Assembly (NCBI GenBank): GCA_026004935.1
Contig: BPKC01000001.1
Span: 2,023,491 to 2,087,490, forward strand
DNA: 64,000 nucleotides
Origin: Rhodothalassiaceae bacterium
GTDB taxonomy: Bacteria > Pseudomonadota > Alphaproteobacteria > Sphingomonadales > Rhodothalassiaceae
Direction of reading: 5' to 3'
The notes below the pieces were generated by a model. That model worked only from the letters and a program-made list of their open reading frames with translations. It had not been told where the DNA came from and searched no databases. A program made the translations under genes and the position numbers. Each line of letters begins with the position of its first letter. The stretch's first letter is position 1. Positions 1 through 64,000 of this stretch are shown in pieces.

Positions 1-185
1 AGATCCGGATGAGCCTTGTGATCATCGCCGCTGCCGCCCCTGCGGTCCCATGGCCATGCGCAAGACAGATAGAAGCAGCCGGCCCGTTCCGCAACCGCCA
101 TCCTCCCCGCCCGGCCGAAGAGCCGGGCGCCGACGCATTCCCCGACGCCCCGTCAGAACGCGGCGGGGGCTGCTGCGCACGGAGA

Positions 186-967
186 AGGCGCCGGCGGGTG
201 ACCTCTCCCTCCCGCGTCGTTCGCCGGCTTGACCGGCGAACCCATGCGGACGGTGCACGCAGCCTCCGCCCGCCGGTGATTGGCTCCGCCGCCCGCTGGA
301 CCCGCCGGTCAAGCCGGCGGGTGACGCAGAGAGAGAGTGCCGGCGGGTGAGCAGAGGGATATAGACCCGCCGGTCAAGCCGGCGGGTGACGCTCCCCGAT
401 CGCGTCGTTCGCCGGCTTGACCGGCGAACCCATGAGGCGGTGAACGCATCCTCCGCCCCCGGGATTGGCTCCGCCGCCCGCTGGACCCGCCGGTCAAGCC
501 GGCGGGTGACGAAGAGAGGGTGCCGGCGGGTGACGCCCTCTTCTTCGTCATTCGCCGCGAAAGCGGCGAATCCAGCCGCCAGGCACGACGAGCCCGGCGC
601 TTGGGGTTGCTTCCCTTTCCGCTGGACCCGCCGGTCAAGCCGGCGGGTGACGAGAAAGGGGACTGGACCCGCCGGTCAAGCCGGCGGGTGACGAGGAGAG
701 GGACGGACCCGCCGGTCAAGCCGGCGGGTGACGATTGGGGGTTCGCAACGGCGGGCGACAACTTCCCAAAAGCGTCGTTCGCCGGCTTGACCGGCGAACC
801 CATGAGGCGGTGAACGCATCCTCCGCCCCCGGGATTGGCTCCGCCGCCCGCTGGACCCGCCGGTCAAGCCGGCGGGTGACGAGGAGAGGGACGGACCCGC
901 CGATCAAGTCGGCGGGTGACGAAAAATTATGTTGGCGGGCGACGCAGAGAGGGTGCGGGCAGATGAC
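186..967. repeat. Intergenic palindromic repeat cluster 1
   Basis: A dense run of short palindromes. The commonest has arms CCCGCCGG / CCGGCGGG around a TCAAG loop and is nearly always followed by TGACG. A second form has arms TTCGCCGG / CCGGCGAA, and one copy has arms ATTCGCCGC / GCGGCGAAT. A composite of about 115 bp (a TTCGCCGG palindrome, a GC-rich linker, then a CCCGCCGG palindrome) occurs twice, at about 403-515 and 773-885. Open frames exist in all phases here, but they only translate the repeat and no start has a plausible ribosome site. In bases 1-185 and 968-1088 I see no gene. Confidence 0.85.
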
Positions 968-1088
968 GCGAAAAAGGGCGTGCCCGCCGGCCGGGCGGGC
1001 AGCGGGCGCGCGGGAACGCGCGACGGCGCGTGACGAAGATGAGCGCCGGGGATCCTCCGCTCCGCCCGGCGCAGCCTGCCGCGCCCGT

Positions 1089-3791
1089 CTAGCGCAGGCG
1101 GCCGCTGTGCTGGGGCGCGCGGAAGATGGCGTTCGCGATCAGAAGGTCCAGGCCGTCCTGATAGGCGCGCGCCGGCTGATCCTCGGTGATCGCGATCACG
1201 AAGCCCGCGCCCTTGCGTGCGATCATCGCATAGGGATGGAAGGCCGCAAGCCGGGCGCCATCGGGCCAGAGCACGCCGGATGCGGGCTGGCGGTCGGCCG
1301 GGGCGTAGCGGATGACGTTGCGCCCTTCGTCCACCGCCAGCGGCCGCCAGATGCGGTTCAGCATCGCCAGCGGATGGACCGTGGGCTTGAGCCCCGCCGC
1401 GAGCCAGTGGTCGCCGTCCACCACCGCGGTCATCAGCGCGCCGGCTGCAAGCGGCGGCCGCGGCTCCGCCATGCCGATCCGCGCGCGATAGGCATCCTCG
1501 TCGGCGATGGCGGCATCGCCATCCGGGCGCTCGCCCTTCTCGGGCTTCTGCCCCTCGCCTTCGGGCCGGGCGAGATCGTTCCGGCTTGGCAGAAGCCCGA
1601 CATTCTCGGCGGCGAGCCAGTCGAGGGCGCCGGCGAAACCGACCACGACGCCGCCGTTTTCCACCCACGCCTTCAGGCGCGCGGCGAAGGCCTCGTCCAG
1701 CGTCCCGCCGTAGCGGCCGTCGGGCAGCAGCAGCACGTCGTAGCGCGCAAGATCGAGGTCCGCGAGCCGGGCGCCCCGCACCGGGATCACCGGCCAGCGG
1801 AACCGCCGCTCGATGATGTGGCGCAGGCCGCCGGCGCTGGTCGGCTGCGTCGGCCGGTCCCAGGCGAGCACGACCCGCGGAGCCGGGACACTGAGGCTCT
1901 TGCGCGAACCGAAGCTCGGGCCCTCGTCCACCCATGTGGCGGAAAGCGCCACATGGGGCGCACCGGTATCCGAGAGAGCCGCGGCCAGCCTGCCGCGCGC
2001 CGCCTCCTCGCCCGGGGCGAGCGGCAGGATCAGGCTGCCCGCCGGAAACCGCCGGCCGGCCGCGGTGAAGGCCTCGTCCGCCGCGCGCACCACGAGCCCG
2101 GCCTTGAGCGCCTCGGCGAGCAGCCGGACGGCGGAAAGCGATCCCCAGGGCACCACCACGGCCCGCACGTCGCCGGCAATCCGCACCGCCTGCCGGGCCG
2201 GCGCCTCCTCCCCCTCGGCGGAAAGCCGCTCGCCGCCGCCATGCCACGGCTCGGAACAGGCGAGCGTTTCCACGTTCATCATCAGCGGCAGGGACCAGGC
2301 CGTGACATCGTAGATCTCGTCGGGCAACCCCTTCACCCGGCGCGCCTGCTGCCGCGCAAGGAAATCGGGGTCCATCGGGATGCGGCGGTCCAGCAGCACC
2401 CGCACGCGCCGCGCCTCGGGCTGCTCCAGGGTTACGACATAGGCGCCGGCGGCGAGCCTGCGCCCGCAATAGTCCGTCTGCCGCGTGAGCCGCTCGACCT
2501 CGATGCCGTGGAAGGCGAGCAGCCGCGCGAGCCGGTCCGCCGCGTCGCGGTCGCCGTCCGCCGGCAGCACGTAGGCGGCGAGCCTGTCCATGCGCCCGGC
2601 GCTCAGCGCGCTCAGGCGGTAGTCGAGATAGTGGCGCCAGAGGGTGCTGCGATGGGCCACCGCCGCGTCGGCGGTGGAAACGGCGGTGAGAAAATGCTGC
2701 ATCACCGCCTCGTGATAGGTGAGCGTCGTGCCGTCGCGCCGGCGGAACACGAGGCCGCGGGGACTGGCCTGCTCGTAGGTCATCGCGATGCCGCCCGAAT
2801 AGCTCGGCCAGCTCGCCCCGTAGCCGGGATAGAAGGCGTCGTAGACGTCGCGGATGAAGTACGGCAGCCCGCGGGCATCGAAGGCGGCCGCGTTGGCGCG
2901 CCCGAAGATCTCCAGATCCGCCCTCTGCTCGGGGGTGAGATGCGGGTTGAACGGCTCGACCTCGGGCGAGAAGAAATAGGTCTCGTCCCCGCCCATCTCG
3001 TGGAAGTCGACGGAAACAAGCGGCCTGATCTCGCGCATGATGCGGATGAGGCCGCGGATCTCCGGCTGGGTTGCGCGCAGCCAGTCGCGGTTGAGGTCGA
3101 AGAGGTCGTGGTTGAAGCGCCCCCTCGGCCAGGGCTGGTCGTGCTCGGCCGCAAACCGGTCGTCGAGCGGCCAGGCCCCCCGGCTTTCCCGCCAGTGCTG
3201 GACGAAGCGGGCGCGCCCGTCCGGGTTCTGGACGGGCACGACGAAGACCACCGCCTGCTGCCGGATCCGGCGCGCGCGCGCGTCCTCGCCGGCGGCGAAA
3301 TAGTAGGCGGCCGCGAGCAGCGCATCGGTGGACGAGATCTCGTCCCCGTGCACCGCGCCCATGAGAAAGACGGGAATGGCGAGGCTCTCCGGCCAGCGCG
3401 CCGCCTTGTCCTTCCAGCCGTCCCGGCGCGGATCGGCCGCGGCGGCGAGCTCCGCCCGCCAGGCGTCGAAGCCGCGCAGATTGTCGGCGGACGAGATCGC
3501 GACCGCCATCAGCGGCCGCCCCTCCAGACTCGTGCCGTAGCGGATGAGCCGCACGCGCTCGGGCCGCGCGGCGGCGAGCGCCTCGAGATAGCGGTAGGTC
3601 TCGGCCACCGGCGTGATCTCGGCGCCCGGCGCGTAGCCCAGCACGGCCGCAGGCGCAGGCGTCTTCGGGTCCAGCGGGACCGCCTCGAAGCCGGAAAACG
3701 GCAACGGCGGGACGTCATCCGCGCGCGCGGCCCCCGCCGCGAGCACGACCGCGACCGCCGCCATCACCAGCCCCAACTGCCGCATCGACAT
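1089..3791 (-). CDS. Secreted M14 family zinc carboxypeptidase-like metallopeptidase
   Basis: A 900-residue exported peptidase. Residues 1-24 are a signal peptide ending ARA. The M14 catalytic domain follows (about 60-370): it carries the zinc motif HGDE, an asparagine/arginine substrate-binding stretch (FDLNRDW), the third zinc ligand in VDFHEMGG, and a later YEQASPRG segment typical of the large M14 peptidases. The C-terminal part (about 630-880) has an alternating hydrophobic pattern (DVLLLPDGRYGG, GGVVVGFAGAL) resembling a class I glutamine-amidotransferase/DJ-1 fold, as in other long M14 proteins. The start is chosen because AAAGGAAAGG lies just upstream; an in-frame ATG two codons on is possible. 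It stands alone, divergent from the following tRNA. The exact substrate is unknown. Confidence 0.88.
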   Translation of the reverse strand: MSMRQLGLVMAAVAVVLAAGAARADDVPPLPFSGFEAVPLDPKTPAPAAVLGYAPGAEITPVAETYRYLEALAAARPERVRLIRYGTSLEGRPLMAVAISSADNLRGFDAWRAELAAAADPRRDGWKDKAARWPESLAIPVFLMGAVHGDEISSTDALLAAAYYFAAGEDARARRIRQQAVVFVVPVQNPDGRARFVQHWRESRGAWPLDDRFAAEHDQPWPRGRFNHDLFDLNRDWLRATQPEIRGLIRIMREIRPLVSVDFHEMGGDETYFFSPEVEPFNPHLTPEQRADLEIFGRANAAAFDARGLPYFIRDVYDAFYPGYGASWPSYSGGIAMTYEQASPRGLVFRRRDGTTLTYHEAVMQHFLTAVSTADAAVAHRSTLWRHYLDYRLSALSAGRMDRLAAYVLPADGDRDAADRLARLLAFHGIEVERLTRQTDYCGRRLAAGAYVVTLEQPEARRVRVLLDRRIPMDPDFLARQQARRVKGLPDEIYDVTAWSLPLMMNVETLACSEPWHGGGERLSAEGEEAPARQAVRIAGDVRAVVVPWGSLSAVRLLAEALKAGLVVRAADEAFTAAGRRFPAGSLILPLAPGEEAARGRLAAALSDTGAPHVALSATWVDEGPSFGSRKSLSVPAPRVVLAWDRPTQPTSAGGLRHIIERRFRWPVIPVRGARLADLDLARYDVLLLPDGRYGGTLDEAFAARLKAWVENGGVVVGFAGALDWLAAENVGLLPSRNDLARPEGEGQKPEKGERPDGDAAIADEDAYRARIGMAEPRPPLAAGALMTAVVDGDHWLAAGLKPTVHPLAMLNRIWRPLAVDEGRNVIRYAPADRQPASGVLWPDGARLAAFHPYAMIARKGAGFVIAITEDQPARAYQDGLDLLIANAIFRAPQHSGRLR

Positions 3792-3890
3792 GCGCCTTTC
3801 CTTTCCGTCCGCCCCGCAGACACGTGCCGAGGCTTGACGATTTGCGCCCCCGACGGCAAGTCCTATTTGCGTCGGGTCCCGGGCGCGTGG

Positions 3891-3967
3891 GGGCCGGTAG
3901 CTCAGCTGGTCAGAGCGGGCCGCTCATAACGGCTTGGTCGCAGGTTCGAATCCTGCCCGGCCCACCA
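3891..3967 (+). tRNA. tRNA-Ile2 (CAT anticodon, lysidine-modified type)
   Basis: A 77-nt cloverleaf. The acceptor stem GGGCCGG pairs with CCGGCCC, and CCA is encoded. The anticodon arm GGCCG-CTCATAA-CGGCT places CAT at 3925-3927. Although CAT normally reads Met, the body (AGCTCAG, CTTGGTCGC variable/T-stem region) matches the bacterial minor isoleucine tRNA, whose C34 becomes lysidine by TilS so that it reads AUA. A second CAT tRNA at 7486 has the elongator-Met body, which supports this split. Confidence 0.85.
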
Positions 3968-4003
3968 GCACCCCGGCGCCTGCGGGGATGAAAGGAGACG
4001 GGC

Positions 4004-4534
4004 GTGGCGGACGTCCACCATCACGAGGCGCCGCAGCGCAGCGGCAGCGTCGCCGAGATCAAGGACGCGCTCTACCGCGAGGTGGCCGCGCAGATCGCAT
4101 CCCTCCTCGGCGACGAGCCCCAGCCGGTGGCGCGCATGGCCTCGATCGCCTGTCTGCTCGCGCAAGCCTTCGACCATTTCTTCTGGACCGGCTTCTACTG
4201 CGTCGATCCGGCGGATCCCGACACCCTCGTCGTCGGGCCCTACCGGGGCACGCCCGGGTGTCTGAGGATCGCCTTCGGGCGCGGCGTGTGCGGCACGGCC
4301 GCCGCCGAGCGCCGCACGCAGATCGTGCCCAACGTCCATGAGTTTCCGGGCCACATCGCCTGCGACTCGCGCTCGAATTCCGAGATCGTGGTGCCCGTGA
4401 TCAACCGCGCCGGCCGGCTGCTCGGCGTGCTCGACGTCGACTCCACGGCCTTCCATGCGTTCGACGAGACCGATGCCCGCTGGCTCGAACGCATCCTCGC
4501 CGACGCCTTCGCCGACTGCGAGAGCCTCCTTTGA
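4004..4534 (+). CDS. msrC: Free methionine-(R)-sulfoxide reductase (GAF-domain fRMsr)
   Basis: A 176-residue cytosolic GAF-domain enzyme that reduces free methionine-R-sulfoxide with thioredoxin. The three conserved cysteines of the family are present at C86 (TPGCLRI), C96 (GRGVCGTAA) and C120 (HIACDSRSNSE). This matches the 84/94/118 spacing of the E. coli enzyme shifted by two. The length is typical of the family. Translation most likely starts at GTG 4004, with AAAGGAG seven bases upstream. It begins 37 bp after the tRNA-Ile2 gene and is followed after 28 bp by a periplasmic cyclophilin, so the two may be co-transcribed. Confidence 0.9.
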   Translation: MADVHHHEAPQRSGSVAEIKDALYREVAAQIASLLGDEPQPVARMASIACLLAQAFDHFFWTGFYCVDPADPDTLVVGPYRGTPGCLRIAFGRGVCGTAAAERRTQIVPNVHEFPGHIACDSRSNSEIVVPVINRAGRLLGVLDVDSTAFHAFDETDARWLERILADAFADCESLL

Positions 4535-4562
4535 TGAGAGCCGCGGGGAAGGGCAGACCGCC

Positions 4563-5453
4563 ATGAAAGGCCATCTTCTGCGCGGCGGCATTGCGGCGCT
4601 CGCGGCGTGGCTTGCGGGCTGGACGACGGCGATGGCGGCGCAGACGGCGGATGCCGGCGCCTTCGATCCGGCGCTGTGGCGCGCGGTCGAGCCGGATAAT
4701 CTGCTGATCCTCGAGCTCGAGAACGGCCGGGTCGCGATCGAGCTCCATCCCGGGATCGCGCCGCACTCGGTGGCGGCCATCAAGGAGCTCGTGCGCCGGG
4801 GCTTCTACGACGGGCTGAGTTTCTACCGCGTCGTGGAGAATTTCGTCGCCCAGGGCGGGATCGGCGAGGGCTCGCCCGCCCATCGCGAGGTCCCGACGCT
4901 GAAGGCCGAATTCACCTTCCCCGCGCGGACGGCGCACCCCTTCACGCCCGTCCAGGCCGACGAGGTCTTCGCGCCCGAGACCGGCTTCTGGCGCGGGCTT
5001 GCGGTGGGGCGCGACGGTGCGGACGGCACCGCCTGGGCGATCCACTGTCCCGGCACCTTCGCGCTCGCCCGCGATGCCGACCCCGACAGCTCGAGCTCCG
5101 AGTTCTACATCGTCATCGGCGAGGCGCCCCGGCATCTCGACCGCAATCTCACCGTCCTCGGCCGCGTGATCGCGGGGCTGCGTTTCGTGCAGGCCGCCCC
5201 GCGCGGCGACCGGGAGGTGAACTACGGGGTCATTCCCGCGGACCGGCCGCAGCTGCGGATCCGGCGCGCGCGGATCGCCGCCGATCTGCCCGAGGACGAG
5301 CGGCCCGTCTTCCACGTGATGCGCACCGATACCGCCGCCTTCGCCGCGCGCATCGAATCGCAGCGCCGGCGCGACGATCCCTTCTGGGTCGTGCGGCCCC
5401 GTCCCGTGCTCGACATCTGCACCGTGCCCGTGCCCGTGCGCCCCATCTGGTAG
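4563..5453 (+). CDS. Periplasmic cyclophilin-type peptidyl-prolyl isomerase
   Basis: A 296-residue exported prolyl isomerase. Residues 1-26 form a signal peptide (basic start, hydrophobic AALAAWLAGW, cleavage after AMA). The cyclophilin fold spans about 50-230: it opens with NGRVAIELHPGIAPHSVAAIKELVRRGFYDG and the hallmark FYRVVENFVAQGG, and later has SSSSEFYIVIGEAPRHLDRNLTVLGRVI. The tail (230-296) is unrecognised. I start at ATG 4563 because upstream in-frame codons overlap the preceding gene and lack a signal sequence. Likely role: folding of envelope proteins. Same strand and close to msrC. Confidence 0.88.
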   Translation: MKGHLLRGGIAALAAWLAGWTTAMAAQTADAGAFDPALWRAVEPDNLLILELENGRVAIELHPGIAPHSVAAIKELVRRGFYDGLSFYRVVENFVAQGGIGEGSPAHREVPTLKAEFTFPARTAHPFTPVQADEVFAPETGFWRGLAVGRDGADGTAWAIHCPGTFALARDADPDSSSSEFYIVIGEAPRHLDRNLTVLGRVIAGLRFVQAAPRGDREVNYGVIPADRPQLRIRRARIAADLPEDERPVFHVMRTDTAAFAARIESQRRRDDPFWVVRPRPVLDICTVPVPVRPIW

Positions 5454-5572
5454 CCGATCGCGCCACCCGGCGGCCGGCGTTCATCCCGGGGTCAACTTGC
5501 GTTCAGGCGCGGTTCACGCCTCCTCCCCTACACTCGCGCCATGATGACAAGCAGGGTGAAGGGAGCGTTGCC

Positions 5573-6244
5573 ATGATCGCGACCGCAAGGAGCGCCGCCG
5601 CCAGAGCCGGGCTGTCGCTGCCCGCCGCCGTCATCGCGGGCGCCCTCCTTCTCGGCGGGGATCCGGCCGTTGCCGGCGGTGACCGCCACCATCTGCGGGC
5701 CGCGCAGCCCGTGCCGGCCAAGGTCGTCAAACAGCACCGGCATGCGGCGAAGGAGGCGGCCGTGGCGCGCGTGCGCGTGGAGCGGCGCGAGGCGCGGGCC
5801 GCCACCCGCCGGGCGATCGCCGAACGCCGCGACGTCCGGCGCGCCCGCCATCACGTGGAGAACGAATACGCGGCCGGCCGTCATCCGCCGGTGCACCGGG
5901 TCGATGACGATCATGCCGTGCGGGAGGCCCATGCGGCGCGGCATGCCCGCATCCGCCATCACCGCCACGACGTGCACCGGCATCACCACCATCACCACCC
6001 GGCTTACCATGGCGTGGTGACCTACCGGTATTTTCCGGTCTTCCACCCGCTCTACGGCTGGTATGATCCGTGGCCGTGGCGGATCTACGCCTACTACGGC
6101 TTCTGGCCGGCCTGGATCTACGATGTGCCGCCGTGGCTGCGCTGGCGCTTCTGGATCGCCCATTACCGGCTCTACGGCTACTATCCGCACGACCACTGCG
6201 CCCATGGCCTGCGCGTGATGGCCCATCTCGGCATCCACGACTGA
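5573..6244 (+). CDS. Secreted histidine-rich protein of unknown function
   Basis: A 223-residue protein I cannot assign to a family. Residues 1-34 look like a signal peptide ending AVA. Residues 38-145 are extremely rich in His and Arg and include an unbroken six-histidine run at 137-142. Residues 150-205 form a compact aromatic region rich in Tyr, Trp, Phe and Pro (repeats of YGWYDPW and YYGFW type), suggesting a small folded or membrane-apposed domain. A GGGAGC ribosome site precedes ATG 5573. The composition suggests binding of Zn, Ni or Cu in the periplasm, but this is inference. A long reading frame on the opposite strand is less likely: it lacks a signal peptide and extends into repeats. 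Confidence 0.65.
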   Translation: MIATARSAAARAGLSLPAAVIAGALLLGGDPAVAGGDRHHLRAAQPVPAKVVKQHRHAAKEAAVARVRVERREARAATRRAIAERRDVRRARHHVENEYAAGRHPPVHRVDDDHAVREAHAARHARIRHHRHDVHRHHHHHHPAYHGVVTYRYFPVFHPLYGWYDPWPWRIYAYYGFWPAWIYDVPPWLRWRFWIAHYRLYGYYPHDHCAHGLRVMAHLGIHD

Positions 6245-6298
6245 CCGGTCCCTCCCGTGGCGGATGCGAGGCCGGCGGCGGAGCCCCCCGTCGCCGGC

Positions 6299-7372
6299 CT
6301 TCGCGCGCGCCGCCGGCTCGACCGGCGGTTCCAGCTTCCCCTTCGTCATCCGCCGCGAAGGCGACGAATCCAGCCGCCATGCGCCGGGGTTGCTTCCCTT
6401 TCCGCTGGACCCGCCCATCGGGCGTGGTGACCGGGAGTGCGCCGCCGGCGGGTGCCCTTCCCCCATCGCGTCGTTCGCCGGCTCGACCGGCGAACCCGGC
6501 CGGCGGTGAACGCAGCTCCGAGGTCTGGGTTCGGCTTCGCCGCCCGCTGGACCCGCCGGTCAAGCCGGCGGGTGACGTGAGAAGGAGATGGACCCGCCGG
6601 TCAAGCCGGCGGGTGACGAGGGAATATTGTGCCGGCGGGTGACGAAGGGATGGGGCCGGCGGGTGACGCTCTCTCTTCCTCGTCATCCGCCGACTTGATC
6701 GGCGGATCCAGCGGGCGGCTGGGCCGATCAGGGGCACCGGGATTGTCTCCACCGCCGGTTGGGTTCGCCGGTCGAGCCGGCGAACGACGTATCGGTCATC
6801 AGTGGTCAGTCATCAGTGATCAGAATGGCCGGCGGCCTGCGGCGCTCCCTCTCTGCGTCATCCGCCGACTTGATCGGCGGATCCAGCGGGCGGCTGGGCC
6901 GATCAGGGGCACCGGGATTGTCTCCACCGCCGGCCGGGTTCGCCGGTCAAGCCGGCGAACGACGTATCGGTCATCAGTGGTCAGTCATCAGTGATCAGAA
7001 TGGCCGGCGGCCTGCGGCGCTCCCTCTCTGCGTCATCCGCCGACTTGATCGGCGGATCCAGCGGGCGGCTGGGCCGATCAGGGGCACCGGGATTGTCTCC
7101 ACCGTCGGCCGGGTTCGCCGGTCAAGCCGGCGAACGACGTATCGGTCATCAGTGGTCAGTCATCAGTGATCAGAATGGCCGGCGGCCTGCGGCGCTCCCT
7201 CTCTGCGTCATCCGCCGACTTGATCGGCGGATCCAGCGGGCGGCTGGGCCGATCAGGGGCACCGGGATTGTCTCCACCGTCGGCCGGGTTCGCCGGTCGA
7301 GCCGGCGAACGACGCGGGAAGGGGGCTTCAAGGCCGCCGGTCGAGCCGGCGCACGACGCGGGAAGGGTTGGG
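6299..7372. repeat. Intergenic palindromic repeat cluster 2
   Basis: Palindromes of all four arm types occur here in both orientations: CGCCGGCTCGACCGGCG, CCGCCGACTTGATCGGCGG, TTCGCCGG/CCGGCGAA and CCCGCCGG/CCGGCGGG. Most are flanked by CGTC or GACG. The second half is a regular 175-bp tandem array, listed separately. No credible gene lies between the histidine-rich protein and tRNA-Met. The last 110 bp before the tRNA are repeat-free and may hold its promoter. Confidence 0.85.
6670..7314. repeat. 175-bp tandem array, about 3.7 copies
   Basis: Unit boundaries (GACGTATCGG or GACGCGGGAA) fall at 6786, 6961, 7136 and 7311, exactly 175 bp apart, and a partial first copy begins near 6670. Each unit holds a CCGCCGACTTGATCGGCGG palindrome, a GC-rich linker, and a TTCGCCGG...CCGGCGAA palindrome; the junctions between successive units also carry a short AT-rich segment built from CATCAGTG / GATCAG steps. 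Copies differ by only a few substitutions (CGCCGGTTGG, CGCCGGCCGG, CGTCGGCCGG). This points to recent unequal crossing-over or slippage. Confidence 0.9.
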
Positions 7373-7485
7373 CATCCGCCCGTGCGCACCCTCCATCGCG
7401 ATGCGCCGGTGCGCTTGACGAGAACGCGGGCTCTCCTATATCAGGCTCCCGCGCCGCGCCGGGGGTTCGCACGGTCGGCGCGCAT

Positions 7486-7561
7486 GGCGGAGTAGCTCAG
7501 CTGGTAGAGCAGCGGAATCATAATCCGTGGGTCGGGGGTTCGAGTCCCTCCTCCGCTACCA
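7486..7561 (+). tRNA. tRNA-Met (CAT, elongator)
   Basis: A 76-nt cloverleaf with acceptor GGCGGAG / CTCCGCT (the first pair is G-U), D-arm AGCTCAG, anticodon arm GCGGA-ATCATAA-TCCGT with CAT at 7519-7521, T-arm GGGGGTTCGAGTCCCTC and encoded CCA. The anticodon arm lacks the three consecutive G-C pairs of initiator tRNA, so it is the elongator type. Confidence 0.9.
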
Positions 7562-7628
7562 GATCCCTCTCATGCCGCAGCAGGTCGAGACGGCCCGCCT
7601 TCGCGGCGGGCGGCAGCCCGCGCGGGGC

Positions 7629-8501
7629 TCACCGCCGGGTGATCGCGTCATGGAGCGCGAGCGTCCGGCGCGCCATGTCGACGTGGAGATTTTCGACGAG
7701 CCGGCCGTTGAGCACGGCCACCCCGCGCCCGGCGGCGAGCGCCTCCTCATAGGCCGCGATCACCGCCCGGGCCTCCTCCACCTCCGCCGCGGACGGCGCG
7801 AAGGCGGCGTTCGCCGCGGCGATCTGCTTCGGGTGGATCAGCGTCTTGCCGTCGAAGCCGAGCTCGCGCCCCTGCCGGCATTCGGCCGCAAGCCCCTCCT
7901 CGTCCGCGAGATCGAGGAAGACGCCGTCGAGGATCGCGCGCCCGGCCGCCCGCGCGGCCAGCATGCAGCGCTCCAGCGCATAGAGGAAGGGCGTGCGGCC
8001 GGGCACATGGCGGGCGTTGAGCTCCTTGGCGAGGTCCGAGGTGCCCATCACCAGCACGGCGAGCCGCGGGTGGGCCGCGATCTCCGGCGCCGCGAAGACG
8101 CCGCGGGGCGTTTCGATCATCGCCCACAGCGGGATGTCCGCCCCGCCGTGTCGCGCCGCAAGCGCCGCGAGCTCGTCGAGTTCGGCGGCGGACTCCACCT
8201 TCGGCAGCAGCAGCGCATCGGGGCCCGCCGCAACCGCCGCCGCCACGTCGTCGCGCCCCCAGGGGGTGTCCAGCCGGTTGACGCGGATCGCGATCTCGCG
8301 GTGGCCGAAGCCGCCGGCCGTCACCGCCTCCGCGACGCGCCGGCGCGCCTCCTCCTTGTCCTGCGGGGCGACGGCATCCTCGAGATCGAGGATGACGCCG
8401 TCGCAGTCCAGCGTCTTCGCCTTTTCCATCGCGCGGGTGTTGATGCCCGGCATGTAGAGCACGGAGCGGCGCGGGCGGATCGCGGGGGCGTGATCGGTCA
8501 T
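7629..8501 (-). CDS. HpcH/HpaI (CitE-like) CoA-ester lyase
   Basis: A 290-residue TIM-barrel protein of the citrate-lyase beta / malyl-CoA lyase family. The family signature opens the protein: RRSVLYMPGINTRAMEKAKTL, then DGVILDLEDAVAP with the acidic Mg ligands. It continues with the IRVNRLDTPWGRDD loop, LLPKVESAAEL, and the second acidic site in AMIETPRGV. The C-terminal FDGKTLIHPKQ helix is also conserved. Such enzymes split or hydrolyse (S)-malyl-CoA, beta-methylmalyl-CoA or citramalyl-CoA; the sequence alone does not choose among them. AAGGAAGG lies upstream of ATG 8501. The gene is separated from hslO by 135 bp, so it is probably a separate unit on the same strand. Confidence 0.87.
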   Translation of the reverse strand: MTDHAPAIRPRRSVLYMPGINTRAMEKAKTLDCDGVILDLEDAVAPQDKEEARRRVAEAVTAGGFGHREIAIRVNRLDTPWGRDDVAAAVAAGPDALLLPKVESAAELDELAALAARHGGADIPLWAMIETPRGVFAAPEIAAHPRLAVLVMGTSDLAKELNARHVPGRTPFLYALERCMLAARAAGRAILDGVFLDLADEEGLAAECRQGRELGFDGKTLIHPKQIAAANAAFAPSAAEVEEARAVIAAYEEALAAGRGVAVLNGRLVENLHVDMARRTLALHDAITRR

Positions 8502-8636
8502 GAATGCGGCCTTCCTTTCCCGGGAAATCGTCTCGACGCCTGCCGGTCCCGGCCATCCTCCGCGCGGCTGTTCTCGTGGCGCGCGCCATGAAGATGAAGG
8601 TGGGGCGCGCCGTCAAGCCCCGGCTCGCGGCAGGGA

Positions 8637-9647
8637 TCAGGCGCGCGCCGCGCCGGTGATCTCGTCCGGATGGAAACGGTAGCGCCGGCCGCAGTACTGG
8701 CAGACGGCGGTGATCAGCCCGTCGGCCTCGCACATCTCGGCGCGCTCGGCTTGCGAGAACTGGGCGAGCACGCCGCGCAGCTTCTCGGCAGAGCAGCCGC
8801 AGCGGTGGACCAGCGCAACCGGCGCGAACACGCGCACGCCCTCCTCGTGAAAGAGGCGGTAGAGCAGCGCGTCATCACCGAGCGCCGGATCCAGCAGCTC
8901 GGCATCGGAGGCCGTCTCGAAGAGCATCCGCGCCCGCGGCCAGGCGTCCGGATCGGCCGCCGCCGCGCGCCCCCCGTCGGCCGGCATGTGCTGGATCAGA
9001 AGGCCCCCGGCGCGCCAGCCGCGGGACGGCGCATGCCGCTCCGCCGCAAGCTTCACCCGCGTCGGGATCTGCTCGGAGCGGTCGAAATAATGCTCGGCCG
9101 CGGCCGCAAGGTCGCCGGCCTCCACCGGCACGATGCCCTGATAGCGGCGGCCCGTGCGCGTGAACTCCAGCGTGATCGCGAGATCGCCCCGTTCGCCGAC
9201 CCAGGCGGCCAGATCCGCCTCGCGTCCGCCCGCGACCAGATCATGGTCCGCGCGCACCGAGGCATAGGCCCTGAGCCCCGCCGGCTCGTCCTCGCGGCCC
9301 AGCGTGCAGTCGGCCACCATGTAGGCGAGCGGGGCGTCCTCGCCGCCGCGGGCCTGGACGGTGACGCGTCCATCGGTCTTGACCATGGAGCCGAGAAGCG
9401 CGGTGAGCGCCGCAAGCCGGGCGAGCTGGCGCGCCAGCGGGGGCGGATAGTCGTGAAGGGCCAGGATCTCGTCGAGCACCGGCCCGAGCCGCACGATCCG
9501 CCCGCGCACGGGCGCCCGCTCCAGCGCAAAGGGGCGCACCCGGTCGTCGGCGCCTTCGGTCGCCGCGACGACGATGGGCCGGTCCGCGGGGCGCCCTTCG
9601 TCCGCGCCCCGGCGCCCGGCACGCCCGCCGCCCTTCAGCTCCGTCAT
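8637..9647 (-). CDS. hslO: Redox-regulated chaperone Hsp33
   Basis: A 336-residue cytosolic holdase chaperone activated by disulfide formation. The N-terminal core runs to about residue 270. The C-terminal zinc switch is complete: HRCGCSAEK gives the CxC pair and VCQYCGRRYRF the CxxC pair. The start at ATG 9647 overlaps the argF stop codon (ATGA on the minus strand), so the two are translationally coupled. The order argD-argF-hslO is common in Alphaproteobacteria. An upstream extension inside argF is open but unneeded. Confidence 0.93.
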   Translation of the reverse strand: MTELKGGGRAGRRGADEGRPADRPIVVAATEGADDRVRPFALERAPVRGRIVRLGPVLDEILALHDYPPPLARQLARLAALTALLGSMVKTDGRVTVQARGGEDAPLAYMVADCTLGREDEPAGLRAYASVRADHDLVAGGREADLAAWVGERGDLAITLEFTRTGRRYQGIVPVEAGDLAAAAEHYFDRSEQIPTRVKLAAERHAPSRGWRAGGLLIQHMPADGGRAAAADPDAWPRARMLFETASDAELLDPALGDDALLYRLFHEEGVRVFAPVALVHRCGCSAEKLRGVLAQFSQAERAEMCEADGLITAVCQYCGRRYRFHPDEITGAARA

Positions 9648-10621
9648 CGCCGCCCCCGGTGATCCCGCTCCCGCGCGGCCGGCAGCTCCGCGAGCGCCTG
9701 CCCGCCGCCCAGACACCAGATGAGGATCGCCTTCTGGACATGCAAGCGGTTTTCCGCCTGCCGCCAGACCCGCGAGGCCGCGCCGTCGATCACCGCATCC
9801 ACGACCTCCTCGCCGCGATGCGCGGGCAGGCAGTGCAGGAAGATCGCATCGGCCGCGGCCCGGGCCATCGCCTTCTCGTCGACGCGGAAGGGCAGGAAGT
9901 GGCGCGCGGCCTCGGCTCCATGCTCGAGACCCATGGAATGCCAGGTGTCGGTGTAGACGACGCGCGCATCGGCAAGCGCGGCCGCCGGATCGTGCACGAG
10001 ATCGACGGCGCCGGCATGCTCCGCCGCGAAGGCGGCGAAATCCGCGTCGAAGCCGAGCGCGGCGGGTGCCGCCACCGCGATGCGGCCGCCGAGCGCCGCC
10101 ACCACCTCCATCAGCGAGCGCGCGACATTGTTCGCGTCCCCGAGATAGGCGACCTTGACGCCTTCCAGCGTCCCGAACTCCTCGATCACGGTCATCGCGT
10201 CGGCGAGCGCCTGGCAGGGATGGGAGTGGTTCGTGAGCCCGTTGATGACCGGCACCGTCGCGGCCTCCGCCAGCGCCTCGAGCGCCGCATGGTCGTGGCC
10301 GCGGAAGACCACCGCATCGCCGAACAGCGACAGCACCCGGCCCGTATCCTCGATCGTCTCGCCGCGCCCGAGCTGGAGCTTGCCGCCCTCCAGATCCAGC
10401 GCATCCCCCCCGAGCTGGCGCATCGCGAGATCGAAGGACAGGCGCGTGCGCGTCGACGGCTTCTCGAAGAGCATGAGCAGCCGCCGGCCCGGCAGCGCCG
10501 GCGCGGGATCGGGCATGCCTCTGGGCAGCCCGGCACGCGCGGCCTTGAGGCCGCGGGCGGCGGCGATGAGGGCCGTGAGCGTGTCGGCCGCGAGGTCGCG
10601 GATGTCGAGAAAATCCTGCAT
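9644..10621 (-). CDS. argF: Ornithine carbamoyltransferase
   Basis: Makes citrulline from ornithine and carbamoyl phosphate in arginine synthesis. At 325 residues it has all family motifs: FEKPSTRTR for carbamoyl-phosphate binding near residue 54, HPCQALAD, the ornithine loop around DTWHSMG, and HCLPAHRGEEV near the end. ATG 10621 begins MQDFLDIRDL, the usual start; an upstream in-frame extension lacks homology features. It lies 159 bp after argD and overlaps hslO by 4 bp, so argD-argF-hslO probably forms one operon. Confidence 0.95.
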   Translation of the reverse strand: MQDFLDIRDLAADTLTALIAAARGLKAARAGLPRGMPDPAPALPGRRLLMLFEKPSTRTRLSFDLAMRQLGGDALDLEGGKLQLGRGETIEDTGRVLSLFGDAVVFRGHDHAALEALAEAATVPVINGLTNHSHPCQALADAMTVIEEFGTLEGVKVAYLGDANNVARSLMEVVAALGGRIAVAAPAALGFDADFAAFAAEHAGAVDLVHDPAAALADARVVYTDTWHSMGLEHGAEAARHFLPFRVDEKAMARAAADAIFLHCLPAHRGEEVVDAVIDGAASRVWRQAENRLHVQKAILIWCLGGGQALAELPAARERDHRGRR

Positions 10622-10780
10622 GTCAGCGCCTTCCTGCCGTCCAGAAACCGGATCGCGCCCCGGCCGGGGCCGCTGTCGGCCCGGGCGGAGTCGCGCCGCC
10701 TGCCGCTGACTGCCATTCCCCAAGATGCCCCTGCGCCGCTCGGCGATGCGGCCGTTCTCTCGTGCCCCGCGCGCTCCCGA

Positions 10781-11971
10781 TCAGCTTGTGGCGGGTGCCA
10801 CCGCACGGGCGCGGGCCAGGGCCGCCTTGAGCCGCGCCAGCCCCTCGTCGATCTCGTCGTCGCTGATGGTCAAGGGCGGCAGCAGCCGGATCACGTTGTC
10901 GCCCGCCGGCGCGACGAGGATGCCGTCGTCCACGGCGGCTTCCGCGAAGGCCCGCGACTCCAGCGCCGGCGCAAGCTTCAGGCCGCGCATGAGGCCGCGC
11001 CCGCGCAGCTCGAGGACGAGGTCGCCTTCCTCCTCGACGAGACGCCGCAGCGCCCGCTCCAGATGCGCCGCCTTCGCGCGCACCTCGTCGAGAAAGCCGG
11101 GCGCGAGCATCACGTCGAGCACGGCATGCCCCACGGCCATGGCGAGCGGATTGCCGCCGTAGGTCGTGCCATGCGCGCCCGGCGTCATGCCCGAGGCCGC
11201 CTCCTCGCTCGCAAGACAGGCGCCCAGCGGAAAGCCGCCGCCGATGCCCTTGGCCAGCGCCAGCACGTCCGGCCTGACGCCGGCCCACTCGAATGCGAAC
11301 AGCCGCCCCGTGCGCCCCATGCCGCACTGGATCTCGTCGAAGACGAGGAGCAGCCCGTGGCGGTCGCACAGATCCCGCACCGCCTTCAGATAGTCGTCCG
11401 AGAGCGCGCGGATCCCGCCCTCGCCCATCACCGGCTCGAGCAGCACCGCCGCCGTCTCCTCGTCGATCGCGGCTTCCAGCGCGGCCGGGTCCTCCGGCGG
11501 CACCTGGCGGAAGCCCGGCAGCAGCGGATCGAAGCCCTTCGTCAGCTTCTCCTGACCGGATGCGGAGATGGTGGCCATGGACCGGCCGTGGAACGAGCCC
11601 TCCATCGTGATGATCACGCGCCGCGGGCTGCCCCGGTCGGCGAAATGCTTGCGCACCGTCTTGATGGCGCATTCCATCGCCTCGACGCCGGAGTTGGTGA
11701 AGAACACGCGCTCCAGCCCGCTGGCCTGCGCCAGCCGGGCCGCGAGCCGCTCCTGCTCCGGGATGCGGTAGAGATTGGAGGTGTGCCACAGGCGATGCGC
11801 CTGGTCGCACAGCGCGCGGACCAGCGCCGGGTGGCAGTGGCCGAGAGCGGTGACGGCGATCCCCGAGCAGAAGTCGAGATGCCGGCGGCCCTGATCGTCG
11901 ATCAGCCAGGCCCCCTCGCCCTTCACGAAGGCCACCGGAAACCGCCGATAGACATTCATGATCGCCGACAT
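10781..11971 (-). CDS. argD: Acetylornithine aminotransferase
   Basis: A 396-residue class III PLP aminotransferase of arginine synthesis (possibly also succinyldiaminopimelate transaminase). The PLP lysine is K241 in LALAKGIGGGFP, the pyridoxal-ring aspartate is D212 in VFDEIQCGMGRTG, and SGVEAMECAIKTVRK is the phosphate-binding region. I start at ATG 11971 (MSAIMNVYRRFP), which aligns with family starts and has a GGTGG site upstream; ATG 11960 is an alternative. First gene of the argD-argF-hslO unit. Confidence 0.95.
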   Translation of the reverse strand: MSAIMNVYRRFPVAFVKGEGAWLIDDQGRRHLDFCSGIAVTALGHCHPALVRALCDQAHRLWHTSNLYRIPEQERLAARLAQASGLERVFFTNSGVEAMECAIKTVRKHFADRGSPRRVIITMEGSFHGRSMATISASGQEKLTKGFDPLLPGFRQVPPEDPAALEAAIDEETAAVLLEPVMGEGGIRALSDDYLKAVRDLCDRHGLLLVFDEIQCGMGRTGRLFAFEWAGVRPDVLALAKGIGGGFPLGACLASEEAASGMTPGAHGTTYGGNPLAMAVGHAVLDVMLAPGFLDEVRAKAAHLERALRRLVEEEGDLVLELRGRGLMRGLKLAPALESRAFAEAAVDDGILVAPAGDNVIRLLPPLTISDDEIDEGLARLKAALARARAVAPATS

Positions 11972-12133
11972 CGCCGCGCCACCTTTCACCGGCCCGCCTG
12001 CATCCATCGGAACCCGCACAAAACCACGACACGCGGCACCCCGCCCCTGGGACCGGAACGGAACTGCCGCGCTGGCCCGCACGCTAGCGGCAGCCTTCCT
12101 CTGCGTCAACCGCGCGGCGGCGGACGGGAACCT

Positions 12134-13507
12134 TCACAGCGCCACGCGCTCGCCATGAAGCGGGACGATCACCTCCGGCCAGCCGAGCTCGTGCTCCAGC
12201 GCGTGCCGCAGCGCGTCCGAGGCGGCCGGCTCGCCGTGGACCACGAAGGTCCGGCGCGGCGGGCGGGGAAAGCAGCGGCACCAGGCCAGGAGCTCCGCGC
12301 GGTCGGCGTGCGCGGAAAGCATGTCGAGCACCGCGACCCGCGCGCGCACGGGCACGTCGCGTCCGTGGATGCGGATCTCGCGTGCGCCCTCCAGCAGCTT
12401 GCGCCCCCGGGTGCCGCCCGCCTGGAAGCCCGTGAACAGCACCAGGGACCGATGATCCGGCAAGTATCGCTTGAGGTGATGCAGCACCCGCCCCCCGGTC
12501 GCCATGCCGGCGGCAGAGATGATCACCTTCGGCCGGGGGTCGGTGTCGAGCGCGGCCGACGCCTCCCGGTCGCGGACATAGGTCGCCACACCGCACACCG
12601 CCCGGCACTCGGAAGCCGACAGCCTGTGCTCGTCCTGGAAGCGGCAGAAGATGGCGGAGGCGTCGATCGCCATGGGGCTGTCGAGAAAGATCGGCAGATC
12701 CGCCGGCATCCGGCCGTCGGTCTTGAGCCGGTGAAGATGATAGAGCAGCAGCTGCGCGCGGCCGACGGCGAAGGCGGGCGCGACGACGGTGCCGCCGGCC
12801 CGAACCGTTCCGATGACATGATCGGCCAGAACCGATTGTGGATCATCGTCGCCGTGGAGACGGTCGCCATAGGTCGACTCGATGACGAGCACGTCCGCCT
12901 CCTCGGGTGGCGCGGGGGGCGCCATCACCGGATCATGCAGCCGGCCGATGTCGCCGGTGAACAGGATGCGCCGGCCTGCGACCGCAAGCTCGACCATCGC
13001 CGCGCCCAGGATGTGGCCCGCGCGCCGGAACCGCGCCTCCACCCCCGGCAGCGGGCGGAAGGCCCGCTCGAAGTCATGGGTCGAGAAACGGGGCAGCACG
13101 CGGCGGGCATCCTCGGCCGTGTAGAGCGGCAGCGCCGGATGGTGTCGGCTGAAGCCCTCGCGGTTCGCGAGCTCCGCATCCTTTTCCTGGAGATGGCCCG
13201 AATCGGGCAGCAGGATCCCGCAGAGCGCGATGGTTGCAGCGGTCGCATGGATCGGCCCGGCATAGCCCTCCTTCACGAGCCGGGGCAGCCAGCCCGAATG
13301 GTCGAGATGCGCATGGGTGAGCAGCACCGCATCAAGCGTGGACGGCCGCACGCCGAGCGGCCGCCAGTTGAGCCGGCGCAGGTTCTTCCAGCCCTGGAAC
13401 AGACCGCAGTCGACGAGCAGCCGCCCGCCCCCCGTCTCGACGAGAAAGCGCGATCCGGTCACCGTGCCCGCCGCGCCCAGGAAGCGGAGAGCCGGCCGCT
13501 TCGTCAT
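12134..13507 (-). CDS. Beta-CASP metallo-beta-lactamase fold RNase-like protein
   Basis: A 457-residue protein of the CPSF/Ysh1-like metallo-beta-lactamase family. The zinc motif HAHLDH is at residues 65-70, the next ligand in GHILGAAMVEL, and the aspartate in FTGDIGRLHDP. The beta-CASP region follows with ESTYGDRLH and the AAGMATGGRVLHHL stretch. The C-terminal RMMBL part has SAHADRAELLAWC and VHGEPAASDALRHAL. Family members are RNA endonucleases/exonucleases, and the substrate here is unknown. ATG 13507 has AAGGGTGTG upstream. The gene follows an intergenic repeat cluster and is 162 bp from argD. Confidence 0.85.
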   Translation of the reverse strand: MTKRPALRFLGAAGTVTGSRFLVETGGGRLLVDCGLFQGWKNLRRLNWRPLGVRPSTLDAVLLTHAHLDHSGWLPRLVKEGYAGPIHATAATIALCGILLPDSGHLQEKDAELANREGFSRHHPALPLYTAEDARRVLPRFSTHDFERAFRPLPGVEARFRRAGHILGAAMVELAVAGRRILFTGDIGRLHDPVMAPPAPPEEADVLVIESTYGDRLHGDDDPQSVLADHVIGTVRAGGTVVAPAFAVGRAQLLLYHLHRLKTDGRMPADLPIFLDSPMAIDASAIFCRFQDEHRLSASECRAVCGVATYVRDREASAALDTDPRPKVIISAAGMATGGRVLHHLKRYLPDHRSLVLFTGFQAGGTRGRKLLEGAREIRIHGRDVPVRARVAVLDMLSAHADRAELLAWCRCFPRPPRRTFVVHGEPAASDALRHALEHELGWPEVIVPLHGERVAL

Positions 13508-13609
13508 CGTCACACCCTTCCACCCGGACCCATTGCCTTCTTTTCTTCGCCCCTGCCCCGCATCTGGGCAAGCCCGTCGCTTCGGGCGGTCGAGCCGCTC
13601 CTGCCTTCC

Positions 13610-14705
13610 CGCGTCACGGGCGGACCGGGTTCGCCGGGCAAGCCGGCGAACGACGCGAGGGGGAATCGGCACGCGCCTGCCCCTCCTGTCTTCCCATCAC
13701 CCACGGTCACGCTCTCGTATCCTCACCCGCCGGCACCCACTCTCTCTTCGTCACCCGCCGGCTCGACCGGCGGGTCCACTCCCCTTCCCTCGCTATCCGC
13801 CGGCTCGACCGGCGGGTCCACTCCCCTTCCCTCGTCATCCGCCGACTTGATCGGCGGATCCACTCCCCTTCCCTCGTCATCCGCCGGCTTGACCGGCGGA
13901 TCCAGCGGTAAGCGGGACAATCGCGAGCGTTGGGAATTGTCGCACCCCGCGGCTGGATTCGCCGCTTTCGCGGCGAATGACGAGAAAGGAGAACGTCGCC
14001 CACCGTGACACACTCTCCTCGTCATCCGCCGGCCTGATCGGCGGATCCACTCCCCTTCCCTCGTCATCCGCCGGCTTGACCGGCGGATCCAGCGGTAAGC
14101 GGGACAATCGCGAGCGTTGGGAATTGTCGCACCCCGCGGCTGGATTCGCCGCTTTCGCGGCGAATGACGAAAAAAAGTGAGCGTCATCCGCCGACTTGAT
14201 CGGCGGATCCAGCGGGAGAACGAGAGAGCGCCCGGCGGGCAGGACCATCTTCACCGCCGGCTGGCTTCGCCGCTTTCGCGGCGGATGACGAATAAGGGAG
14301 CGGCACCCGCCGCCGCTCTTTCTTTCACGTCACGCACCGCTGCGCACCCTCCATCGTCGCCGGCCGGCTCGACCGGCGGGTCCAGCCGCCGGCGGAGACC
14401 GCCTCTTGCGCCGGGGCTGCCGTCTCCGCCTCATGGGTTCGCCGGTCAAGCCGGCGAACGACGCGAGGGGGAATCGGCACGCGCCTGCCCCTCCTGCCTT
14501 CCCATCACCCACGGTCACGCTCTCGTATCCTCACCCGCCGGCACCCACTCTCTCTTCGTCACCCGCCGACTTGATCGGCGGATCCAGCAAGGACCGGGCA
14601 ATCGCAAGCATGGGGAATTGCCTCACCCCACGACTGGATTCGCCGCTTTCGCGGCGAATGACGAAAAAAGTGAGCGTCATCCGCCGACTTGATCGGCGGA
14701 TGCGG
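13610..14705. repeat. Intergenic palindromic repeat cluster 3
   Basis: A repeat field between the beta-CASP gene and the alcohol dehydrogenase. A 108-bp composite occurs twice without visible differences (13876-13983 and 14064-14171): a CCGCCGGCTTGACCGGCGG palindrome, a linker with GGGACAATCGCGAGCG, then ATTCGCCGC/GCGGCGAAT. A diverged copy lies at about 14566-14664. A second composite of about 130 bp (TTCGCCGG palindrome, then GGGGGAATCGGCACGCG and a C-rich stretch) is at 13627-13760 and 14436-14568. No gene is seen in this interval. Confidence 0.87.
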
Positions 14706-14861
14706 CGGGCAGCGGAGCCAACCCGGACGCCGGGGCGGCGGCGACCGTCTCATGAGCCGACGACGGCGGAGCGGAAGGGGCGGCCGCATCCCGGGTCTTC
14801 CCAAACCGCCGCCGGCCGGCCACAATGCGGCCGGCATCACCGCAGCACGGGAGGAGAGCCG

Positions 14862-15989
14862 ATGGAGATCACCGCCGCCGTTCTGGAGAAGATGGGCCTG
14901 CCGCGCCCCTATGCCGAAAGCCGGCCGCTCAAGGTCGAGCGGCTGGCGCTCGCCGATCCGGGGCCCGGCGAGATCCTCGTCGAGATCCGCGCGGCCGGTC
15001 TGTGCCATTCGGACCTGTCGGTGATCGACGGCAACCGGCCGCGTCCGCTGCCGATGGCGCTGGGGCACGAGGCGGCCGGGATCGTGCGCGCCCTGGGCCC
15101 CGGGGTCGACGATCTTGCGGTCGGCGACCACGTGGTCCTGGTCTTCGTGCCGTCCTGCGGCCATTGCGCGCCCTGCATGGAGGGGCGCGCGGCGCTGTGC
15201 GAGCCCGGCGCCCGGGCGAACGGCGCCGGCACGCTGCTGTCCGGCGCGCGCCGCCTCAGCCGCAACGGCACGCCGGTCAACCATCACCTCGGGGTCTCGG
15301 CGTTCGCGGACCATGCGGTCGTCTCGCGCCGCTCGGCGGTCAAGGTGCCGCGGGACCTGCCCTTCGAGGAGGCGGCGCTGTTCGGCTGCGCCGTGATCAC
15401 GGGCGTGGGTGCCGCGGTCAACACCGCCGGCGTGCGCCCGGGCGCCACGGTCGCCGTCGTCGGGCTGGGCGGCGTCGGCCTCAATGCGGTCCTCGGTGCG
15501 CGGCTTGCGGGGGCCGAGCGCATCATCGCCCTCGACCTCGTGGACGAAAAGCTCGCGCTTGCCCGCGAACTCGGGGCGACCGACACCCTGCGCGCGGATG
15601 CGCCGGATGCGGCGGACACCGTGCGCGAATGGACCTCGGGCGGGGTCGACTGCGCGATCGAGACCGCCGGCGCCACGCCCGCCCTCGAACTGGCGTGGAA
15701 CCTCACCCGCCGCGGCGGGGTGACGGTGACGGCGGGTCTGCCGCATCCGGATGCGCGGCTCGCGCTCGCCCCGGTCCAGCTCGTGGGCGAGGAGCGCACG
15801 CTCAAGGGATCCTATCTCGGCAGCGCGGTGCCCCGGCGCGACGTGCCCCGCTACATCGCCCTCTACCGGCGCGGGCTGCTGCCGGTGGACCGGCTGCTCG
15901 GCGGCCGCTGGCGGCTGGAGCGGATCAACGAGGCCTTCGATGCGCTCGCCTCCGGCCACGCGCTGCGCGAGATCGTGCTGTTCGACTGA
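14862..15989 (+). CDS. Zinc-dependent alcohol dehydrogenase (class III-like MDR family)
   Basis: A 375-residue medium-chain dehydrogenase. Catalytic zinc ligands are C48 (AGLCHSDLS), H69/E70 (GHEAAG) and the later C171-region GCAV; structural zinc cysteines are C99, C102, C105 and C113. The NAD-binding motif GLGGVG lies near residue 205, followed by an aspartate (ALDLVDEKL) typical of NAD preference. It closely resembles the formaldehyde/alcohol dehydrogenase branch. GGGAGGAGAG gives a strong ribosome site for ATG 14862. It converges with the DUF481 gene (5-bp gap), and its substrate is unknown. Confidence 0.92.
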   Translation: MEITAAVLEKMGLPRPYAESRPLKVERLALADPGPGEILVEIRAAGLCHSDLSVIDGNRPRPLPMALGHEAAGIVRALGPGVDDLAVGDHVVLVFVPSCGHCAPCMEGRAALCEPGARANGAGTLLSGARRLSRNGTPVNHHLGVSAFADHAVVSRRSAVKVPRDLPFEEAALFGCAVITGVGAAVNTAGVRPGATVAVVGLGGVGLNAVLGARLAGAERIIALDLVDEKLALARELGATDTLRADAPDAADTVREWTSGGVDCAIETAGATPALELAWNLTRRGGVTVTAGLPHPDARLALAPVQLVGEERTLKGSYLGSAVPRRDVPRYIALYRRGLLPVDRLLGGRWRLERINEAFDALASGHALREIVLFD

Positions 15990-15994
15990 AATGC

Positions 15995-17065
15995 CTAGAA
16001 ACGGTAGCCGATCGAGAACTTGGTGAGGCTGTCGAGCTTGCTGTCGCCGGCGAGCTCCTTCGTGTCGTAGCGCAGGTTGAAGGATATCCGGCCGAAGAGC
16101 GAGCCGTTGATCCGGGCTTCGAGAGCGATGGTGTTCTCGAGCGTGCTGCCTTCGCCACCGAGGAAGGCGCCGGTGTCGTTTTCCAGCGTCCAGTCCGGGG
16201 CGATGGTCCAGGTGAGCTCGCTCGACAGGCGCGCGATCGGCTCCTGGCGCATGGCCGGGCTGTCAGCGAGCGCGATGAACCGGATGCCGGGCCCGCCTTC
16301 GAGATGCCAGTTGAGCCCCGGCCGGCCGATCGCGTCGTAACCGATGCCGATGCTCTCGGTGATCCGGTAGTCGAAGCCGGAGAAGGGGTCGTATTCGCCG
16401 CGCAGAAACTGGAAGACGGTCAGCCGCGGACTGAGGCCGTAGAACAGCCGGTGGTCGCCGACGAGACGCTTCTGGGTGGTGATGCCGTCGCTGCGGCCCC
16501 AGTCGGCCTCCATCGCAAGCTGGTGGCGCCAGCGCCCGCCGAGCTCCTGGCGCGCCTTGAGCCGCGCCGAAAGGGCACGCTCGTCGGTGTCGCCCGAGGA
16601 CAGCGAGGCGCCGAGATCGAGGACGCCGGTGAGCGCGCGTGCGTTCTCGTCCGCGTCCTCCCCGGCAGACGCCCCGCCGCCCGTGCGGGAGCCCGCATCC
16701 GCCATCGCCTCCTCGCCCGCCTGCCCGCCTGTGGCGCAGAAGGCGGCCAGCGGCTCCATACCCTGTCCTGCGCCGTCGCGCCCGCAGATCTCCCGGCGCA
16801 GCGCCTCCCGGCGTTCGTCCGGCAGTGCGGCGAGAAGGGCGATAAGGTCGCGCCATGCGGCCGGATCCTGCGCCTTCTGCAGCACCGCCATGAGCGCGGT
16901 CGCGGCTCCATCCCCGCCCGCGCCGGCGGGCGGCGCCTGCCCGCCCTGCTGCGACCCCGCCGCCCGCGTCGCCGCGGTCGATGCCATGGCGGCAGCGACT
17001 GCGGCCGCGCACACGAGGCGCCACCGGCGATGCCGCTTTGCCCGACGAAGATGCCCGTCCGTCAT
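15995..17065 (-). CDS. DUF481-type outer-membrane barrel protein
   Basis: A 356-residue exported protein. A twin-basic start and hydrophobic AAAVAAAMASTA make a signal peptide (about 1-36). Residues 40-145 are a low-complexity Ala/Gly/Glu-rich region with one CG/CAT cysteine pair. Residues 150-356 show the alternating strands of DUF481 (YdiY-like salt-induced outer-membrane protein): WRHQLAMEADWG, DHRLFYGLSPRLTVFQFLRGEYD, then repeated short strands to a terminal IGYRF ending in Phe, the barrel-insertion signature. GGAG precedes ATG 17065. Role unknown. It is divergently arranged with the next gene over a 211-bp AT-richer spacer. Confidence 0.8.
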   Translation of the reverse strand: MTDGHLRRAKRHRRWRLVCAAAVAAAMASTAATRAAGSQQGGQAPPAGAGGDGAATALMAVLQKAQDPAAWRDLIALLAALPDERREALRREICGRDGAGQGMEPLAAFCATGGQAGEEAMADAGSRTGGGASAGEDADENARALTGVLDLGASLSSGDTDERALSARLKARQELGGRWRHQLAMEADWGRSDGITTQKRLVGDHRLFYGLSPRLTVFQFLRGEYDPFSGFDYRITESIGIGYDAIGRPGLNWHLEGGPGIRFIALADSPAMRQEPIARLSSELTWTIAPDWTLENDTGAFLGGEGSTLENTIALEARINGSLFGRISFNLRYDTKELAGDSKLDSLTKFSIGYRF

Positions 17066-17276
17066 GAGATCTCCAACCTGCCGCGGTGGAAGAGATGGGA
17101 CGCTGTCTGCCAGCGCAGGCCCGCAAGGGCAAGGCGGCCGCGTTCCGCCTTTGGCGCTCGCCCCCGCTGCAACACTATGTTAAACCTTGCACGAATAATC
17201 TCCGGCGGATGGCGCCGATTTTATTGGAATTGTCCGAAATCCGCGGGAAGCAGGCGGACAGCGGTGGGTCGCGGGG

Positions 17277-18992
17277 ATGAGCCGCAACGTCCATTTCGAG
17301 CTTCAGGGACTGCGCGGCAACAGCTGGACGGTCCTCGAGATCTTCGACGACCAGAACGCCGCCGTGCGCGCCGCCGAGAAGGCCTTCCGCACGACCACCT
17401 TTACGGCCGTGCGGGTGCTGCGCGAGCGCTACGATCCGAAGGACGGGCAGTTCCACTCCTTCGAGGTCCTCTACAAGGGCCGCAAGATCAAGCCGTCCAA
17501 GTTCGACGCAATCAAGCCCAGCGCCGGCTGCGAGAAGGTTTCCGATCTTTACGGTCTCGAAGGCCGCGCCCAGATCCGCGAGCTGCTGAAGGACAGCCTG
17601 GACGACTGGCAGCTCACGCCGCTCGAGCTGCTCTACGGCTACGACAATTACCTGCGTCTGTCGCAGGCCGGCACGACGCTCCAGGGTGCGGTGCAGCGCG
17701 CCGCGGTCGCCCAGGTCAAGATGACCGGCGAGAACGTCGGCGAGCGCATAAAGAAGCTCTATCGGCTCGTCGACGAGGCGGCGGCGGCGCTCAAGCAGCT
17801 CAGCGAAGCGGGATTTCCGGTGATCGACGAGGAACGCTTTCCGGCCCTGCTCCAGGCCTTGGACGGAGAGGATGAACGGGGGTTCCTGCTGTGCGGCGCG
17901 ATCACCCGGGATCTCGGCCGGCTGCGGCGCGGCTTCGACAAGCTCAACCGCATCCTGGGGCTCATGCGCGAAAACCATCCCGGCTGGGCCGGCCGCGTCC
18001 TCGACCATTTCGTCGCCGAGCTGCTGGTGCTCAAGGGCGTCAGCGACGAGCTCCTCGGCACCCGCGAGCCGATCGAGCGGATTTTTGCGCTGGCGGCCCT
18101 GCTGGGGGCGGCGGCCGACACGGCGAGCCCTCCCACCGCGGCCGCCGGCCGGCTCGCGAGGTTTCTTGCCGCGCGCCAGCTGCGCCAGACCCGCAAGGTG
18201 ATCGAGCAGCAGCTGAACGAGGCGATCACGAGCCAGCGCCGCTGGACGCGCGGGCCGCTGATCGAGGAGTTCCAGGCCATCGCGCGCGTGGCGCATGCGC
18301 TCGCGGGCCCCGGCTCGCAAGGGGACGCGGCGGCCGGCGCGCTGCCCGGCGCGGGGCTGCTGCCGAGCCTCGAGGAGCGCGCCGCCCGCTTCCTCAACTC
18401 CCAGACGATCGCAAGCTATCTCGAGAGCTGCAAGACGCCTGCCGACCGCCTGTCCGCCCTGCTCGACCTCGAGCCCTTCGTCCCCGGCAACGACAACAAG
18501 CGCCAGCTCGCCAATTTCATGCTGCCGCTGCTGACCGGCCCGGAGGAGCGCTTCTGGCTGGGCGAGCGAGAAACACCGGCCCGCGCCATGAAGCGGATCG
18601 CGGAATTCCAGGGCCGCATCCTCGCATCGACCCTGACGCGGCTCGCCCGCGACCAGCTGGCCGAACGCCTGGACGAGCTGTGCGTCAGGATCATCGCGGA
18701 CGCCCGGATCTTCGAGAAGCTGCGCGCGAGCGGCCTGCCGCCCTATGACGCCGTGATGCGCATCTTCGCGCTCATCGAACAGGGGCTTCTCACCGAGGGG
18801 CGCGCCCGGCAGCTTGCGGTCGAGGAGGCCCGGCGCTACATGCGTTCCAAGGGCTTCGTGGCAGAGCTGGCGTCGCTGCCGGACGAGGGCGAACGCCGCC
18901 GGCGTCTCGATGCCCTGCAGCGCAAGCTCGCCCGCCTGACGCCCGCAGCCGAAGCCGAGATGGCGTCGGCGGCCCCCGATGCGGGCAAATAG
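17277..18992 (+). CDS. Conserved hypothetical protein, 571 residues, alpha-helical
   Basis: I do not recognise this protein. The first 60 residues (HFELQGLRGNSWTVLEIFDD, then AAVRAAEKAFRTTTFTAVRVLRERYD) look like a small alpha/beta unit that might bind a partner. The remainder is almost entirely helical, rich in Leu, Ala, Arg and Glu, with no signal peptide, membrane segment or enzyme motif. Codon use and GC match neighbours. The start ATG has only a weak GCGGGG site. The J-domain gene starts 57 bp downstream on the same strand, so the pair may form an operon; a chaperone-linked or scaffold role is conceivable but not shown. Confidence 0.75.
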   Translation: MSRNVHFELQGLRGNSWTVLEIFDDQNAAVRAAEKAFRTTTFTAVRVLRERYDPKDGQFHSFEVLYKGRKIKPSKFDAIKPSAGCEKVSDLYGLEGRAQIRELLKDSLDDWQLTPLELLYGYDNYLRLSQAGTTLQGAVQRAAVAQVKMTGENVGERIKKLYRLVDEAAAALKQLSEAGFPVIDEERFPALLQALDGEDERGFLLCGAITRDLGRLRRGFDKLNRILGLMRENHPGWAGRVLDHFVAELLVLKGVSDELLGTREPIERIFALAALLGAAADTASPPTAAAGRLARFLAARQLRQTRKVIEQQLNEAITSQRRWTRGPLIEEFQAIARVAHALAGPGSQGDAAAGALPGAGLLPSLEERAARFLNSQTIASYLESCKTPADRLSALLDLEPFVPGNDNKRQLANFMLPLLTGPEERFWLGERETPARAMKRIAEFQGRILASTLTRLARDQLAERLDELCVRIIADARIFEKLRASGLPPYDAVMRIFALIEQGLLTEGRARQLAVEEARRYMRSKGFVAELASLPDEGERRRRLDALQRKLARLTPAAEAEMASAAPDAGK

Positions 18993-19049
18993 GGGCGCGC
19001 GCCCGCCGCGGGCGGTCGGGGCCGGCCGTTCACGCCGTTTCGAGGACCC

Positions 19050-19571
19050 ATGTCGAGAGGGATGCGCGATTTCGGTTTTCCCCGCTGGGGCGGCTACCTC
19101 AAGGAGCGCGACCCGGTGCGCGTGCGCATGTGCGACCGGGAGGGCTGCACCGAACGCGGCGAATATCCGGCGCCGCGCGCGCCCTTCTCGCGCGAGCGCT
19201 GGTATTTCTGCCGCGCCCATGTCGAGGAGTACAATCGGAACTGGAACTTCTTCGCCGGCATGAGCGAAGAGGCCATGCGCGCCTTCATGGCCGAAGAGGA
19301 GGCCGCCCGCCAGGGCTACCAGCAGACGAGCGCCTATGCCTGGGCGGCGGATCCCTGGTCGCCGGCCGAGAAGGCGGCCTTCCGCACGCTCGGGCTCGAG
19401 CCGGGGGCCGAGCTCGAGGAGGTCAAGCGCCGCTACCGCGCGCTCGCCAAGCAGCACCACCCGGATGTCGCGGGCGCGGAGAATGCGGACGCGCGCGAGC
19501 GATTCGTCCGGATTCAGGCCGCCTACGCGATGCTGAGCGCCCGCCTCGGCGCGCGGCGGGAGGAAGAGTGA
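19050..19571 (+). CDS. J-domain (DnaJ-like) protein with N-terminal zinc site
   Basis: A 173-residue co-chaperone. The J domain is C-terminal (about 110-165) and keeps HPD at 137-139 in AKQHHPDV with the flanking KRRYRALA helix, so it should stimulate an Hsp70 ATPase. The N-terminal half carries C28, C33, C54 and H57 (CDREGC and FCRAH), a likely zinc-binding unit. This architecture is common as a small DnaJ-like protein in Alphaproteobacteria. It follows the 571-residue hypothetical gene by 57 bp and is followed by a repeat cluster. Confidence 0.88.
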   Translation: MSRGMRDFGFPRWGGYLKERDPVRVRMCDREGCTERGEYPAPRAPFSRERWYFCRAHVEEYNRNWNFFAGMSEEAMRAFMAEEEAARQGYQQTSAYAWAADPWSPAEKAAFRTLGLEPGAELEEVKRRYRALAKQHHPDVAGAENADARERFVRIQAAYAMLSARLGARREEE

Positions 19572-19629
19572 TGAGAAGGGCCCGGCATGCTCTCCCGCCA
19601 TCCGGCGGCTTCACCATGTCGCTTCCCCC

Positions 19630-20560
19630 CGCCTCATCACCCGCCGGCACTCTCTCTTCGTCACGCGCCTGCCTGACCGGCGGATCCATTCCCTTCCCTC
19701 GTCACCCGCTGACACCTTTTTATTTCACCCGCCGGCACTCTATTCCTCGTCACCCGCCGGCTTGACCGGCGGGTCCAGCAGGCGGCAGGGCCAATTCCGG
19801 GCGGCGGCAACCGTGACACCCGGCGCCTGGATTCGCCGCTTTCGCGGCGAATGACGAACAAGGGAGAGCGTCACCCGCCGGCCTGACCCGCGAGTCCATT
19901 CCCTCCCCTCGTCATCCGCCGACTTGATCGGCGGATCCAGCGGGAGGCGGGGACAGCCGCAAGCGCCGGGATCGTCTCCGGCAGCGGCTGGATTCGCCGC
20001 TTTCGCGGCGAATGACGAACAAGGGAGAGCGTCACCCGCCGGCACTCTCTCTTCGCCACACGACGGCACGTTCTCTCTGCGTCACCCGCCGGCGCGTTCT
20101 TTGTTAGCGTCACCCGCCGACTTGATCGGCGGATCCAGCGGGAGGCGGGGACAGCCGCAAGCGCCGGGATCGTCCCCGGCAGCGGCTGGATTCGCCGCTT
20201 TCGCGGCGAATGACGAACAAGGGAGAGCGTCACCCGCCGGCACTCTCTCTTCGCCACACGACGGCACGTTCTCTCTGCGTCACCCGCCGGCGCGTTCTTT
20301 GTTAGCGTCACCCGCCGACTTGATCGGCGGGTCCAGCCGCCGGCGGGGCCGACCACAGGCGTCGGGGCCGTCACCACAGCCTCATGGGTTCGCCGGTCAA
20401 GCCGGCGAACGACGCCTTTGGGAGGGCGTCACCCGCCATGCGTCCGTCCCCAAGATTAAACAGATCACTGATCACTGATCGCTGATCACTGATGACTGAT
20501 GACTGATGACCGAAGACTGGAAGGGTTCGCCGGTCAAGTCGGCGAACGACGCTTTCGGGA
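19630..20560. repeat. Intergenic palindromic repeat cluster 4
   Basis: Palindromes with the four arm types (CCCGCCGG, TTCGCCGG, CCGCCGA/TCGGCGG, ATTCGCCGC), most flanked by CGTCA or GACG, fill the space between the J-domain gene and the histidine kinase. A 198-bp tandem array is listed separately. Near the right end (about 20460-20513) is a run of GATCACTGAT / GATGACTGAT steps. No gene is visible in 19572-20602. Confidence 0.86.
19917..20335. repeat. 198-bp tandem array, two copies plus a partial third
   Basis: The marker GACTTGATCG recurs at 19921, 20119 and 20317, exactly 198 bp apart. Each unit carries a CCGCCGACTTGATCGGCGG palindrome, a linker GGAGGCGGGGACAGCCGC, an ATTCGCCGC/GCGGCGAAT palindrome and two or three half-sites CACCCGCCGGC. 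The two full copies differ at about one base (GTCTCC versus GTCCCC), which suggests a very recent duplication. Confidence 0.9.
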
Positions 20561-20602
20561 AAAGGGGACCCGACCACCGGCGCCGGGGCCGTCACCGCGG
20601 CC

Positions 20603-21820
20603 TCAGTCGAGATAGGTCAGCTCGCCGCTGTCCATGCGGATGACGCGCTCGGGCGGAAAGAAGATGTGGACCGCGGTGCCCTTGCCGGGCGTGCTCTCGA
20701 GCTCGAGGCGGCCGCCATGGGCCTCGGCCAGGGCCTTGCACAGCGGCAGCCCGAGCCCCGTGCCCTCGACCCGCCTGCCGCGTCCGCCTTCGACGCGCCC
20801 GAAGGGCTCGAGCACGCGCGGGATGTCCTCGGGCGCGATGCCGACGCCCCGGTCTATGACGCTCATCTTGAGCTCCCCGGCCGGGGTCGGGGCGAAGCGC
20901 ACCACGACCTCGGTGCCCGCCTCCGAAAACTTGAAGGCGTTGGAAATCAGGTTGATCAGGATCTGGCGCAGGAACTGCGGATCGGCCCTGAGATCCGGGC
21001 AGTCCGCCGGCGCGTCGGTCCGCACCGCGATCCCGCGCCGCTTCGCCGTTTCGCGCATCATGCGCTGGACGGAAGCGGCGATCTCCACCGGATCGACGTC
21101 CTCCTCGCGCAGCTCCAGCCGGTTCGCCTCGATCTTCGACATGTCGAGGATGGCGTTGATGACGCTGAGCAGATGCTTGCCGCTCAGGTTCACGTCCTCG
21201 ATGTATTCGCGGTACTCCTTCGGCGTGATCGGCCCGAGCGGCTCGGAGCGGATGAAGTCCGTAAAGCCGATGATGGCGTTCAGAGGCGTGCGCAGCTCGT
21301 GGCTCATGTTGGCGAGGAACATGGATTTGGCCCGGCTCGCCGCCTCCGCCGCCAGCTTTGCCGCCTCCAGCTCCTTCGCATGCGCCCTGGCGCGGGCGAT
21401 CTGGGCCTGGAGCAGCGAGAGCGCCGTGCCGATGCCGAAATAGCCGCCGCCCTCGGTGATGATGAACCCGCGCAGCAGCGCGGCGGCGTGCTCGCCCGCG
21501 AGCAGCTCCTCGAGCCGGGCGAGCGGCTCGCCCGCCTCCACGATCAGCGGCGCGCGGTCCATCAGCCAGGTGATCGGCTTCCTCTCGAACAGGGGACGCC
21601 CGAAGCGGTCGGCGAGCTTCAGCGTCAGCTCGTGGCGGTTGACGAGGCCGATGGGCCGGCCGTCCGCCACCACCGCGAGCGCGAGCAGATCCGGATCGCC
21701 GCTGAACACCTCGTAGACCTCGGCGCAGGGCGTCGCGGGCGCGAGCGCGGGCGCCGCGATCGCAAGCTCGGCGACGCGGGTCGGAGCCTCGCTCGAGATG
21801 GCGCGGTCGAGATGCGTCAT
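20603..21820 (-). CDS. Soluble histidine kinase with CBS-like sensor region
   Basis: A 405-residue kinase without membrane segments. Residues 20-135 resemble a pair of CBS motifs (LLALAVVADGRPIGLVNRHEL; a weaker second half ends GGGYFGIGTALSLL), a nucleotide-binding sensor. A short coiled coil (140-165) leads to the HisKA domain with the phosphorylated histidine H174 in NMSHELRTPLN. The ATPase domain has the N box ILINLISNAFKFS, DRGVGIAPEDI and GTGLGLPLCKALAEAHGG. ATG 21820 has AAAGGA upstream and is the likely start, although the frame is open back into the upstream sulP gene. No response regulator is adjacent. Confidence 0.85.
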   Translation of the reverse strand: MTHLDRAISSEAPTRVAELAIAAPALAPATPCAEVYEVFSGDPDLLALAVVADGRPIGLVNRHELTLKLADRFGRPLFERKPITWLMDRAPLIVEAGEPLARLEELLAGEHAAALLRGFIITEGGGYFGIGTALSLLQAQIARARAHAKELEAAKLAAEAASRAKSMFLANMSHELRTPLNAIIGFTDFIRSEPLGPITPKEYREYIEDVNLSGKHLLSVINAILDMSKIEANRLELREEDVDPVEIAASVQRMMRETAKRRGIAVRTDAPADCPDLRADPQFLRQILINLISNAFKFSEAGTEVVVRFAPTPAGELKMSVIDRGVGIAPEDIPRVLEPFGRVEGGRGRRVEGTGLGLPLCKALAEAHGGRLELESTPGKGTAVHIFFPPERVIRMDSGELTYLD

Positions 21821-23610
21821 GCGGTCCTTTCCGCGGCGGCCCGCCCGCGGGATGCGGCCCGGCGGAGTCCATCCGCCCACAGGCCCGCCGCGTCCACCGA
21901 GCCCCCATCCGTGGCCGGCGGAAGATGGTGCGACGACGCGGTTAATTTCCGGTAAAGGCGGCGGAGGAATTCCGGGCCGTGCCATCCCCGGTGCGCGCGC
22001 GATGGCCTCGCGGCGACTGGCGACCAGCGCATCCGGTTCGAGCCGGGCGAGCACGCCCATCCTGGCGAGCTGCCGCCTTGTTTCGCCGCTGAGCCCCGCG
22101 AGCAGCACGCGCCGGCCCGCGGCCCTGAGGCGCGCGACGACATCGTCGATCGCGCGGGCGGCGCTGGAATCGAGGAAGGGCACGCGCGAAAAATCGAGCA
22201 CCAGCGTGTCGAAGAACCGCCCGGCGAGCAGCCGCCGCACCATCCCCTTCGCCGCCCCGAAGCTGAAGGGGCCCGAGAGCTGGAACACGGCGACCCGTCC
22301 CTGCGCCCCGCGCAGCATCTCGCGCTCATCGGGGTCGAGGTGCGGGCTTTCGCCGTCGGTGATCGCCTCGATGCTGGCGAGCTGATGCTCCGAGAGCCGG
22401 TCGATCGTGAGAATCGCGGCAAGGAACAGGCCGACGCCCACCGCGGTGATGAGATCGACGAACACGGTGAGCAGGAACACGATGACCATGAAGACCGTGC
22501 CCTCGCCGGGCGAACGCGTGAGCTGCTTCAGGCCGTGCCAGTCGATGTTGTCCCAGCCGACCTTGAGCAGGATGCCGGCGAGCACCGCATGGGGGATGTG
22601 GGAGGCGAGCGGCGCAAGGCCCAGCACCAGCGCCAGCAGCACCAGCGCATGCGTCATGCCGGACAGGCGCGTGCGGCCGCCGGCGCGGATGTTGACGACG
22701 GTGCGCATGGTCGCCCCCGCGCCGGGGATGGCGCCGACGAGCCCGGCCAGCGCATTGCCGATGCCCTGGCCGACGAGCTCCTGGTTCGGCCGGTGCTCGG
22801 TATCCGTCAGGTTGTCGGCCACGAGCGAGGTGAGCAGAGTGTCGATCGTCCCGAGCGCGGCCAGCGTCAGCGCGCCCTGGACGATGACGGGAAGATCGCT
22901 CCAGCTGAAGGCGAGTCTTCCGACCTCGGGAAGCCCCTGGGGGATCGCACCCAGCACCGCCGCGCCCGGCACCAGCGCAAGCGCGGCGAGCGTGCCGAGG
23001 ATGAGCGCGGCGAGCGGCCCGGGCAGCCAGCCGGCGAGCCGCTTCGGCCAGAAGACGACGACAAGAAGCGTCGCGAGCCCCAGCGCGGTGGTGGCGGAAT
23101 CGAGACGGGCCGCCTCGGCGGCCAGCAGCCGGACGCTGCCGATGACGCCGCCCGAGGCGCTCGGCAGGCCGAGAAGCGGCGGCAGCTCGAGCAGGATGAT
23201 GATGACGCCGATGCCGCTCATGAAGCCGGAGATCACGGGATAGGGCATCAGCGCCACGTAGCGCCCGAGCCGGAAGACGCCGAAGAGAATCTGCGCAAGC
23301 CCGCCGAGCAGGATGATCGTGAACACGACGCCGGGCCGGTCCGCGAACTGCATCACGAGCCCGGCGGTTACCACCGTCATCGGTCCCGTCGGCCCCGAGA
23401 CCTGGGAAGGGGTGCCGCCGAAGGCGGCGGCGAAGAAGCCGAGCACGATCGCCCCCCACAGCCCGCGCTCGCCCCGAGCCCCGAAGCCACCCCGAAGGCG
23501 AGCGCGAGCGGCAGCGCGACGATCGCCGCCGTGATGCCGCCGAAGAGATCGCCGCGCCAAGTCCGGCGCCACTCCTTGACATCGCTGAAATCGAAGAGCC
23601 TGCGTTCCAT
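21821..23610 (-). CDS. SulP-family anion transporter with STAS domain, frameshifted
   Basis: The first 45 codons from ATG 23610 give the usual SulP start (MERRLFDFSDVKEWRRTWRG, then GGITAAIVALPLALAFGVASG). The rest of the transporter (GLWGAIVLGFFAAAFGGTPS, SGPTGPMTVV and about ten membrane segments) continues in a different frame from about 23470, so one base is missing near 23465-23480. The STAS domain (FQLSGPFSFGAAKG...LVLDFSRVPFLDSSAARAIDD) ends near codon 550. No stop follows in that frame before the histidine kinase ATG; a TAA lies in a neighbouring frame at 21942-21944. Likely a sulfate/bicarbonate-type transporter. Sequencing error or true inactivation cannot be separated here. Confidence 0.8.
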
Positions 23611-23818
23611 GGGACGTTTCCGCCGTTTGCCGGGCGGCTCTTGTTTTGAAAACGGGAAGGGACCGCCTGCCCCGCCTCATGAGCCGCGCCGCCCGAAGGG
23701 GCTGTCGGGGGAAGCCGTCGTGCCGTGCGGGTTGGAGGTGGCCCGGACGCGGACACGGCTCGAGCCGCCAGCAGGTCCGCCCCCGGCCGCGCAAGAAGGC
23801 CGCAGCCCGTGGGGCCGG

Positions 23819-24973
23819 TCAGCCGTCGGAGCTTGCGCCGCCGTCGGCGCCCGCTCCGCGGGCGCTCTTGACCGGCTGGTGGGGAAAGCCTTCCGGCCCG
23901 CCCAAGGGCTCGCGGTCGCGGGTGATGCGCACGTCGGACGAGACGTAGGCCGCGATGAGACGCGCCACGCTCGTGAGCGCATCGAGATGCGTGCGTTCCC
24001 AGCCGTGGCTCGCATCCACCCCGAAGGTGACGAGCGCGGTGCGGATGTCGTTGCCCGCCTCGAGCGCCGAGGCGCTGTCCGAGCGGTAGTAGCGGAAGAT
24101 GTCGCGGGCAAAGGCGATGCCGTGTTCCTCGCACAGCCGGATCAGCTTCTGCGTCAGGTGATAGTCGAAGGGGCCCGTCTGGTCCGCCATCGCGATGGTG
24201 ACGCCGAATTCGCGGCTCGCCTGGCCCGGTGCGACGGTGCCGTTGTCGATGGTCACCATCGCCGCGATGTCTCCGTGCAGCACGCTCGATGCGCCGATGC
24301 CGACCTCCTCGGCTATCGAGAACAGGAAATAGCTGTCGACCGGCGGCCGGACCCGCGCATCGACGAGCGCCTTCAGCGCCGCGAGCATCGCGGCCACGCC
24401 CGCCTTGTCGTCGAGATGCCGGGCATTGATGAAGCCGTTGACGACCTCGGGCGCCGGGTCGACGGCCACGAAGTCACCGATGGCGAACCCCGCCTTTTCG
24501 AGATCCGATGACGAGAAGAACATCCCGTCGACGCGCAGCTCCAGATTGTCCCAGCTGCTCGGCTGCGTGTCCACCTCCTCGTTGAAGGCGTGTCCGGAGG
24601 CCTTCAGCGGCAGGATCGTCCCGCGCCAGGCGCCGCGCGTGGTGAAGATCCGCACCCGCGCGCCCTCCGCGAACCGGGCCGACCAGTGGCCGACCGGCAC
24701 CACCGCCAGCCGCCCGTTGGCCTTGAGCGCCTTCACCTGGGCGCCGAGCGTGTCGAGATGCGCGATCACGGCGCGCGCCGGCTGCCGCTCGCGGCCCGGC
24801 AGCATGGCGCGGATGGCGCCCCGCCGCGTCAGCTCGTGCGCGACGCCGAGTTCCCGGAGCATGCCCGTGACGGCATGCACGATCTCGTCGGTGTACCCGG
24901 TCGGGCTTGGAATGGCGAGCAGCGCCAGCAGGCGCTCCAGCAGATGGGACTCGTCGATGGCCGGGATCGTCAT
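23819..24973 (-). CDS. NAGGN-system M42-type metallopeptidase
   Basis: A 384-residue dinuclear aminopeptidase-like hydrolase. Metal-site residues of the M20/M42 clan are visible: H72/D74 (AHLDTLG), the bridging Asp in NARHLDDKAGVAAML, the catalytic EE in FSIAEEVGIGAS, the Asp in VTIDNGTV and the last His in DASHGWERTH. It is the third gene of the conserved osmolyte trio: its ATG overlaps the ngg stop (ATGA). In other bacteria this gene always travels with the N-acetylglutaminylglutamine amide genes; its exact step is unsettled, plausibly turnover or processing of the dipeptide. Confidence 0.9.
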   Translation of the reverse strand: MTIPAIDESHLLERLLALLAIPSPTGYTDEIVHAVTGMLRELGVAHELTRRGAIRAMLPGRERQPARAVIAHLDTLGAQVKALKANGRLAVVPVGHWSARFAEGARVRIFTTRGAWRGTILPLKASGHAFNEEVDTQPSSWDNLELRVDGMFFSSSDLEKAGFAIGDFVAVDPAPEVVNGFINARHLDDKAGVAAMLAALKALVDARVRPPVDSYFLFSIAEEVGIGASSVLHGDIAAMVTIDNGTVAPGQASREFGVTIAMADQTGPFDYHLTQKLIRLCEEHGIAFARDIFRYYRSDSASALEAGNDIRTALVTFGVDASHGWERTHLDALTSVARLIAAYVSSDVRITRDREPLGGPEGFPHQPVKSARGAGADGGASSDG

Positions 24974-26763
24974 GCGGATTTTCCTTCTTCGCCGCCGCCG
25001 CGCTCGGCCCGGGTCTCGGGAAAGAGCAGATCGATGAAGCGCTCGGCGGTTGGCTGCGGTTCATGGTTGGCGAGGCCGGGACGCTCGTTCGCCTCGATGA
25101 TGTGATGGTCGGGGCCGTGGACGTCGGGCACGATCATGTCGATGCCCACGACCGGAATGTCGAGCGCCCGCGCGGCGGCGACCGCGGCCTCGGCCAGTGC
25201 GGGATGCAGATCGCCGGTCACGTCGTGAAGGGTGCCGCCGGTGTGCAGATTGGCGGTGCGGCGGACCGCGAGCACCTCGCCTTCCGGCAGCACGTCATCG
25301 AGGGCGAAGCCGGCGGCCGCGACCACGCGCTTCGTCTCCTCGTCGAGCGGGATGCGGGATTCGCCGTCGGTCGCGGCGGCGCGCCGGCGGCTCTGGACCT
25401 CGATCAGCCGCCGGATCGTGCTGCGCCCGTCGCCGACGACCCGGGCGGGCCGGCGGATGGCGGCCGCGACCACCTCGTGGTTGATCACGACGACCCTGAG
25501 ATCCTCGCCGGCCACCCATTCCTCGAGGATCACCTCGCCATCCACCTCGCGCGCCTCGGCGATGGCCTCGGCGAGCGCGTCCTCATCCGCGATGCCGACC
25601 CGGACCCCGGCGCCCTGTTCGCCCGTGCGGGGCTTCACGACGAGCCGGCCGACCTCGCGCAGAAAGGTCCTGTCGCGTTCCGGGTCGCCCGCGAGCTGCT
25701 CGCGCGGCACCCTGAGGCCGGCCGCGGCCAGCACGCGATGGGTCACGTGCTTGTCCGCGCAGCGGCTCATGGCGATGGCGGAGGTCAGCTCGCTCAGCGA
25801 TTCCCGGCAGACGATGGAGCGGGCCCCGAGGCTGAGGCGGAAGTAGCCGTATTCGGGATCGATGGGCTCCACGGCGATGCCGCGCCGCCTGGCCTCGTCG
25901 ATGATGATGCGGGCGTAGGGATTGAACCCGGCATCGGGCTCGGGGCCGATGAACAGCGGTTCGTTGTAGGAATTGCGGTTCTTGAGCGCGAAGACCGGCA
26001 CGCGCACGAAGCCCAGCTTCTCGTAGAGCGCGATGGCCTGCTCGTTGTCGTGCATCACCGACAGGTCGAGGAAGGCGCGCCCGCGCGCCTGCATGTGCTC
26101 GGCGAGATGGCGGGTGAGCGCCTCGCCGATCCCCGGAAACGGGGCCGCGGGATCGACCGCGAGACTCCACAGCGAGCTGCCGCCCGTGGGATCGCCGAAG
26201 GCGCGCACATGGTCCACGCCCATCACGCCGCCGACGATGCGGGGCGCCTGTTCGGCCTCGCTTTCGGCGACGAGGATGGTGAGCGCCCGTTCCTCGCGCA
26301 GGCGGACGAAGAAATCCTCGCCGAGCGGCACCATCCCCAGCCGGGCGTAGAGGGCATCGAGGGCCGCGAGATCCTCCCGGGTCGCCAGCCTGCGGATCAC
26401 GAAGCCGCGGAAGCGGCGGCGCGCCGGCCGGTGGACGGACAGATCCAGTCTGTAGGTGTAGGACGGGTCGAGGAAGAGCTGCTGCGGGGCATGCGCGATG
26501 ACGACATGCGGCTCTTCGAGATAGAAGGCGATGTCCCGCTTGCCCGGCCGCTCCCTGCGCATGCGCATGACGAGCGCCTCGGGATCGGGAAAGGTCTGCG
26601 CGAAATGCAGCATGCCCCAGCCGCAGTCGATCGAAACCTCCCGCCCGAGGCCTTCGGCGGCCCGGCGGGGGCGTTCGTCGATGCCCCGGCCGCGCAGCTT
26701 GCGCAGGCGATGCGCCTGGGACTGGCGATCCCGCGGACGGGACGGGCGGATGCCGGGCGTCAT
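24970..26763 (-). CDS. ngg: N-acetylglutaminylglutamine synthetase (GNAT plus ATP-grasp)
   Basis: A 597-residue bifunctional enzyme building N-acetylglutaminylglutamine. The N-terminal half (about 110-285) is a GNAT acetyltransferase: VGGVMGVDHV, then LWSLAVDPAAPFPGIGEALTRHL and the ALYEKLGFVRV end. The C-terminal half (about 310-590) is an ATP-grasp ligase with LVVKPRTGEQGAGVRVGI, EEWVAGEDLRVVVI and the Mg-binding IIEANERPGL. The gene overlaps asnO upstream and the M42 peptidase gene downstream by ATGA, so all three are translationally coupled. The product is converted to the amide by asnO and accumulates as an osmoprotectant. Confidence 0.92.
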   Translation of the reverse strand: MTPGIRPSRPRDRQSQAHRLRKLRGRGIDERPRRAAEGLGREVSIDCGWGMLHFAQTFPDPEALVMRMRRERPGKRDIAFYLEEPHVVIAHAPQQLFLDPSYTYRLDLSVHRPARRRFRGFVIRRLATREDLAALDALYARLGMVPLGEDFFVRLREERALTILVAESEAEQAPRIVGGVMGVDHVRAFGDPTGGSSLWSLAVDPAAPFPGIGEALTRHLAEHMQARGRAFLDLSVMHDNEQAIALYEKLGFVRVPVFALKNRNSYNEPLFIGPEPDAGFNPYARIIIDEARRRGIAVEPIDPEYGYFRLSLGARSIVCRESLSELTSAIAMSRCADKHVTHRVLAAAGLRVPREQLAGDPERDRTFLREVGRLVVKPRTGEQGAGVRVGIADEDALAEAIAEAREVDGEVILEEWVAGEDLRVVVINHEVVAAAIRRPARVVGDGRSTIRRLIEVQSRRRAAATDGESRIPLDEETKRVVAAAGFALDDVLPEGEVLAVRRTANLHTGGTLHDVTGDLHPALAEAAVAAARALDIPVVGIDMIVPDVHGPDHHIIEANERPGLANHEPQPTAERFIDLLFPETRAERGGGEEGKSA

Positions 26764-28547
26764 GGCGCGATCCCCCTCTTCTGCAACCAGAATTCGAGCA
26801 GCGCGAGCTGCCAGAGTTTCGAGCCGCGCAGCGGCGTCAGATGCCGGTCGGGCTCCGCGAGCAGCATGTCCACGTAATCCGGCCGGAACAGCCCGCGCGC
26901 GCGTGCGGGACGGCTCGTCAGGATCTCGCGCACCAGCTCCAGATAGGGCCCGTCGATGTACTTGAGGGCGGGCACCGGGAAGTAGCCCTTCGGGCGGTCG
27001 ATGACCTCGGCCGGCAGCACGCTTCGGGCCGCCTCCTTGAGCACATGCTTGCCGCCGCCCGCCACCTTCAGCTCGGCCGGAATGCGCGCCGCAAGCTCGA
27101 CCAGCTCATGGTCGAGGAAGGGCACGCGCGCCTCCAGTCCCCACGCCATCGTCATGGAGTCGACGCGCTTGACGGGGTCGTCGACCAGCATGATCTCGGT
27201 GTCGATCCGCAGCGCCTTGTCGATGGCGCGGTCGGCGCCCGGGCGGGCGAAATGTGCGGCGATGAAGCGCCTCGAATGGTCGCCGTCGAGCCATTCGGGC
27301 TCCAGCACCCGCGCCATCTCGTCATGGTCGCGGTCGGCGAACACCCGGTGGTAGGCCTCCACCGCCTCATCGCCGTCCCCGACATCGAGCAGCGGCGGAT
27401 ACCAGTGATAGCCCCCGAAAATCTCGTCGGCACCCTGGCCCGACTGGACCACCTTCACATGCCGCGACACCTCCTTGGACAGCAGGTAGAAACCGACCGC
27501 ATCGTGGCTTGTCATCGGCTCGGGCATCGCGCCGACGCAATCCTCGAGCGCGGGCAGCAGCCGCGCGGTGTCGATGCGGATCTGCGTGTGGGCGGTGCCG
27601 AAGCGCCGGGCGACGAGATCGGAATACATGAACTCGTCGCCCCGTTCGTTGCCGACCGCCTCGAAGCCGATGGAAAAGGTGGCAAGCCCCGTCTGGCCGG
27701 CGTCGGCCAGCAGCGCCACGATCAGGGAGCTGTCGAGGCCGCCGGACAGCAGCACCCCCACCGGCACGTCCGCGACCAGCCGCCGTCGCACCGCCGTCTT
27801 GAGACCCGCGAGCACCCGCTCGTTCCAGTCATGCAATCCGAGCCCGCGCTCGTCCGGCCGCGGCCCGAAGGACGGCGACCAGTAGCGGGTTTCCTGCTCG
27901 CGACCCTCCGCATCGATGGCCAGCAGCGTCGCCGGCGGCAGCTTGCGCACGCCCGCGAGAATCGTGCGCGGCGGCGGCACCACCGAATGAAAGCTCAGAT
28001 AATGGTGCAGCGCCACGGGATCGAGGCGGGTGTCGACTCCGCCGGCGGCCAGCAGCGCCGGCAGCGACGAGGCGAAGCGCAGCCGCCCGGGTTCGCGCAC
28101 CAGATACAGCGGCTTGATGCCCAGCCGGTCGCGCCCCAGCAGCACGGAGCGGTCGCGCACGTCGAACAGGCAGAAGGCGAACATGCCGTTGAGCCGCGTG
28201 ACGAACTGCGGCCCCCAGGCATGATAGGCCTTGATCAGCACCTCCGTGTCGCCCTCGCTGAAGAAGCGGCAGCCGGCCTCCTCCAGCTCCCGGCGCAGCT
28301 CGCGGTAGTTGTAGATGCAGCCGTTGAAGACGATGCCGAGGCCCAGCTCGGGGTCGAGCATCGGCTGGGCGGCACGCTCGCTCAGATCGATGACCTTGAG
28401 ACGCCGGTGTCCCAGGGCGATCCCGTCGCGGGCGAGGAGTCCCCAGCCGTCCGGCCCGCGCGGGCGCAGCACCTCGCCCATGCGCAGAACCGCGGAGGGG
28501 TCCACGTCTTTCCCCGAAAAGTCAAGTTCACCGGCAATTCCACACAT
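26760..28547 (-). CDS. asnO: N-acetylglutaminylglutamine amidotransferase (AsnB-like)
   Basis: A 595-residue asparagine-synthetase-type enzyme that amidates the dipeptide, completing NAGGN. MCGIAGEL places the glutaminase nucleophile at C2; RGPDGWG and the glutamine-binding NGCIYNYRELR follow. The synthetase domain begins near residue 220 with the PP-loop VLLSGGLDSSLIVALL. ATG 28547 has GGAAAGGAA upstream and must be the start, because the mature enzyme needs Cys at position 2. It is the first gene of the osmolyte operon; an AT-richer 210-bp leader precedes it and should contain its promoter. Confidence 0.93.
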   Translation of the reverse strand: MCGIAGELDFSGKDVDPSAVLRMGEVLRPRGPDGWGLLARDGIALGHRRLKVIDLSERAAQPMLDPELGLGIVFNGCIYNYRELRRELEEAGCRFFSEGDTEVLIKAYHAWGPQFVTRLNGMFAFCLFDVRDRSVLLGRDRLGIKPLYLVREPGRLRFASSLPALLAAGGVDTRLDPVALHHYLSFHSVVPPPRTILAGVRKLPPATLLAIDAEGREQETRYWSPSFGPRPDERGLGLHDWNERVLAGLKTAVRRRLVADVPVGVLLSGGLDSSLIVALLADAGQTGLATFSIGFEAVGNERGDEFMYSDLVARRFGTAHTQIRIDTARLLPALEDCVGAMPEPMTSHDAVGFYLLSKEVSRHVKVVQSGQGADEIFGGYHWYPPLLDVGDGDEAVEAYHRVFADRDHDEMARVLEPEWLDGDHSRRFIAAHFARPGADRAIDKALRIDTEIMLVDDPVKRVDSMTMAWGLEARVPFLDHELVELAARIPAELKVAGGGKHVLKEAARSVLPAEVIDRPKGYFPVPALKYIDGPYLELVREILTSRPARARGLFRPDYVDMLLAEPDRHLTPLRGSKLWQLALLEFWLQKRGIAP

Positions 28548-28593
28548 GTTCCTTTCCACTGTTCTTCGGCACCAGTAAAAATAATCGGCCGAT

Positions 28594-28616
28594 ATGCCGT
28601 GATCGTATGACGGCAT
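28594..28616. promoter_or_regulatory. Inverted repeat upstream of the osmolyte operon
   Basis: ATGCCGT and ACGGCAT are separated by 9 bp, 47 bp upstream of the asnO start, inside the only AT-richer stretch of the leader. It could be an operator for osmotic control of asnO-ngg-M42. No clear -35/-10 pair is visible, and a 7-bp arm can arise by chance. Confidence 0.3.
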
Positions 28617-28760
28617 CATGCGTCATGGATATTGACCGATGTCGGGATGGCCGCGATCCTAACACGGGAAGGCGACGTTGTCACCCCCGTCCGATACGGC
28701 GGCACGACAGGGCGTGGGTTGCACCGATGCGCGCCGCGCTCGGCGTCAAGGTGCCGGCGG

Positions 28761-31700
28761 CTAGAACTCCACGGCGATCTGGGCGCGGGCGACGGGTCTG
28801 CCGTTTCCCCCCGTCGCGATCCCGCCCGAGACGATCAGGGATTCGCTCGGCCGGTGGGCGATGGTGAACCCGCCGGCGAGCCGCCCGCCGTAATAGCCGC
28901 CGCCGAATCCCACCACGGTGCGCCCCGGCTCGGACGGGGTGAGAACCGGCAGCGCTGCGACCCCCGCGATGCCGAAGGCGGCAAACCGCTCGACCCGGTA
29001 GGCCTCGCTGCGGGCGATGATCCGGGCGCTTTCGATGAGGCGCGAAAGGCTCGCATCCCCGCCCGGGCCCAGTCCCGCCATCATCGCCTGAACCTGCGCC
29101 AGATTGACGGCATCGGTCGGCTGGGTGGCCGGCGCGACATTCGTGATCCGCCGCTCCGCGCCGGGTGCGCCCACGGAGACGGTATCGGGCGCCGTCGTCA
29201 CCGAGCCGGCACCGAGCGCGACCGCATTGTCGTGGGTGGCCTCGGCGTTGTTGCCGAGCGCGACGGCAAACGCTCCGGAGGCAACGGCGGCGTCGCCAAT
29301 TGCGGTCGTCTTCAGGCCGAGCGCCTGGGCGCCCGCACCCACCGCCACGGAAGACTGGGCGACCGCTCCCATGCCGATCGCCACCGAGCCTTCCGCCCCG
29401 GCGGACGCGCTGTCCCCGATCGCCACGCCGCCGGTGGCGGCGACGCTGCTCTCGGCCCCGATCGCGATCCCCGATTCCGCGCCCTGTGCGACGTGGCCGC
29501 CCGCAAGCTGCACCCTTCTCCCGCAGGCGATGCCCTCGGCCGAGAGCGTGCACAGGCCCGCCGCGAAGAGTTCGTTCACGGTCTCCGCCAGCCGGTTGAG
29601 CGTCTCCTCCGCCTTCTGGTCGACGGCATCGAGCTGGCCCTTGTTGACGGCGTCATCCGGCGCCACGCCATCGGCCACGCCCGAGATCCGGCCCGCATTG
29701 GTGATCCCCCCGCCTGAAACGTCGAGGCTGGCGAAATGCGCATCGACCGTGCCGTCGGTGAGCCCGTTCGCCGCGGCCTGGGCCAGGTCCTTCGCCTCGT
29801 TCGCGGTGCTGAGCGCCGTATCCGCCTTGGCATCGGCCGCCTGCGCGGTGGTCAGCGCCTGATCCGCGGTGGCCTGGGCGCTGTTTGCGGCGTTGAGCGC
29901 CTGATCCGCCGTCGCCTGTGCGCTCGCCGCGAGGTCGATGGCGGAATCGGCGCTCGCCTGGGCGGCGCCGGCGGCGCTCTGGGCATCCTGCGCCGCCGCA
30001 AGAGCCGAGTCGGCGGTCGCCTGGGCGGCATCCGCGCTCGCCTGCGCGGCGTCCGCCGTGCCCTGGGCCGCGGCGGCACTTGCGGCGACCGCATCGAGCT
30101 GGCCCTTGTTGACGGCGTCCGTGGCGTTGACACCGGCGGCGAGATTGGTGAGCCGGCGTTCCGCGCCGCTGGCGCCGATCGAGACGGTGTCCGCCTCGTC
30201 CGCGACCGAGCCGTTGCCCAGCGCCACCGCGTTGTCGGCCGTCGCCCGCGCATTGTTGCCGAGCGCGACGGCGAACGCCCCCGAGGCGAGCGCCAGATCG
30301 CCGAGCGCCGTGGTGTTGGTGCCGAGCGCCTGGGCCCCCGTGCCGACGGCGACCGAAGACTGCGCAATCGCGCCGGCACCGATGGCCACGGAATTCGCTT
30401 CCACCGCGCGCGCGTCGCGGCCGACCGCGATGCCGCCGGAGGACTGGACATCGGCGTTCTGTCCGATCGCGATGCCGTCGCTGGCGCCGGCCGCGACCTG
30501 CCCGCCGGCAAGCTGGACGGTGCTCGCGCAGCTCACCGTCCCGCCCGTGATGCTGCACAGGCCGCTTTGAAGAAGCTGGTTGATCGCCGTCTGCAGGTTC
30601 GCGAGTGCCGTCCCCGCGTTGCTCAGAGCGGCGTCCGCGGTGGTCTGGGCGGTCGCGGCGTCCTGCACCGCCTGATCGGCCGTAGCCTGGGCCGCGGCGA
30701 CGTTCTGGTTCGTCGCGAACAGCTGCGCCCCGTTGACCGCCTCGGTCGAGTCGGCGCTGACCGTCCCGGCCGCCACGCCGCTGATGACCCCAGCATTGGT
30801 GATCCCGCCGCTGCCGACATCGAGCGACTGGAACCGCGCCGCCACCGTACCGCTGGTGAAATTCGCCAACGCCTGGGCCGCCTCCGCCTCAGCGGCATCC
30901 GCCGTCGTCTGCGCGGCCGCGGCGCTTGCCGCCACCTGGTCGAGCTGGCCCTTGTTGACGGCATCGGTGGCATTGACGCCATCGGCCAGATGCGTGAGCC
31001 GCCGCTCCGCGCCCGCCGTCCCGATCGAGACCGTATTGTCCGCATCCGTCACCGAGCCCGCACCGATCGCCACGCTGTTCGCATGCAGGGCCTGTGCGCC
31101 GGCGCCGAGAGCAAGCCCGTTGCCCATCGTCACAAGAGAGCCGAACCCGAGTGCCAGGCTTCCGGCGGCACCGGCCCGGGATCCGGTGCCGATCGCGATG
31201 GCGTTGTCGGCACCGTCCGCGACGAAGACGTCATGCCCGATCGCGATCGCGGCACCGGCACCCGCACCGCCGCTGGTGCCGATCCGCGCGCCCGTGGCCG
31301 CATCCGACCCGGCCCCGAGCGCCAGCGAAAAGTCGGACGCCGTGCCCTGCACCCGACTCTGGGCGCCGAGCGCCAGCGTAAAGTCGCCGGCCGCAATGCT
31401 GGTCCACCCCAGGGCGATCGCCGCCTGCCCGAGCGCCTGGTTCAGGCTGCCGAGCGCCAGCCCGTCCAGTCCGGACGCCATGTTGCCGAAACCCAGGGCC
31501 GTCGCGTTGAGCGCATTGGCGATGCTGGCGGATCCCACGGCGGTCGCATTGTCGGCCAGCGCCTGGTTGAAGGAGCCGAGGGCGGTGCTTGCCACGGCTT
31601 GAGATTTGTTGCCGAAGCCTGCCGCCAGCGAGCGCGTGCTTGTCGCCGTGTTCGCGCGGCCGAAGGCGGAAGCGTTGTTGCCGTTGACGGTGTTCTCGAG

Positions 31701-31898
31701 GCCGACGGCGATCGACTGGCCGTTGCTTGCGATGTTGTCCTTCCCGCAGACGAAGCTGCCGGGCCCGACCATGCTCCCCGCCTTGCGCGAGGTCGCGTCG
31801 CAATCCTCCGTCGCCGACGCCGGGCCCTGCGCGAGCACCTGACCGATCACGGCCAGCATGCCCGCACAGATCAGCCTGCGGCTGAAGTCCGCCCCCAT
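28761..31898 (-). CDS. Trimeric autotransporter adhesin (YadA-like)
   Basis: A 1045-residue surface protein. Residues 1-29 are a signal peptide (ASA end). The head consists of many YadA-type head repeats (short motifs such as AIGLENT, ALGSFNQA, AVGSASIA) that fold as a left-handed beta roll. Neck motifs (VNATDAVNKGQLD) occur three times and alternate with coiled-coil stalks very rich in Ala, Gln and Asp (AAQATADQA steps). The last 75 residues form the membrane anchor (four strands, terminal VEF). The start has GAGGCGAGGGG upstream. Role: adhesion, autoagglutination or biofilm. It lies upstream of asnO on the same strand with a 213-bp gap, so co-transcription is doubtful. Confidence 0.92.
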   Translation of the reverse strand: MGADFSRRLICAGMLAVIGQVLAQGPASATEDCDATSRKAGSMVGPGSFVCGKDNIASNGQSIAVGLENTVNGNNASAFGRANTATSTRSLAAGFGNKSQAVASTALGSFNQALADNATAVGSASIANALNATALGFGNMASGLDGLALGSLNQALGQAAIALGWTSIAAGDFTLALGAQSRVQGTASDFSLALGAGSDAATGARIGTSGGAGAGAAIAIGHDVFVADGADNAIAIGTGSRAGAAGSLALGFGSLVTMGNGLALGAGAQALHANSVAIGAGSVTDADNTVSIGTAGAERRLTHLADGVNATDAVNKGQLDQVAASAAAAQTTADAAEAEAAQALANFTSGTVAARFQSLDVGSGGITNAGVISGVAAGTVSADSTEAVNGAQLFATNQNVAAAQATADQAVQDAATAQTTADAALSNAGTALANLQTAINQLLQSGLCSITGGTVSCASTVQLAGGQVAAGASDGIAIGQNADVQSSGGIAVGRDARAVEANSVAIGAGAIAQSSVAVGTGAQALGTNTTALGDLALASGAFAVALGNNARATADNAVALGNGSVADEADTVSIGASGAERRLTNLAAGVNATDAVNKGQLDAVAASAAAAQGTADAAQASADAAQATADSALAAAQDAQSAAGAAQASADSAIDLAASAQATADQALNAANSAQATADQALTTAQAADAKADTALSTANEAKDLAQAAANGLTDGTVDAHFASLDVSGGGITNAGRISGVADGVAPDDAVNKGQLDAVDQKAEETLNRLAETVNELFAAGLCTLSAEGIACGRRVQLAGGHVAQGAESGIAIGAESSVAATGGVAIGDSASAGAEGSVAIGMGAVAQSSVAVGAGAQALGLKTTAIGDAAVASGAFAVALGNNAEATHDNAVALGAGSVTTAPDTVSVGAPGAERRITNVAPATQPTDAVNLAQVQAMMAGLGPGGDASLSRLIESARIIARSEAYRVERFAAFGIAGVAALPVLTPSEPGRTVVGFGGGYYGGRLAGGFTIAHRPSESLIVSGGIATGGNGRPVARAQIAVEF

Positions 31899-32158
31899 GA
31901 CCGTCCCCTCGCCTCGCTCCGCTCCCTGTCGACGCCCCTGCCGAAAATATCCGGATCAACCGGTCCCGGCTCCTGCTCTAGAAGGTTCCGGTTAAGTCGC
32001 GGTTAACGCTGAAGAACCAGATCTGCGTCATGCAATGCGCATTTTTTCGCCGTTTGATTTACATTCATCTTCCCGCTCTTTTCAAGGTTGCATCCGTCAC
32101 AAAGCCGGCGTGCCGCGTCCCAAGGGAGCGGCCGGGCGGGAAGAGCGAACCCGGCGTC

Positions 32159-32632
32159 TCAACCGGCAAGGCGGGCGAGAGCGGCCTCGAGGATCCTCTG
32201 CGCGGCGAGCTTGTCGACCACGCGGGCGCGCCGGGCGCGGGAGAGATCGGCGGTGCGGATCAGCTCTTCTTCCGTCTCCGCCGAGGTGAGCGTCTCGTCG
32301 ATGAAGCAGAGCGGCAGCGGCACGGCGACCACCAGGTCGCGCGCGAACTGGCGCACCGCCTGGGCCCGGCGGGTGAGCCGGCCGTCGTCACCCACCGGCA
32401 GGCCGCAGACGAAGCCCTTCACCTCCCATTCCGCGACGATCCGGCCGATCGCCTCGAGGTCGGCCTTCAGCCGGCTGCGGTGGACGGTATCGAGCGCCGT
32501 GGCGACCCGCCAGGCGGGATCCGAGATCGCAAGCCCGATCCGCCGGCGCCCGACATCCAGCCCCAGCAGCCGCGCCGGCGGCCGCAGCAGCCGCCGGAAC
32601 CGCTCGAGCGGGAGGATGAGATCACCCGCCAC
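32159..32632 (-). CDS. ruvX: YqgF/RuvX family putative pre-16S rRNA nuclease / Holliday-junction resolvase
   Basis: A 157-residue RNase H-fold nuclease, essential in many bacteria and implicated in 16S rRNA 5' processing. The motifs are LLGLDVGRRRIGLAISDP (first catalytic Asp), VCGLPVG, FIDETLTS and the last Asp in VVDKLAAQRIL. I choose GTG 32632 because it gives the family length; a longer in-frame extension would lie in the upstream DUF3089 gene. It overlaps that gene by 11 bp, suggesting coupled translation. Confidence 0.9.
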   Translation of the reverse strand: MAGDLILPLERFRRLLRPPARLLGLDVGRRRIGLAISDPAWRVATALDTVHRSRLKADLEAIGRIVAEWEVKGFVCGLPVGDDGRLTRRAQAVRQFARDLVVAVPLPLCFIDETLTSAETEEELIRTADLSRARRARVVDKLAAQRILEAALARLAG

Positions 32633-33782
32633 CGGCCACAGGCTCCCCGCCCGTGCCGTGGCTCCTGCGCCAGGCGGCCGTGCGCCGGGCGACATCGGCG
32701 CGCACGTCCATCCAGAACAGCGGAATGTCCCAGACATGATAGTTGAGCCCGGGCATGCGGAACTGGGCGAAGTCGCCTTCGGGCGCGGGATCGAGCCACA
32801 GCACGCCCGGCTCCCCGCAGCGCGCGGCGACCAGGTTCGGAATCGGCGCTGCGAGCGGCGCATCCGGCCGCGGCGGGATGAGGATGGCGCCCCTGTGGGC
32901 CGCGCGCGGGGCCGGGGCCCCGTTCATGCGTCCCGTGACGGGGTTGACGCACAGCATGCGGTCGCCGGCGCGCGAGCGCCCCGACAGCCCCGGGACCTTG
33001 CGCATCGCCTCGACCACCATCTCCGGATCGCCGCCCTGGCCGAAGCTCTGCCAGGACAGCACGCAGCCGGTATCCTCGGGCTCGGAACAAGGCGGGATCG
33101 CGACCGCGCCGAGATCCTCGGCCACCCCGATCGGCCAGCCGACGAGCCAGGCGGCCACCAGCCGCGACCGCAGCGCCGGATCCGCAAGCCGCTCCGCCAC
33201 CAGTCTCAGCCCCAGCAGCGCGCCCTGGGAATGGCCGGCGATGACGAAGGGCGCATCGCCGCCGATGCGCGCCAGAAAGGCGTCGAAGGCGGCCGCGACG
33301 TCGCGGTAGGCGAGATCGAGCGCCCGGAAGCTGTCGGCATTGGCGGCGAGAAAGGCCCCGAAGGCCGCCTGCCGGTATTTCGGCGCATGGACCGGCCCGG
33401 CGCTCGTGAAGGCGGTGGCCAGGGCTTTGAGCACATTGCCGCGGATGAAGGCGGCCTGGGGATCGTCAAGCGGCGCATTCCAGTGGCCGGTGCCGAAATA
33501 GGTGGTGGGGTGGATGAAGAAGACGGGCACCCCCGCATCCGCCGCCGGCACGCCCTCGGGGAGGGCGTCGGCGGGATCCTCCAGCTCCGGCAGCGCGGCC
33601 CAGGCCGCGGCTTCGGCATAGTCGGGCGGCGGCGGCACGGGCAGCGCGTCATAGGGCACGGTGATCTTCGTGCGCTGCAGCGCCATCCACTGGATTTCGT
33701 CCCAGTAGATCTTGACCACGGCGAGTGTCGCGATCAGCGCGAAGACGAGCCCCGCGATCGCGTAGATGAACCGGCGTGCCAT
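32622..33782 (-). CDS. DUF3089 alpha/beta-hydrolase-like membrane-anchored protein
   Basis: A 386-residue protein with one N-terminal membrane segment (about 5-25) and a periplasmic or cytosolic domain of the DUF3089 family. FFIHPTTYFG and VIAGHSQGALLGLRL are family hallmarks; the latter is the lipase-type nucleophile elbow GHSQG, so serine hydrolase activity is likely, but the substrate is unknown. ATG 33782 begins MARRFIYAIAGL; upstream codons add a non-homologous arginine-rich stretch. Divergent from gatC with a 125-bp spacer. Confidence 0.8.
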   Translation of the reverse strand: MARRFIYAIAGLVFALIATLAVVKIYWDEIQWMALQRTKITVPYDALPVPPPPDYAEAAAWAALPELEDPADALPEGVPAADAGVPVFFIHPTTYFGTGHWNAPLDDPQAAFIRGNVLKALATAFTSAGPVHAPKYRQAAFGAFLAANADSFRALDLAYRDVAAAFDAFLARIGGDAPFVIAGHSQGALLGLRLVAERLADPALRSRLVAAWLVGWPIGVAEDLGAVAIPPCSEPEDTGCVLSWQSFGQGGDPEMVVEAMRKVPGLSGRSRAGDRMLCVNPVTGRMNGAPAPRAAHRGAILIPPRPDAPLAAPIPNLVAARCGEPGVLWLDPAPEGDFAQFRMPGLNYHVWDIPLFWMDVRADVARRTAAWRRSHGTGGEPVAGGG

Positions 33783-33907
33783 CGCCCCTGCCCTCCCTTC
33801 TCCGCCGCCCCGCGCCGCTTGATCGGGGCCGCGGGAATGTGTAACCGTCCGCGCCGCGTTCCGGCGGCGCCGCGGCGCGCCGAAATCATGAGGGATCAAG
33901 GCGGATC

Positions 33908-34195
33908 ATGTCCATAGACCGCGGCACGGTGACGAAGATCGCGCAGCTTGCGCGCATCCGCCTCGACGAGGACGAGGCGGCCCGGCTCGAAGGGGAGCTC
34001 AAGCGGATTCTCGACTGGGTGGCGGCGCTCCAGGCCGTGGACACGGAGGGCGTGGAGCCGCTGTCCAGCGTCGTCGGCACGCGGCTGCGCTGGCGCGCGG
34101 ACGAGGTGACCGACGGCAATTGCCGCGAGGACATCCTCGCCAACGCGCCCGAGCGGGTCGACGGCTTCTTCGCCGTGCCCAAGGTGATCGAGTAG
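33908..34195 (+). CDS. gatC: Aspartyl/glutamyl-tRNA(Asn/Gln) amidotransferase subunit C
   Basis: A 95-residue GatC, the small stabilising subunit of the GatCAB amidotransferase that converts Glu-tRNA(Gln) or Asp-tRNA(Asn) to the amidated form. Typical start (VTKIAQLARIRLDEDE) and the conserved RADEV...ANAPERVDGFFAVPKV tail, which wraps around GatA. It precedes gatA by 9 bp. Confidence 0.95.
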   Translation: MSIDRGTVTKIAQLARIRLDEDEAARLEGELKRILDWVAALQAVDTEGVEPLSSVVGTRLRWRADEVTDGNCREDILANAPERVDGFFAVPKVIE

Positions 34196-34204
34196 GACGC
34201 GGCG

Positions 34205-35692
34205 ATGACGGATCTGACGGAACTCGGCGTCGTCGAAGGCCGCGATCTTCTGCGCCGGCGCGAGATTTCGGCGCGGGAATGGACGGCGGCGCTCTTGGAC
34301 GAGATCGCGGCCGCCGCCCCGCTCAACGCCTTCCTTGCGGTCGATGCGGAGCATGCGCTCCGGATGGCGGATGCCGCCGATGCCGCGCTCGCGCGCGGCG
34401 ACGACCGGCTGCTCACCGGCGTGCCGATCGCGGTCAAGGACCTCTTCTGCACGAAGGGCCTGCGCACCACGGCCGGCTCGCGCATCCTCGAGAACTTCGT
34501 GCCGACCTATGAGAGCACGGTCACCGCCAATCTCTGGGCGGCGGGCGCGGTGATGCTGGGCAAGACCAACATGGACGAGTTCGCGATGGGCTCGTCCAAC
34601 GAAAACAGCGCCTTCGGCCCCGTGCGTGGGCCCTGGCGCGACCGCGAGGGCCGGCCGCTCGTGCCCGGCGGTTCCTCGGGCGGCTCGGCGGCGGCGGTGG
34701 CGGCGCGCATCGCCCCGGCCGCGACCGCCAGCGACACCGGCGGCTCGATCCGCCAGCCGGCGGCCTTCACCGGCACCGTCGGCATCAAGCCGACCTACGG
34801 GCGCTGCTCGCGCTGGGGGATGGTCGCCTTCGCCTCCTCGCTGGACCAGGCGGGGCCCATCGCGCGCTCGGTCGCCGATGCGGCGCTCGTGTTGCAGGCG
34901 ATGGCGGGCTTTGATGAGAGGGATTCGACCAGCGCGGAGGTGCCGGTGCCGGATCTGCTGGCGGCGCTGGAGCGCGGGGTCAAGGGGCTCGTCGTCGGCG
35001 TGCCGCGGGAATACCGCGCCGACGACATGCCGGCGGCGATCACCGCGATGTGGGAGGCGGGGATCGCCTGGCTGAAGGAGGCGGGCGCCGAGATCCGCGA
35101 GGTGAGCCTGCCGCATACGCAGGTGGCGCTGCCCACCTACTACATCATCGCCCCCGCCGAGGCGTCCTCCAATCTCGCGCGCTATGACGGCGTGCGCTAC
35201 GGCCTGCGCGTGATGCCGCACGAGGACGCCTCGCTCACCGGGATGTACGAGGCGACCCGCGGCGCCGGCTTCGGCGCGGAGGTCAAGCGGCGCGTGATGA
35301 TCGGCACCTATGTGCTCTCGGCGGGCTATTATGACGCCTATTATCTGAAGGCCCAGAAGGTGCGGGCGCTGATCAGGGCGGATTTCGACGCTGCCTTCCG
35401 GGAGGTCGACCTGCTGCTCACCCCGACGGCGCCGTCGGCGGCCTTCCCGCTGGGCGGGCGGCCCGATCCGATCGCGATGTATTACAACGACGTCTTCACC
35501 GTGCCGGCCTCGCTGGCGGGGCTGCCGGCGATCTCGGTGCCGGCGGGCACCGACGAGGCGGGCCTGCCGCTGGGCCTTCAGCTCATCGCCCGGGCCTTCG
35601 ACGAGGAAACCCTGGTGGCGGGCGCCCGCGTCATCGAACGCGCGGCCGCCTTCTCCGCCCGCCCCGAGCCCTGGTGGAAGCGGGAGGGCTGA
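34205..35692 (+). CDS. gatA: Glutamyl-tRNA(Gln) amidotransferase subunit A
   Basis: A 495-residue amidase-signature enzyme that releases ammonia from glutamine for tRNA amidation. The Ser-cisSer-Lys triad is complete: K78 in [10 protein letters not shown], the cis-Ser in [10 protein letters not shown] (157/158) and the nucleophile S181 in [11 protein letters not shown]. Length and motif order match canonical GatA. gatB normally follows directly, but here an AT-rich island of about 2.2 kb intervenes. Confidence 0.96.
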
Positions 35693-35740
35693 CCCTCTCA
35701 CGCCCTTGTTCTCAGATTTTCCTTGTCCGCTTAAACTATA

Positions 35741-35767
35741 GTTGGCGGCACCAACGCCTCCTTTTTT
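35741..35767 (+). terminator. Possible weak terminator after gatA
   Basis: GTTGG-CGGCA-CCAAC (35741-35755) is a 5-bp hairpin followed by GCCTCC and a six-T run at 35762-35767. It could end gatCA transcription before the inserted island. The stem is short and separated from the T run, so this is tentative. Confidence 0.3.
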
Positions 35768-35796
35768 GTGGGACTTGCCGCAAAGATGTAATGAAA

Positions 35797-37815
35797 TTAA
35801 TCGTCGGTGAAAAAGCTTTTTCCAGAAATCCCCACTCTGTCAAAAAAGGCTTGGTTCCGTGCGTGCGCATCCTTCAGCAACGAATCCCATCCTCGAAGCT
35901 CGATAAATCCTTGAAAGCCATCTCTCGGGTAATACACTCTTCCCTGCCCGTCTGCAGTCCTCTGCCATGTTGCAGTCCACTCGTCCATCTTTCCAATGAT
36001 GTCGGCAACAACATAGCAATAAAAAATACTACTTTTCGTAATCGCAATCGGCCTTCCACGAATATCCTTCAGTTTCCCATTTTGCATTTTCGTAATATAC
36101 TTATGTATTTGAAATTGCGGATTTTCTCCATCAGCATATTCCTCTCTCCCAGGTCTTTTAAATTCCACGAGCAATATCTTCGCATCATCAGCGGAGTGCC
36201 TAAGGCTATGCACATAATCAAATATCAAAATATCCGGCCGCGCCTTGTCTCCGCCTTCGGCCATTACTTTTTCCAACTCGATGTCCGAACTGAAATATTC
36301 AGCAAATGCCAATCTTTCATCGACAATCCAAAGGTCATGTGATGCAGGACTCAGTTCAGTGTAGTCCACCCCCGGCCCGGAAGCGATCTTCATCGGGCAA
36401 ATAATGGAGTGTAATGTTTTTTCAACATGATATGACCAATCACCAGACGTTTGCACAACCTTCTGGATTAATATCCGCAATAGATCCAGAATTACTTTTC
36501 TCCTAACAACGTACTCAGCTAAACTCCTCTGCTCTTCGGATTGAATACTCTCTTTCGCCCGAGCCAGTGCCAATTCAAAATCTTTAAAATTAAAAGCACC
36601 GCGTTTTAAACAATCTAGAACTTCTTTAATTTCTTCAAATTGTCTTTTATTCCTCCGGTATCTCTCTCTTGAAAGGTGTCCGTAAATCGCGTCTTCGTCA
36701 AGCTCACCCGTTGGTATTTTGTTTCTTAACTCATCTGGATGTGCGAAAGCGACCGATGGATAGGTCTCTGTAATATTTTTAATTATTTTATTTTGTTTAT
36801 TTTTTAACATTTCCAATGGTTCCGCAAGAAATTTCGCAATCTCCTGCATACAATACTCATTAATAATATGTTCGATAACTCTTTCTCCAAATAAAAAAGC
36901 TGTTCGCTCTTGATTTACATTTTGATCCATATACGCTCCAGTCAATATTGCATGAAACACCCTATCACTATTTTGACCAAACACCTTCAATCCCAATTTC
37001 GCGTCAATACAATGCGAGTGCACAGTCCTATCGTGAGCCACAAAATGCACGAAATTTGACCCCTTAAGATCAGAACTGGCTATCCTATCACATTCCATGA
37101 GCGTCAATTCTAAAATACCATATTTATCGGTGGTTATCTTAATATTTCTTTCGTCACGCTTTATTATGTTGTTGATCTCGCTTGGATATTCTCGCTCATC
37201 GCCGTTGACATTTACAATTATTTTCGGCGAACGACCGCTGATAAAAGTAGGTAGGAAATGTGAAGTGATATGTTGAGATATATATTCTTTTCGACCTGGA
37301 AATTTTTCTCGATATTTTGGGTGCCGAAGACCATAAAATTGGATTTTAAACCCAGTTTCTGACGCGCTTGGCTGCTCTATTACTTTTTCATCTTTTATCT
37401 GATCCATTTGATCTAGTACAAATCGAAATTTTCTGAGCTTAAGTGAACCGTCCTTTTGAAAAACCGATTCGATCTCTATATTTTCAAAGCAGTCTAGCCA
37501 CAATAAACGTCCAATTCCTTTTCCGCCAATTGCAATCTTATTGTCGGTATCTGTCGTCAGAAATGCTTCCCAATTTTTTTCGTTTAGACCAATTCCATTA
37601 TCGGTAACTGTCGCGGACACGCTATCTTTTCTTCTCTTTGTCGATATTTCTACATTGATACGTCCTTTCTCAGACACCTCGTCGCCAAATTTTTCTTGAG
37701 TGGAGTGAATCGCATTGCTAATAGCTTCAAATAAAGGTTGCAATGCGCCTGCAACATTTGTTGGCTTTGGGAGTCGTTCGATTCGCTTTACGATATTTGA
37801 TCGCAGTGCAGTCAT
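35797..37815 (-). CDS. GHKL ATPase with C-terminal PD-(D/E)XK-like nuclease motif (candidate defence protein)
   Basis: A 672-residue protein read against the gat genes. The N-terminal GHKL (Hsp90/MutL-type) ATPase has the N box LFEAISNAIHS (E30, N34), DNGIG at 72-76 and the glycine-rich GGKGIGR at about 97-103. The middle (about 330-450) is helical and charged. The C-terminus shows the spacing of a PD-(D/E)XK nuclease: D528 in ARPDILIF, E551-x-K553 in LLVEFKRP, and Q567/Q569 in NPQFQIHKYI. The VEFKRP block resembles Shedu-type (DUF4263-like) nucleases. The gene is strikingly AT-rich compared with its 70%-GC surroundings, uses different codons, and has no transposase nearby. AAAGGAG lies upstream of ATG 37815. 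Stand-alone anti-phage function is inference. Confidence 0.82.
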   Translation of the reverse strand: MTALRSNIVKRIERLPKPTNVAGALQPLFEAISNAIHSTQEKFGDEVSEKGRINVEISTKRRKDSVSATVTDNGIGLNEKNWEAFLTTDTDNKIAIGGKGIGRLLWLDCFENIEIESVFQKDGSLKLRKFRFVLDQMDQIKDEKVIEQPSASETGFKIQFYGLRHPKYREKFPGRKEYISQHITSHFLPTFISGRSPKIIVNVNGDEREYPSEINNIIKRDERNIKITTDKYGILELTLMECDRIASSDLKGSNFVHFVAHDRTVHSHCIDAKLGLKVFGQNSDRVFHAILTGAYMDQNVNQERTAFLFGERVIEHIINEYCMQEIAKFLAEPLEMLKNKQNKIIKNITETYPSVAFAHPDELRNKIPTGELDEDAIYGHLSRERYRRNKRQFEEIKEVLDCLKRGAFNFKDFELALARAKESIQSEEQRSLAEYVVRRKVILDLLRILIQKVVQTSGDWSYHVEKTLHSIICPMKIASGPGVDYTELSPASHDLWIVDERLAFAEYFSSDIELEKVMAEGGDKARPDILIFDYVHSLRHSADDAKILLVEFKRPGREEYADGENPQFQIHKYITKMQNGKLKDIRGRPIAITKSSIFYCYVVADIIGKMDEWTATWQRTADGQGRVYYPRDGFQGFIELRGWDSLLKDAHARNQAFFDRVGISGKSFFTDD

Positions 37816-38145
37816 CGCACCACGCTCTCCTTTGTTGGCCCCTTAATAGCAATACCATAACTTTTTTGCGACCGCGGCTGCAACCCTCACCAGGGATACG
37901 AGAAGGTCGGCCCGTGCCATCGATCACCCTCTACCTCGTTGGCTGGCAGGCTTTATCCGCCCTTCGCCCATGCGGACATGAGATCATCTTGGCATGCTTT
38001 GCGGCCTCCCGCAACTGGCCGCCTTGCGGTGTCGTGGCGGGCGGGCTATGGAACGGCGGCCGCATCGGGAGCCGCGTTGGCGCTTGCGTTCTGCGGGCGG
38101 ATGGTGTGGTCGTGTTGCCGTCAGCGGATCGGAGATCGGTCGGCC
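37816..38145. other. 330-bp spacer between the island gene and gatB
   Basis: The left 70 bp are AT-rich like the island and hold its likely promoter; from about 37890 rightwards the GC content returns to host level. The right part probably contains the promoter or leader of gatB, but no box is clear. In-frame codons upstream of gatB ATG 38146 are open but unlike GatB. Confidence 0.5.
37854..37883 (-). promoter_or_regulatory. Putative sigma-70 promoter of the GHKL-nuclease gene
   Basis: On the minus strand TTGCAG (37878-37883) and TATGGT (37854-37859) are separated by 18 bp, and the -10 box lies 38 bp upstream of the ATG. The match is reasonable for a housekeeping promoter and sits in the AT-rich edge of the island. 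Confidence 0.35.
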
Positions 38146-39633
38146 ATGGGTGCATACGTGATCGAAGGGGCGAGCGGGCCGTGGGAGATCGTCGTGGGCA
38201 TGGAGGTGCATGCCCAGGTGATCTCGCGCGCCAAGCTGTTCTCGGGGGCGGCCACCGACTTCGGCGCCGAGCCGAACACCCAGGTCAGCCTCGTGGATGC
38301 GGCGATGCCGGGCATGCTGCCGGTCGTCAACCGCGCATGCATCTTCCAGGCGGTGCGCACGGGGCTGGCGCTCAACGCGCGGATCAACAAGTGGTCGCGC
38401 TTCGACCGCAAGAACTATTTCTACCCGGATCTGCCCGCCGGCTATCAGATCAGCCAGTACAAACATCCCATCGTCGGCGAGGGCTTCGTCGAGATCACGC
38501 TTGCCGACGGCACGACGAAGAGGATCGGCATCGAGCGCCTGCACCTGGAGCAGGACGCGGGCAAGATGCTGCACGACCAGCATCCCCGCTGGTCGCTCGT
38601 CGATCTCAACCGCGCGGGCGTCGCGCTGATGGAGATCGTCTCCAGGCCCGACATCCGCTCGCCCGAGGAGGCCGGCGCCTATCTGCGCAAGCTGCGCACG
38701 CTGCTGCGCTACATCGGCTCCTGCGACGGCAACATGGAGCAGGGCTCGATGCGCGCCGACATCAACGTCTCGGTCCGCCGCCCGGGCGGGCCCTTCGGCA
38801 CCCGCTGCGAGATCAAGAACGTCAATTCCGTGCGCTTCGTGATGGCGGCGATCGAATACGAGGCGCGCCGGCAGGTGGAGATCCTGGAGGCCGGCGGCGC
38901 GATCGAGCAGGAAACGCGGCTCTTCGACCCGAACCGGATGGAGACGCGCTCCATGCGCTCGAAGGAGGAGGCGCATGACTACCGCTATTTCCCGGATCCG
39001 GACCTGCTGCCGCTGGAGCTCGACGACGCCTTCATCGAAGAGGCGCGCGCGAGCCTGCCCGAGATGCCGGACGCCAAGCAGCACCGCTACCAGGAGGAGT
39101 GGGGGCTGACGGCCTACAACGCCGCCACCATCGTCACCGAGCGCGAGGCGGCCGAGTATTTCGAGGCGGTGGTGGCGGCTCTTGCGAAGGCCACCGGCAG
39201 GCCGGAGGCGGAAGTCGCCAACCGGGCGGCAAACTGGGTGCTCGCCGATCTCTTCGGGCATCTGAACAAGGCCGGGCTTGCGATCACGGAAAGCCCCGTC
39301 AGCGCCGCACAGGGGGCGGAGCTGCTGGCGCTGGTCGACAAGGGCGCGATCTCGGGCCGGGTCGCCAAGGAAGTGTTCGAGGAGATGTTCGCCTCAGGCC
39401 GCGGCGCGGCCGAGATCGTCGAGGAGAAGGGGCTCACCCAGGTTTCCGACGAGGCGGCGCTCATCCCCGTCGTCGAGAAGGTGCTGGCCGACAATCCGGC
39501 GCAGGTCGAGCAGTATCGCGGCGGCAAGACGAAGGTGATCGGGTTCTTCGTCGGCCAGGTGATGAAGGCGACTCGCGGGCAGGCGAACCCCGCGGTCGTC
39601 AACCGCCTGCTCAAGGAGCGGCTCGACGCCTGA
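38146..39633 (+). CDS. gatB: Aspartyl/glutamyl-tRNA amidotransferase subunit B
   Basis: A 495-residue GatB, the subunit that binds and activates the misacylated tRNA with ATP. The start [15 protein letters not shown], metal/tunnel region ([15 protein letters not shown]), [17 protein letters not shown], and [12 protein letters not shown] are classical. The YqeY-like tail (last 150 residues) ends [26 protein letters not shown] 38146 is chosen by alignment to this start. Separated from gatA by an inserted gene of foreign composition, it must have its own promoter or be read through the island. Confidence 0.96.
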
Positions 39634-39711
39634 TCCCGCTCCCCCTGCCCGCGCCGGCCCGGTTTGCGCACCGCGCGCCGAAGCCGGCGCAGACGGGGCC
39701 GCGGACACCCG

Positions 39712-40434
39712 CTACTGGCTTGCCCCCTTGTCGCGGGCGGCGCGCTCGGCCTCGAGCGCCGCGTCCTTGGCGGCGAGCTCGGCGGCGCCCTTGCGCAGCT
39801 CCTCGAGCAGCCCTTCGATGCCGGACTTTTCGATCAGCGCCGCGAATTCGTCGCGCTGGGAGATCACCATCGAGATCCCCTCCACCTTGACGTCGACGAT
39901 CCTGAAGCCGTCCTTCGTCTTGCGCACGCGCCAGTCGGCGGCCAGCGGCTCCGCGCCGGGCCTGACCAGCGTGGTGCGGACGAAGACGTCGCGCGTGCCG
40001 GCCGGCACCGCCTCGCCGATCTCGATGGTCTGGTTGCTGTATTCCCCGATCCGGTTCGCGAACTTGTTCACGACGTAGTCCGGAAACAGCCGCATGTATT
40101 CGTCATACTGCTCGCGGGTCATCTGGCGGGCGAAGCGGCCGAGGGAGATCTTCGCGAGGAAATCGACGTCGAAGCCCTCGAACAGCAGGTCGCGGAAGCC
40201 CTTCTCGCGCTCGAGCTGGGTGCGCGTCGGATCGCGCCAGATCGCCATCGCGCGGTCGGCGAGATCGGTGATGAAGGCCTTCGCGCCTTCCGGATCCTGC
40301 GCCGCGCTCTCCTGCGCCCGCGCGACGCCCGAGACAGCCCCGAGCAGCAGCATCGCCGTCAACAGGATGAGACGCATGCCCGTCGGCGGCAGGGGCCGGC
40401 ATTTACGATGCGTCTTCAAATGCGTTCCGGTCAT
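39712..40434 (-). CDS. MlaC/Ttg2D-family phospholipid-binding periplasmic protein
   Basis: A 240-residue exported protein. After a signal peptide (hydrophobic MRLILLTAMLLLGAVSG, cleavage after ARA) comes the MlaC fold: FITDLADRAMAIWRD, then LLFEGFDVDFLAKISLGRFAR, then VDWRV-like WRVRKTKDGFRIVDVKVEGISM. MlaC shuttles phospholipids between outer and inner membrane complexes. The tail (210-240) is charged and helical. ATG 40434 has a GAGG site; ATG 40377 would start directly at the signal peptide. No mlaFEDB genes are adjacent; instead a cytochrome c gene lies 20 bp upstream. Confidence 0.85.
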   Translation of the reverse strand: MTGTHLKTHRKCRPLPPTGMRLILLTAMLLLGAVSGVARAQESAAQDPEGAKAFITDLADRAMAIWRDPTRTQLEREKGFRDLLFEGFDVDFLAKISLGRFARQMTREQYDEYMRLFPDYVVNKFANRIGEYSNQTIEIGEAVPAGTRDVFVRTTLVRPGAEPLAADWRVRKTKDGFRIVDVKVEGISMVISQRDEFAALIEKSGIEGLLEELRKGAAELAAKDAALEAERAARDKGASQ

Positions 40435-40454
40435 GTGCGGGGATCCTCGCTCTC

Positions 40455-40931
40455 TCATTTCTCTTCGGCTTCTAGCCTGTCCTGGACGCGGCGCAAATAG
40501 GCGATGAGGTCGGCGCGGTCCTGCGCGCTGCGCACGCCGGCGAACGGCATCCGGTTGCCGGGCAGGAATCCCGCCGGATCCTTCAGCCAGGCGTCCAGCC
40601 GCTCCTCGGTCCAGATGAAACCGGCGTTCTTGAGCGCCGCGGAATAGCCGGCATAGCCCGGCGCGCTGCCGGCGCGCCGCCCGAACAGGCGTCCCAGATC
40701 GGGGCCGAGGAGCGGCGGGGCGTCCGGTGACAGTCGATGGCAGCCCTGGCAGCGGTAGAAGACCTTGCGTCCGCGCTCCGGATCTCCCTGCGCGGAGAGC
40801 GTGCGCGGCACCTCGGACCGCGCGGTGCCGCCGCCGGCATCCTGGGCAGCGGCCGGCGCAGGCATTTGGACGGCGCACATGCCCAGACCGCACAAGATGC
40901 TCCACGCCGCGATCCCGGAGCTTGCCCGCAT
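40455..40931 (-). CDS. Class I cytochrome c (c2-like), exported
   Basis: A 158-residue periplasmic cytochrome. Signal peptide 1-30. The single haem motif is C61-Q-G-C64-H65, and the axial methionine is M128 in NRMPFAG. DLGRLFGRRAGSAPGYAGYS and LDAWLKDPAGFLPG are typical of mitochondrial-type cytochromes c. ATG 40931 has GCGAGG six bases upstream; ATG 40937 is too close to it. The last residues run into an MlaC-like gene 20 bp downstream, an uncommon pairing. Confidence 0.9.
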   Translation of the reverse strand: MRASSGIAAWSILCGLGMCAVQMPAPAAAQDAGGGTARSEVPRTLSAQGDPERGRKVFYRCQGCHRLSPDAPPLLGPDLGRLFGRRAGSAPGYAGYSAALKNAGFIWTEERLDAWLKDPAGFLPGNRMPFAGVRSAQDRADLIAYLRRVQDRLEAEEK

Positions 40932-41068
40932 GAACATCCTCGCCGCCGCCGTCTTACGCCGCCTGCACCAGCTGCACGACGCGCGGCACGCCTTCTGGCG
41001 CATGGCCGCTGAACACCCGCTGAACCCGGAGCGTCCGCATGCCGGCCCTTCTCGCGCCGGCAGGGCCG

Positions 41069-43054
41069 TCACGCCGTCTCGCGCGCCTCGTCGCCGACAT
41101 AGGGGCGGATGATGTTCGCTTTGAGGCGCGACCAGTAGCTGTCGAGGTCGCGCCGGACCTCGCCCGAGAGAATGTAGAGCCCGATCATGTTGGGGAAGGC
41201 CATGGCCAGCAGCATCGCGTCGGCGAAGTCCATCACCGCCGTGAGCTGCATGGAGGAGCCGACGATCAGCACCAGCAGATACGCGATCTTGTAGCCCATT
41301 TGCGCCTTCCTGCGGTCGGGCCCGACGAGGAAAAGGAACGCCCGCTCGCCGTAATAGTAGTAGGTGAGCGACGTCGAGTAGGCGAACATCAGCACCGCGA
41401 TCGAGAGCACGTAGGGGAACCAGGGCAGGACGCTCTCGAAGGCCGCCGAGGTCAGCGCGATGCCGTCGGCCGCCTCGGCCGTCTGGTACATGCCCGTGAC
41501 GATGATGACCAGCGCCGACATGGTGCAGATGACGACGGTGTCGACGAAGGGCTCGAGCAGCGCCACCATGCCCTCCGAGACCGGCTCCGTGGTCTTGACC
41601 GCCGAATGCGCGATGGCGGCCGAGCCGACGCCCGCCTCATTCGAGAAGCTCGCGCGGCGGATGCCCTGGATCAGCACGCCGAAGAAGCCGCCCAGCACCC
41701 CTTCCGGCGCGAAGGCGCCGCTGACGATCTGCGCGAAGGCATCCGGAATCGCCTCGACATGGGCGATCAGGATCACGATCGCGGCCGCAAGATAGATGAA
41801 GGCCATGAGCGGCACGAGCCGCTCCGTCACCCGCGCGATCGCCCGGATCCCGCCGATCACCACGAGCCCGATCAGCACCGCATAGAGCAGGCCCACGAGC
41901 CAGGGCATCTTGTTGAGCGCGCTCTCGGGCCCGAAGAGGGCGGGAAAGATGACGTTCACGATCTGCGCGGTCGACTGGTTGACCTGGAACATGTTGCCCG
42001 CGCCGAAGGCGGCTCCCACCATCAGCAGCGCGAAGACCACCGCGAGCACGCGCCCCAGCCGGCCCAGCGCGGCGCTGCGCAGGGCGAGCGCCTTCTGCAG
42101 ATAGTACATGGGCCCGCCCGAGACGACGCCGTTCTCGTCGATCTCCCGGTATTTGACGCCGAGCGTGCACTCCACGAACTTGGAGCTCATGCCGAACAGG
42201 CCGGCCATGATCATCCAGAAGGTGGCGCCCGGCCCGCCGATGGAGATCGCGATCGCGACGCCCGCGATGTTGCCGAGTCCCACGGTTCCGGACAGCGCGG
42301 CGGTCAGCGCCTGGAAATGCGTGACCTCCCCGGGGTCCTTCGGGTCGTCGTAGAGGCCGCGCGCGACGTCGATCGCATGGCGGAAGGCGCGGATGTTGAT
42401 GAAGCCCATGCGCAGGGTGAAGAACAGCGCGCCCGCAATCAGCCACAGCACGATGAGCGGCATGCCGACGGTGCCGTCCGTGAAGGCGCTGACCGCAAAT
42501 CCCGCGCCTTCCACCGCCAGCTCCGGTTTCGTGCCCTTGCGCGCGGTCAGCGCGATGCGCACCTGGCCGTCCTCCGGGATCACGGTCACGGCGGCAAGCT
42601 GGGCGGAGAAGCGATCCTTCAGATCGGCGGCGATGGTGTCCGCGATGACGAGCGATCGCGCGTTCGCCGGCAGGGGCTTCGTGCCGGTGCACACGCGCCC
42701 GTCTGCGTCGTATTCGAGCACGAGCCTCTCGCGTCCGAAGCGGACCGTCAGCCTGTCGCCGTCGGCCAGGCGGTCGGGCTTGACGCGGATCTCGCCGGTC
42801 AGTTCCGGCTGCGGCTCGAGAAAGGGGATCGGGATTTCCGTGAAGATGACGGCGGAGACGGCGTTGGTCACCGGCGCGACCCAGGCGTTGATGCGCTCGG
42901 ACAACGTCGGCGGCGGCGCCGGGCAGTCCTTCACGACCACCTCCTGCGCGCCGGCGCGGCCCGCGCCCTGGGCGGCAAGAAGCAGGATCACCGCCGCAAG
43001 CTGAAGCCATCTCGCGCCCGCCCGGCCGATCCGGCCTCGGCACATGCTCCTCAT
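41069..43054 (-). CDS. Alanine/glycine:cation (AGCS) symporter with inserted domain
   Basis: A 661-residue sodium:amino-acid symporter. Residues 1-37 look like a signal peptide. Residues 50-75 (LSERINAWVAPVTNAV) match the family's first segment, but about 110 residues (80-185, beta-rich, PELTGEIRVKPDRLADGD...) are inserted before the first full membrane span. From about 190 the core is canonical: LRMGFINIRAFRHAID, ALTAALSGTVGLGNIAGVA, SNEAGVGSAAIAHSAV and about ten membrane spans. ATG 43054 or 43045 may be used. The usual AGCS length is about 450-550, so the insert is the main oddity. Confidence 0.85.
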   Translation of the reverse strand: MRSMCRGRIGRAGARWLQLAAVILLLAAQGAGRAGAQEVVVKDCPAPPPTLSERINAWVAPVTNAVSAVIFTEIPIPFLEPQPELTGEIRVKPDRLADGDRLTVRFGRERLVLEYDADGRVCTGTKPLPANARSLVIADTIAADLKDRFSAQLAAVTVIPEDGQVRIALTARKGTKPELAVEGAGFAVSAFTDGTVGMPLIVLWLIAGALFFTLRMGFINIRAFRHAIDVARGLYDDPKDPGEVTHFQALTAALSGTVGLGNIAGVAIAISIGGPGATFWMIMAGLFGMSSKFVECTLGVKYREIDENGVVSGGPMYYLQKALALRSAALGRLGRVLAVVFALLMVGAAFGAGNMFQVNQSTAQIVNVIFPALFGPESALNKMPWLVGLLYAVLIGLVVIGGIRAIARVTERLVPLMAFIYLAAAIVILIAHVEAIPDAFAQIVSGAFAPEGVLGGFFGVLIQGIRRASFSNEAGVGSAAIAHSAVKTTEPVSEGMVALLEPFVDTVVICTMSALVIIVTGMYQTAEAADGIALTSAAFESVLPWFPYVLSIAVLMFAYSTSLTYYYYGERAFLFLVGPDRRKAQMGYKIAYLLVLIVGSSMQLTAVMDFADAMLLAMAFPNMIGLYILSGEVRRDLDSYWSRLKANIIRPYVGDEARETA

Positions 43055-43412
43055 CCCCTGTCTCTCCCTGTTCGCCCGCCGCGCGAGCCGCACCACCCTC
43101 TCCCGCAGGCCGGCGGCATCACCACGGTCGGGTTCCTTCTTCCAGGCGTCCTCGGCGCTTCGAGGCGCGGTCCCTTCCCGGACGGCGGCGCATGCTAGCG
43201 GCAAGTCGGGGGCGCGACAACCTCGCAGCGGCCCCGGGGCGGGCCGACCTTCGTTGACGGACGCGCCCCGGTCGCCGTCGGTCCGCCGCCGTCCGCATCG
43301 GACGGCTTTTTTACGCCTGCTTAACCTTCCCGGCATAGGCTGCAGCGGTCCCGGCGGCGGGATGCGGGGGTCTCAACCCGGCCTGCGCCACGACAGCATC
43401 TGGGGATCGTGC
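43055..43412. other. Divergent intergenic region, symporter to DUF2336
   Basis: A 358-bp gap between oppositely oriented genes. No coding frame with a ribosome site is convincing. It holds a strong hairpin/T-run on the plus strand, listed separately, and an AT-richer segment (CTGCTTAACC) at about 43316-43326 that may belong to the promoter of the DUF2336 gene. Confidence 0.5.
43288..43312 (+). terminator. Strong intrinsic terminator with no upstream plus-strand gene
   Basis: GCCGTCCG-CAT-CGGACGGC forms a perfect 8-bp stem with a 3-nt loop, directly followed by TTTTTT. It lies 100 bp before the DUF2336 gene, while the nearest gene to the left is on the other strand. It may end a small untranslated RNA or act as an attenuator in a leader. 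Confidence 0.7.
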
Positions 43413-44525
43413 ATGAGTGGGTCAGTCCTGAGCGCGGCGGACGTCGCGCGGCTTCTCAAGGAACCGTCCGGGGAAACGCGGGCGGAGACGGCCAGGAAGG
43501 TCGGCACCTATTTCCGTTCCGGCCAGATCAGCGAGCGCGAGCGGCAGCTTGCCGAAGAGATCTTCCGCGCCATGGTGCGCGACGCCGAGGTGCGCGTGCG
43601 CAAGGCGCTCGCGGAGACGCTGGCGGAAAGCCCCGACCTGCCGAAGGACGTCGCGAAAACGCTGGCCGAGGACGTCGAAGAGGTCGCGCTGCCCGTCATC
43701 GAGCTCTCCGATGTCCTCAGCGACGAGGATCTCATCGAGATCGTGCGCACCAAGGGCGAGGCGCACCAGATCGCGGTGGCCAGGCGGCCGAAGGTCTCGG
43801 CGAAGGTCTCCGACGTGCTGGCCGACGAGGGCAGCGAGCGGGTGGTCAGCACGCTGGTCGCGAACGAGGGTGCCGAGATCGCGGAGGAGACCTTCGGCAA
43901 GGTCCTCGACAAGTTCAAGGACAGCCCCGCGGTCCAGGAGAAGCTCGTCTCGCGCTCCGCGCTGCCGCTGGTCGTCGCCGAGCGGCTGGTCAGCATCGTC
44001 TCGGAGAATCTGCGCACGCAGCTGGTGACCCGCCACCAGCTCTCGGACGCGATGGCCACCGATCTGGTGATGGAGACCCGCGAGCGGGCCACGGTCGGGC
44101 TGCTCAATCCCGACATCAAGGCGCCCGACGTCATCGAGCTCGTCAACCAGCTCCACCGCAACAACCGGCTGACCCCGACGCTCATCGTGCGCGCGCTGTG
44201 CATGGGCGACATGACCTTCTTCGAGGCGGCGCTCGCCAAGCGCGCCGGCATTCCCATCCCCAACGCCTTCCAGCTCATCCACGACAAGGGCCGGCTGGGG
44301 CTCAGAAAGCTGTGCCAGAAGGCGGGCATCCCCGACAGCCTTATCAAGATGGTGGAGATCGGGGTCGCGATCGGCGAGGAGCTCACCGAGACCGGCGGCG
44401 ACGACCGCGAGCGCTTCCGCCAGGTGATGATCGAGCGGGTGATCACCCAGCTCGACCAGGAGCTGGACGCCGACAACCTCGACTATCTGATCGGCAAGCT
44501 CGGCCGCCGCAAGGCCGCCGCCTGA
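43413..44525 (+). CDS. DUF2336 domain-containing protein
   Basis: A 370-residue soluble, wholly helical protein with HEAT-like repeat character, of the DUF2336 family found in Alphaproteobacteria. The repeats of about 35 residues ([34 protein letters not shown]) pair helices of alternating charge. Function is not known; some members lie near flagellar or cell-cycle genes. ATG 43413 follows GGGGA. A terminator-like hairpin precedes it, so expression may depend on read-through or a promoter in the last 100 bp. Confidence 0.82.
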
Positions 44526-44661
44526 GCGCCGGCCGGCCGCGCGGGGCGGCGGGCCGTCGGCAAGCCTTCCTCGTGACAAGGCGGGTGCGGGCGTCGTATG
44601 GAGCCCGCAGCCGGTGCCGCGCTGCCGCCGGCATCCCGGCAGACGAGGAGGTGTTGCCGCC

Positions 44662-46912
44662 GTGGTCGATGACGCAGTCCAGGAGCGAATCGAGGAGACG
44701 CCCTTCGGCGAGGCGCTGAGCGAGCGCTATCTCGCCTATGCGCTCTCCACCATCATGGCGCGCTCGCTGCCCGACGTGCGCGACGGACTGAAGCCCGTCC
44801 ACCGCCGCATTCTCTATGCGATGCGGCTGCTCAAGCTCGACCCCGAGGCCGGCTTCAAGAAATGCGCGCGGGTGGTGGGCGACGTGATCGGCAAGTATCA
44901 CCCGCACGGCGACCAGGCCGTCTATGACGCCCTGGTGCGGCTCGCGCAGGACTTCTCCGTCCGCTATCCGCTGATCGAGGGCCAGGGGAACTTCGGCAAC
45001 ATCGACGGCGACAATCCGGCGGCCATGCGCTACACCGAGGCGCGGCTGACCCCCGACGGCCCTGCTGCTGATGGAGGGGCTGGACGAGGACGCCGTCGAC
45101 TTCCGCGCCACCTATGACAACGAGGACCGGGAACCCGTCGTCTTTCCCGGGCCCTTCCCGAACCTGCTCGCCAACGGCGCCTCCGGCATCGCCGTCGGCA
45201 TGGCGACGAACATCCCGCCGCACAATGTCGCCGAGATCTGCGACGCGCTGCAGCTGCTGATCGAGGCGCGCATGGGCCGGCGCGGGGCGGTGACCATGGC
45301 CGAGATCATGGAACGCATGCCCGGCCCGGACTTTCCGACCGGCGGCGTGATCGTGGACACGCCGGACACACTGGCCGAGGCCTACGAGACCGGGCGCGGC
45401 AGCATCCGCCTGCGCGCGCGCTGGGAGAAGGAGTCGACGGGCCGCGGCACCTGGCAGATCGTCGTCACCGAGATTCCCTACCAGGTGAACAAGGCGCGCC
45501 TCATCGAGCGGCTGGCCGCGCTGGTGAACGAGCGCAAGGTGCCGCTGCTCGCCGACGTGCGCGACGAGTCGGCGGCAGACCTGCGCATCGTGCTGGAGCC
45601 GAAGAGCCGCAACGTCGATCCCGAGCTGCTCATGGAGACGCTGTTCCGGCTCACCGATCTGGAGATCCGCTACGCGCTGAACCTCAACGTCATCGATCTC
45701 GACGGCACGCCCCGCGTGCTCTCGCTCAAAGGCGCGCTCGAGGCCTTCCTCGACCATCAGCGCACGGTGCTGCAGCGGCGCACGGCGCATCGCCTGAAAC
45801 AGATCGACGACCGCGTCGAGGTCCTGGAAGGCTACCTCGTCACCTATCTCAATCTCGACGAGGTGATCCGCATCATCCGCAGCGAGGACGAGCCGAAGCC
45901 CGTGCTGATGGCCCGTTTCGAGCTCACCGAGCGCCAGGCGGACGCGATCCTCAACATGCGCCTCAAGTCCCTGCGCAAGCTCGAGGAGATGGAGATCCGC
46001 GCGGAGCTCGACCGCCTGCTCGCCGAACGCGCCGAGCTCGAGCGTCTGAAGGAATCCCCGCGCCGCCAGTGGGCGGCACTCGGCGCGCGCTTCGCCGAGG
46101 TGAAGGAGATGTTCGCGCCCGACACCGCCCTCGGCGCGCGGCGCACCCGCTTCGGCGAGGCGCCCGAGGCGCCGGCGCAGCCGCTCGAGGAGGCATTGGT
46201 CGAGCGCGAGCCGATCACCGTGGTCTGCTCCGAGCGCGGCTGGGTGCGGGCCATCAAGGGCCATCTGCCGCCCGAGCAGGAGCTTTCCTTCAAGGAGGGC
46301 GACCGCGAGCGCTTCCGCTTCCACGCCCACACGACCGACCGTCTGCTCGCCTTCACCTCGAGCGGCCGCATGCACACGATCCCGGCCTCGCGCCTGCCCG
46401 GCGGGCGCGGCCACGGCGAGCCGCTCAAACTCATGGTCGATCTCGACGGCGACGAGGAAGTGGTGGCGCTGCTGGCGCACCGGCCCGCGGGCAAGCTCCT
46501 GCTCGCCTCCACCGACGGGCGCGGCTTCATCGTCGCCGAGGAGGACGTGCTGGCGCAGACGCGCACCGGCCGCCAGGTGATGCGGCCGGCGGCGGGCGCG
46601 CGGGCGCTTGCGGCCGTTCCGGTCGAGGGCGATCACGTCGCGGTCGTCGGCACCAACCGCAAGCTGCTGATCTTTCCCGTGGCCGAGGTGCCGGAGCTGG
46701 CGCGCGGGCGCGGGGTCATCCTGCAGCGCTACCGCAGCGGCCGGCTGTCGGACGTCGCCGTCTTCCGCCGCGAGGAGGGCCTCAGCTGGCGCATGGGCGG
46801 CGAGAGCGGGCGCCGGCGAAACCTCACCGAGATCGAGCCGTGGCTCGGCCGGCGCGGGGCCGCCGGCAGACTTGCGCCGAGCGGATTTCCCCGCGACAAT
46901 CGCTTCGGGTGA
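44662..46912 (+). CDS. parC: DNA topoisomerase IV subunit A, frameshifted by one base
   Basis: ParC cuts and rejoins DNA to decatenate chromosomes. From GTG 44662 (AGGAGG upstream) the frame has the expected start, [14 protein letters not shown], and the active tyrosine Y124 in [11 protein letters not shown], but after codon 131 it breaks. An extra G at 45055 shifts the reading: removing it restores [16 protein letters not shown] and 618 further residues, giving the family length of about 749. The C-terminal half contains the winged-helix/tower region and a shortened beta-pinwheel (FVIVGT-type repeats). As ParC is normally essential, an error in the sequence is likelier than inactivation. Confidence 0.9.
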
Positions 46913-46958
46913 CCGGTGGCGGCCGCACGCCCCGCGGCCGGAAGGGAAGGCTTCGCGG

Positions 46959-47474
46959 ATGGTCAAGGTGCTCTTCCTGTGCATGGGCAACATCTGCCGC
47001 TCGCCGATGGCCCATGGCGTGCTCGCAACCCTGGCCGAGCGCGCCGGCCTCGCCGACGGCCCGCGCCGGCTCCTCGTCGACAGCGCCGGCACCTCCGACT
47101 ACCATATCGGCGAGGCGCCGGACCCGCGGGCGGTCGAGGTGGCACGGGAGTACGGCGTCGAGATCGGCCATCTGCGCGCGCGGCAGGTGACGCGCGAGGA
47201 TCTCGCGGACTTCGACTACATCATCGGCATGGAGCGCGAGAACCTGAAGCGGCTCAAAGCGCTCGTCGGGCCCGCCGCGATGGAGACCGCGCGCGCCGAA
47301 CAGCGCCTGCTGCTGTCGTTCGCGCCGGACGTGCCGCTCGACGAGGTGCCCGATCCCTACTACGGCTCGATCGAGGACTTCCACCGCTGCTTCGATCTCA
47401 TCGAGCGCGGCGTGGCCGGCCTGTTCGCCCACATCGCCCGCACGCATTTCGACGGCGCGGTCAGCCTGCGCTGA
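46959..47474 (+). CDS. Low-molecular-weight protein-tyrosine phosphatase
   Basis: A 171-residue phosphatase. The P-loop is C8-X5-R14 in FLCMGNICRSPMA, close to the N-terminus as usual, and the acid/loop DPYYG is present near residue 125. Such enzymes dephosphorylate tyrosine on kinases of polysaccharide export or act as arsenate reductases; DPYYG fits the phosphatase branch. ATG 46959 has GGAAGG upstream. It starts 46 bp after parC on the same strand. Confidence 0.9.
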   Translation: MVKVLFLCMGNICRSPMAHGVLATLAERAGLADGPRRLLVDSAGTSDYHIGEAPDPRAVEVAREYGVEIGHLRARQVTREDLADFDYIIGMERENLKRLKALVGPAAMETARAEQRLLLSFAPDVPLDEVPDPYYGSIEDFHRCFDLIERGVAGLFAHIARTHFDGAVSLR

Positions 47475-47512
47475 GCGGGCGGCCGGCCGGGCGCGTCCCT
47501 TCCGGCAGGCGG

Positions 47513-48832
47513 TCAGCCGACCTTGCGCACCCGGCCGAGGAAGCCTTCGGCCGCCGTCTCGAGCTGGCCGGCAAGGCGCGCGAGCGCCTGCGCCGCCTCG
47601 ACGACGCTGCGGGCCTGTTCGCCGGTCTTGCGGGCGTTGACCTCGACGCTCGCCACGTGCTGGGCGACGTCGCCGGTTCCCTTCGCCGCCTCCTCCGTGT
47701 TGCGGGCGATCTCGTTGGTGGAGGCGGACTGCTCCTCGACGGCGGCGCTGATGGCGCTCGCCGTGCCGTGGAGCTGGTCGATGGCCTCGCGGATGGCGCT
47801 GATCGCGTCCACCGATTCGCGCGTGTGCCGCTGGATCGCCTCGATGCGCTTCTGGATGTCCTCGGTGGCCTTCGCGGTCTGGCCGGCGAGCGCCTTCACC
47901 TCGCTCGCCACCACCGCGAATCCGCGCCCGGCCTCGCCCGCGCGCGCGGCCTCGATCGTGGCGTTCAGCGCAAGCAGATTGGTCTGGCCGGCGATCTTGG
48001 AGATCAGGGTCACGATCTCGCCGATGTCGTCGGCGGCTTCGGCGAGGGCGTTGACCGTCTCCATCGTCCTCTCGGCGCGCTGGACGGCCTCCTCGCTCAG
48101 CCGCGTGCTGGCCGTGACCTGCCCCGCGATCTCGCCGATCGATTCCGTCAGCTCGCGGGTCGCCTCCGCGACCACCTTCACGTTCTGCGTCGCCTGCTCG
48201 GCCGCCGCCGCCACCGCGCTCGCCGCCTCGCTGGCGCTGATCGCACCGCTGGACAGCCCGCCCGCGATCCCCCCCAGCTCCCGTGCGGCCCGGGCGACAT
48301 CGCGCGTGATCGTCTCGATCTGGCGGGCGAACTGCCCGGCGATGTCCTCGATCAGATCGCGGCGCGCGGCGCGCTCGGCCTCGTCATAGTATTCGAGCAG
48401 GATTTCGAGATCCGCCCACACGAGGCGCATGATCTGCTCGCCGAGCTGCGCCGCCGCCTCTTCCCCGAGGCGCGCGGCGAAATGGGGCGCGAGATCGTCG
48501 ATCAGCGCCCGCGAGACGGTGCCGTGGCACACGGCCACCGCATGTCCCGGAATGCCCGCCTCATAAAACGTCTTCGCCAGCCGGCGCGCGCTGTCGATGA
48601 AGGACGGCCCGACATCGCCCGTCGCCGCCTTGATCCAGTGGGCGAGCCGGACCTCGTGAACCTCCGGCCGGCGCAGCGGCTCGTAGAGCTCCGGCCATGC
48701 CTTCAGCTTCGGAAACAGGCGGTCCAGCACCACCGGCACCCGGCGGGCGATCTCCTCGCGCTCGTTGTGAAGCTTCGTGAGCGTCGCGGTATCGACGCCG
48801 AAGGTCGCGAGCAGGCGGTCGATATCGGCCAT
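47513..48832 (-). CDS. Soluble chemoreceptor with protoglobin-like sensor
   Basis: A 439-residue cytoplasmic methyl-accepting chemotaxis protein without membrane segments. Residues 10-165 align with protoglobin (globin-coupled) sensors: [14 protein letters not shown], then the helix where the haem His normally lies. Here that position reads AKTFYEAG, with Phe89 in place of His, so haem binding is doubtful. A long coiled coil follows, with the conserved signalling tip [41 protein letters not shown] at about 275-315. AGGAGG lies before ATG 48832. No che genes are near. It may signal through another cluster. Confidence 0.87.
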
Positions 48833-49041
48833 CGAACGTTCCTCCTGGGCTTGCGGCACGAAAGAGCCTCGCGGCACCCGTGCGCGCGCGTGTTCCGACC
48901 CCGCCCCGCCGATAGCCGGGCAGCCGTAAATGGCGCGTTAATGCGCCGGCCTCCGGTGCCGGCAGCTTGCCATCGCCGGCAGGAAGCCGCTAGGCCGCCT
49001 CGTGGCCGCCGGCTGCGGCCGAAGGCGGAAAGGACGTGCGG

Positions 49042-49905
49042 ATGACTGTGGATGGCGGGCCCCGCTTTGCGGGCACCGACAGCTATGTCGCGACCGAGGA
49101 TCTGATCGTGGCCGTCAACGCCGCGGTCACATTGCGCCGGCCGCTGCTCGTGAAGGGCGAACCGGGCACCGGCAAGACGGTGCTGGCGCGGGAGGTGGCG
49201 CGCGCGCTCGATGCGCCGCTCATCGAATGGCACATCAAGTCGACGACGAAGGCCCAGCAGGGGCTCTATGAATACGACGCGGTGGCGCGGCTGCGGGACT
49301 CCCAGCTCGGCGACCCGCGGGTGCACGACATCCGCAACTACATCAGGCGCGGCAAGCTGTGGGAGGCCTTCGAATCCGAGCGGGTGCCGGTGCTGCTCAT
49401 CGACGAGATCGACAAGGCGGACATCGAGTTTCCGAACGACCTGCTGCTCGAGCTCGACCGCATGGAATTCTTCGTCTACGAGACGGGCGAGACCGTGCGC
49501 GCGAAGAACCGGCCCATCGTCATCATCACCTCCAACAACGAAAAGGAGCTGCCGGACGCCTTTCTGCGCCGCTGCTTCTTCCACTACATCCGTTTCCCGG
49601 ACCCGGAGACGATGGAGCGGATCGTCGCCGTGCACTTCCCCGACATCAGGCGCGCGCTGGTGCGCGAGGCGCTCGCCATCTTCTACCGCCTGCGCGAGGT
49701 GCCGGGGCTGAAGAAGCGCCCGTCCACCAGCGAGCTCATCGACTGGCTGAAGCTGCTGATGGCCGAGGATCTGCCGCCCGAGGCCCTGCGCGCGGGCACC
49801 GACCGGGAGCTCCTGCCGCCGCTCTACGGGGCGCTTCTCAAGACCGAGCAGGACGTCGCCCTGCTCCAGCGCCTCGCCTTCCTCGCCCGGCGCGAGAGCC
49901 GCTAG
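49042..49905 (+). CDS. MoxR-family AAA ATPase
   Basis: A 287-residue AAA+ ATPase. Walker A is KGEPGTGKTVLA and Walker B is VLLIDEIDKAD, followed by sensor 1 IVIITSNNEKELPDAFLRRC. MoxR ATPases act as chaperones, often with von Willebrand-type partners, to load metal or assemble enzymes. ATG 49042 lies seven bases after AAAGGA; GTG 49036 is too close. No vWA gene is directly adjacent. Confidence 0.9.
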   Translation: MTVDGGPRFAGTDSYVATEDLIVAVNAAVTLRRPLLVKGEPGTGKTVLAREVARALDAPLIEWHIKSTTKAQQGLYEYDAVARLRDSQLGDPRVHDIRNYIRRGKLWEAFESERVPVLLIDEIDKADIEFPNDLLLELDRMEFFVYETGETVRAKNRPIVIITSNNEKELPDAFLRRCFFHYIRFPDPETMERIVAVHFPDIRRALVREALAIFYRLREVPGLKKRPSTSELIDWLKLLMAEDLPPEALRAGTDRELLPPLYGALLKTEQDVALLQRLAFLARRESR

Positions 49906-49992
49906 CGCCGCTTCACCCGCCCTTGCCAGCGCCCTGCCCCGCCCGCTATCGCCTCCCGGACGGGCGCAAGCCAGGAACGGAAAGGCGGGCGG

Positions 49993-51405
49993 ATGGCAGA
50001 AGGCGGCACGGTCAAGGGCACGGGCGGGGAGATTCCGGCGCGCGTCGATCTTTTCGTCATCGGCGCGGGCTCGGGCGGCGTGCGGGCGGCGCGGATCGCG
50101 GCCGAGGCCGGCGCGCGGGTGATGGTGGCCGAAGAATACCGCGTCGGCGGCACCTGCGTGATCCGCGGCTGCATACCGAAGAAGCTGATGGCCTACGCCG
50201 CGCATTTCGCCGAGGATTTCGCGGATGCGCGCGGCTACGGCTGGTCGTTCGATTCCCCGCCGCGGTTCGACTGGGCGGCGCTGAAGGCCGCCGTCCAGCG
50301 CGAGGTTGACCGCCTGAACGGTCTCTACATCGAGACGCTGACGAAGGCCGGGGTCGTGATCGTCAGCGAACGCGCGCGGCTGAAAGACGCCCACACGGTC
50401 GAGCTCGTCTCCTCCGGCCGGCTGGTGAGGGCGGACACCATCCTGCTGGCCACCGGCGGCACGCCCGTGCGCCCCAGGGACCTGCCCGGCGGCGAATACG
50501 GGATCACCTCGAACGAGATCTTCCACCTGCCCCGCTTTCCCGGGCGGCTCGTGGTGGTGGGCGCGGGCTACATCGCCGTCGAATTCGCCGCGATCATGCA
50601 CGGGTTGGGCTCGGCCGTCACCCTCGTCTACCGGCGCCGGCCGATCCTGCGCGGCTTCGACATGGACCTGAGGCTGCGCCTGCAGGAGGCGCTCGCCGCA
50701 AGAGGCATCGACATGGTGCTCGAGGACAATGTCGCATCCCTCGCCCGCCGCGCGGACGGCGCGCTCGACGTGACGCTCGACAGCGGCGCCCGGCTCGTCG
50801 CCGACGAGGTGCTGTTCGCCATCGGCCGTCGCCCCAACACCGCCGGTCTCGGACTCGAGGCGGCGGGCGTGGAATGCGCGGAGGACGGGTCCGTCGTCGT
50901 CGACGACTATTCGCGCACCAATGTGGAGTCGATCTGGGCGGTGGGAGATGTGACCAACCGCGTCAATCTCACCCCCGTGGCGATCCGCGAGGGCCACGCC
51001 TTCGCGCTCACCCGCTTCCACGGCCGTCCGACCCGCGCCGACCACCGGGACGTGCCGAGCGCCGTGTTCTCGCTGCCGCCGCTTGCCACCGTCGGCATGA
51101 GCGAGGAGGACGCGCTCGACGAGCTCGGCGAGGTCGACGTCTACCGGAGCGGCTTCCGGCCGCTGCGCCACACGCTCGCCGGGCGCGAGGAGCGCAGCTT
51201 CGTCAAGGTGATCGTCGATCCCGCGACCGACCGGGTGCTCGGCATGCACATGCTGGGCCCCGATGCGCCGGAGATCATCCAGGGCTTCGCCACCGCCATG
51301 AAGATGGGCCTGAAGAAGGCGGACCTCGACCGCACCACGGCCCTGCATCCGACGAGTGCCGAGGAATTCGTGCTGCTGCGCTCTCCCGAGCGCCGGCGCG
51401 CGTGA
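49993..51405 (+). CDS. gor: Glutathione-disulfide reductase
   Basis: A 470-residue FAD/NADPH enzyme that keeps glutathione reduced. FAD site [13 protein letters not shown] (24-36), redox cysteines C55 and C60 in [18 protein letters not shown] site [12 protein letters not shown], second FAD site [17 protein letters not shown], and the catalytic His/Glu pair in [10 protein letters not shown] near residue 452. The start has GGAAAGGCGGGCGG upstream. Adjacent to the MoxR gene with an 87-bp gap. Confidence 0.95.
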
Positions 51406-51548
51406 GCATCGCGGCCGCAGCCTCGCGGCGCCGGCGCGGACGCGGATCGGGGGTGACAGCGGCCGCCGCGATCCGATATGATGTGGCGCGGGCGCCGAGG
51501 CGCCCTTCGTCTTGCGATGCGTGTGATGTTGAAGGAACGCTCGTGGAC

Positions 51549-52970
51549 ATGACCGGCAGGACGACGGCGACGGGCTCCTGGCAGCCGGGATCGTGGCGGT
51601 CCCGCCCGGCGGCGCAGTTGCCGGACTATCCGGATGCGGATGCGCTCGCCCGCGTCGAGGCCGAGCTGCGCGCCTTGCCCCCGCTCGTGTTCGCGGGCGA
51701 GGTGCGCGCGCTGGAGGCCGATCTCGCCCGGGTGGCCCGCGGCGAGGCCTTCCTGCTCCAGGGCGGCGACTGCGCGGAGAGTTTCGCCGAGTTCAGCCCG
51801 GAGAATCTGCGCGACACCTTCAAGGTCCTGCTGCAGATGGCCGTGGTGCTGACGTTCGCGGCGGCCTGCCCGGTGGTGAAGGTGGGCCGGCTCGCAGGCC
51901 AGTTCGCCAAGCCGCGCTCGAGCCCGACCGAAGAGCGCGACGGGCGCGTGCTGCCCAGCTACCGCGGCGACATCATCAACGACATCCGCTTCGACGAGGC
52001 CGCCCGCCGGCCCGATCCCGCGCGCATGCTCAAGGCCTATCACCAGGCGGCCATCACCCTCAATCTGCTGCGCGCGTGGAGCGGCGGCGGCTTCGCGGAT
52101 CTGCACCAGGTGCACCGCTGGAGCCTCGATTTCATCGCGAATACGCCGGCGGCCGCCCGCTACCGCGATCTCGCGGACCGCATCGCCGAGGCGATCGACT
52201 TCATGCGCGCCTGCGGCGTCGGCGAGGAGGCCGGGCGCGTGCTCCAGGGCACGAGCTTCTACACCAGCCATGAATGCCTGCTGCTGCCCTACGAGGAGGC
52301 CCTCACCCGCCGCGACCCGGACACGGGCGCCTGGATCGACGGCTCGGCGCACATGCTCTGGTGCGGCCACCGCACCCGCGATCCCGAAGGCGCGCATGTC
52401 GCCTTTCTGGCCGGCATCGCCAATCCGGTGGCCGTCAAGCTGGGCCCCGGGATCGATGCCGACACGCTGTGCCGGATCGCGGCCCGGCTCAACCCCGAGA
52501 ACCGGCCGGGCCGGCTGACGCTCATCTGCCGCTTCGGCGCGGATGCGATCGGCCGGCATCTGCCGGCACTCATCCGCGCGGTCCGGCGCGAGGGGCTGGC
52601 CGTCGTGTGGTCCTGCGATCCCATGCACGGCAACACCGTGCGCACGGCGAGCGGTCTCAAGACCCGGGCCTTCGATACGGTGATGCGCGAGGTGCGCGAC
52701 TTCTTCGCGATCCACCGCGCCGAAGGCGGCTACGCGGGCGGCATCCATCTGGAGCTGACGGGCCAGAACGTGACGGAATGCACGGGCGGCGCGGTGGCGA
52801 TCACCGAGGAGACGCTGTCTTCGCGCTACCACACCCATTGCGACCCGCGGCTCAACGCCGCCCAGAGTCTCGAGCTCGCCTTCCAGCTCGCCGAGCTGGT
52901 CAAGGCCGAGCGCCGGCGCGACCAGCCCGCGCCCATGGATGACCGCGCGGCGGCGACCGCACGACCGTAA
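51549..52970 (+). CDS. Class II 3-deoxy-7-phosphoheptulonate (DAHP) synthase
   Basis: A 473-residue plant/Mycobacterium-type DAHP synthase, first step of the shikimate pathway (PEP plus erythrose-4-phosphate). Typical blocks: [69 protein letters not shown] and CDPMHGNT, ending with [19 protein letters not shown]. Start ATG 51549; GTG 51543 has better spacing to AAGGA and may be the true start. Feedback site cannot be judged from sequence. Confidence 0.94.
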
Positions 52971-53154
52971 GCCCCCGGCAGCCAGCGCCCGGCACCAGCT
53001 GCCCGGCAACGAACGCCCGGTCCGGATCATCGGCCGGTGGCGGCTCGCCGGCGGTCACCTCCCGCCCGGCTTGCCTTCCCTGGGGCGGCCGACTAGCAAG
53101 AAGCGGGAGTTGCCGGGGCGTCCGTCGCGGGGCGCATCCTGCCGCATCCCTCGC

Positions 53155-53244
53155 GGACGGGTGGCAGAGTGGTTGAATGCACCGGTCTTGAAAACCGGCA
53201 GGGGCGCAAGCCCCTCGTGGGTTCGAATCCCACCCCGTCCGCCA
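53155..53244 (+). tRNA. tRNA-Ser (TGA)
   Basis: A 90-nt class II tRNA. Acceptor GGACGGG / CCCGTCC, discriminator G, encoded CCA. Anticodon stem CCGGT / ACCGG with loop CTTGAAA gives TGA at 53189-53191. The long variable arm (GGGGCGCAAGCCCC) is characteristic of serine. Confidence 0.93.
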
Positions 53245-53375
53245 TTAATCCGCAATGGACTCAATATCTTAAGATTGCCCCACCCGGTCGCTCGTGCCAG
53301 CCGTGCCGTGCCGATTTGTCATGGTGCTGCCGTGCGAGCGGTTTCCGATGTACCCTGAAAAGGCTTTCTCGTGAT

Positions 53376-53463
53376 TGGTGCCCGCTGCCGGACTCGAACC
53401 GGCACGGCCCGGGGGGCCGAGGGATTTTAAGTCCCTTGCGTCTACCAGTTCCGCCAAGCGGGC
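53376..53463 (-). tRNA. tRNA-Leu (TAA)
   Basis: An 88-nt class II tRNA on the minus strand. Acceptor GCCCGCT / AGCGGGC, CCA encoded. The anticodon loop CTTAAAA gives TAA (plus-strand 53427-53429). A long variable arm of G/C is present. It points away from tRNA-Ser across 130 bp. Confidence 0.92.
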
Positions 53464-53589
53464 AAGGGCGCGGCCGGGCGTCCGTTCCGCCCGCCCTCTT
53501 ATGCCAGCACCGACCGGCTTCCTCAATCGCGAACGCCGCCGCCTCAGCGCGTGAAAAGCGAGAAACGCCGGCGGGCGGCTCGGTGAGGG

Positions 53590-54800
53590 AATGGGCCCGC
53601 CGGTCAAGCCGGCGGGTGACGAAGAGATGCTGCCGGCGGGTGACGCATTCCTTCTTCGTCATTCGCCGCGAAAGCGGCGAATCCAGCCGCAAGGAACGGC
53701 AGCGGCCGACGGTCGAGGTTGCCCCGCGTCCCGCTGGACCCGCCGGTCGAGCCGGCGGGTGACGATTGGGGGTTCGCAACGGCGGGCGACAACTTCCTAA
53801 AAGCGTCGTTCGCCGGCTTGACCGGCGAACCCATCTGGCCTGCGTGACGGCCCCGACACCGGAGATCGTCTCAGCCGCCTGCTGGACCCGCCGGTCGAGC
53901 CGGCGGGTGACGAGGAATGGGCCTGGACCCGCCGGTCGAGCCGGCGGGTGACGATTGGGGGTTCGCAACGGCGGGCGACAACTTCCTAAAAGCGTCGTTC
54001 GCCGGCTTGACCGGCGAACCCATCTGGCCTGCGTGACGGCCCCGACACCGGAGATCGTCTCAGCCGCCTGCTGGACCCGCCGGTCGAGCCGGCGGGTGAC
54101 GTGAAAAGGAGCTGGACCCGCCGATCAAGTCGGCGGGTGACGAAGAGATGCTGCCGGCGGGTGACGCATTCCTTCTTCGTCATTCGCCGCGAAAGCGGCG
54201 AATCCAGCCGGACGACGTGGCCACTCCCGTCGGTCGAGGTTGCCCCGCGTCCCGCTGGACCCGCCGGTCGATCCGGCGGGTGACGTGAAAAGGAGCTGGA
54301 CCCGCCGGTCGAGCCGGCGGGTGACGATTGGGGGTTCGCAACGGCGGGCGACAACTTCCTAAAAGTTCCTAAAAGCGTCGTTCGCCGGCTTGACCGGCGA
54401 ACCCATCTGGCCTGCGTGACGGCCCCGACACCGGAGATCGTCTCAGCCGCCTGCTGGACCCGCCGGTCGAGCCGGCGGGTGACGTGAAAAGGGGCTGGAC
54501 CCGCCGATCAAGTCGGCGGGTGACGAATGAAAAAAGAGGGGCCGGCGGGTGACGCATTCCTTCTTCGTCATTCGCCGCGAAAGCGGCGAATCCAGCCGGA
54601 CGACGTGGCCACTCCCGACGGTCGAGGTTGCCCCGCGTCCCGCTGGACCCGCCGATCAAGTCGGCGGGTGACGTGAAAAGGAGCTGGACCCGCCGGTCGA
54701 GCCGGCGGGTGACGTGAAAAGGAGCTGGACCCGCCGGTCAAGCCGGCGGGTGACGAATGAAAAAAGGCCTGCGGGTGACGAATGAAAAAAGGCCTGCGGG
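53590..54800. repeat. Intergenic palindromic repeat cluster 5
   Basis: The largest cluster. A 150-bp composite recurs at about 53761, 53950 and 54323: GATTGGGGGTTCGCAACGG, then GACAACTTCCTAAAAG, a TTCGCCGG palindrome, a linker with CGGAGATCGTC and a CCCGCCGG palindrome. The third copy has a tandem duplication of TTCCTAAAAG. The ATTCGCCGC/GCGGCGAAT palindrome preceded by CATTCCTTCTTCGTC appears at about 53646, 54168 and 54554. Near 54755-54800, TGACGAATGAAAAAAGGCC is repeated. No gene lies between tRNA-Leu and the molybdopterin-domain gene. Confidence 0.87.
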
Positions 54801-54891
54801 TGACGAAAGCGCGGCGTGTCGGTGCGTGTCCGGGCGGTCCTGAGGCCGCCTCGCCCTGCCACGGGCGGCGGGCGGCCGGGGGCGGGTCGCC

Positions 54892-55686
54892 CTATTCCCC
54901 GATGCGGCGTGCCGGCACGCCGGCGGCGGCCGCGGCCGCCTCGATGGCCTCCGCCGCCCGCGCCAGCGCCTCCGGATCGCGGCCGCGCAGCACGATCTGG
55001 GCCCCGGCGCGGCCGTCGCGGTAATAGGGGTAGCTGCCGATGCGCACATCCGGATGCGCGGCGGCGATCGCGGCCAGCGCGTCGGCGAAGGCGCTCTCGG
55101 GCAGCGGCACGTCCAGCACCCGGCTCAGGACCGGCGGGCCGCCGGTGATCACGGGCTCGAGGGAGTCCAGCATCGCCGCGGCGATCTCGGGCACGCCCGC
55201 CAGCACGAAGACGTTGTCCACGCGAAAGCCCGGGGCGACCGAGATCGGATTGTCGATCAGCGCGGCACCCTGCGGCGTGCGCGCCATGCGCTGGCGCGCG
55301 GGGGTGAAGCGCTCCGCACCGTAATGCGCCTTCAGCCTGCGGAACGCCTCGTCATGGATCACGAGCGGGCGGCCGAGCGCGCGGGCGACCGCCTCGGCGG
55401 TGATGTCGTCATGGGTGGGGCCGATGCCGCCGGTGGTGAACAGATAGTCCACCGCGTCCTTCAGCGCCCGCACGGCGGCGATGATCGCCGCCTCCTCGTC
55501 GGGGACGATCCGCACCTCGACGAGCGCGATGCCGCGCGCGCCGAGCCAGCGGGCGATGGTCGCGATGTTGCGGTCCTGCGTGCGGCCGGAGAGGATCTCG
55601 TCGCCGATCACCACCAGCGCCGCGGTGGGCGCGGCATCCGCCCCGCCCGCTCGGGCCCGCGTCTCTTCCGGCTTTCCGACGCTCAT
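54892..55686 (-). CDS. CinA/MoaB-like molybdopterin-binding-domain protein
   Basis: A 264-residue protein with the MoCF/MPT-binding domain at its N-terminus: ALVVIGDEILSGRTQDRN, VPDEEAAIIAAV, and FTTGGIGPTHDDITAEAVARAL, the GGxGPTxxD signature. The rest resembles the CinA-like central region (VLAGVPEIAAAMLD). It lacks the CinA nicotinamide-deamidase domain. ATG 55686 overlaps the AsmA stop codon by ATGA, so translation is coupled. Confidence 0.88.
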   Translation of the reverse strand: MSVGKPEETRARAGGADAAPTAALVVIGDEILSGRTQDRNIATIARWLGARGIALVEVRIVPDEEAAIIAAVRALKDAVDYLFTTGGIGPTHDDITAEAVARALGRPLVIHDEAFRRLKAHYGAERFTPARQRMARTPQGAALIDNPISVAPGFRVDNVFVLAGVPEIAAAMLDSLEPVITGGPPVLSRVLDVPLPESAFADALAAIAAAHPDVRIGSYPYYRDGRAGAQIVLRGRDPEALARAAEAIEAAAAAAGVPARRIGE

Positions 55687-58600
55687 TGCGGCGGCTTCTC
55701 CTTTCCGTCCTGCCCGTCGGCGCCGTCCCGCCCGTCCCTGCCCCGGCGCGCGCCTTCGAGAATCGTCCCGAAGATGCCGAGCGCCTTCTCCAGCTTCGTC
55801 TCCGGCTCCGCGCGCGGGGCGGCCGGGGCGGACGGCTCCGCGCCCGCGTCCCCGGGCCCCAGGATCTCGGGCGGCTCGAGCTCCGGCGCCGTCTCCGGCA
55901 GCGCGGCCGGGGCGGCGCGCGCCCTGAGCTGCCCGAGCAGCCAGTCGGTGAGCGCCCGGCTGCGCCAGGTGACCCGCGGCGCATCGAGCGGCCCGACGAT
56001 CGCAAGGGTGAGCGCGGGCGCCTCGGGCCGCGCCTTCAGCGTCGCGCGGCCGTCGCCCTGCAGCCGCCAGCCGGGCAGGTCCGTGACGAGATCGAGCGCG
56101 AGCCTGGTCTCGGCGCTCTCCAGCTCGAGCGGGCCGATGCGCGCGATCCCGTCCGCGAATTTTACCGCCACCTCGGCATCGGCAAAGCGCGTCTCGCCGC
56201 GCTGAAGCGCCCGGGTGACGACGCTGCCGAGCAGCCGGCCCATCACGCCCCGGCCCGCCTGATCGGCGCGCAGCAGGTCGCGGGCGAAGGCATCGAGGTC
56301 GAAGCCGGAGATGCGCGGCTCCTTCAGCGTGAAGCGCCCGCCGCCGGCCAGGGCGGAGACGAGCGCCAGCTCGGATTCGCCCGTCCCCTCGATCCGCATG
56401 GTCCCGCCGAGCCGGCCCGCGACCCGCGGCGGCAGGCCGGCGAGCGCCAGGCCGTCCGCCAGCGAGACGTCGGATGCGGCGAGCGCCGCCTTGAGCGTCC
56501 GCGCGCGCCGGCCCGAGAGGCTGCCGGTCAGCGAGAGCCGGCCGCCGAGACCCGCGGCCTCGAGGCGCCGGAGCGTCAGCCGCTGCGCATCGCCGGTGAC
56601 CGCGAGGACGAGATTCCTCCACCGCGCCCCGCGCCAGACGGCCGCATCGGCCGCAATCTCGGCATCGAGCGCGGCAAGCCCGTCGGGCAGCAGCGGACCG
56701 AAGGGCGCCGGCGACCAGGGCGGCCCGCCCGCCGCGCCCTGCGCGTCGGCGGTTCCTCCGGCGCCGCCGAGGCCGAGCGCGTCGAGATCGAGCATCGCGG
56801 CGCCGAGCTTCACCGTGAGTTTCGCCCCCGCATCCGCCACCGGCTCGAGGGCGAGCTGAAGCCGCCCGCGGCTCGCCCCCAGCGCCAGCGTCGCCTCGCC
56901 GCGGCTGCGGCCCCCGGCGAGGGTGGCGGTGCCGCCGGTCTCGAGCGCGAGCGGGGCGGCGACCGCCGCATCGGCGCGCCCCCCCTCGGCCAGGACCGCC
57001 CTCAAGGCCGGGGCGACATCGGGATGGCTCAGCGCCCAGACGAGGCTGCGGCCGCCGCCTTCCGCAGCGGGTTCCAGTTTGGCCGTCACCCGGCCGCCGA
57101 GCAGCATGCCCTCGACGGCAACCGCGGGAGCGGAGGCCGTGCCGGCCAGTGTGACGGCGAGATCCGCGGCATCGCCGAGCGCGCGCGCGAGCGTCCGCGG
57201 CATCGCGGCATCCGCGGGCAGAAGCGGCGCGACCATGAGCCGCGACAGGCGACCGGTCTTCGCCTGCGCCTTGAGATCGAGGCCGATCGCGCCGTCCGGT
57301 CGCCACAGAAGACCGCCCGCGGCCGCAAGCCGGGTGGTGTCGTCCGCCCCTTCCATGCTCAGATCGAGACGCGCGGGTGCGAGGGCCGCCGTGATCTTCC
57401 AGCTTGCGGGCAGACGTGCCGGCAGCCCGGCGCCCTCGGCCATCCCGGCCAGTCCGGCGAGCGCCCGCGGATCGGTGATCGTCAACGTGCCCTCCAGCGA
57501 GAGCGGCGGGCCCGCCACGCCCGGCCGGTAGCGGCCCGCGAACCGCGCCTCGAGGCCCGCAAACGCGGCCTCGGCCGCATCCAGCACCAGGCCGCCCGCC
57601 CGCGCCGCCGTCCCGGCGAGCCTGATGTCGCGCAGCGCGATTCCCTGCGCGCGCAGCTCCGGCAGCTCGAGCGAGAAAGCGAGCGCGAGATCGGCGGGCA
57701 GCACGGCGCGCAGATTGTCGAGGCTGGCAAGCAGCATCGCCGGTGTCGCCGGGGTGCCGTCCGCGCCCGTGGCCGCAAGCCTCAGTGCCGGCAGCCGCGC
57801 GGTGATCCGACCCGCGATCGGGTCTTCTCCCTTGTCCGCAAGCTCCAGCGTCGCCTCGGCGCGCCGCTCGTCCCACGCGACCGTTGCGGGATCGATCGCA
57901 AGCCGGCCCGGCTCCACCCGCGCCGCGGCGGTGACGGTCAGATGGCGGGCATCGCCCATGATCGCGGGCATCTGAAGCCCGAAGGCCGCAAGGGTCCGGT
58001 CGGCGCGCAACAGGTCGCCCTCGAGCTTCACCGTCAGCGGCGCGTTCTCGCCGTCCCCGCCCGCGAGCGTCCCTTCCAGCGCCAGCCGGCCGCCGTCGGG
58101 AAGCCGGGCCACGGCCGCAAGCCGGATCGGCGCACCCGCCCTGGCACCCGCCGTCACCTCGAGATCGGCAAGGCGCCCCTGCTCATGCGCGAGCGAGGCG
58201 ACGGCGATCCGCACGTCGAGGCCGCCGGCGAAGGTTTCGCTGAGCGCGCGCAGCGCCGCCCGCGCGGCCGCGCCCGCATCCAGCACGGCCCGGGCCCGCG
58301 GCTCTTCCGGCGCCGAATCCGTCGAAGCAAGGAGATCGGCGCTGCGCAGACTGTCCAACTGCAGGTCGAGCGTCGCGGCGACCGGCTCCATGCCGAAAGA
58401 AAGCGCGCCCGACAGATGGCTGTCGCCCCAGCGGCCCGTCACGCCGGAAAGCGAGAGACGCGCCCCCTCGACCGCCACATCGCCCTGGAAGGCGAGCGGC
58501 CGGGCAAGGATCGGGGCCAATGCCGAGCGCCTGAGCGGCGCGCCGCCCGTCCATGCGCACCAGGCGGCCGCAAGCGAGGCGGGCACGGCATCCGCGACCT

Positions 58601-59375
58601 CAAGGCTGCCGCGGGCCGCGGGCAGAGCGCCCTCTTGGCCGAATGCGAGGCTGCCGCGCCAGGACAGCCGCGCGCCCGCGAGCGCGAGGTCCAGCTCGCC
58701 GGCGCGCCGCCCGTCCGCAACCGCTGCACCGAGCCGCGCATCAGCCTCGAGCGGGACGCCGTCGAGCGCGCCCTCGGCCGCGAGCTCCCAGACGGCTCCC
58801 ATCGCCGCTGGCGTGCGCGACAGGCCGAGCCGCGCCAGCGCGAGCGCGTGCCGGCGGCCGTGCCCGTCGCCGATCTCGAGCCGCCCGTCCCGGATCTCGA
58901 GCCGGAACGCGCCGGCCATGCCCGCCGCCTCGCCCTGCCCCGTCCCTTCCGCCTTCCGCCGCGCCGCAAGCCAGGCCGTGAGCGCCTGCGGATCCGGGAC
59001 CTCCGCCTCGAGCCCGACGAGGCGCACCTCGCCCGGCTCCACCCGGCCGCGAAGCAGCGCACCCAGTCCGAGCACGACATCGAGATGCCGGATATGGAGG
59101 GCGAAGGGCACCTCGCCCGCCAGCGCAATGTCGGTGACCCGCACCGCCGGCCGCGGCAGCAGCCTGAGCGCGATCGGGCCGTGGAGCGAGATTGCCAGCC
59201 CCGTCGCCTCGCTGGCGGCCGCGGCGATCCGCGGGCGCAGGCTTTCCATCTCGACGAAGCGCGGCAGGATCAGCGCGGCCGCGACGACCAGCGCCAGCAC
59301 CCCGCCGAGGACCCACGGCCAGCGCCGGCGCGGCGCGCGCGCCGCCGGTCGGGGGGTGGACGAGTCCTGGGCCAT
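55683..59375 (-). CDS. Giant AsmA-family envelope protein
   Basis: A 1230-residue protein with one N-terminal membrane anchor (about 20-40: WPWVLGGVLALVVAAAL), then a long run of short amphipathic beta segments. It begins like AsmA (IAAAASEATGLAISLHGPIALRLLPRPAVRVTDIAL) and ends with the AsmA C-terminal block GFDLDAFARDLLRADQ...LALDLVTDLPGWRLQGDG. Such proteins bridge the periplasm and are thought to move lipid between membranes. The last 80 residues are low-complexity Pro/Glu/Gly. No in-frame gap is seen. ATG 59375 is chosen because it begins MAQDSSTPRPAARAP just before the anchor. Confidence 0.85.
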   Translation of the reverse strand: MAQDSSTPRPAARAPRRRWPWVLGGVLALVVAAALILPRFVEMESLRPRIAAAASEATGLAISLHGPIALRLLPRPAVRVTDIALAGEVPFALHIRHLDVVLGLGALLRGRVEPGEVRLVGLEAEVPDPQALTAWLAARRKAEGTGQGEAAGMAGAFRLEIRDGRLEIGDGHGRRHALALARLGLSRTPAAMGAVWELAAEGALDGVPLEADARLGAAVADGRRAGELDLALAGARLSWRGSLAFGQEGALPAARGSLEVADAVPASLAAAWCAWTGGAPLRRSALAPILARPLAFQGDVAVEGARLSLSGVTGRWGDSHLSGALSFGMEPVAATLDLQLDSLRSADLLASTDSAPEEPRARAVLDAGAAARAALRALSETFAGGLDVRIAVASLAHEQGRLADLEVTAGARAGAPIRLAAVARLPDGGRLALEGTLAGGDGENAPLTVKLEGDLLRADRTLAAFGLQMPAIMGDARHLTVTAAARVEPGRLAIDPATVAWDERRAEATLELADKGEDPIAGRITARLPALRLAATGADGTPATPAMLLASLDNLRAVLPADLALAFSLELPELRAQGIALRDIRLAGTAARAGGLVLDAAEAAFAGLEARFAGRYRPGVAGPPLSLEGTLTITDPRALAGLAGMAEGAGLPARLPASWKITAALAPARLDLSMEGADDTTRLAAAGGLLWRPDGAIGLDLKAQAKTGRLSRLMVAPLLPADAAMPRTLARALGDAADLAVTLAGTASAPAVAVEGMLLGGRVTAKLEPAAEGGGRSLVWALSHPDVAPALRAVLAEGGRADAAVAAPLALETGGTATLAGGRSRGEATLALGASRGRLQLALEPVADAGAKLTVKLGAAMLDLDALGLGGAGGTADAQGAAGGPPWSPAPFGPLLPDGLAALDAEIAADAAVWRGARWRNLVLAVTGDAQRLTLRRLEAAGLGGRLSLTGSLSGRRARTLKAALAASDVSLADGLALAGLPPRVAGRLGGTMRIEGTGESELALVSALAGGGRFTLKEPRISGFDLDAFARDLLRADQAGRGVMGRLLGSVVTRALQRGETRFADAEVAVKFADGIARIGPLELESAETRLALDLVTDLPGWRLQGDGRATLKARPEAPALTLAIVGPLDAPRVTWRSRALTDWLLGQLRARAAPAALPETAPELEPPEILGPGDAGAEPSAPAAPRAEPETKLEKALGIFGTILEGARRGRDGRDGADGQDGKEKPPQ

Positions 59376-59498
59376 GGGATCTCCGCGGTTTTGTCGTCTC
59401 TGCCGCACGCGGGGTTTCGCCCCCGCCGCGTTTACGCTATCACCACGGCGGGAAAATGACGAGACAGCGCCGCCCTTCCAACGGGGAGCCCGGACACC

Positions 59499-60005
59499 AT
59501 GGCAGAGGCCCGCAGCACCGCCGCGCAGCCCGCACCGCAGGCCACGCTTGTCGACGGGTGCGTCGGCGTGGCGGATCTCGATGCCAACGGCCACATGAAC
59601 GTGGCCCGCTACACGGCTCTCTTCGATCAGGCGCTCGAAGCATGGATCACGCGCCATCTGGACGGCCTGCTGCCGCCCACAAGCGGCGTCTTCGTTCTCG
59701 AAGCCCACTATCGCTACGAGCGCGAGCTGCGCGAAGGGGCGGGCTATGCCATCCGCGGCCGGCTGATTGCGGCCGACGACAAGCGCGCGCATTTCATCCT
59801 GCGGATGGACGACCAGGACCGCGGCCAGCGGGCGGCCAGCGCGGAGATCCTCGTGATCCACGTGGACATGGACAGCCGCCGCGCCGCTCCTTGGCCGGCC
59901 GGACCGCCGCCGGAGTCGCTCGCCCGCGCACCGGCCGCGGAGCACGGACGGGCCCGTTTCTGCGGCCGCGCGGCTGCATCTCGCTCGCGCGGCCGATCCT
60001 CGTGA
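59499..60005 (+). CDS. Hot-dog-fold acyl-CoA thioesterase-like protein
   Basis: A 168-residue protein, of which about the first 125 form a 4HBT thioesterase fold: DLDANGHMNVARYTALFDQA is the catalytic D-x-x-G-H-x-N motif, then EAHYRYERELREGAGYAIRG and ILVIHVDMDSRRAAPW. The substrate is unknown; close matches include carnitinyl/betainyl-type thioesterases. The final 40 residues are arginine-rich and unlike the family, so a frameshift near 59890 is possible. GGGGAG precedes ATG 59499. Confidence 0.82.
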   Translation: MAEARSTAAQPAPQATLVDGCVGVADLDANGHMNVARYTALFDQALEAWITRHLDGLLPPTSGVFVLEAHYRYERELREGAGYAIRGRLIAADDKRAHFILRMDDQDRGQRAASAEILVIHVDMDSRRAAPWPAGPPPESLARAPAAEHGRARFCGRAAASRSRGRSS

Positions 60006-60021
60006 CGGGAGCGCGGCAGCC

Positions 60022-60599
60022 ATGAGAACGAGCCGCGCGACGCGCGCAGCGCCGTCCTGCCGGGCAGGATGCGGGCATGGCCGGCGATGGCTGGCAGCCG
60101 CCGCCTGCGGGGCAGGTCGGGCGCATTGGCCGCCGTCACCGCGCCCGGCGCAGATCCTCTCCCACTGCACCGCGGCCCCGCAGCCCGGTGTGAACTGGCT
60201 GCGCTGCTTCTTCAACGAGCGGGATTTTTCAGGCGTGGACCTGACCGGGGCGGTGCTGAAGGAGTCCTCGTTCAACCGCGCCGTCTTCCGCGGGGCGGTG
60301 CTGCGCGGCGTGGACGCGCGCGAGGCGAAGTTCGTCTCGGCCGATCTGACCGGCTGCGGTGCTGGCGGACAGGCCGACCTCAAGAACGCCGATTTCACCC
60401 GCGCGCGGCTGCAACGCCGCGGATCTGAGCGGCGCCGATCTGCGCGAGGCGCGGCTGTTTCGCGCCGATCTGACCGGCGCCAATCTCAAGGGTGCGCGGC
60501 TGGATGGCGCCGACCTCTTCATGGCCGTGCTGGACGATGCGATCTGGACCGACGGCAGCCGCTGCAGCCCCGGGCTCGCGCGGCCTCTGCCGGCACTAA
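60022..60599 (+). pseudogene. Pentapeptide-repeat protein with several frameshifts
   Basis: Repeats of A(D/N)LxG type are clear (DLTGAVLKESSFNRAVFRGAVL, then ADLKNADFTRARL, then ADLSGADLREARLFRADLTGANLKGARLDGADLF), forming a right-handed helix, but they are spread over different frames. Breaks are needed at about 60357, 60375, 60411 and 60575. Only after the last shift does a typical end (TDGSRCSPG, SRGLCRH, stop at 60597-60599) appear. The N-terminus is uncertain. Function unknown. Confidence 0.65.
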
Positions 60600-60712
60600 G
60601 AGACGCCCGGCGTCCGGCTGCGGAAACGGCACGGGAATGCGCCGGCGCCGGTCAGCCGCCGTGCGCATGTCGGCGCAGGCCGATCTCGTCGAGCCGGGCC
60701 TGCTCGATGCGC

Positions 60713-61070
60713 TCACTGCTCGCGCCGCGCCTCGGCCAGCCGCCGCTCCTCCAGGATCTGGTAGCGCTTCTCCTCGGCGAAGGCCTCGGCCAGCCGCGCG
60801 CGCAGCGCCGCGAGCTCGTCCTCGATCTCGCGGGCCTGGCGGGCGAGTTCAGCGCGCTTCGCCTTCACCACCCCGGCATAGGCCGCAAAATCGACGAGCC
60901 CCGCCATGCGCTCGGCCGCGGCCGGCCTCGGCGGCAAGGCGGGCGGCGAGCCGCTCGTCCTCGGCCAGCACGGCGGCAAGCTCCGTCTCGCGCGCGACGA
61001 TGGCGCGGCGCAGCTCGTCCACCCGCCGATGCGCGAGACGCCTGAGGGTGCCGAGACTCTTGCGGCGCAT
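60713..61070 (-). CDS. fliJ: Flagellar FliJ-like export chaperone, frameshifted
   Basis: A coiled-coil protein of about 118 residues in two frames. From ATG 61070 comes SLGTLRRLAHRRVDELRRAIVARETELAAVL; after one extra G near 60924 the continuation is MAGLVDFAAYAGVVKAKRAEL followed by RYQILEERRLAEARREQ. Position directly downstream of fliI, size and heptad pattern fit FliJ, which binds the FliI ATPase and escorts export chaperones. The frameshift is probably not biological. Confidence 0.75.
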
Positions 61071-61123
61071 GGTCCCGCCCGTTTCCGTTTCCGCCCGCCG
61101 CCTTCACGCGGCCGCGCCCCGGC

Positions 61124-62516
61124 TCAGGCCCCGGCGGCCATCTCCTCCCCGGCGGGCACGCTGGCGAGGATTTCCGCAAGCCGGCGGTAGGTCTCCTCCA
61201 GGCTGCTCGCCTCCGCCTTGTCCTGGGCGAGGAAGGCCTCTAGCTGCGGCATCACCGCGATCGCCCGGTCGACCAGCGCGTCCGAGCCGCGGCGATAGGC
61301 GCCGAGCCGGATCATCTCCTCCATGTCCGCATGGGCCGCGAGCAGCCGGCGGGCCTCCTGCACGAGGGCGTTCTCCTCGGGGCTGTTGCAGTGGGGCATG
61401 GTCCGCGAGATGGATTTCAGCACGTTGATCGCGGGATAGCGCCCGCGCTCGGCGATCGCGCGTTCCATGACGATATGGCCGTCGAGGATGGAGCGCACGG
61501 CATCCGCCACCGGCTCGTTGTGGTCGTCGCCCTCCACCAGCACGGTGAACAGCCCGGTGATCGCGCCCGCGCCCCGCGGCCCCGGCCCCGCGCGCTCCAG
61601 CAGCCGCGGCAACTCGGAAAAGACCGTCGGCGTGTAGCCCTTTGGTCGTCGGCGGCTCGCCGGCGGCCAGCCCGATCTCGCGCTGGGCCATGGCGAAGCG
61701 GGTGATGGAATCGATGAGACAGAGCACCTGCGCGCCGGCGTCGCGGAAGTATTCGGCGAGCGTCAGCGTCAGATAGGCCGCCTGGCGGCGCATCAGCGCC
61801 GATTCGTCGGAGGTTGCGACCACCACGATCGCGCGCTTGAGGCCCTCGGGACCGAGGTCGTCCTCGATGAATTCCTGGACCTCGCGGCCGCGCTCGCCGA
61901 TCAGCCCGATGATGGAGATGTCGGCCGCGGTGTGCCGGGCCAGCATCGACATCAGCACCGACTTGCCGACGCCCGAGCCCGCGAAGATGCCCATCCGCTG
62001 GCCCTTGCAGCAGGAGACGAAGGCGTTGAGCGCGCGCACGCCGAGATCGAGCTTGTCGCCGACCCGCTGGCGCTCGTGCGCCGCGGGCGGGCGGGCGCGC
62101 AGGGCATAGGGCGTGGGGCCCATCGGCAGCGGGCCCTTGCCGTCCACCGGCTCGCCGAAGGCGTTCACCACGCGCCCGAGCCAGGCATGGGCGGGAAAGA
62201 CGACCGGGTCCTCGCCTTCGACGAAGGCGCGGCAGCCGATGCCGACGCCATCCAGCGCCGCAAAGGGCATCGCGAGCGCCCGGCCGTCCTCGAAGCCGAC
62301 GACCTCGCAGCGCACGCTGCGCCCGCCGCGCGCCTCGACCAGCACCCGCGAGCCGACCGCCAGCGCATTCTCCGCGCCCGCGATCTCGACGAGAAGCCCC
62401 TTGACCGCCACCACCCGGCCGTAACGCCGGCAGGGCTGGACGCGGCCGGCCTCCGCCAGCAGGCTGCGCAGCCGCACCGAGGAAAGCTCGCCCGCCTGTG
62501 CGCCGGTCACGATCAC
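61124..62516 (-). CDS. fliI: Flagellum-specific export ATPase, frameshifted
   Basis: The ATPase of the flagellar type III export apparatus, in two frames. From GTG 62516 (GGGAGGG upstream) it shows [17 protein letters not shown] (Walker A, near residue 170), [15 protein letters not shown] and [29 protein letters not shown]. One extra base in the AAAGGG run near 61641 shifts the frame. The rest ([45 protein letters not shown]) ends at 61124. The total length is about 460, normal for FliI. It overlaps nothing and precedes fliJ by 53 bp. Confidence 0.85.
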
Positions 62517-63082
62517 GCCGCGGTCCCTCCCGGCCCGATCCGAATTGCGCGCGGAGCGGCACCTTCAAGCCGCGCGATGCGCCGGCCGCCCCGCCATGAC
62601 GCGGACCAGCCTGCCGGCGCGGGCTTAACAAGCCGTAAACCGCGCCGGAAAGGCGGGATCGGCAAGCGGCCCTGCCCGGCACCCGAACCGAGCCCGGATG
62701 CGGCCAGCCGCAGGAATTGGTGAATGTTCGAGATACTGTGGCCTATTTGCCACACCCGGCAAGAAAAATGATCCGTGCCGAGCCGCTGAAATGCCGGCCA
62801 AGCCTCCACAATCCATTTATTTTATTGAAAAATTTAGAGAAATGATCGCGGCTGCGTGGCGCGGCTCTCTGGCGCGGGAACACCGGACCCCGTTGACGAT
62901 TCGCGCGCATGATTCCACAACGCGCTTGATCGCCGCAGTCCGAGGGGCAAGGGCGAGGGGGCATCCGGCGTCCCGATATCCCGGCTGCCGCCTGACCCGG
63001 CAAGCAGGTGGCCTGTCTTCCGCTTGCACTCGCCCTTGGGCGCGGCGCGGTTCGCGGGGCAATGACGCAAGGGAGGGTCATC
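62517..63082. other. 566-bp intergenic region between fliI and the protease gene
   Basis: No convincing gene. The middle part (about 62700-62850) is AT-richer than its flanks, with TTTATTTTATTGAAAAATTT at 62816-62835, which may hold divergent promoters for fliI (minus) and the protease (plus). No clear sigma-54 or sigma-28 box was found on inspection. Confidence 0.5.
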
Positions 63083-64000
63083 ATGCGCACGGGACACGGA
63101 AGGATCATGCAAGCGGTTGCGGGCGCGAGCCTGCTGGCCTTGGCGGTTGCGACCGCGGCGCTGCCGGTTCAGGAAGCCGCGGCCGCGGACGATCCCATCG
63201 TCATGCGGCAGGCGTTGCTGGCGCGCAAGCAGGCGGCGGGGCGCGAGAGGCTGCGGTTGCAGATCAATCCGGTCGCCCTGCCCGATTTCGTGCGCGCCCA
63301 GGATGACCCGCGCCGGACCGATTTCTTCGGCAACGGCGTGTGGGTGCGGCCGGACATCATCATCGCCGACCAGCTCGGCGATCCCGACAGCATCCTCGAC
63401 CTGACCGGCCAGCATCCCAATGTGGTGGCGCTGGCGATCTTCGATCTGGAGACCGGCCTCGTCCTCAGCTTCTGTTCGGGCACCCTGATCAATCCGCGCA
63501 CGGTCGTCACGGCCGCCCACTGCGTGCGCTTCGAAGGCGCCGACGAAAATCTTCGACCGCCGCTCGGGGTGCCGTGACCACGGACCCGGATGGTGTCGAA
63601 CGGCTTCTTCGTGACCGGAGATTTCACGATTTCGGCGAGGCATGTGGCTCCGCAGGAATACGACAGGGACGCCTTTTTCCTGGGCAACGACATCGCGCTG
63701 ATCGCTTGAGCGACCGGATCACGGACATCGATCCGGCCGGCCTCGTGGGGCCGCGCCTCCCATGGGCACGCTTGCGACCATCGTCGGGTATGGGACGACG
63801 GGGGTCGGCAGCGACGCGATGACGCCAGTTCTTCGATCTGCGCCGGCGTAGCCGCCACGAACATCATCGAGGCCATCGGACAGCTTCAATCGGCGGACTG
63901 TCCGGACGGCTTCAGATCTTCATCGATTTCGAGGATCCGGACAATCCGGAGGCCTTCGACTTCTTCGGTGATCCGACGGTCTCCCCTCTCGAGGGCACGA
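63083..64000 (+). pseudogene. Trypsin-like (S1) serine protease, possible autotransporter, frameshifted and cut by window end
   Basis: ATG 63083 (GGGAGGG five bases upstream) begins a signal peptide ending AAAAD. The S1 region follows with FCSGTLINPRTVVTAAHCV (catalytic His). After a break near 63545 the reading continues in other frames: VSNGFFVTGDFTISARHVAPQ with the catalytic Asp in GNDIALIA, then LSDRITDIDPAGLVGP, MGTLATIVGYGTTGVGS, AATNIIEAIGQ and IDFEDPDNPEAFDFFGDP. At least five shifts are needed. The serine (GDSGG) would lie beyond the window. Similar alphaproteobacterial proteins often carry a C-terminal autotransporter barrel. Confidence 0.65.

Follow-up and report, generated by a model that had tools for sequence, protein, structure and literature searches.

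A probable anti-phage gene of the paraMORC3/VcSduA kind inserted between gatA and gatB in a genome of the family Rhodothalassiaceae

Organization of the gatA–gatB locus

The window, a stretch of 64,000 nucleotides of contig BPKC01000001.1 (Rhodothalassiaceae bacterium, assembly GCA_026004935.1), contains the genes of the host gat operon on the plus strand: gatC (33908–34195; a 95-aa ORF named from the original prediction and from its position), gatA (34205–35692) and gatB (38146–39633). The 495-aa ORF gatA, which forms the left flank, has 77% identity to its counterpart in the same-genus genome G001, where the junction is intact; gatB, the right flank, has 81% identity to the same-genus gatB and was found in 30 of the 31 genomes searched. 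Between the gatA stop codon (35692) and the gatB ATG (38146) lies an insert of 2,453 bp (35693–38145), which stands in place of a spacer of about 5 bp. The two genes are separated by 5 bp in G001 (locus L065) and by an alignment gap of 5–36 nt in most relatives having both in range, so the insert is taken to be the whole of 35693–38145. The normal contiguity of gatA and gatB, on which the original prediction relied, thus holds, as does the AT-richness of the inserted DNA, but its size had been put at about 2.2 kb and is 2,453 bp when the 330-bp leader is included.

The sole gene of the insert is a minus-strand ORF of 672 codons (35797–37815), identified from the ORF call, conservation and a fold model as paraMORC3/VcSduA-like. 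GC content across the island is 0.36–0.44 against about 0.70 before the dip, while 2-kb windows outside the island have a mean of 0.713 (sd 0.020, minimum 0.678). Within the gene, GC content is 0.402 and GC3 is 0.37, compared with a GC3 of 0.92 in gatA and gatB; both the single minus-strand gene and its foreign composition had been predicted correctly.

The leader between the gene and gatB (37816–38145, 330 bp) rises in GC towards gatB. Comparison with 39 relatives gave no good match to it, the one match being of 67 bases at 76% in the genome G019, and it would have to contain or let through any gatB promoter. Upstream of 37815, no minus-strand promoter-like site was found, the regional count being that expected by chance; the promoter that had been proposed for the gene was therefore not recovered. 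No clear flanking repeat was found around the insert, and no tRNA, integrase or transposase gene lies beside it, in agreement with the predicted lack of a mobility gene. Matches of 10 bp, for example GTGGCGGGCG at 35615 and 38034, were considered as a target-site duplication, but none is claimed because such matches are at chance level for GC-rich flanks (about 0.26 expected, an estimate). A 28-bp match within the same genome to the region of residue D528 was also discarded, as it sits in an unrelated GC-rich locus.

No defence gene neighbours the 672-aa gene at this site. The gatA–gatB junction is split in other species as well, in one relative by an acyltransferase-like ORF and a second ORF (L062:697–2916) and at another locus by a flavodoxin/NAD(P)H-oxidoreductase-like ORF (L064:1900–2477), both read from translations. 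These interrupting genes are unrelated to the one in the window; the gat operon thus withstands insertions here, but nothing marks the junction as an obvious hotspot for defence genes.

ATPase module and linker of the encoded protein

The structure of the 672-aa protein was modelled with AlphaFold2 from an alignment of the window protein and 39 homologues from viral contigs (mean pLDDT 83.7). Residues 3–332 (36820–37809, minus strand, as are all the coding features below) aligned by VIA-align with MORC2, MORC3, MORC4, Hsp90 and TopoVI-B at Z of about 18–19, the matches to MORC2/3/4 spanning 277–287 residues; MutL and SMCHD1 are also in the Foldseek list for the model. The eukaryotic proteins MORC2/3/4, which share this GHKL+S5 module, are chromatin proteins without a nuclease domain.

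All three GHKL boxes of the original prediction are present, and their catalytic positions are invariant in the homologue alignments of 21 and 40 sequences: E30 and N34 of motif I (37714–37728), D72, G74 and G76 of motif II, D72-N-G-I-G76 (37588–37602), and G100, G102 and R103 of motif III, G97-GKGIG-R103 (37507–37527). Sequence searches gave little besides. The Pfam model HATPase_c matched the window protein with an E-value of 1.6e-5, just short of the cut-off; the NCBIfam search gave GHKL matches below the cut-off and nothing else; the PDB sequence search, with the protein and with the family profile A1, gave histidine-kinase and Mlh1 scraps or chance matches only; and the search of viral predicted structures yielded GHKL proteins alone, for example Hsp90, topoisomerases and phage RIIA. 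On the model, residues 3–332 are a MORC/MutL/TopoVI-like GHKL ATPase module with an S5/transducer domain. They are followed by a predicted helical linker or dimer arm, residues 333–455 (36451–36819), with long helices at 374–405 and 410–455.

C-terminal nuclease-type domain

The C-terminal residues 456–672 (35800–36450) carry the residues E465 (36421–36423), D528 (36232–36234) and E551 and K553 of the motif E551-F-K553 (36157–36165), which are invariant in both homologue alignments (21 and 40 sequences). E465, which the original prediction had missed, corresponds to the first glutamate of the published E-D-ExK pattern; the predicted D528 and E551-x-K553 stand, and of the two glutamines proposed, Q569 is conserved in at least 90% of homologues while Q567 is absent from the list of conserved positions.

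Folded alone, the domain gave a pLDDT of 67, which is moderate and weaker than in the full chain. PD-(D/E)XK enzymes prevail among the leading VIA matches of this model, which are weak and include Bacillus cereus Shedu 8ti9 in first place, N.BspD6I and E. coli SduA; FokI and McrBC are further weak fold matches. The Shedu structures score Z of 4.2 (8ti9), 3.9 (8ti8) and 3.7 (8ps5 and 8ps4), tied with other PD-(D/E)XK enzymes. Foldseek gave no match to the domain at E < 0.001, and none of the Pfam nuclease models and none of the PADLOC-DB 2.0.0 models matches the window protein. The profile PF14082 (SduA_C/DUF4263) gave no match to it at E-values up to 1 and weakly matches one of 21 full-length and two of 40 domain sequences of homologues (best E-value 6e-4). 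Alignment with canonical Shedu by hhalign covered the ExK...Q stretch alone, at 15% probability, and a search of the loci with the nuclease profile A3 found no canonical SduA. A PD-(D/E)XK fold of residues 456–672 is likely, and as the Z values are low, this assignment is based mainly on the motif pattern.

Distribution of homologues and lateral transfer

Homologues were found in six of 100 genomes of relatives and in seven of 385 genomes of the class, both tallies counting the genome of the window itself. No homologue was found in the same-genus genome (89% complete) or in the genomes of the same family, and a scan of genome contigs gave one partial relative. The closest copies found are from a viral contig (L070, 61% identity) and from a genome (L014, 59%). 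Gammaproteobacterial homologues have about 27–29% identity to the window protein, and E. coli genomes yielded nothing related at the DNA level to the Salinivibrio copy.

Homologues are also present at 49 IMG/VR loci and on 54 plasmid records, of which 28 are typed as conjugative and 48 match 80% or more of the query at a single location. Octopine-type Ti plasmids carry a homologue with 56% identity. Split or truncated homologues occur at L015/L020, L006/L008 and L011.

In the 5.7-kb viral contig L070 (957–5513), the 61% copy lies directly after phage capsid genes; its GC content is 0.51 and that of the surrounding DNA 0.66, and it too looks like the insertion of a single gene. In phage vB_RanS_PJN03 (L010:2485–4509), the homologue adjoins an integrase gene and is annotated, apparently by misnaming, as N-acetylmuramoyl-L-alanine amidase. 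The GC content of a homologue frequently falls below that of the DNA beside it (L126, L012, L058, L060, L073, L074 and L127–L129), with pairs of values such as 0.33 and 0.47 or 0.48 and 0.62, which suggests repeated recent transfer.

The sporadic occurrence of homologues, their absence from the same-genus and same-family genomes searched and the base composition show that the 672-aa gene was laterally acquired. Vertical inheritance as a housekeeping gene, which had been named as the outcome contrary to the prediction, is ruled out, because the gatA–gatB site is empty in relatives.

Genomic surroundings of homologues

Neighbouring genes differ in nearly every homologue locus. As the original prediction had suggested examining, the location of homologues is informative: on plasmids and viral contigs, they often stand beside genes of restriction-modification (RM), CBASS, SIR2, Abi and toxin–antitoxin systems. 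Homologues were found near type I RM genes (L052), near a CBASS-like operon (L056), next to a restriction endonuclease (L058), next to SIR2 and RM genes (L059), next to an Abi gene (L012) and, in a Ti plasmid, near TIR and ABC-3C genes (L009). In a plasmid of Vibrio fluvialis (L051:6625–10019), where a type I RM operon ends, an annotated Shedu immune nuclease gene (6625–8004) overlaps by 4 bp the start of a paraMORC3-like gene (8001); the two Shedu-like nucleases are possibly translationally coupled. The genome G086 (L124:4988–11816) contains a homologue with 51% identity to the window protein and a canonical SduA (PF14082, E-value 9.7e-34) in one island, together with resolvase, PIN, HEPN, RES and integrase genes. 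A DUF3800 gene lies downstream of the homologue at each of L055, L056 and L057, and the one at L056 overlaps the homologue's end.

By strict annotation, defence genes were found at five of 11 plasmid sites and in none of 11 stretches taken from distant parts of those plasmids, and by lenient annotation at eight and two, in a small sample that was scored by eye and has no control stretch for two plasmids of plant-tumour strains (one of them octopine-type Ti) and a clinical Vibrio plasmid.

Comparison with known systems and class assignment

Whether the family had been described was left open by the original prediction, and the answer is that it had. Proteins designated paraMORC3 have an N-terminal GHKL+S5 module and a C-terminal restriction-endonuclease-fold domain with E-D-ExK, are partly standalone, and are spread widely but sporadically among proteobacteria and bacteroidetes, the standalone forms having no conserved neighbours (Iyer, Abhiman and Aravind 2008, PMC2292703). 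The paraMORCs are said there to lack the MORC-specific sequence motif by which the MORC family is united, and distinct functions, including mismatch repair, are suggested for standalone paraMORC3 (PMC2292703). VcSduA of the Vibrio cholerae island VSP-II, which combines GHKL and PD-(D/E)xK domains, protects against Drexlerviridae and phage X29 at all MOIs, and the substitutions E27A (ATPase) and K557A (nuclease) each abolish defence (PMC12137116, 2025). The same article places VcSduA in type I-D Shedu and connects it with paraMORC3 (PMC12137116).

The window protein shares with the published description of paraMORC3 the N-terminal GHKL+S5 module with intact motifs, the C-terminal E-D-ExK, the standalone gene and the patchy spread; no difference from that description was found, and the location between gatA and gatB is new. 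With VcSduA it shares the joining of a GHKL domain to a nuclease domain, here of likely PD-(D/E)xK type, in one chain, a likeness drawn from the description and from residue numbering: gammaproteobacterial homologues have VcSduA-equivalent residues at E27 and at K556 or K558, and the equivalents of the ATPase glutamate and nuclease lysine in the window protein, E30 and K553, are both present. VcSduA adjoins GrwAB, whereas the window gene stands alone. Canonical SduA of Shedu (B. cereus 8ti8/8ti9 and E. coli 8ps4/8ps5) has the same E...D...ExK...Q order and the weak fold likeness given above, but its N-terminal part is different and lacks GHKL, and its PF14082 profile misses the window protein. 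The resemblance to Shedu proposed originally thus persists in motif order and, weakly, in fold, and fails at the level of the profile.

The protein is therefore filed here as paraMORC3, probably working like VcSduA, and not as Shedu in the PF14082 sense, as it has the GHKL+S5 module, the E-D-ExK motif and the sporadic, standalone occurrence of paraMORC3 and falls outside the PF14082 profile. The combination of GHKL and nuclease in one chain is an architecture already described in paraMORC3 and VcSduA and is not new. A further idea, speculative and rather doubtful, is that the paraMORC3 nuclease forms a defence family distinct from Shedu and senses in an ATP-gated manner of its own, the gene moving as a one-gene cassette without a mobility gene and landing inside housekeeping operons.

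Proposed function

The gene, gained by lateral transfer, is probably a stand-alone anti-phage gene of the paraMORC3/VcSduA kind, in which an ATP-gated clamp would license a nuclease. This reading draws on the invariant ATPase and nuclease residues, the fold matches of residues 3–332, the weak PD-(D/E)XK matches of the nuclease domain, the published definition of paraMORC3, the empty sites in relatives, the spread of homologues on mobile elements, their defence neighbours and the VcSduA phenotype; it agrees with the predicted cargo-only immune gene whose ATPase controls its nuclease. The points counted against it are the lack of a PF14082 or PADLOC match, the moderate nuclease model, and the failure to find a promoter or a defence neighbour at this site. 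By homology, two chains would pair through GHKL domains with bound ATP, and their S5 and helical parts would shut round DNA like a clamp. Once shut, the clamp would license the C-terminal nuclease, which would then cut the DNA of the invader. Cutting would act on the invader directly, without killing the host, and candidate triggers are a DNA end, DNA topology, a replication intermediate or a phage protein.

With the same biochemistry, the gene might act mainly between mobile elements, excluding rival plasmids or superinfecting phages instead of guarding the cell itself. The 54 plasmid records, 28 of them conjugative, and the 49 viral contigs would fit such a role, as would the phage copy adjoining an integrase and the closest copy behind capsid genes; it is nevertheless unlikely here, given that the window copy lies in the chromosome, where no element surrounds it, and that VcSduA acts against phages (PMC12137116). 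That the protein is a repair or recombination enzyme of the MutL kind, with no part in defence, is very unlikely: the gene is missing from most relatives, was laterally acquired and has homologues often in defence surroundings, and VcSduA has an anti-phage phenotype (PMC12137116), against which stand the lack of defence neighbours at the gatA–gatB site, MutL among the fold matches and the mismatch repair allowed for standalone paraMORC3 by the authors of 2008 (PMC2292703). Finally, an intact but unexpressed passenger on its way to loss is extremely improbable, since the full-length frame is open and every invariant catalytic residue is kept, even though no promoter was found, the insertion is antisense inside an operon and homologues elsewhere are split or truncated.

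Read as a stand-alone anti-phage gene, the 672-aa gene adds to the known range of the VcSduA/paraMORC3 type a lineage of alphaproteobacteria where six of the 100 genomes searched, that of the window among them, carry a homologue. Members of the family occur widely on plasmids of rhizobia, on Ti plasmids and in viral contigs, while common defence databases miss the window protein. Here, a probable stand-alone defence gene splits the gat operon, and searches based on islands would pass over a site of this type. A family profile such as A1, or A3 for the nuclease, would let annotators find further members.

Follow-up and report, generated by a model that had tools for sequence, protein, structure and literature searches.

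The closest described relatives of the gene analysed here belong to two groups. The paraMORC3 proteins defined by Iyer, Abhiman and Aravind in 2008 carry a GHKL domain, an S5 domain and a C-terminal endonuclease domain with an E-D-ExK motif, and according to the accessible part of that report some of their genes in proteobacteria are solitary, without conserved neighbours (PMC2292703). VcSduA of V. cholerae has a GHKL N-terminus and protects against phage, and the protection is lost with E27A or K557A; the accessible part of the source assigns it to Shedu type I-D (PMC12137116). As to the place of the gene, one or two lineage-specific genes are found between gatA and gatB in Caulobacter K31 and its relatives, and the available excerpts report that gatA and gatB of K31 are expressed from different promoters (PMC4221894).

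In the window, that is, the whole 64-kb stretch of DNA analysed, a single gene lies in reverse orientation between gatA and gatB. The four features of paraMORC3 that we tested, namely the GHKL ATP-binding motifs, S5, the E-D-ExK residues and the solitary gene, are all present. The architecture is alike, no difference being seen, and the location in gatCAB is the distinctive feature of the insert. With VcSduA, as far as it is described in the accessible text, the insert shares a single-gene layout, an N-terminal GHKL ATPase and a C-terminal PD-(D/E)xK domain, and the N-box Glu and the ExK Lys (E30/K553 in the insert, E27/K557 in VcSduA) correspond by number and motif rather than by alignment (PMC12137116). 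VcSduA is located on a variant of the VSP-II island whereas the insert is inside a core operon (PMC12137116, same text), and, in difference from Shedu, the family of the insert protein matches the SduA_C profile only weakly. The junction interrupted is the same as in the K31-type separation, for which the excerpts name the inserted genes as X, Y and Z (PMC4221894); the insert of the window encodes a GHKL ATPase-nuclease and faces the opposite way to gat. By these features the insert agrees with paraMORC3 as published, and it resembles VcSduA. We consider it likely that it is a horizontally acquired single gene of the paraMORC3 or GHKL-type Shedu kind, that it encodes an ATP-dependent defence nuclease, and that gatB is now read from its own promoter.

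The interrupted gat operon and its empty site

The gatC, gatA and gatB genes are all intact and run in one direction, and the adjacency of gatA and gatB is lost (Table 1). The sequence-only reading had placed the gap at 35693-38145, which is exact. These 2453 nt contain a single long ORF, on the minus strand; the second-longest one (222 aa, 35674-36342, plus strand) begins in the last codons of gatA and overlaps the 672-aa ORF in antisense. The claim that a foreign gene splits the operon, pointing against gatA and gatB, was borne out: GC of the insert is about 0.36-0.44 against about 0.70 on either side, there is no other such dip within the window, and the gene is present in one copy in its own genome.

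Table 1. Positions of the features of the gat locus in the window
Feature	Position	Strand	Remarks
gatC	33908-34195	+	95 aa; intact; from the ORF list; GatC matched in 29/29 relatives' loci examined
gatA	34205-35692	+	495 aa; intact; 77% identity to same-genus genome G001
Left spacer, gatA stop to insert stop (convergent genes)	35693-35796		Hairpin-like site 35741-35755 inside
Inserted gene, GHKL ATPase and predicted PD-(D/E)xK nuclease, paraMORC3 / GHKL-type Shedu-like	35797-37815	-	672 aa
Inserted gene, residues 1-333, GHKL and S5 ATPase module	36817-37815	-	E30, N34, D72, G74, G76, G100, G102
Inserted gene, residues 405-672, predicted nuclease part	35800-36603	-	E465, D528, E551xK553
Right spacer, 330 bp (insert gene and gatB divergent)	37816-38145		GC 0.60-0.74 past the first 50 nt
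GGAG, possible new gatB ribosome-binding site	38131-38134	+	11 nt before ATG; read from the sequence
gatB	38146-39633	+	495 aa; intact; PF02934 E 1.8e-119; start matched to relatives

The edges bear no recognisable mark of the insertion, as the sequence-only reading had stated. The repeat search gave no convincing pair of flanking direct or inverted repeats, and inspection of the gap's ORFs by eye revealed no transposase. Candidates for direct repeats or att-like ends were short pairs only, the longest being 22 nt at 73% with one copy in the insert gene and the other in the right spacer, and were rejected. Neither tandem repeats nor Rfam matches were found within 35400-38500. A source of the right spacer was also sought: no second copy was found in its own genome, and the six other genomes of the family hold matches of 16-40 nt only. 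Elsewhere in the window, a repeat-rich ORF of 1045 aa (28761-31898, minus strand) looks by eye like the head of a YadA-type trimeric autotransporter.

Comparison of synteny with close relatives (loci L003, L005, L006 and L007), which had been proposed as the check, revealed an empty site. Only 5 nt lie between the gatA stop and the gatB ATG in G001, a genome of the same genus, which identifies the split as a derived insertion. Within the family, two genomes of genus g2 also have a spacing of 5 nt, and in a third g2 genome the two genes overlap. Together, these spacings indicate that the insertion severed a tightly coupled gatB, which now follows 330 bp of other sequence; the ancestral ribosome-binding signal of gatB would have sat in the end of gatA. 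The sequence-only reading had held that relatives with gatA and gatB apart and no insert would speak against an insertion. Such separation is found in family f6 and in G003 of the same family, which lacks the insert gene and has gatA on contig C6 and gatB on C1, but not in G001 or the three g2 genomes. The gatA/gatB split in this lineage arose by insertion.

The gatA-gatB junction in other genomes and the expression of gatB

In 51 of 59 relatives, gatA and gatB are on one contig and strand. Their spacing is at most 50 nt in 40, 51-400 nt in five and 401-3000 nt in five, and in one they are 230 kb apart; every gap of 51-3000 nt, ten in total, comes from family f6. Among the other relatives, three have no counted gatA match and five have the genes on different contigs; of the latter, G020, G025 and G041 may reflect contig breaks whereas G003 and G052 look truly apart. 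In a class-wide draw of alphaproteobacteria, from which its own genome was excluded, both genes were found in 131 of 133 genomes (one gene was missing in two), on the same contig and strand in 117, on different contigs in 12 and on opposite strands in two. The gatA-gatB gap was at most 60 nt in 86 of the 117, 61-300 nt in 15 and 301-5000 nt in 16. The gatC-gatA junction of the same draw served as a control. It was found in 129 genomes, and in the 127 with both genes on one contig and strand the gap was at most 60 nt in 118, 61-300 nt in nine and longer in none. Interruptions of 301-5000 nt thus occur in 16/117 against 0/127 (Fisher P 4.4e-6, genomes treated as independent). Gaps in both surveys were measured between aligned ends rather than from stop to start, and in G486, where GatB and GatC were each matched twice, the nearer match was counted in either case.

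We read 19 gaps: 15 of the 16 class gaps (G498 was left out; G017, locus L096, is a member of the order) and four further order gaps, L097-L100. The genes run mainly with gat in 13, are ambiguous in five and face the reverse way in one, G460 (L152), where a cytochrome P450 lies in a 4.9-kb insert. The automatic calls were ambiguous for L096, L097, L099, L150 and L162; by eye, the ORF lists of L096 and L097 show long same-direction ORFs, sulfotransferase- and acyltransferase-like. Ten proteins were scanned, and those running with gat included a GNAT acetyltransferase, a member of the inositol-monophosphatase family, and DUF559 with a nucleotidyltransferase. In G504, from another alphaproteobacterial family, the junction holds a 584-aa AAA_15/AAA_21 ATPase (L156:1553-3304), and its gap is AT-rich (GC 0.30 against 0.45 in gatA). 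The protein resembles the ATPases of many PADLOC models (AriA, PtuA), as AAA proteins generally may do.

Splitting of gatA from gatB is therefore not new, and precedents exist. As an insertion place the junction is not rare; where the direction is clear, inserts mostly run with gat, and the opposite orientation is the rarer feature. We tentatively suggest, at somewhat less than an even chance, that lone genes moved horizontally, defence-type ATPases included, land recurrently at the gatA-gatB junction of Alphaproteobacteria, with gatC-gatA closed to them in the sample. If so, an operon essential for translation would also serve as a site of integration, and gatB would repeatedly gain a promoter of its own.

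The GlnRS model found no match above its cut-off in the bacterium's own genome (best match 75 bits, cut-off 426). Gln-tRNA(Gln) is therefore presumably made via GatCAB and GatB should be needed, and gatB is probably essential. GatB is equimolar with GatA in the heterotrimer, and the sequence-only reading had concluded that either a new gatB promoter lies at 37.9-38.1 kb or expression was rewired. Equimolar GatA and GatB need no shared transcript, since several relatives have the two genes apart or with an interruption between them, and different promoters are reported for them in K31. Rewired expression is plausible, and gatB is probably read from its own promoter inside the 330-bp spacer. A promoter at 37.9-38.1 kb is putative: the divergent spacer has room for one, and a scan for sigma-70-type promoters, which other promoter types escape, found no promoter-like site in it. 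All six promoter-like sites of the scan are within the insert gene, against 3.7 expected by shuffling. Given the empty scan, this is the least certain step of our proposal. A terminator after gatA was also sought and rejected: four hairpin-like sites lie in the region against 2.7 expected, and the one in the left spacer folds no better than shuffles.

For this step only, another explanation is that gatB still depends on gatCA transcription, by about 2 kb of antisense read-through that would lower expression of the insert as well. The lack of a promoter-like site in the spacer and of a demonstrated terminator after gatA agrees with it. However, the scan covered the sigma-70-type consensus only, and the excerpts available describe separate expression of the split gatA and gatB of K31 (PMC4221894), so we regard read-through as unlikely.

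The inserted protein

In Pfam, the N-terminal part matched HATPase_c with E 1.6e-5 and 25.7 bits, just below the curated cut-off of 26.4, and HATPase_c_3 more weakly; the rest of the protein had no Pfam match. HATPase_c was also matched, at E up to 0.1, in 17 of the 18 members of a first alignment, A1, which comprised 17 homologues and the window protein. For A1, 20 homologue loci were fetched, and L074 and L082 (interrupted or split) and L087 (a fragment) were dropped. The set was then enlarged to 45 members including the window protein; L131 and L144, which are partial, were dropped from 29 loci of a viral collection, and weaker or partial matches in the order (e.g. L051, L055-L062) were left out of both alignments. 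The seven N-terminal residues listed in Table 1, which we take to be the Bergerat-type ATPase motifs, are invariant in 45/45 members, window protein included.

The full-length predicted model has a mean pLDDT of 80.4. Its VIA alignments gave Z 19.2 to MORC2 (9cdh, 291 aligned) and Z 19.3 to Hsp90 (7z37), and those to MORC2, Hsp90 and TopoVI-B chains cover residues 1 to about 333, the second half of which, by our knowledge of these proteins, is presumably S5. The module belongs to the fold class of MORC, Hsp90 and MutL. A profile search of solved structures with the N-terminus likewise returned histidine kinases, Hsp90 and other GHKL proteins (best E 2.6e-4).

The C-terminal part is a predicted PD-(D/E)xK nuclease. 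The E-D-ExK residues E465, D528, E551 and K553 are invariant in 45/45 members, as are H469, H493, W496, D499, S510 and P555. Modelled alone, this part has a pLDDT of 80.3. Its best VIA row is E. coli SduA (8ps4_A; Z 8.2, 177 aligned, 4.8 A), and B. cereus Shedu (8ti9_C) gave Z 7.2; these Z values, about 8 at best, are modest, and other families of PD-(D/E)xK nucleases, nickases included, reach 7.3, within 1 of SduA. Foldseek alone ranked McrC first (E 9e-3) with no Shedu among the best 50 rows listed; Shedu appeared via VIA. The profile search of solved structures with the C-terminal part gave nothing significant (two matches, E 0.3 and 0.48). The insert protein did not match SduA_C of Pfam at E up to 1; two of the 45 members matched it weakly (best E 0.0015), and seven matched HSDR_N (best 6.2e-4). 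By hhalign, comparison with a five-protein SduA_C alignment gave P 6e-4 and a probability of 29%, and with the five proteins singly 0.4-12.6%. The modelled fold is suggestive of Shedu membership. No known defence model of PADLOC matched the protein, and members of A1 had stray weak matches only.

Probable mobility of the gene and its possible role

Of 396 genomes in the order, 30 (its own included) carry a homologue, several of these being weak or partial; no match was found in G001 or the other five genomes of the family, two of these six being less than 90% complete. On plasmids, 54 records have a homologue, of which 28 are predicted conjugative; the closest (56%) is on Agrobacterium plasmids, and in two plasmids viewed the homologue is near recombinase, integrase or replication genes. 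The viral collection gave 29 loci, and its closest homologue (60%), on a 5.7-kb contig, is the nearest full-length one found. An extra scan of that collection with one SduA_C domain gave one locus, which was left unused. Among phage records one, ON245412.1, has a homologue (L165:2485-4509); its annotation as N-acetylmuramoyl-L-alanine amidase looks like a wrong label. In 13 viral-collection loci viewed by eye, the homologues in L117, L123 and L116 adjoin lysis-, terminase- or protease-like genes, which suggests cargo (moron) positions.

In all of 19 homologue loci the gene is AT-richer than its surroundings, by at least 0.10 in nine, and by eye the neighbours vary. Homologues lie after lepA in L071 (GC 0.47 against 0.62), beside thiC in L082 and near rpsL in L084; in L068, L070 and L083 long co-directional neighbours may be partner or defence genes. 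AT-richness, varied neighbours and plasmid and viral contexts form the pattern of mobile single-gene cargo. Further observations concern single loci. The divergent homologues of L071 and L072, from different genera, are both near lepA, and lepA may mark a further site of repeated landing. Homologues at L082:6148-8126 and L074:638-2637 each fall into two ORFs, which may reflect gene decay or errors in the sequence. In Bosea lupini, an ORF (L033:5977-6333) that is 70% identical to residues 1-110 of the insert ends after 118 codons and is perhaps a gene fragment.

The viral contexts also raise the idea that the gene, with the same protein function, is what survives of a prophage or integrative element that was once larger and has lost its other genes. 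The nearest full-length homologue on a viral-collection contig and the homologues that adjoin phage-type genes are consistent with this. The gap, however, has one long gene, no att-like repeats and no phage gene recognised by eye, and several homologues elsewhere look solitary too, which makes a remnant rather improbable. A housekeeping or regulatory GHKL protein, such as a chaperone or mismatch-repair helper, taken up next to gat to serve in translation would account for the likeness of the module to Hsp90 and MutL and for the general HATPase_c as the best Pfam match; the presence in few genomes of the order and in none of the other family genomes searched, the fusion to a conserved nuclease motif, the homologues on plasmids and viral-collection contigs and their unconserved neighbours make it highly improbable. 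The sharp change in composition could also mark an assembly or binning artefact, which we dismiss as next to impossible given that the gat genes and the insert are inside a 2.9-Mb contig of a genome 100% complete with 0.01% contamination, and that gatA, gatB and the insert gene are open throughout.

We return to the defence nuclease, a reading that draws on the insertion and its empty site, the predicted domain folds, the invariant catalytic-type residues and the homologues on plasmids and in the viral collection. A mobile cargo gene would have arrived by horizontal transfer and landed in reverse orientation between gatA and gatB. Its product is probably a dimeric, ATP-dependent clamp, in which the GHKL-S5 module would bind ATP and sense, or close on, invading DNA or a phage protein. 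This would license the C-terminal PD-(D/E)xK domain, and phage or plasmid DNA would be cut. DNA cleavage, restriction of phage and the trigger are here extrapolated by analogy with VcSduA. The insertion would have ended the close coupling of gatB to gatA, and gatB would then have a promoter to itself, inside the divergent spacer, and a new ribosome-binding site.

In conclusion, a gene with no family match beyond a general ATPase domain becomes, by analogy, a probable anti-phage system made of one gene; the 2023 models of PADLOC did not name its class in this case. An operon whose heterotrimeric product is probably essential accommodates an insert that faces the other way. The useful additions to the known splits are the identity of the inserted gene and the contrast between the two gat junctions, which offers a small and testable example of the places at which bacteria take in foreign genes.
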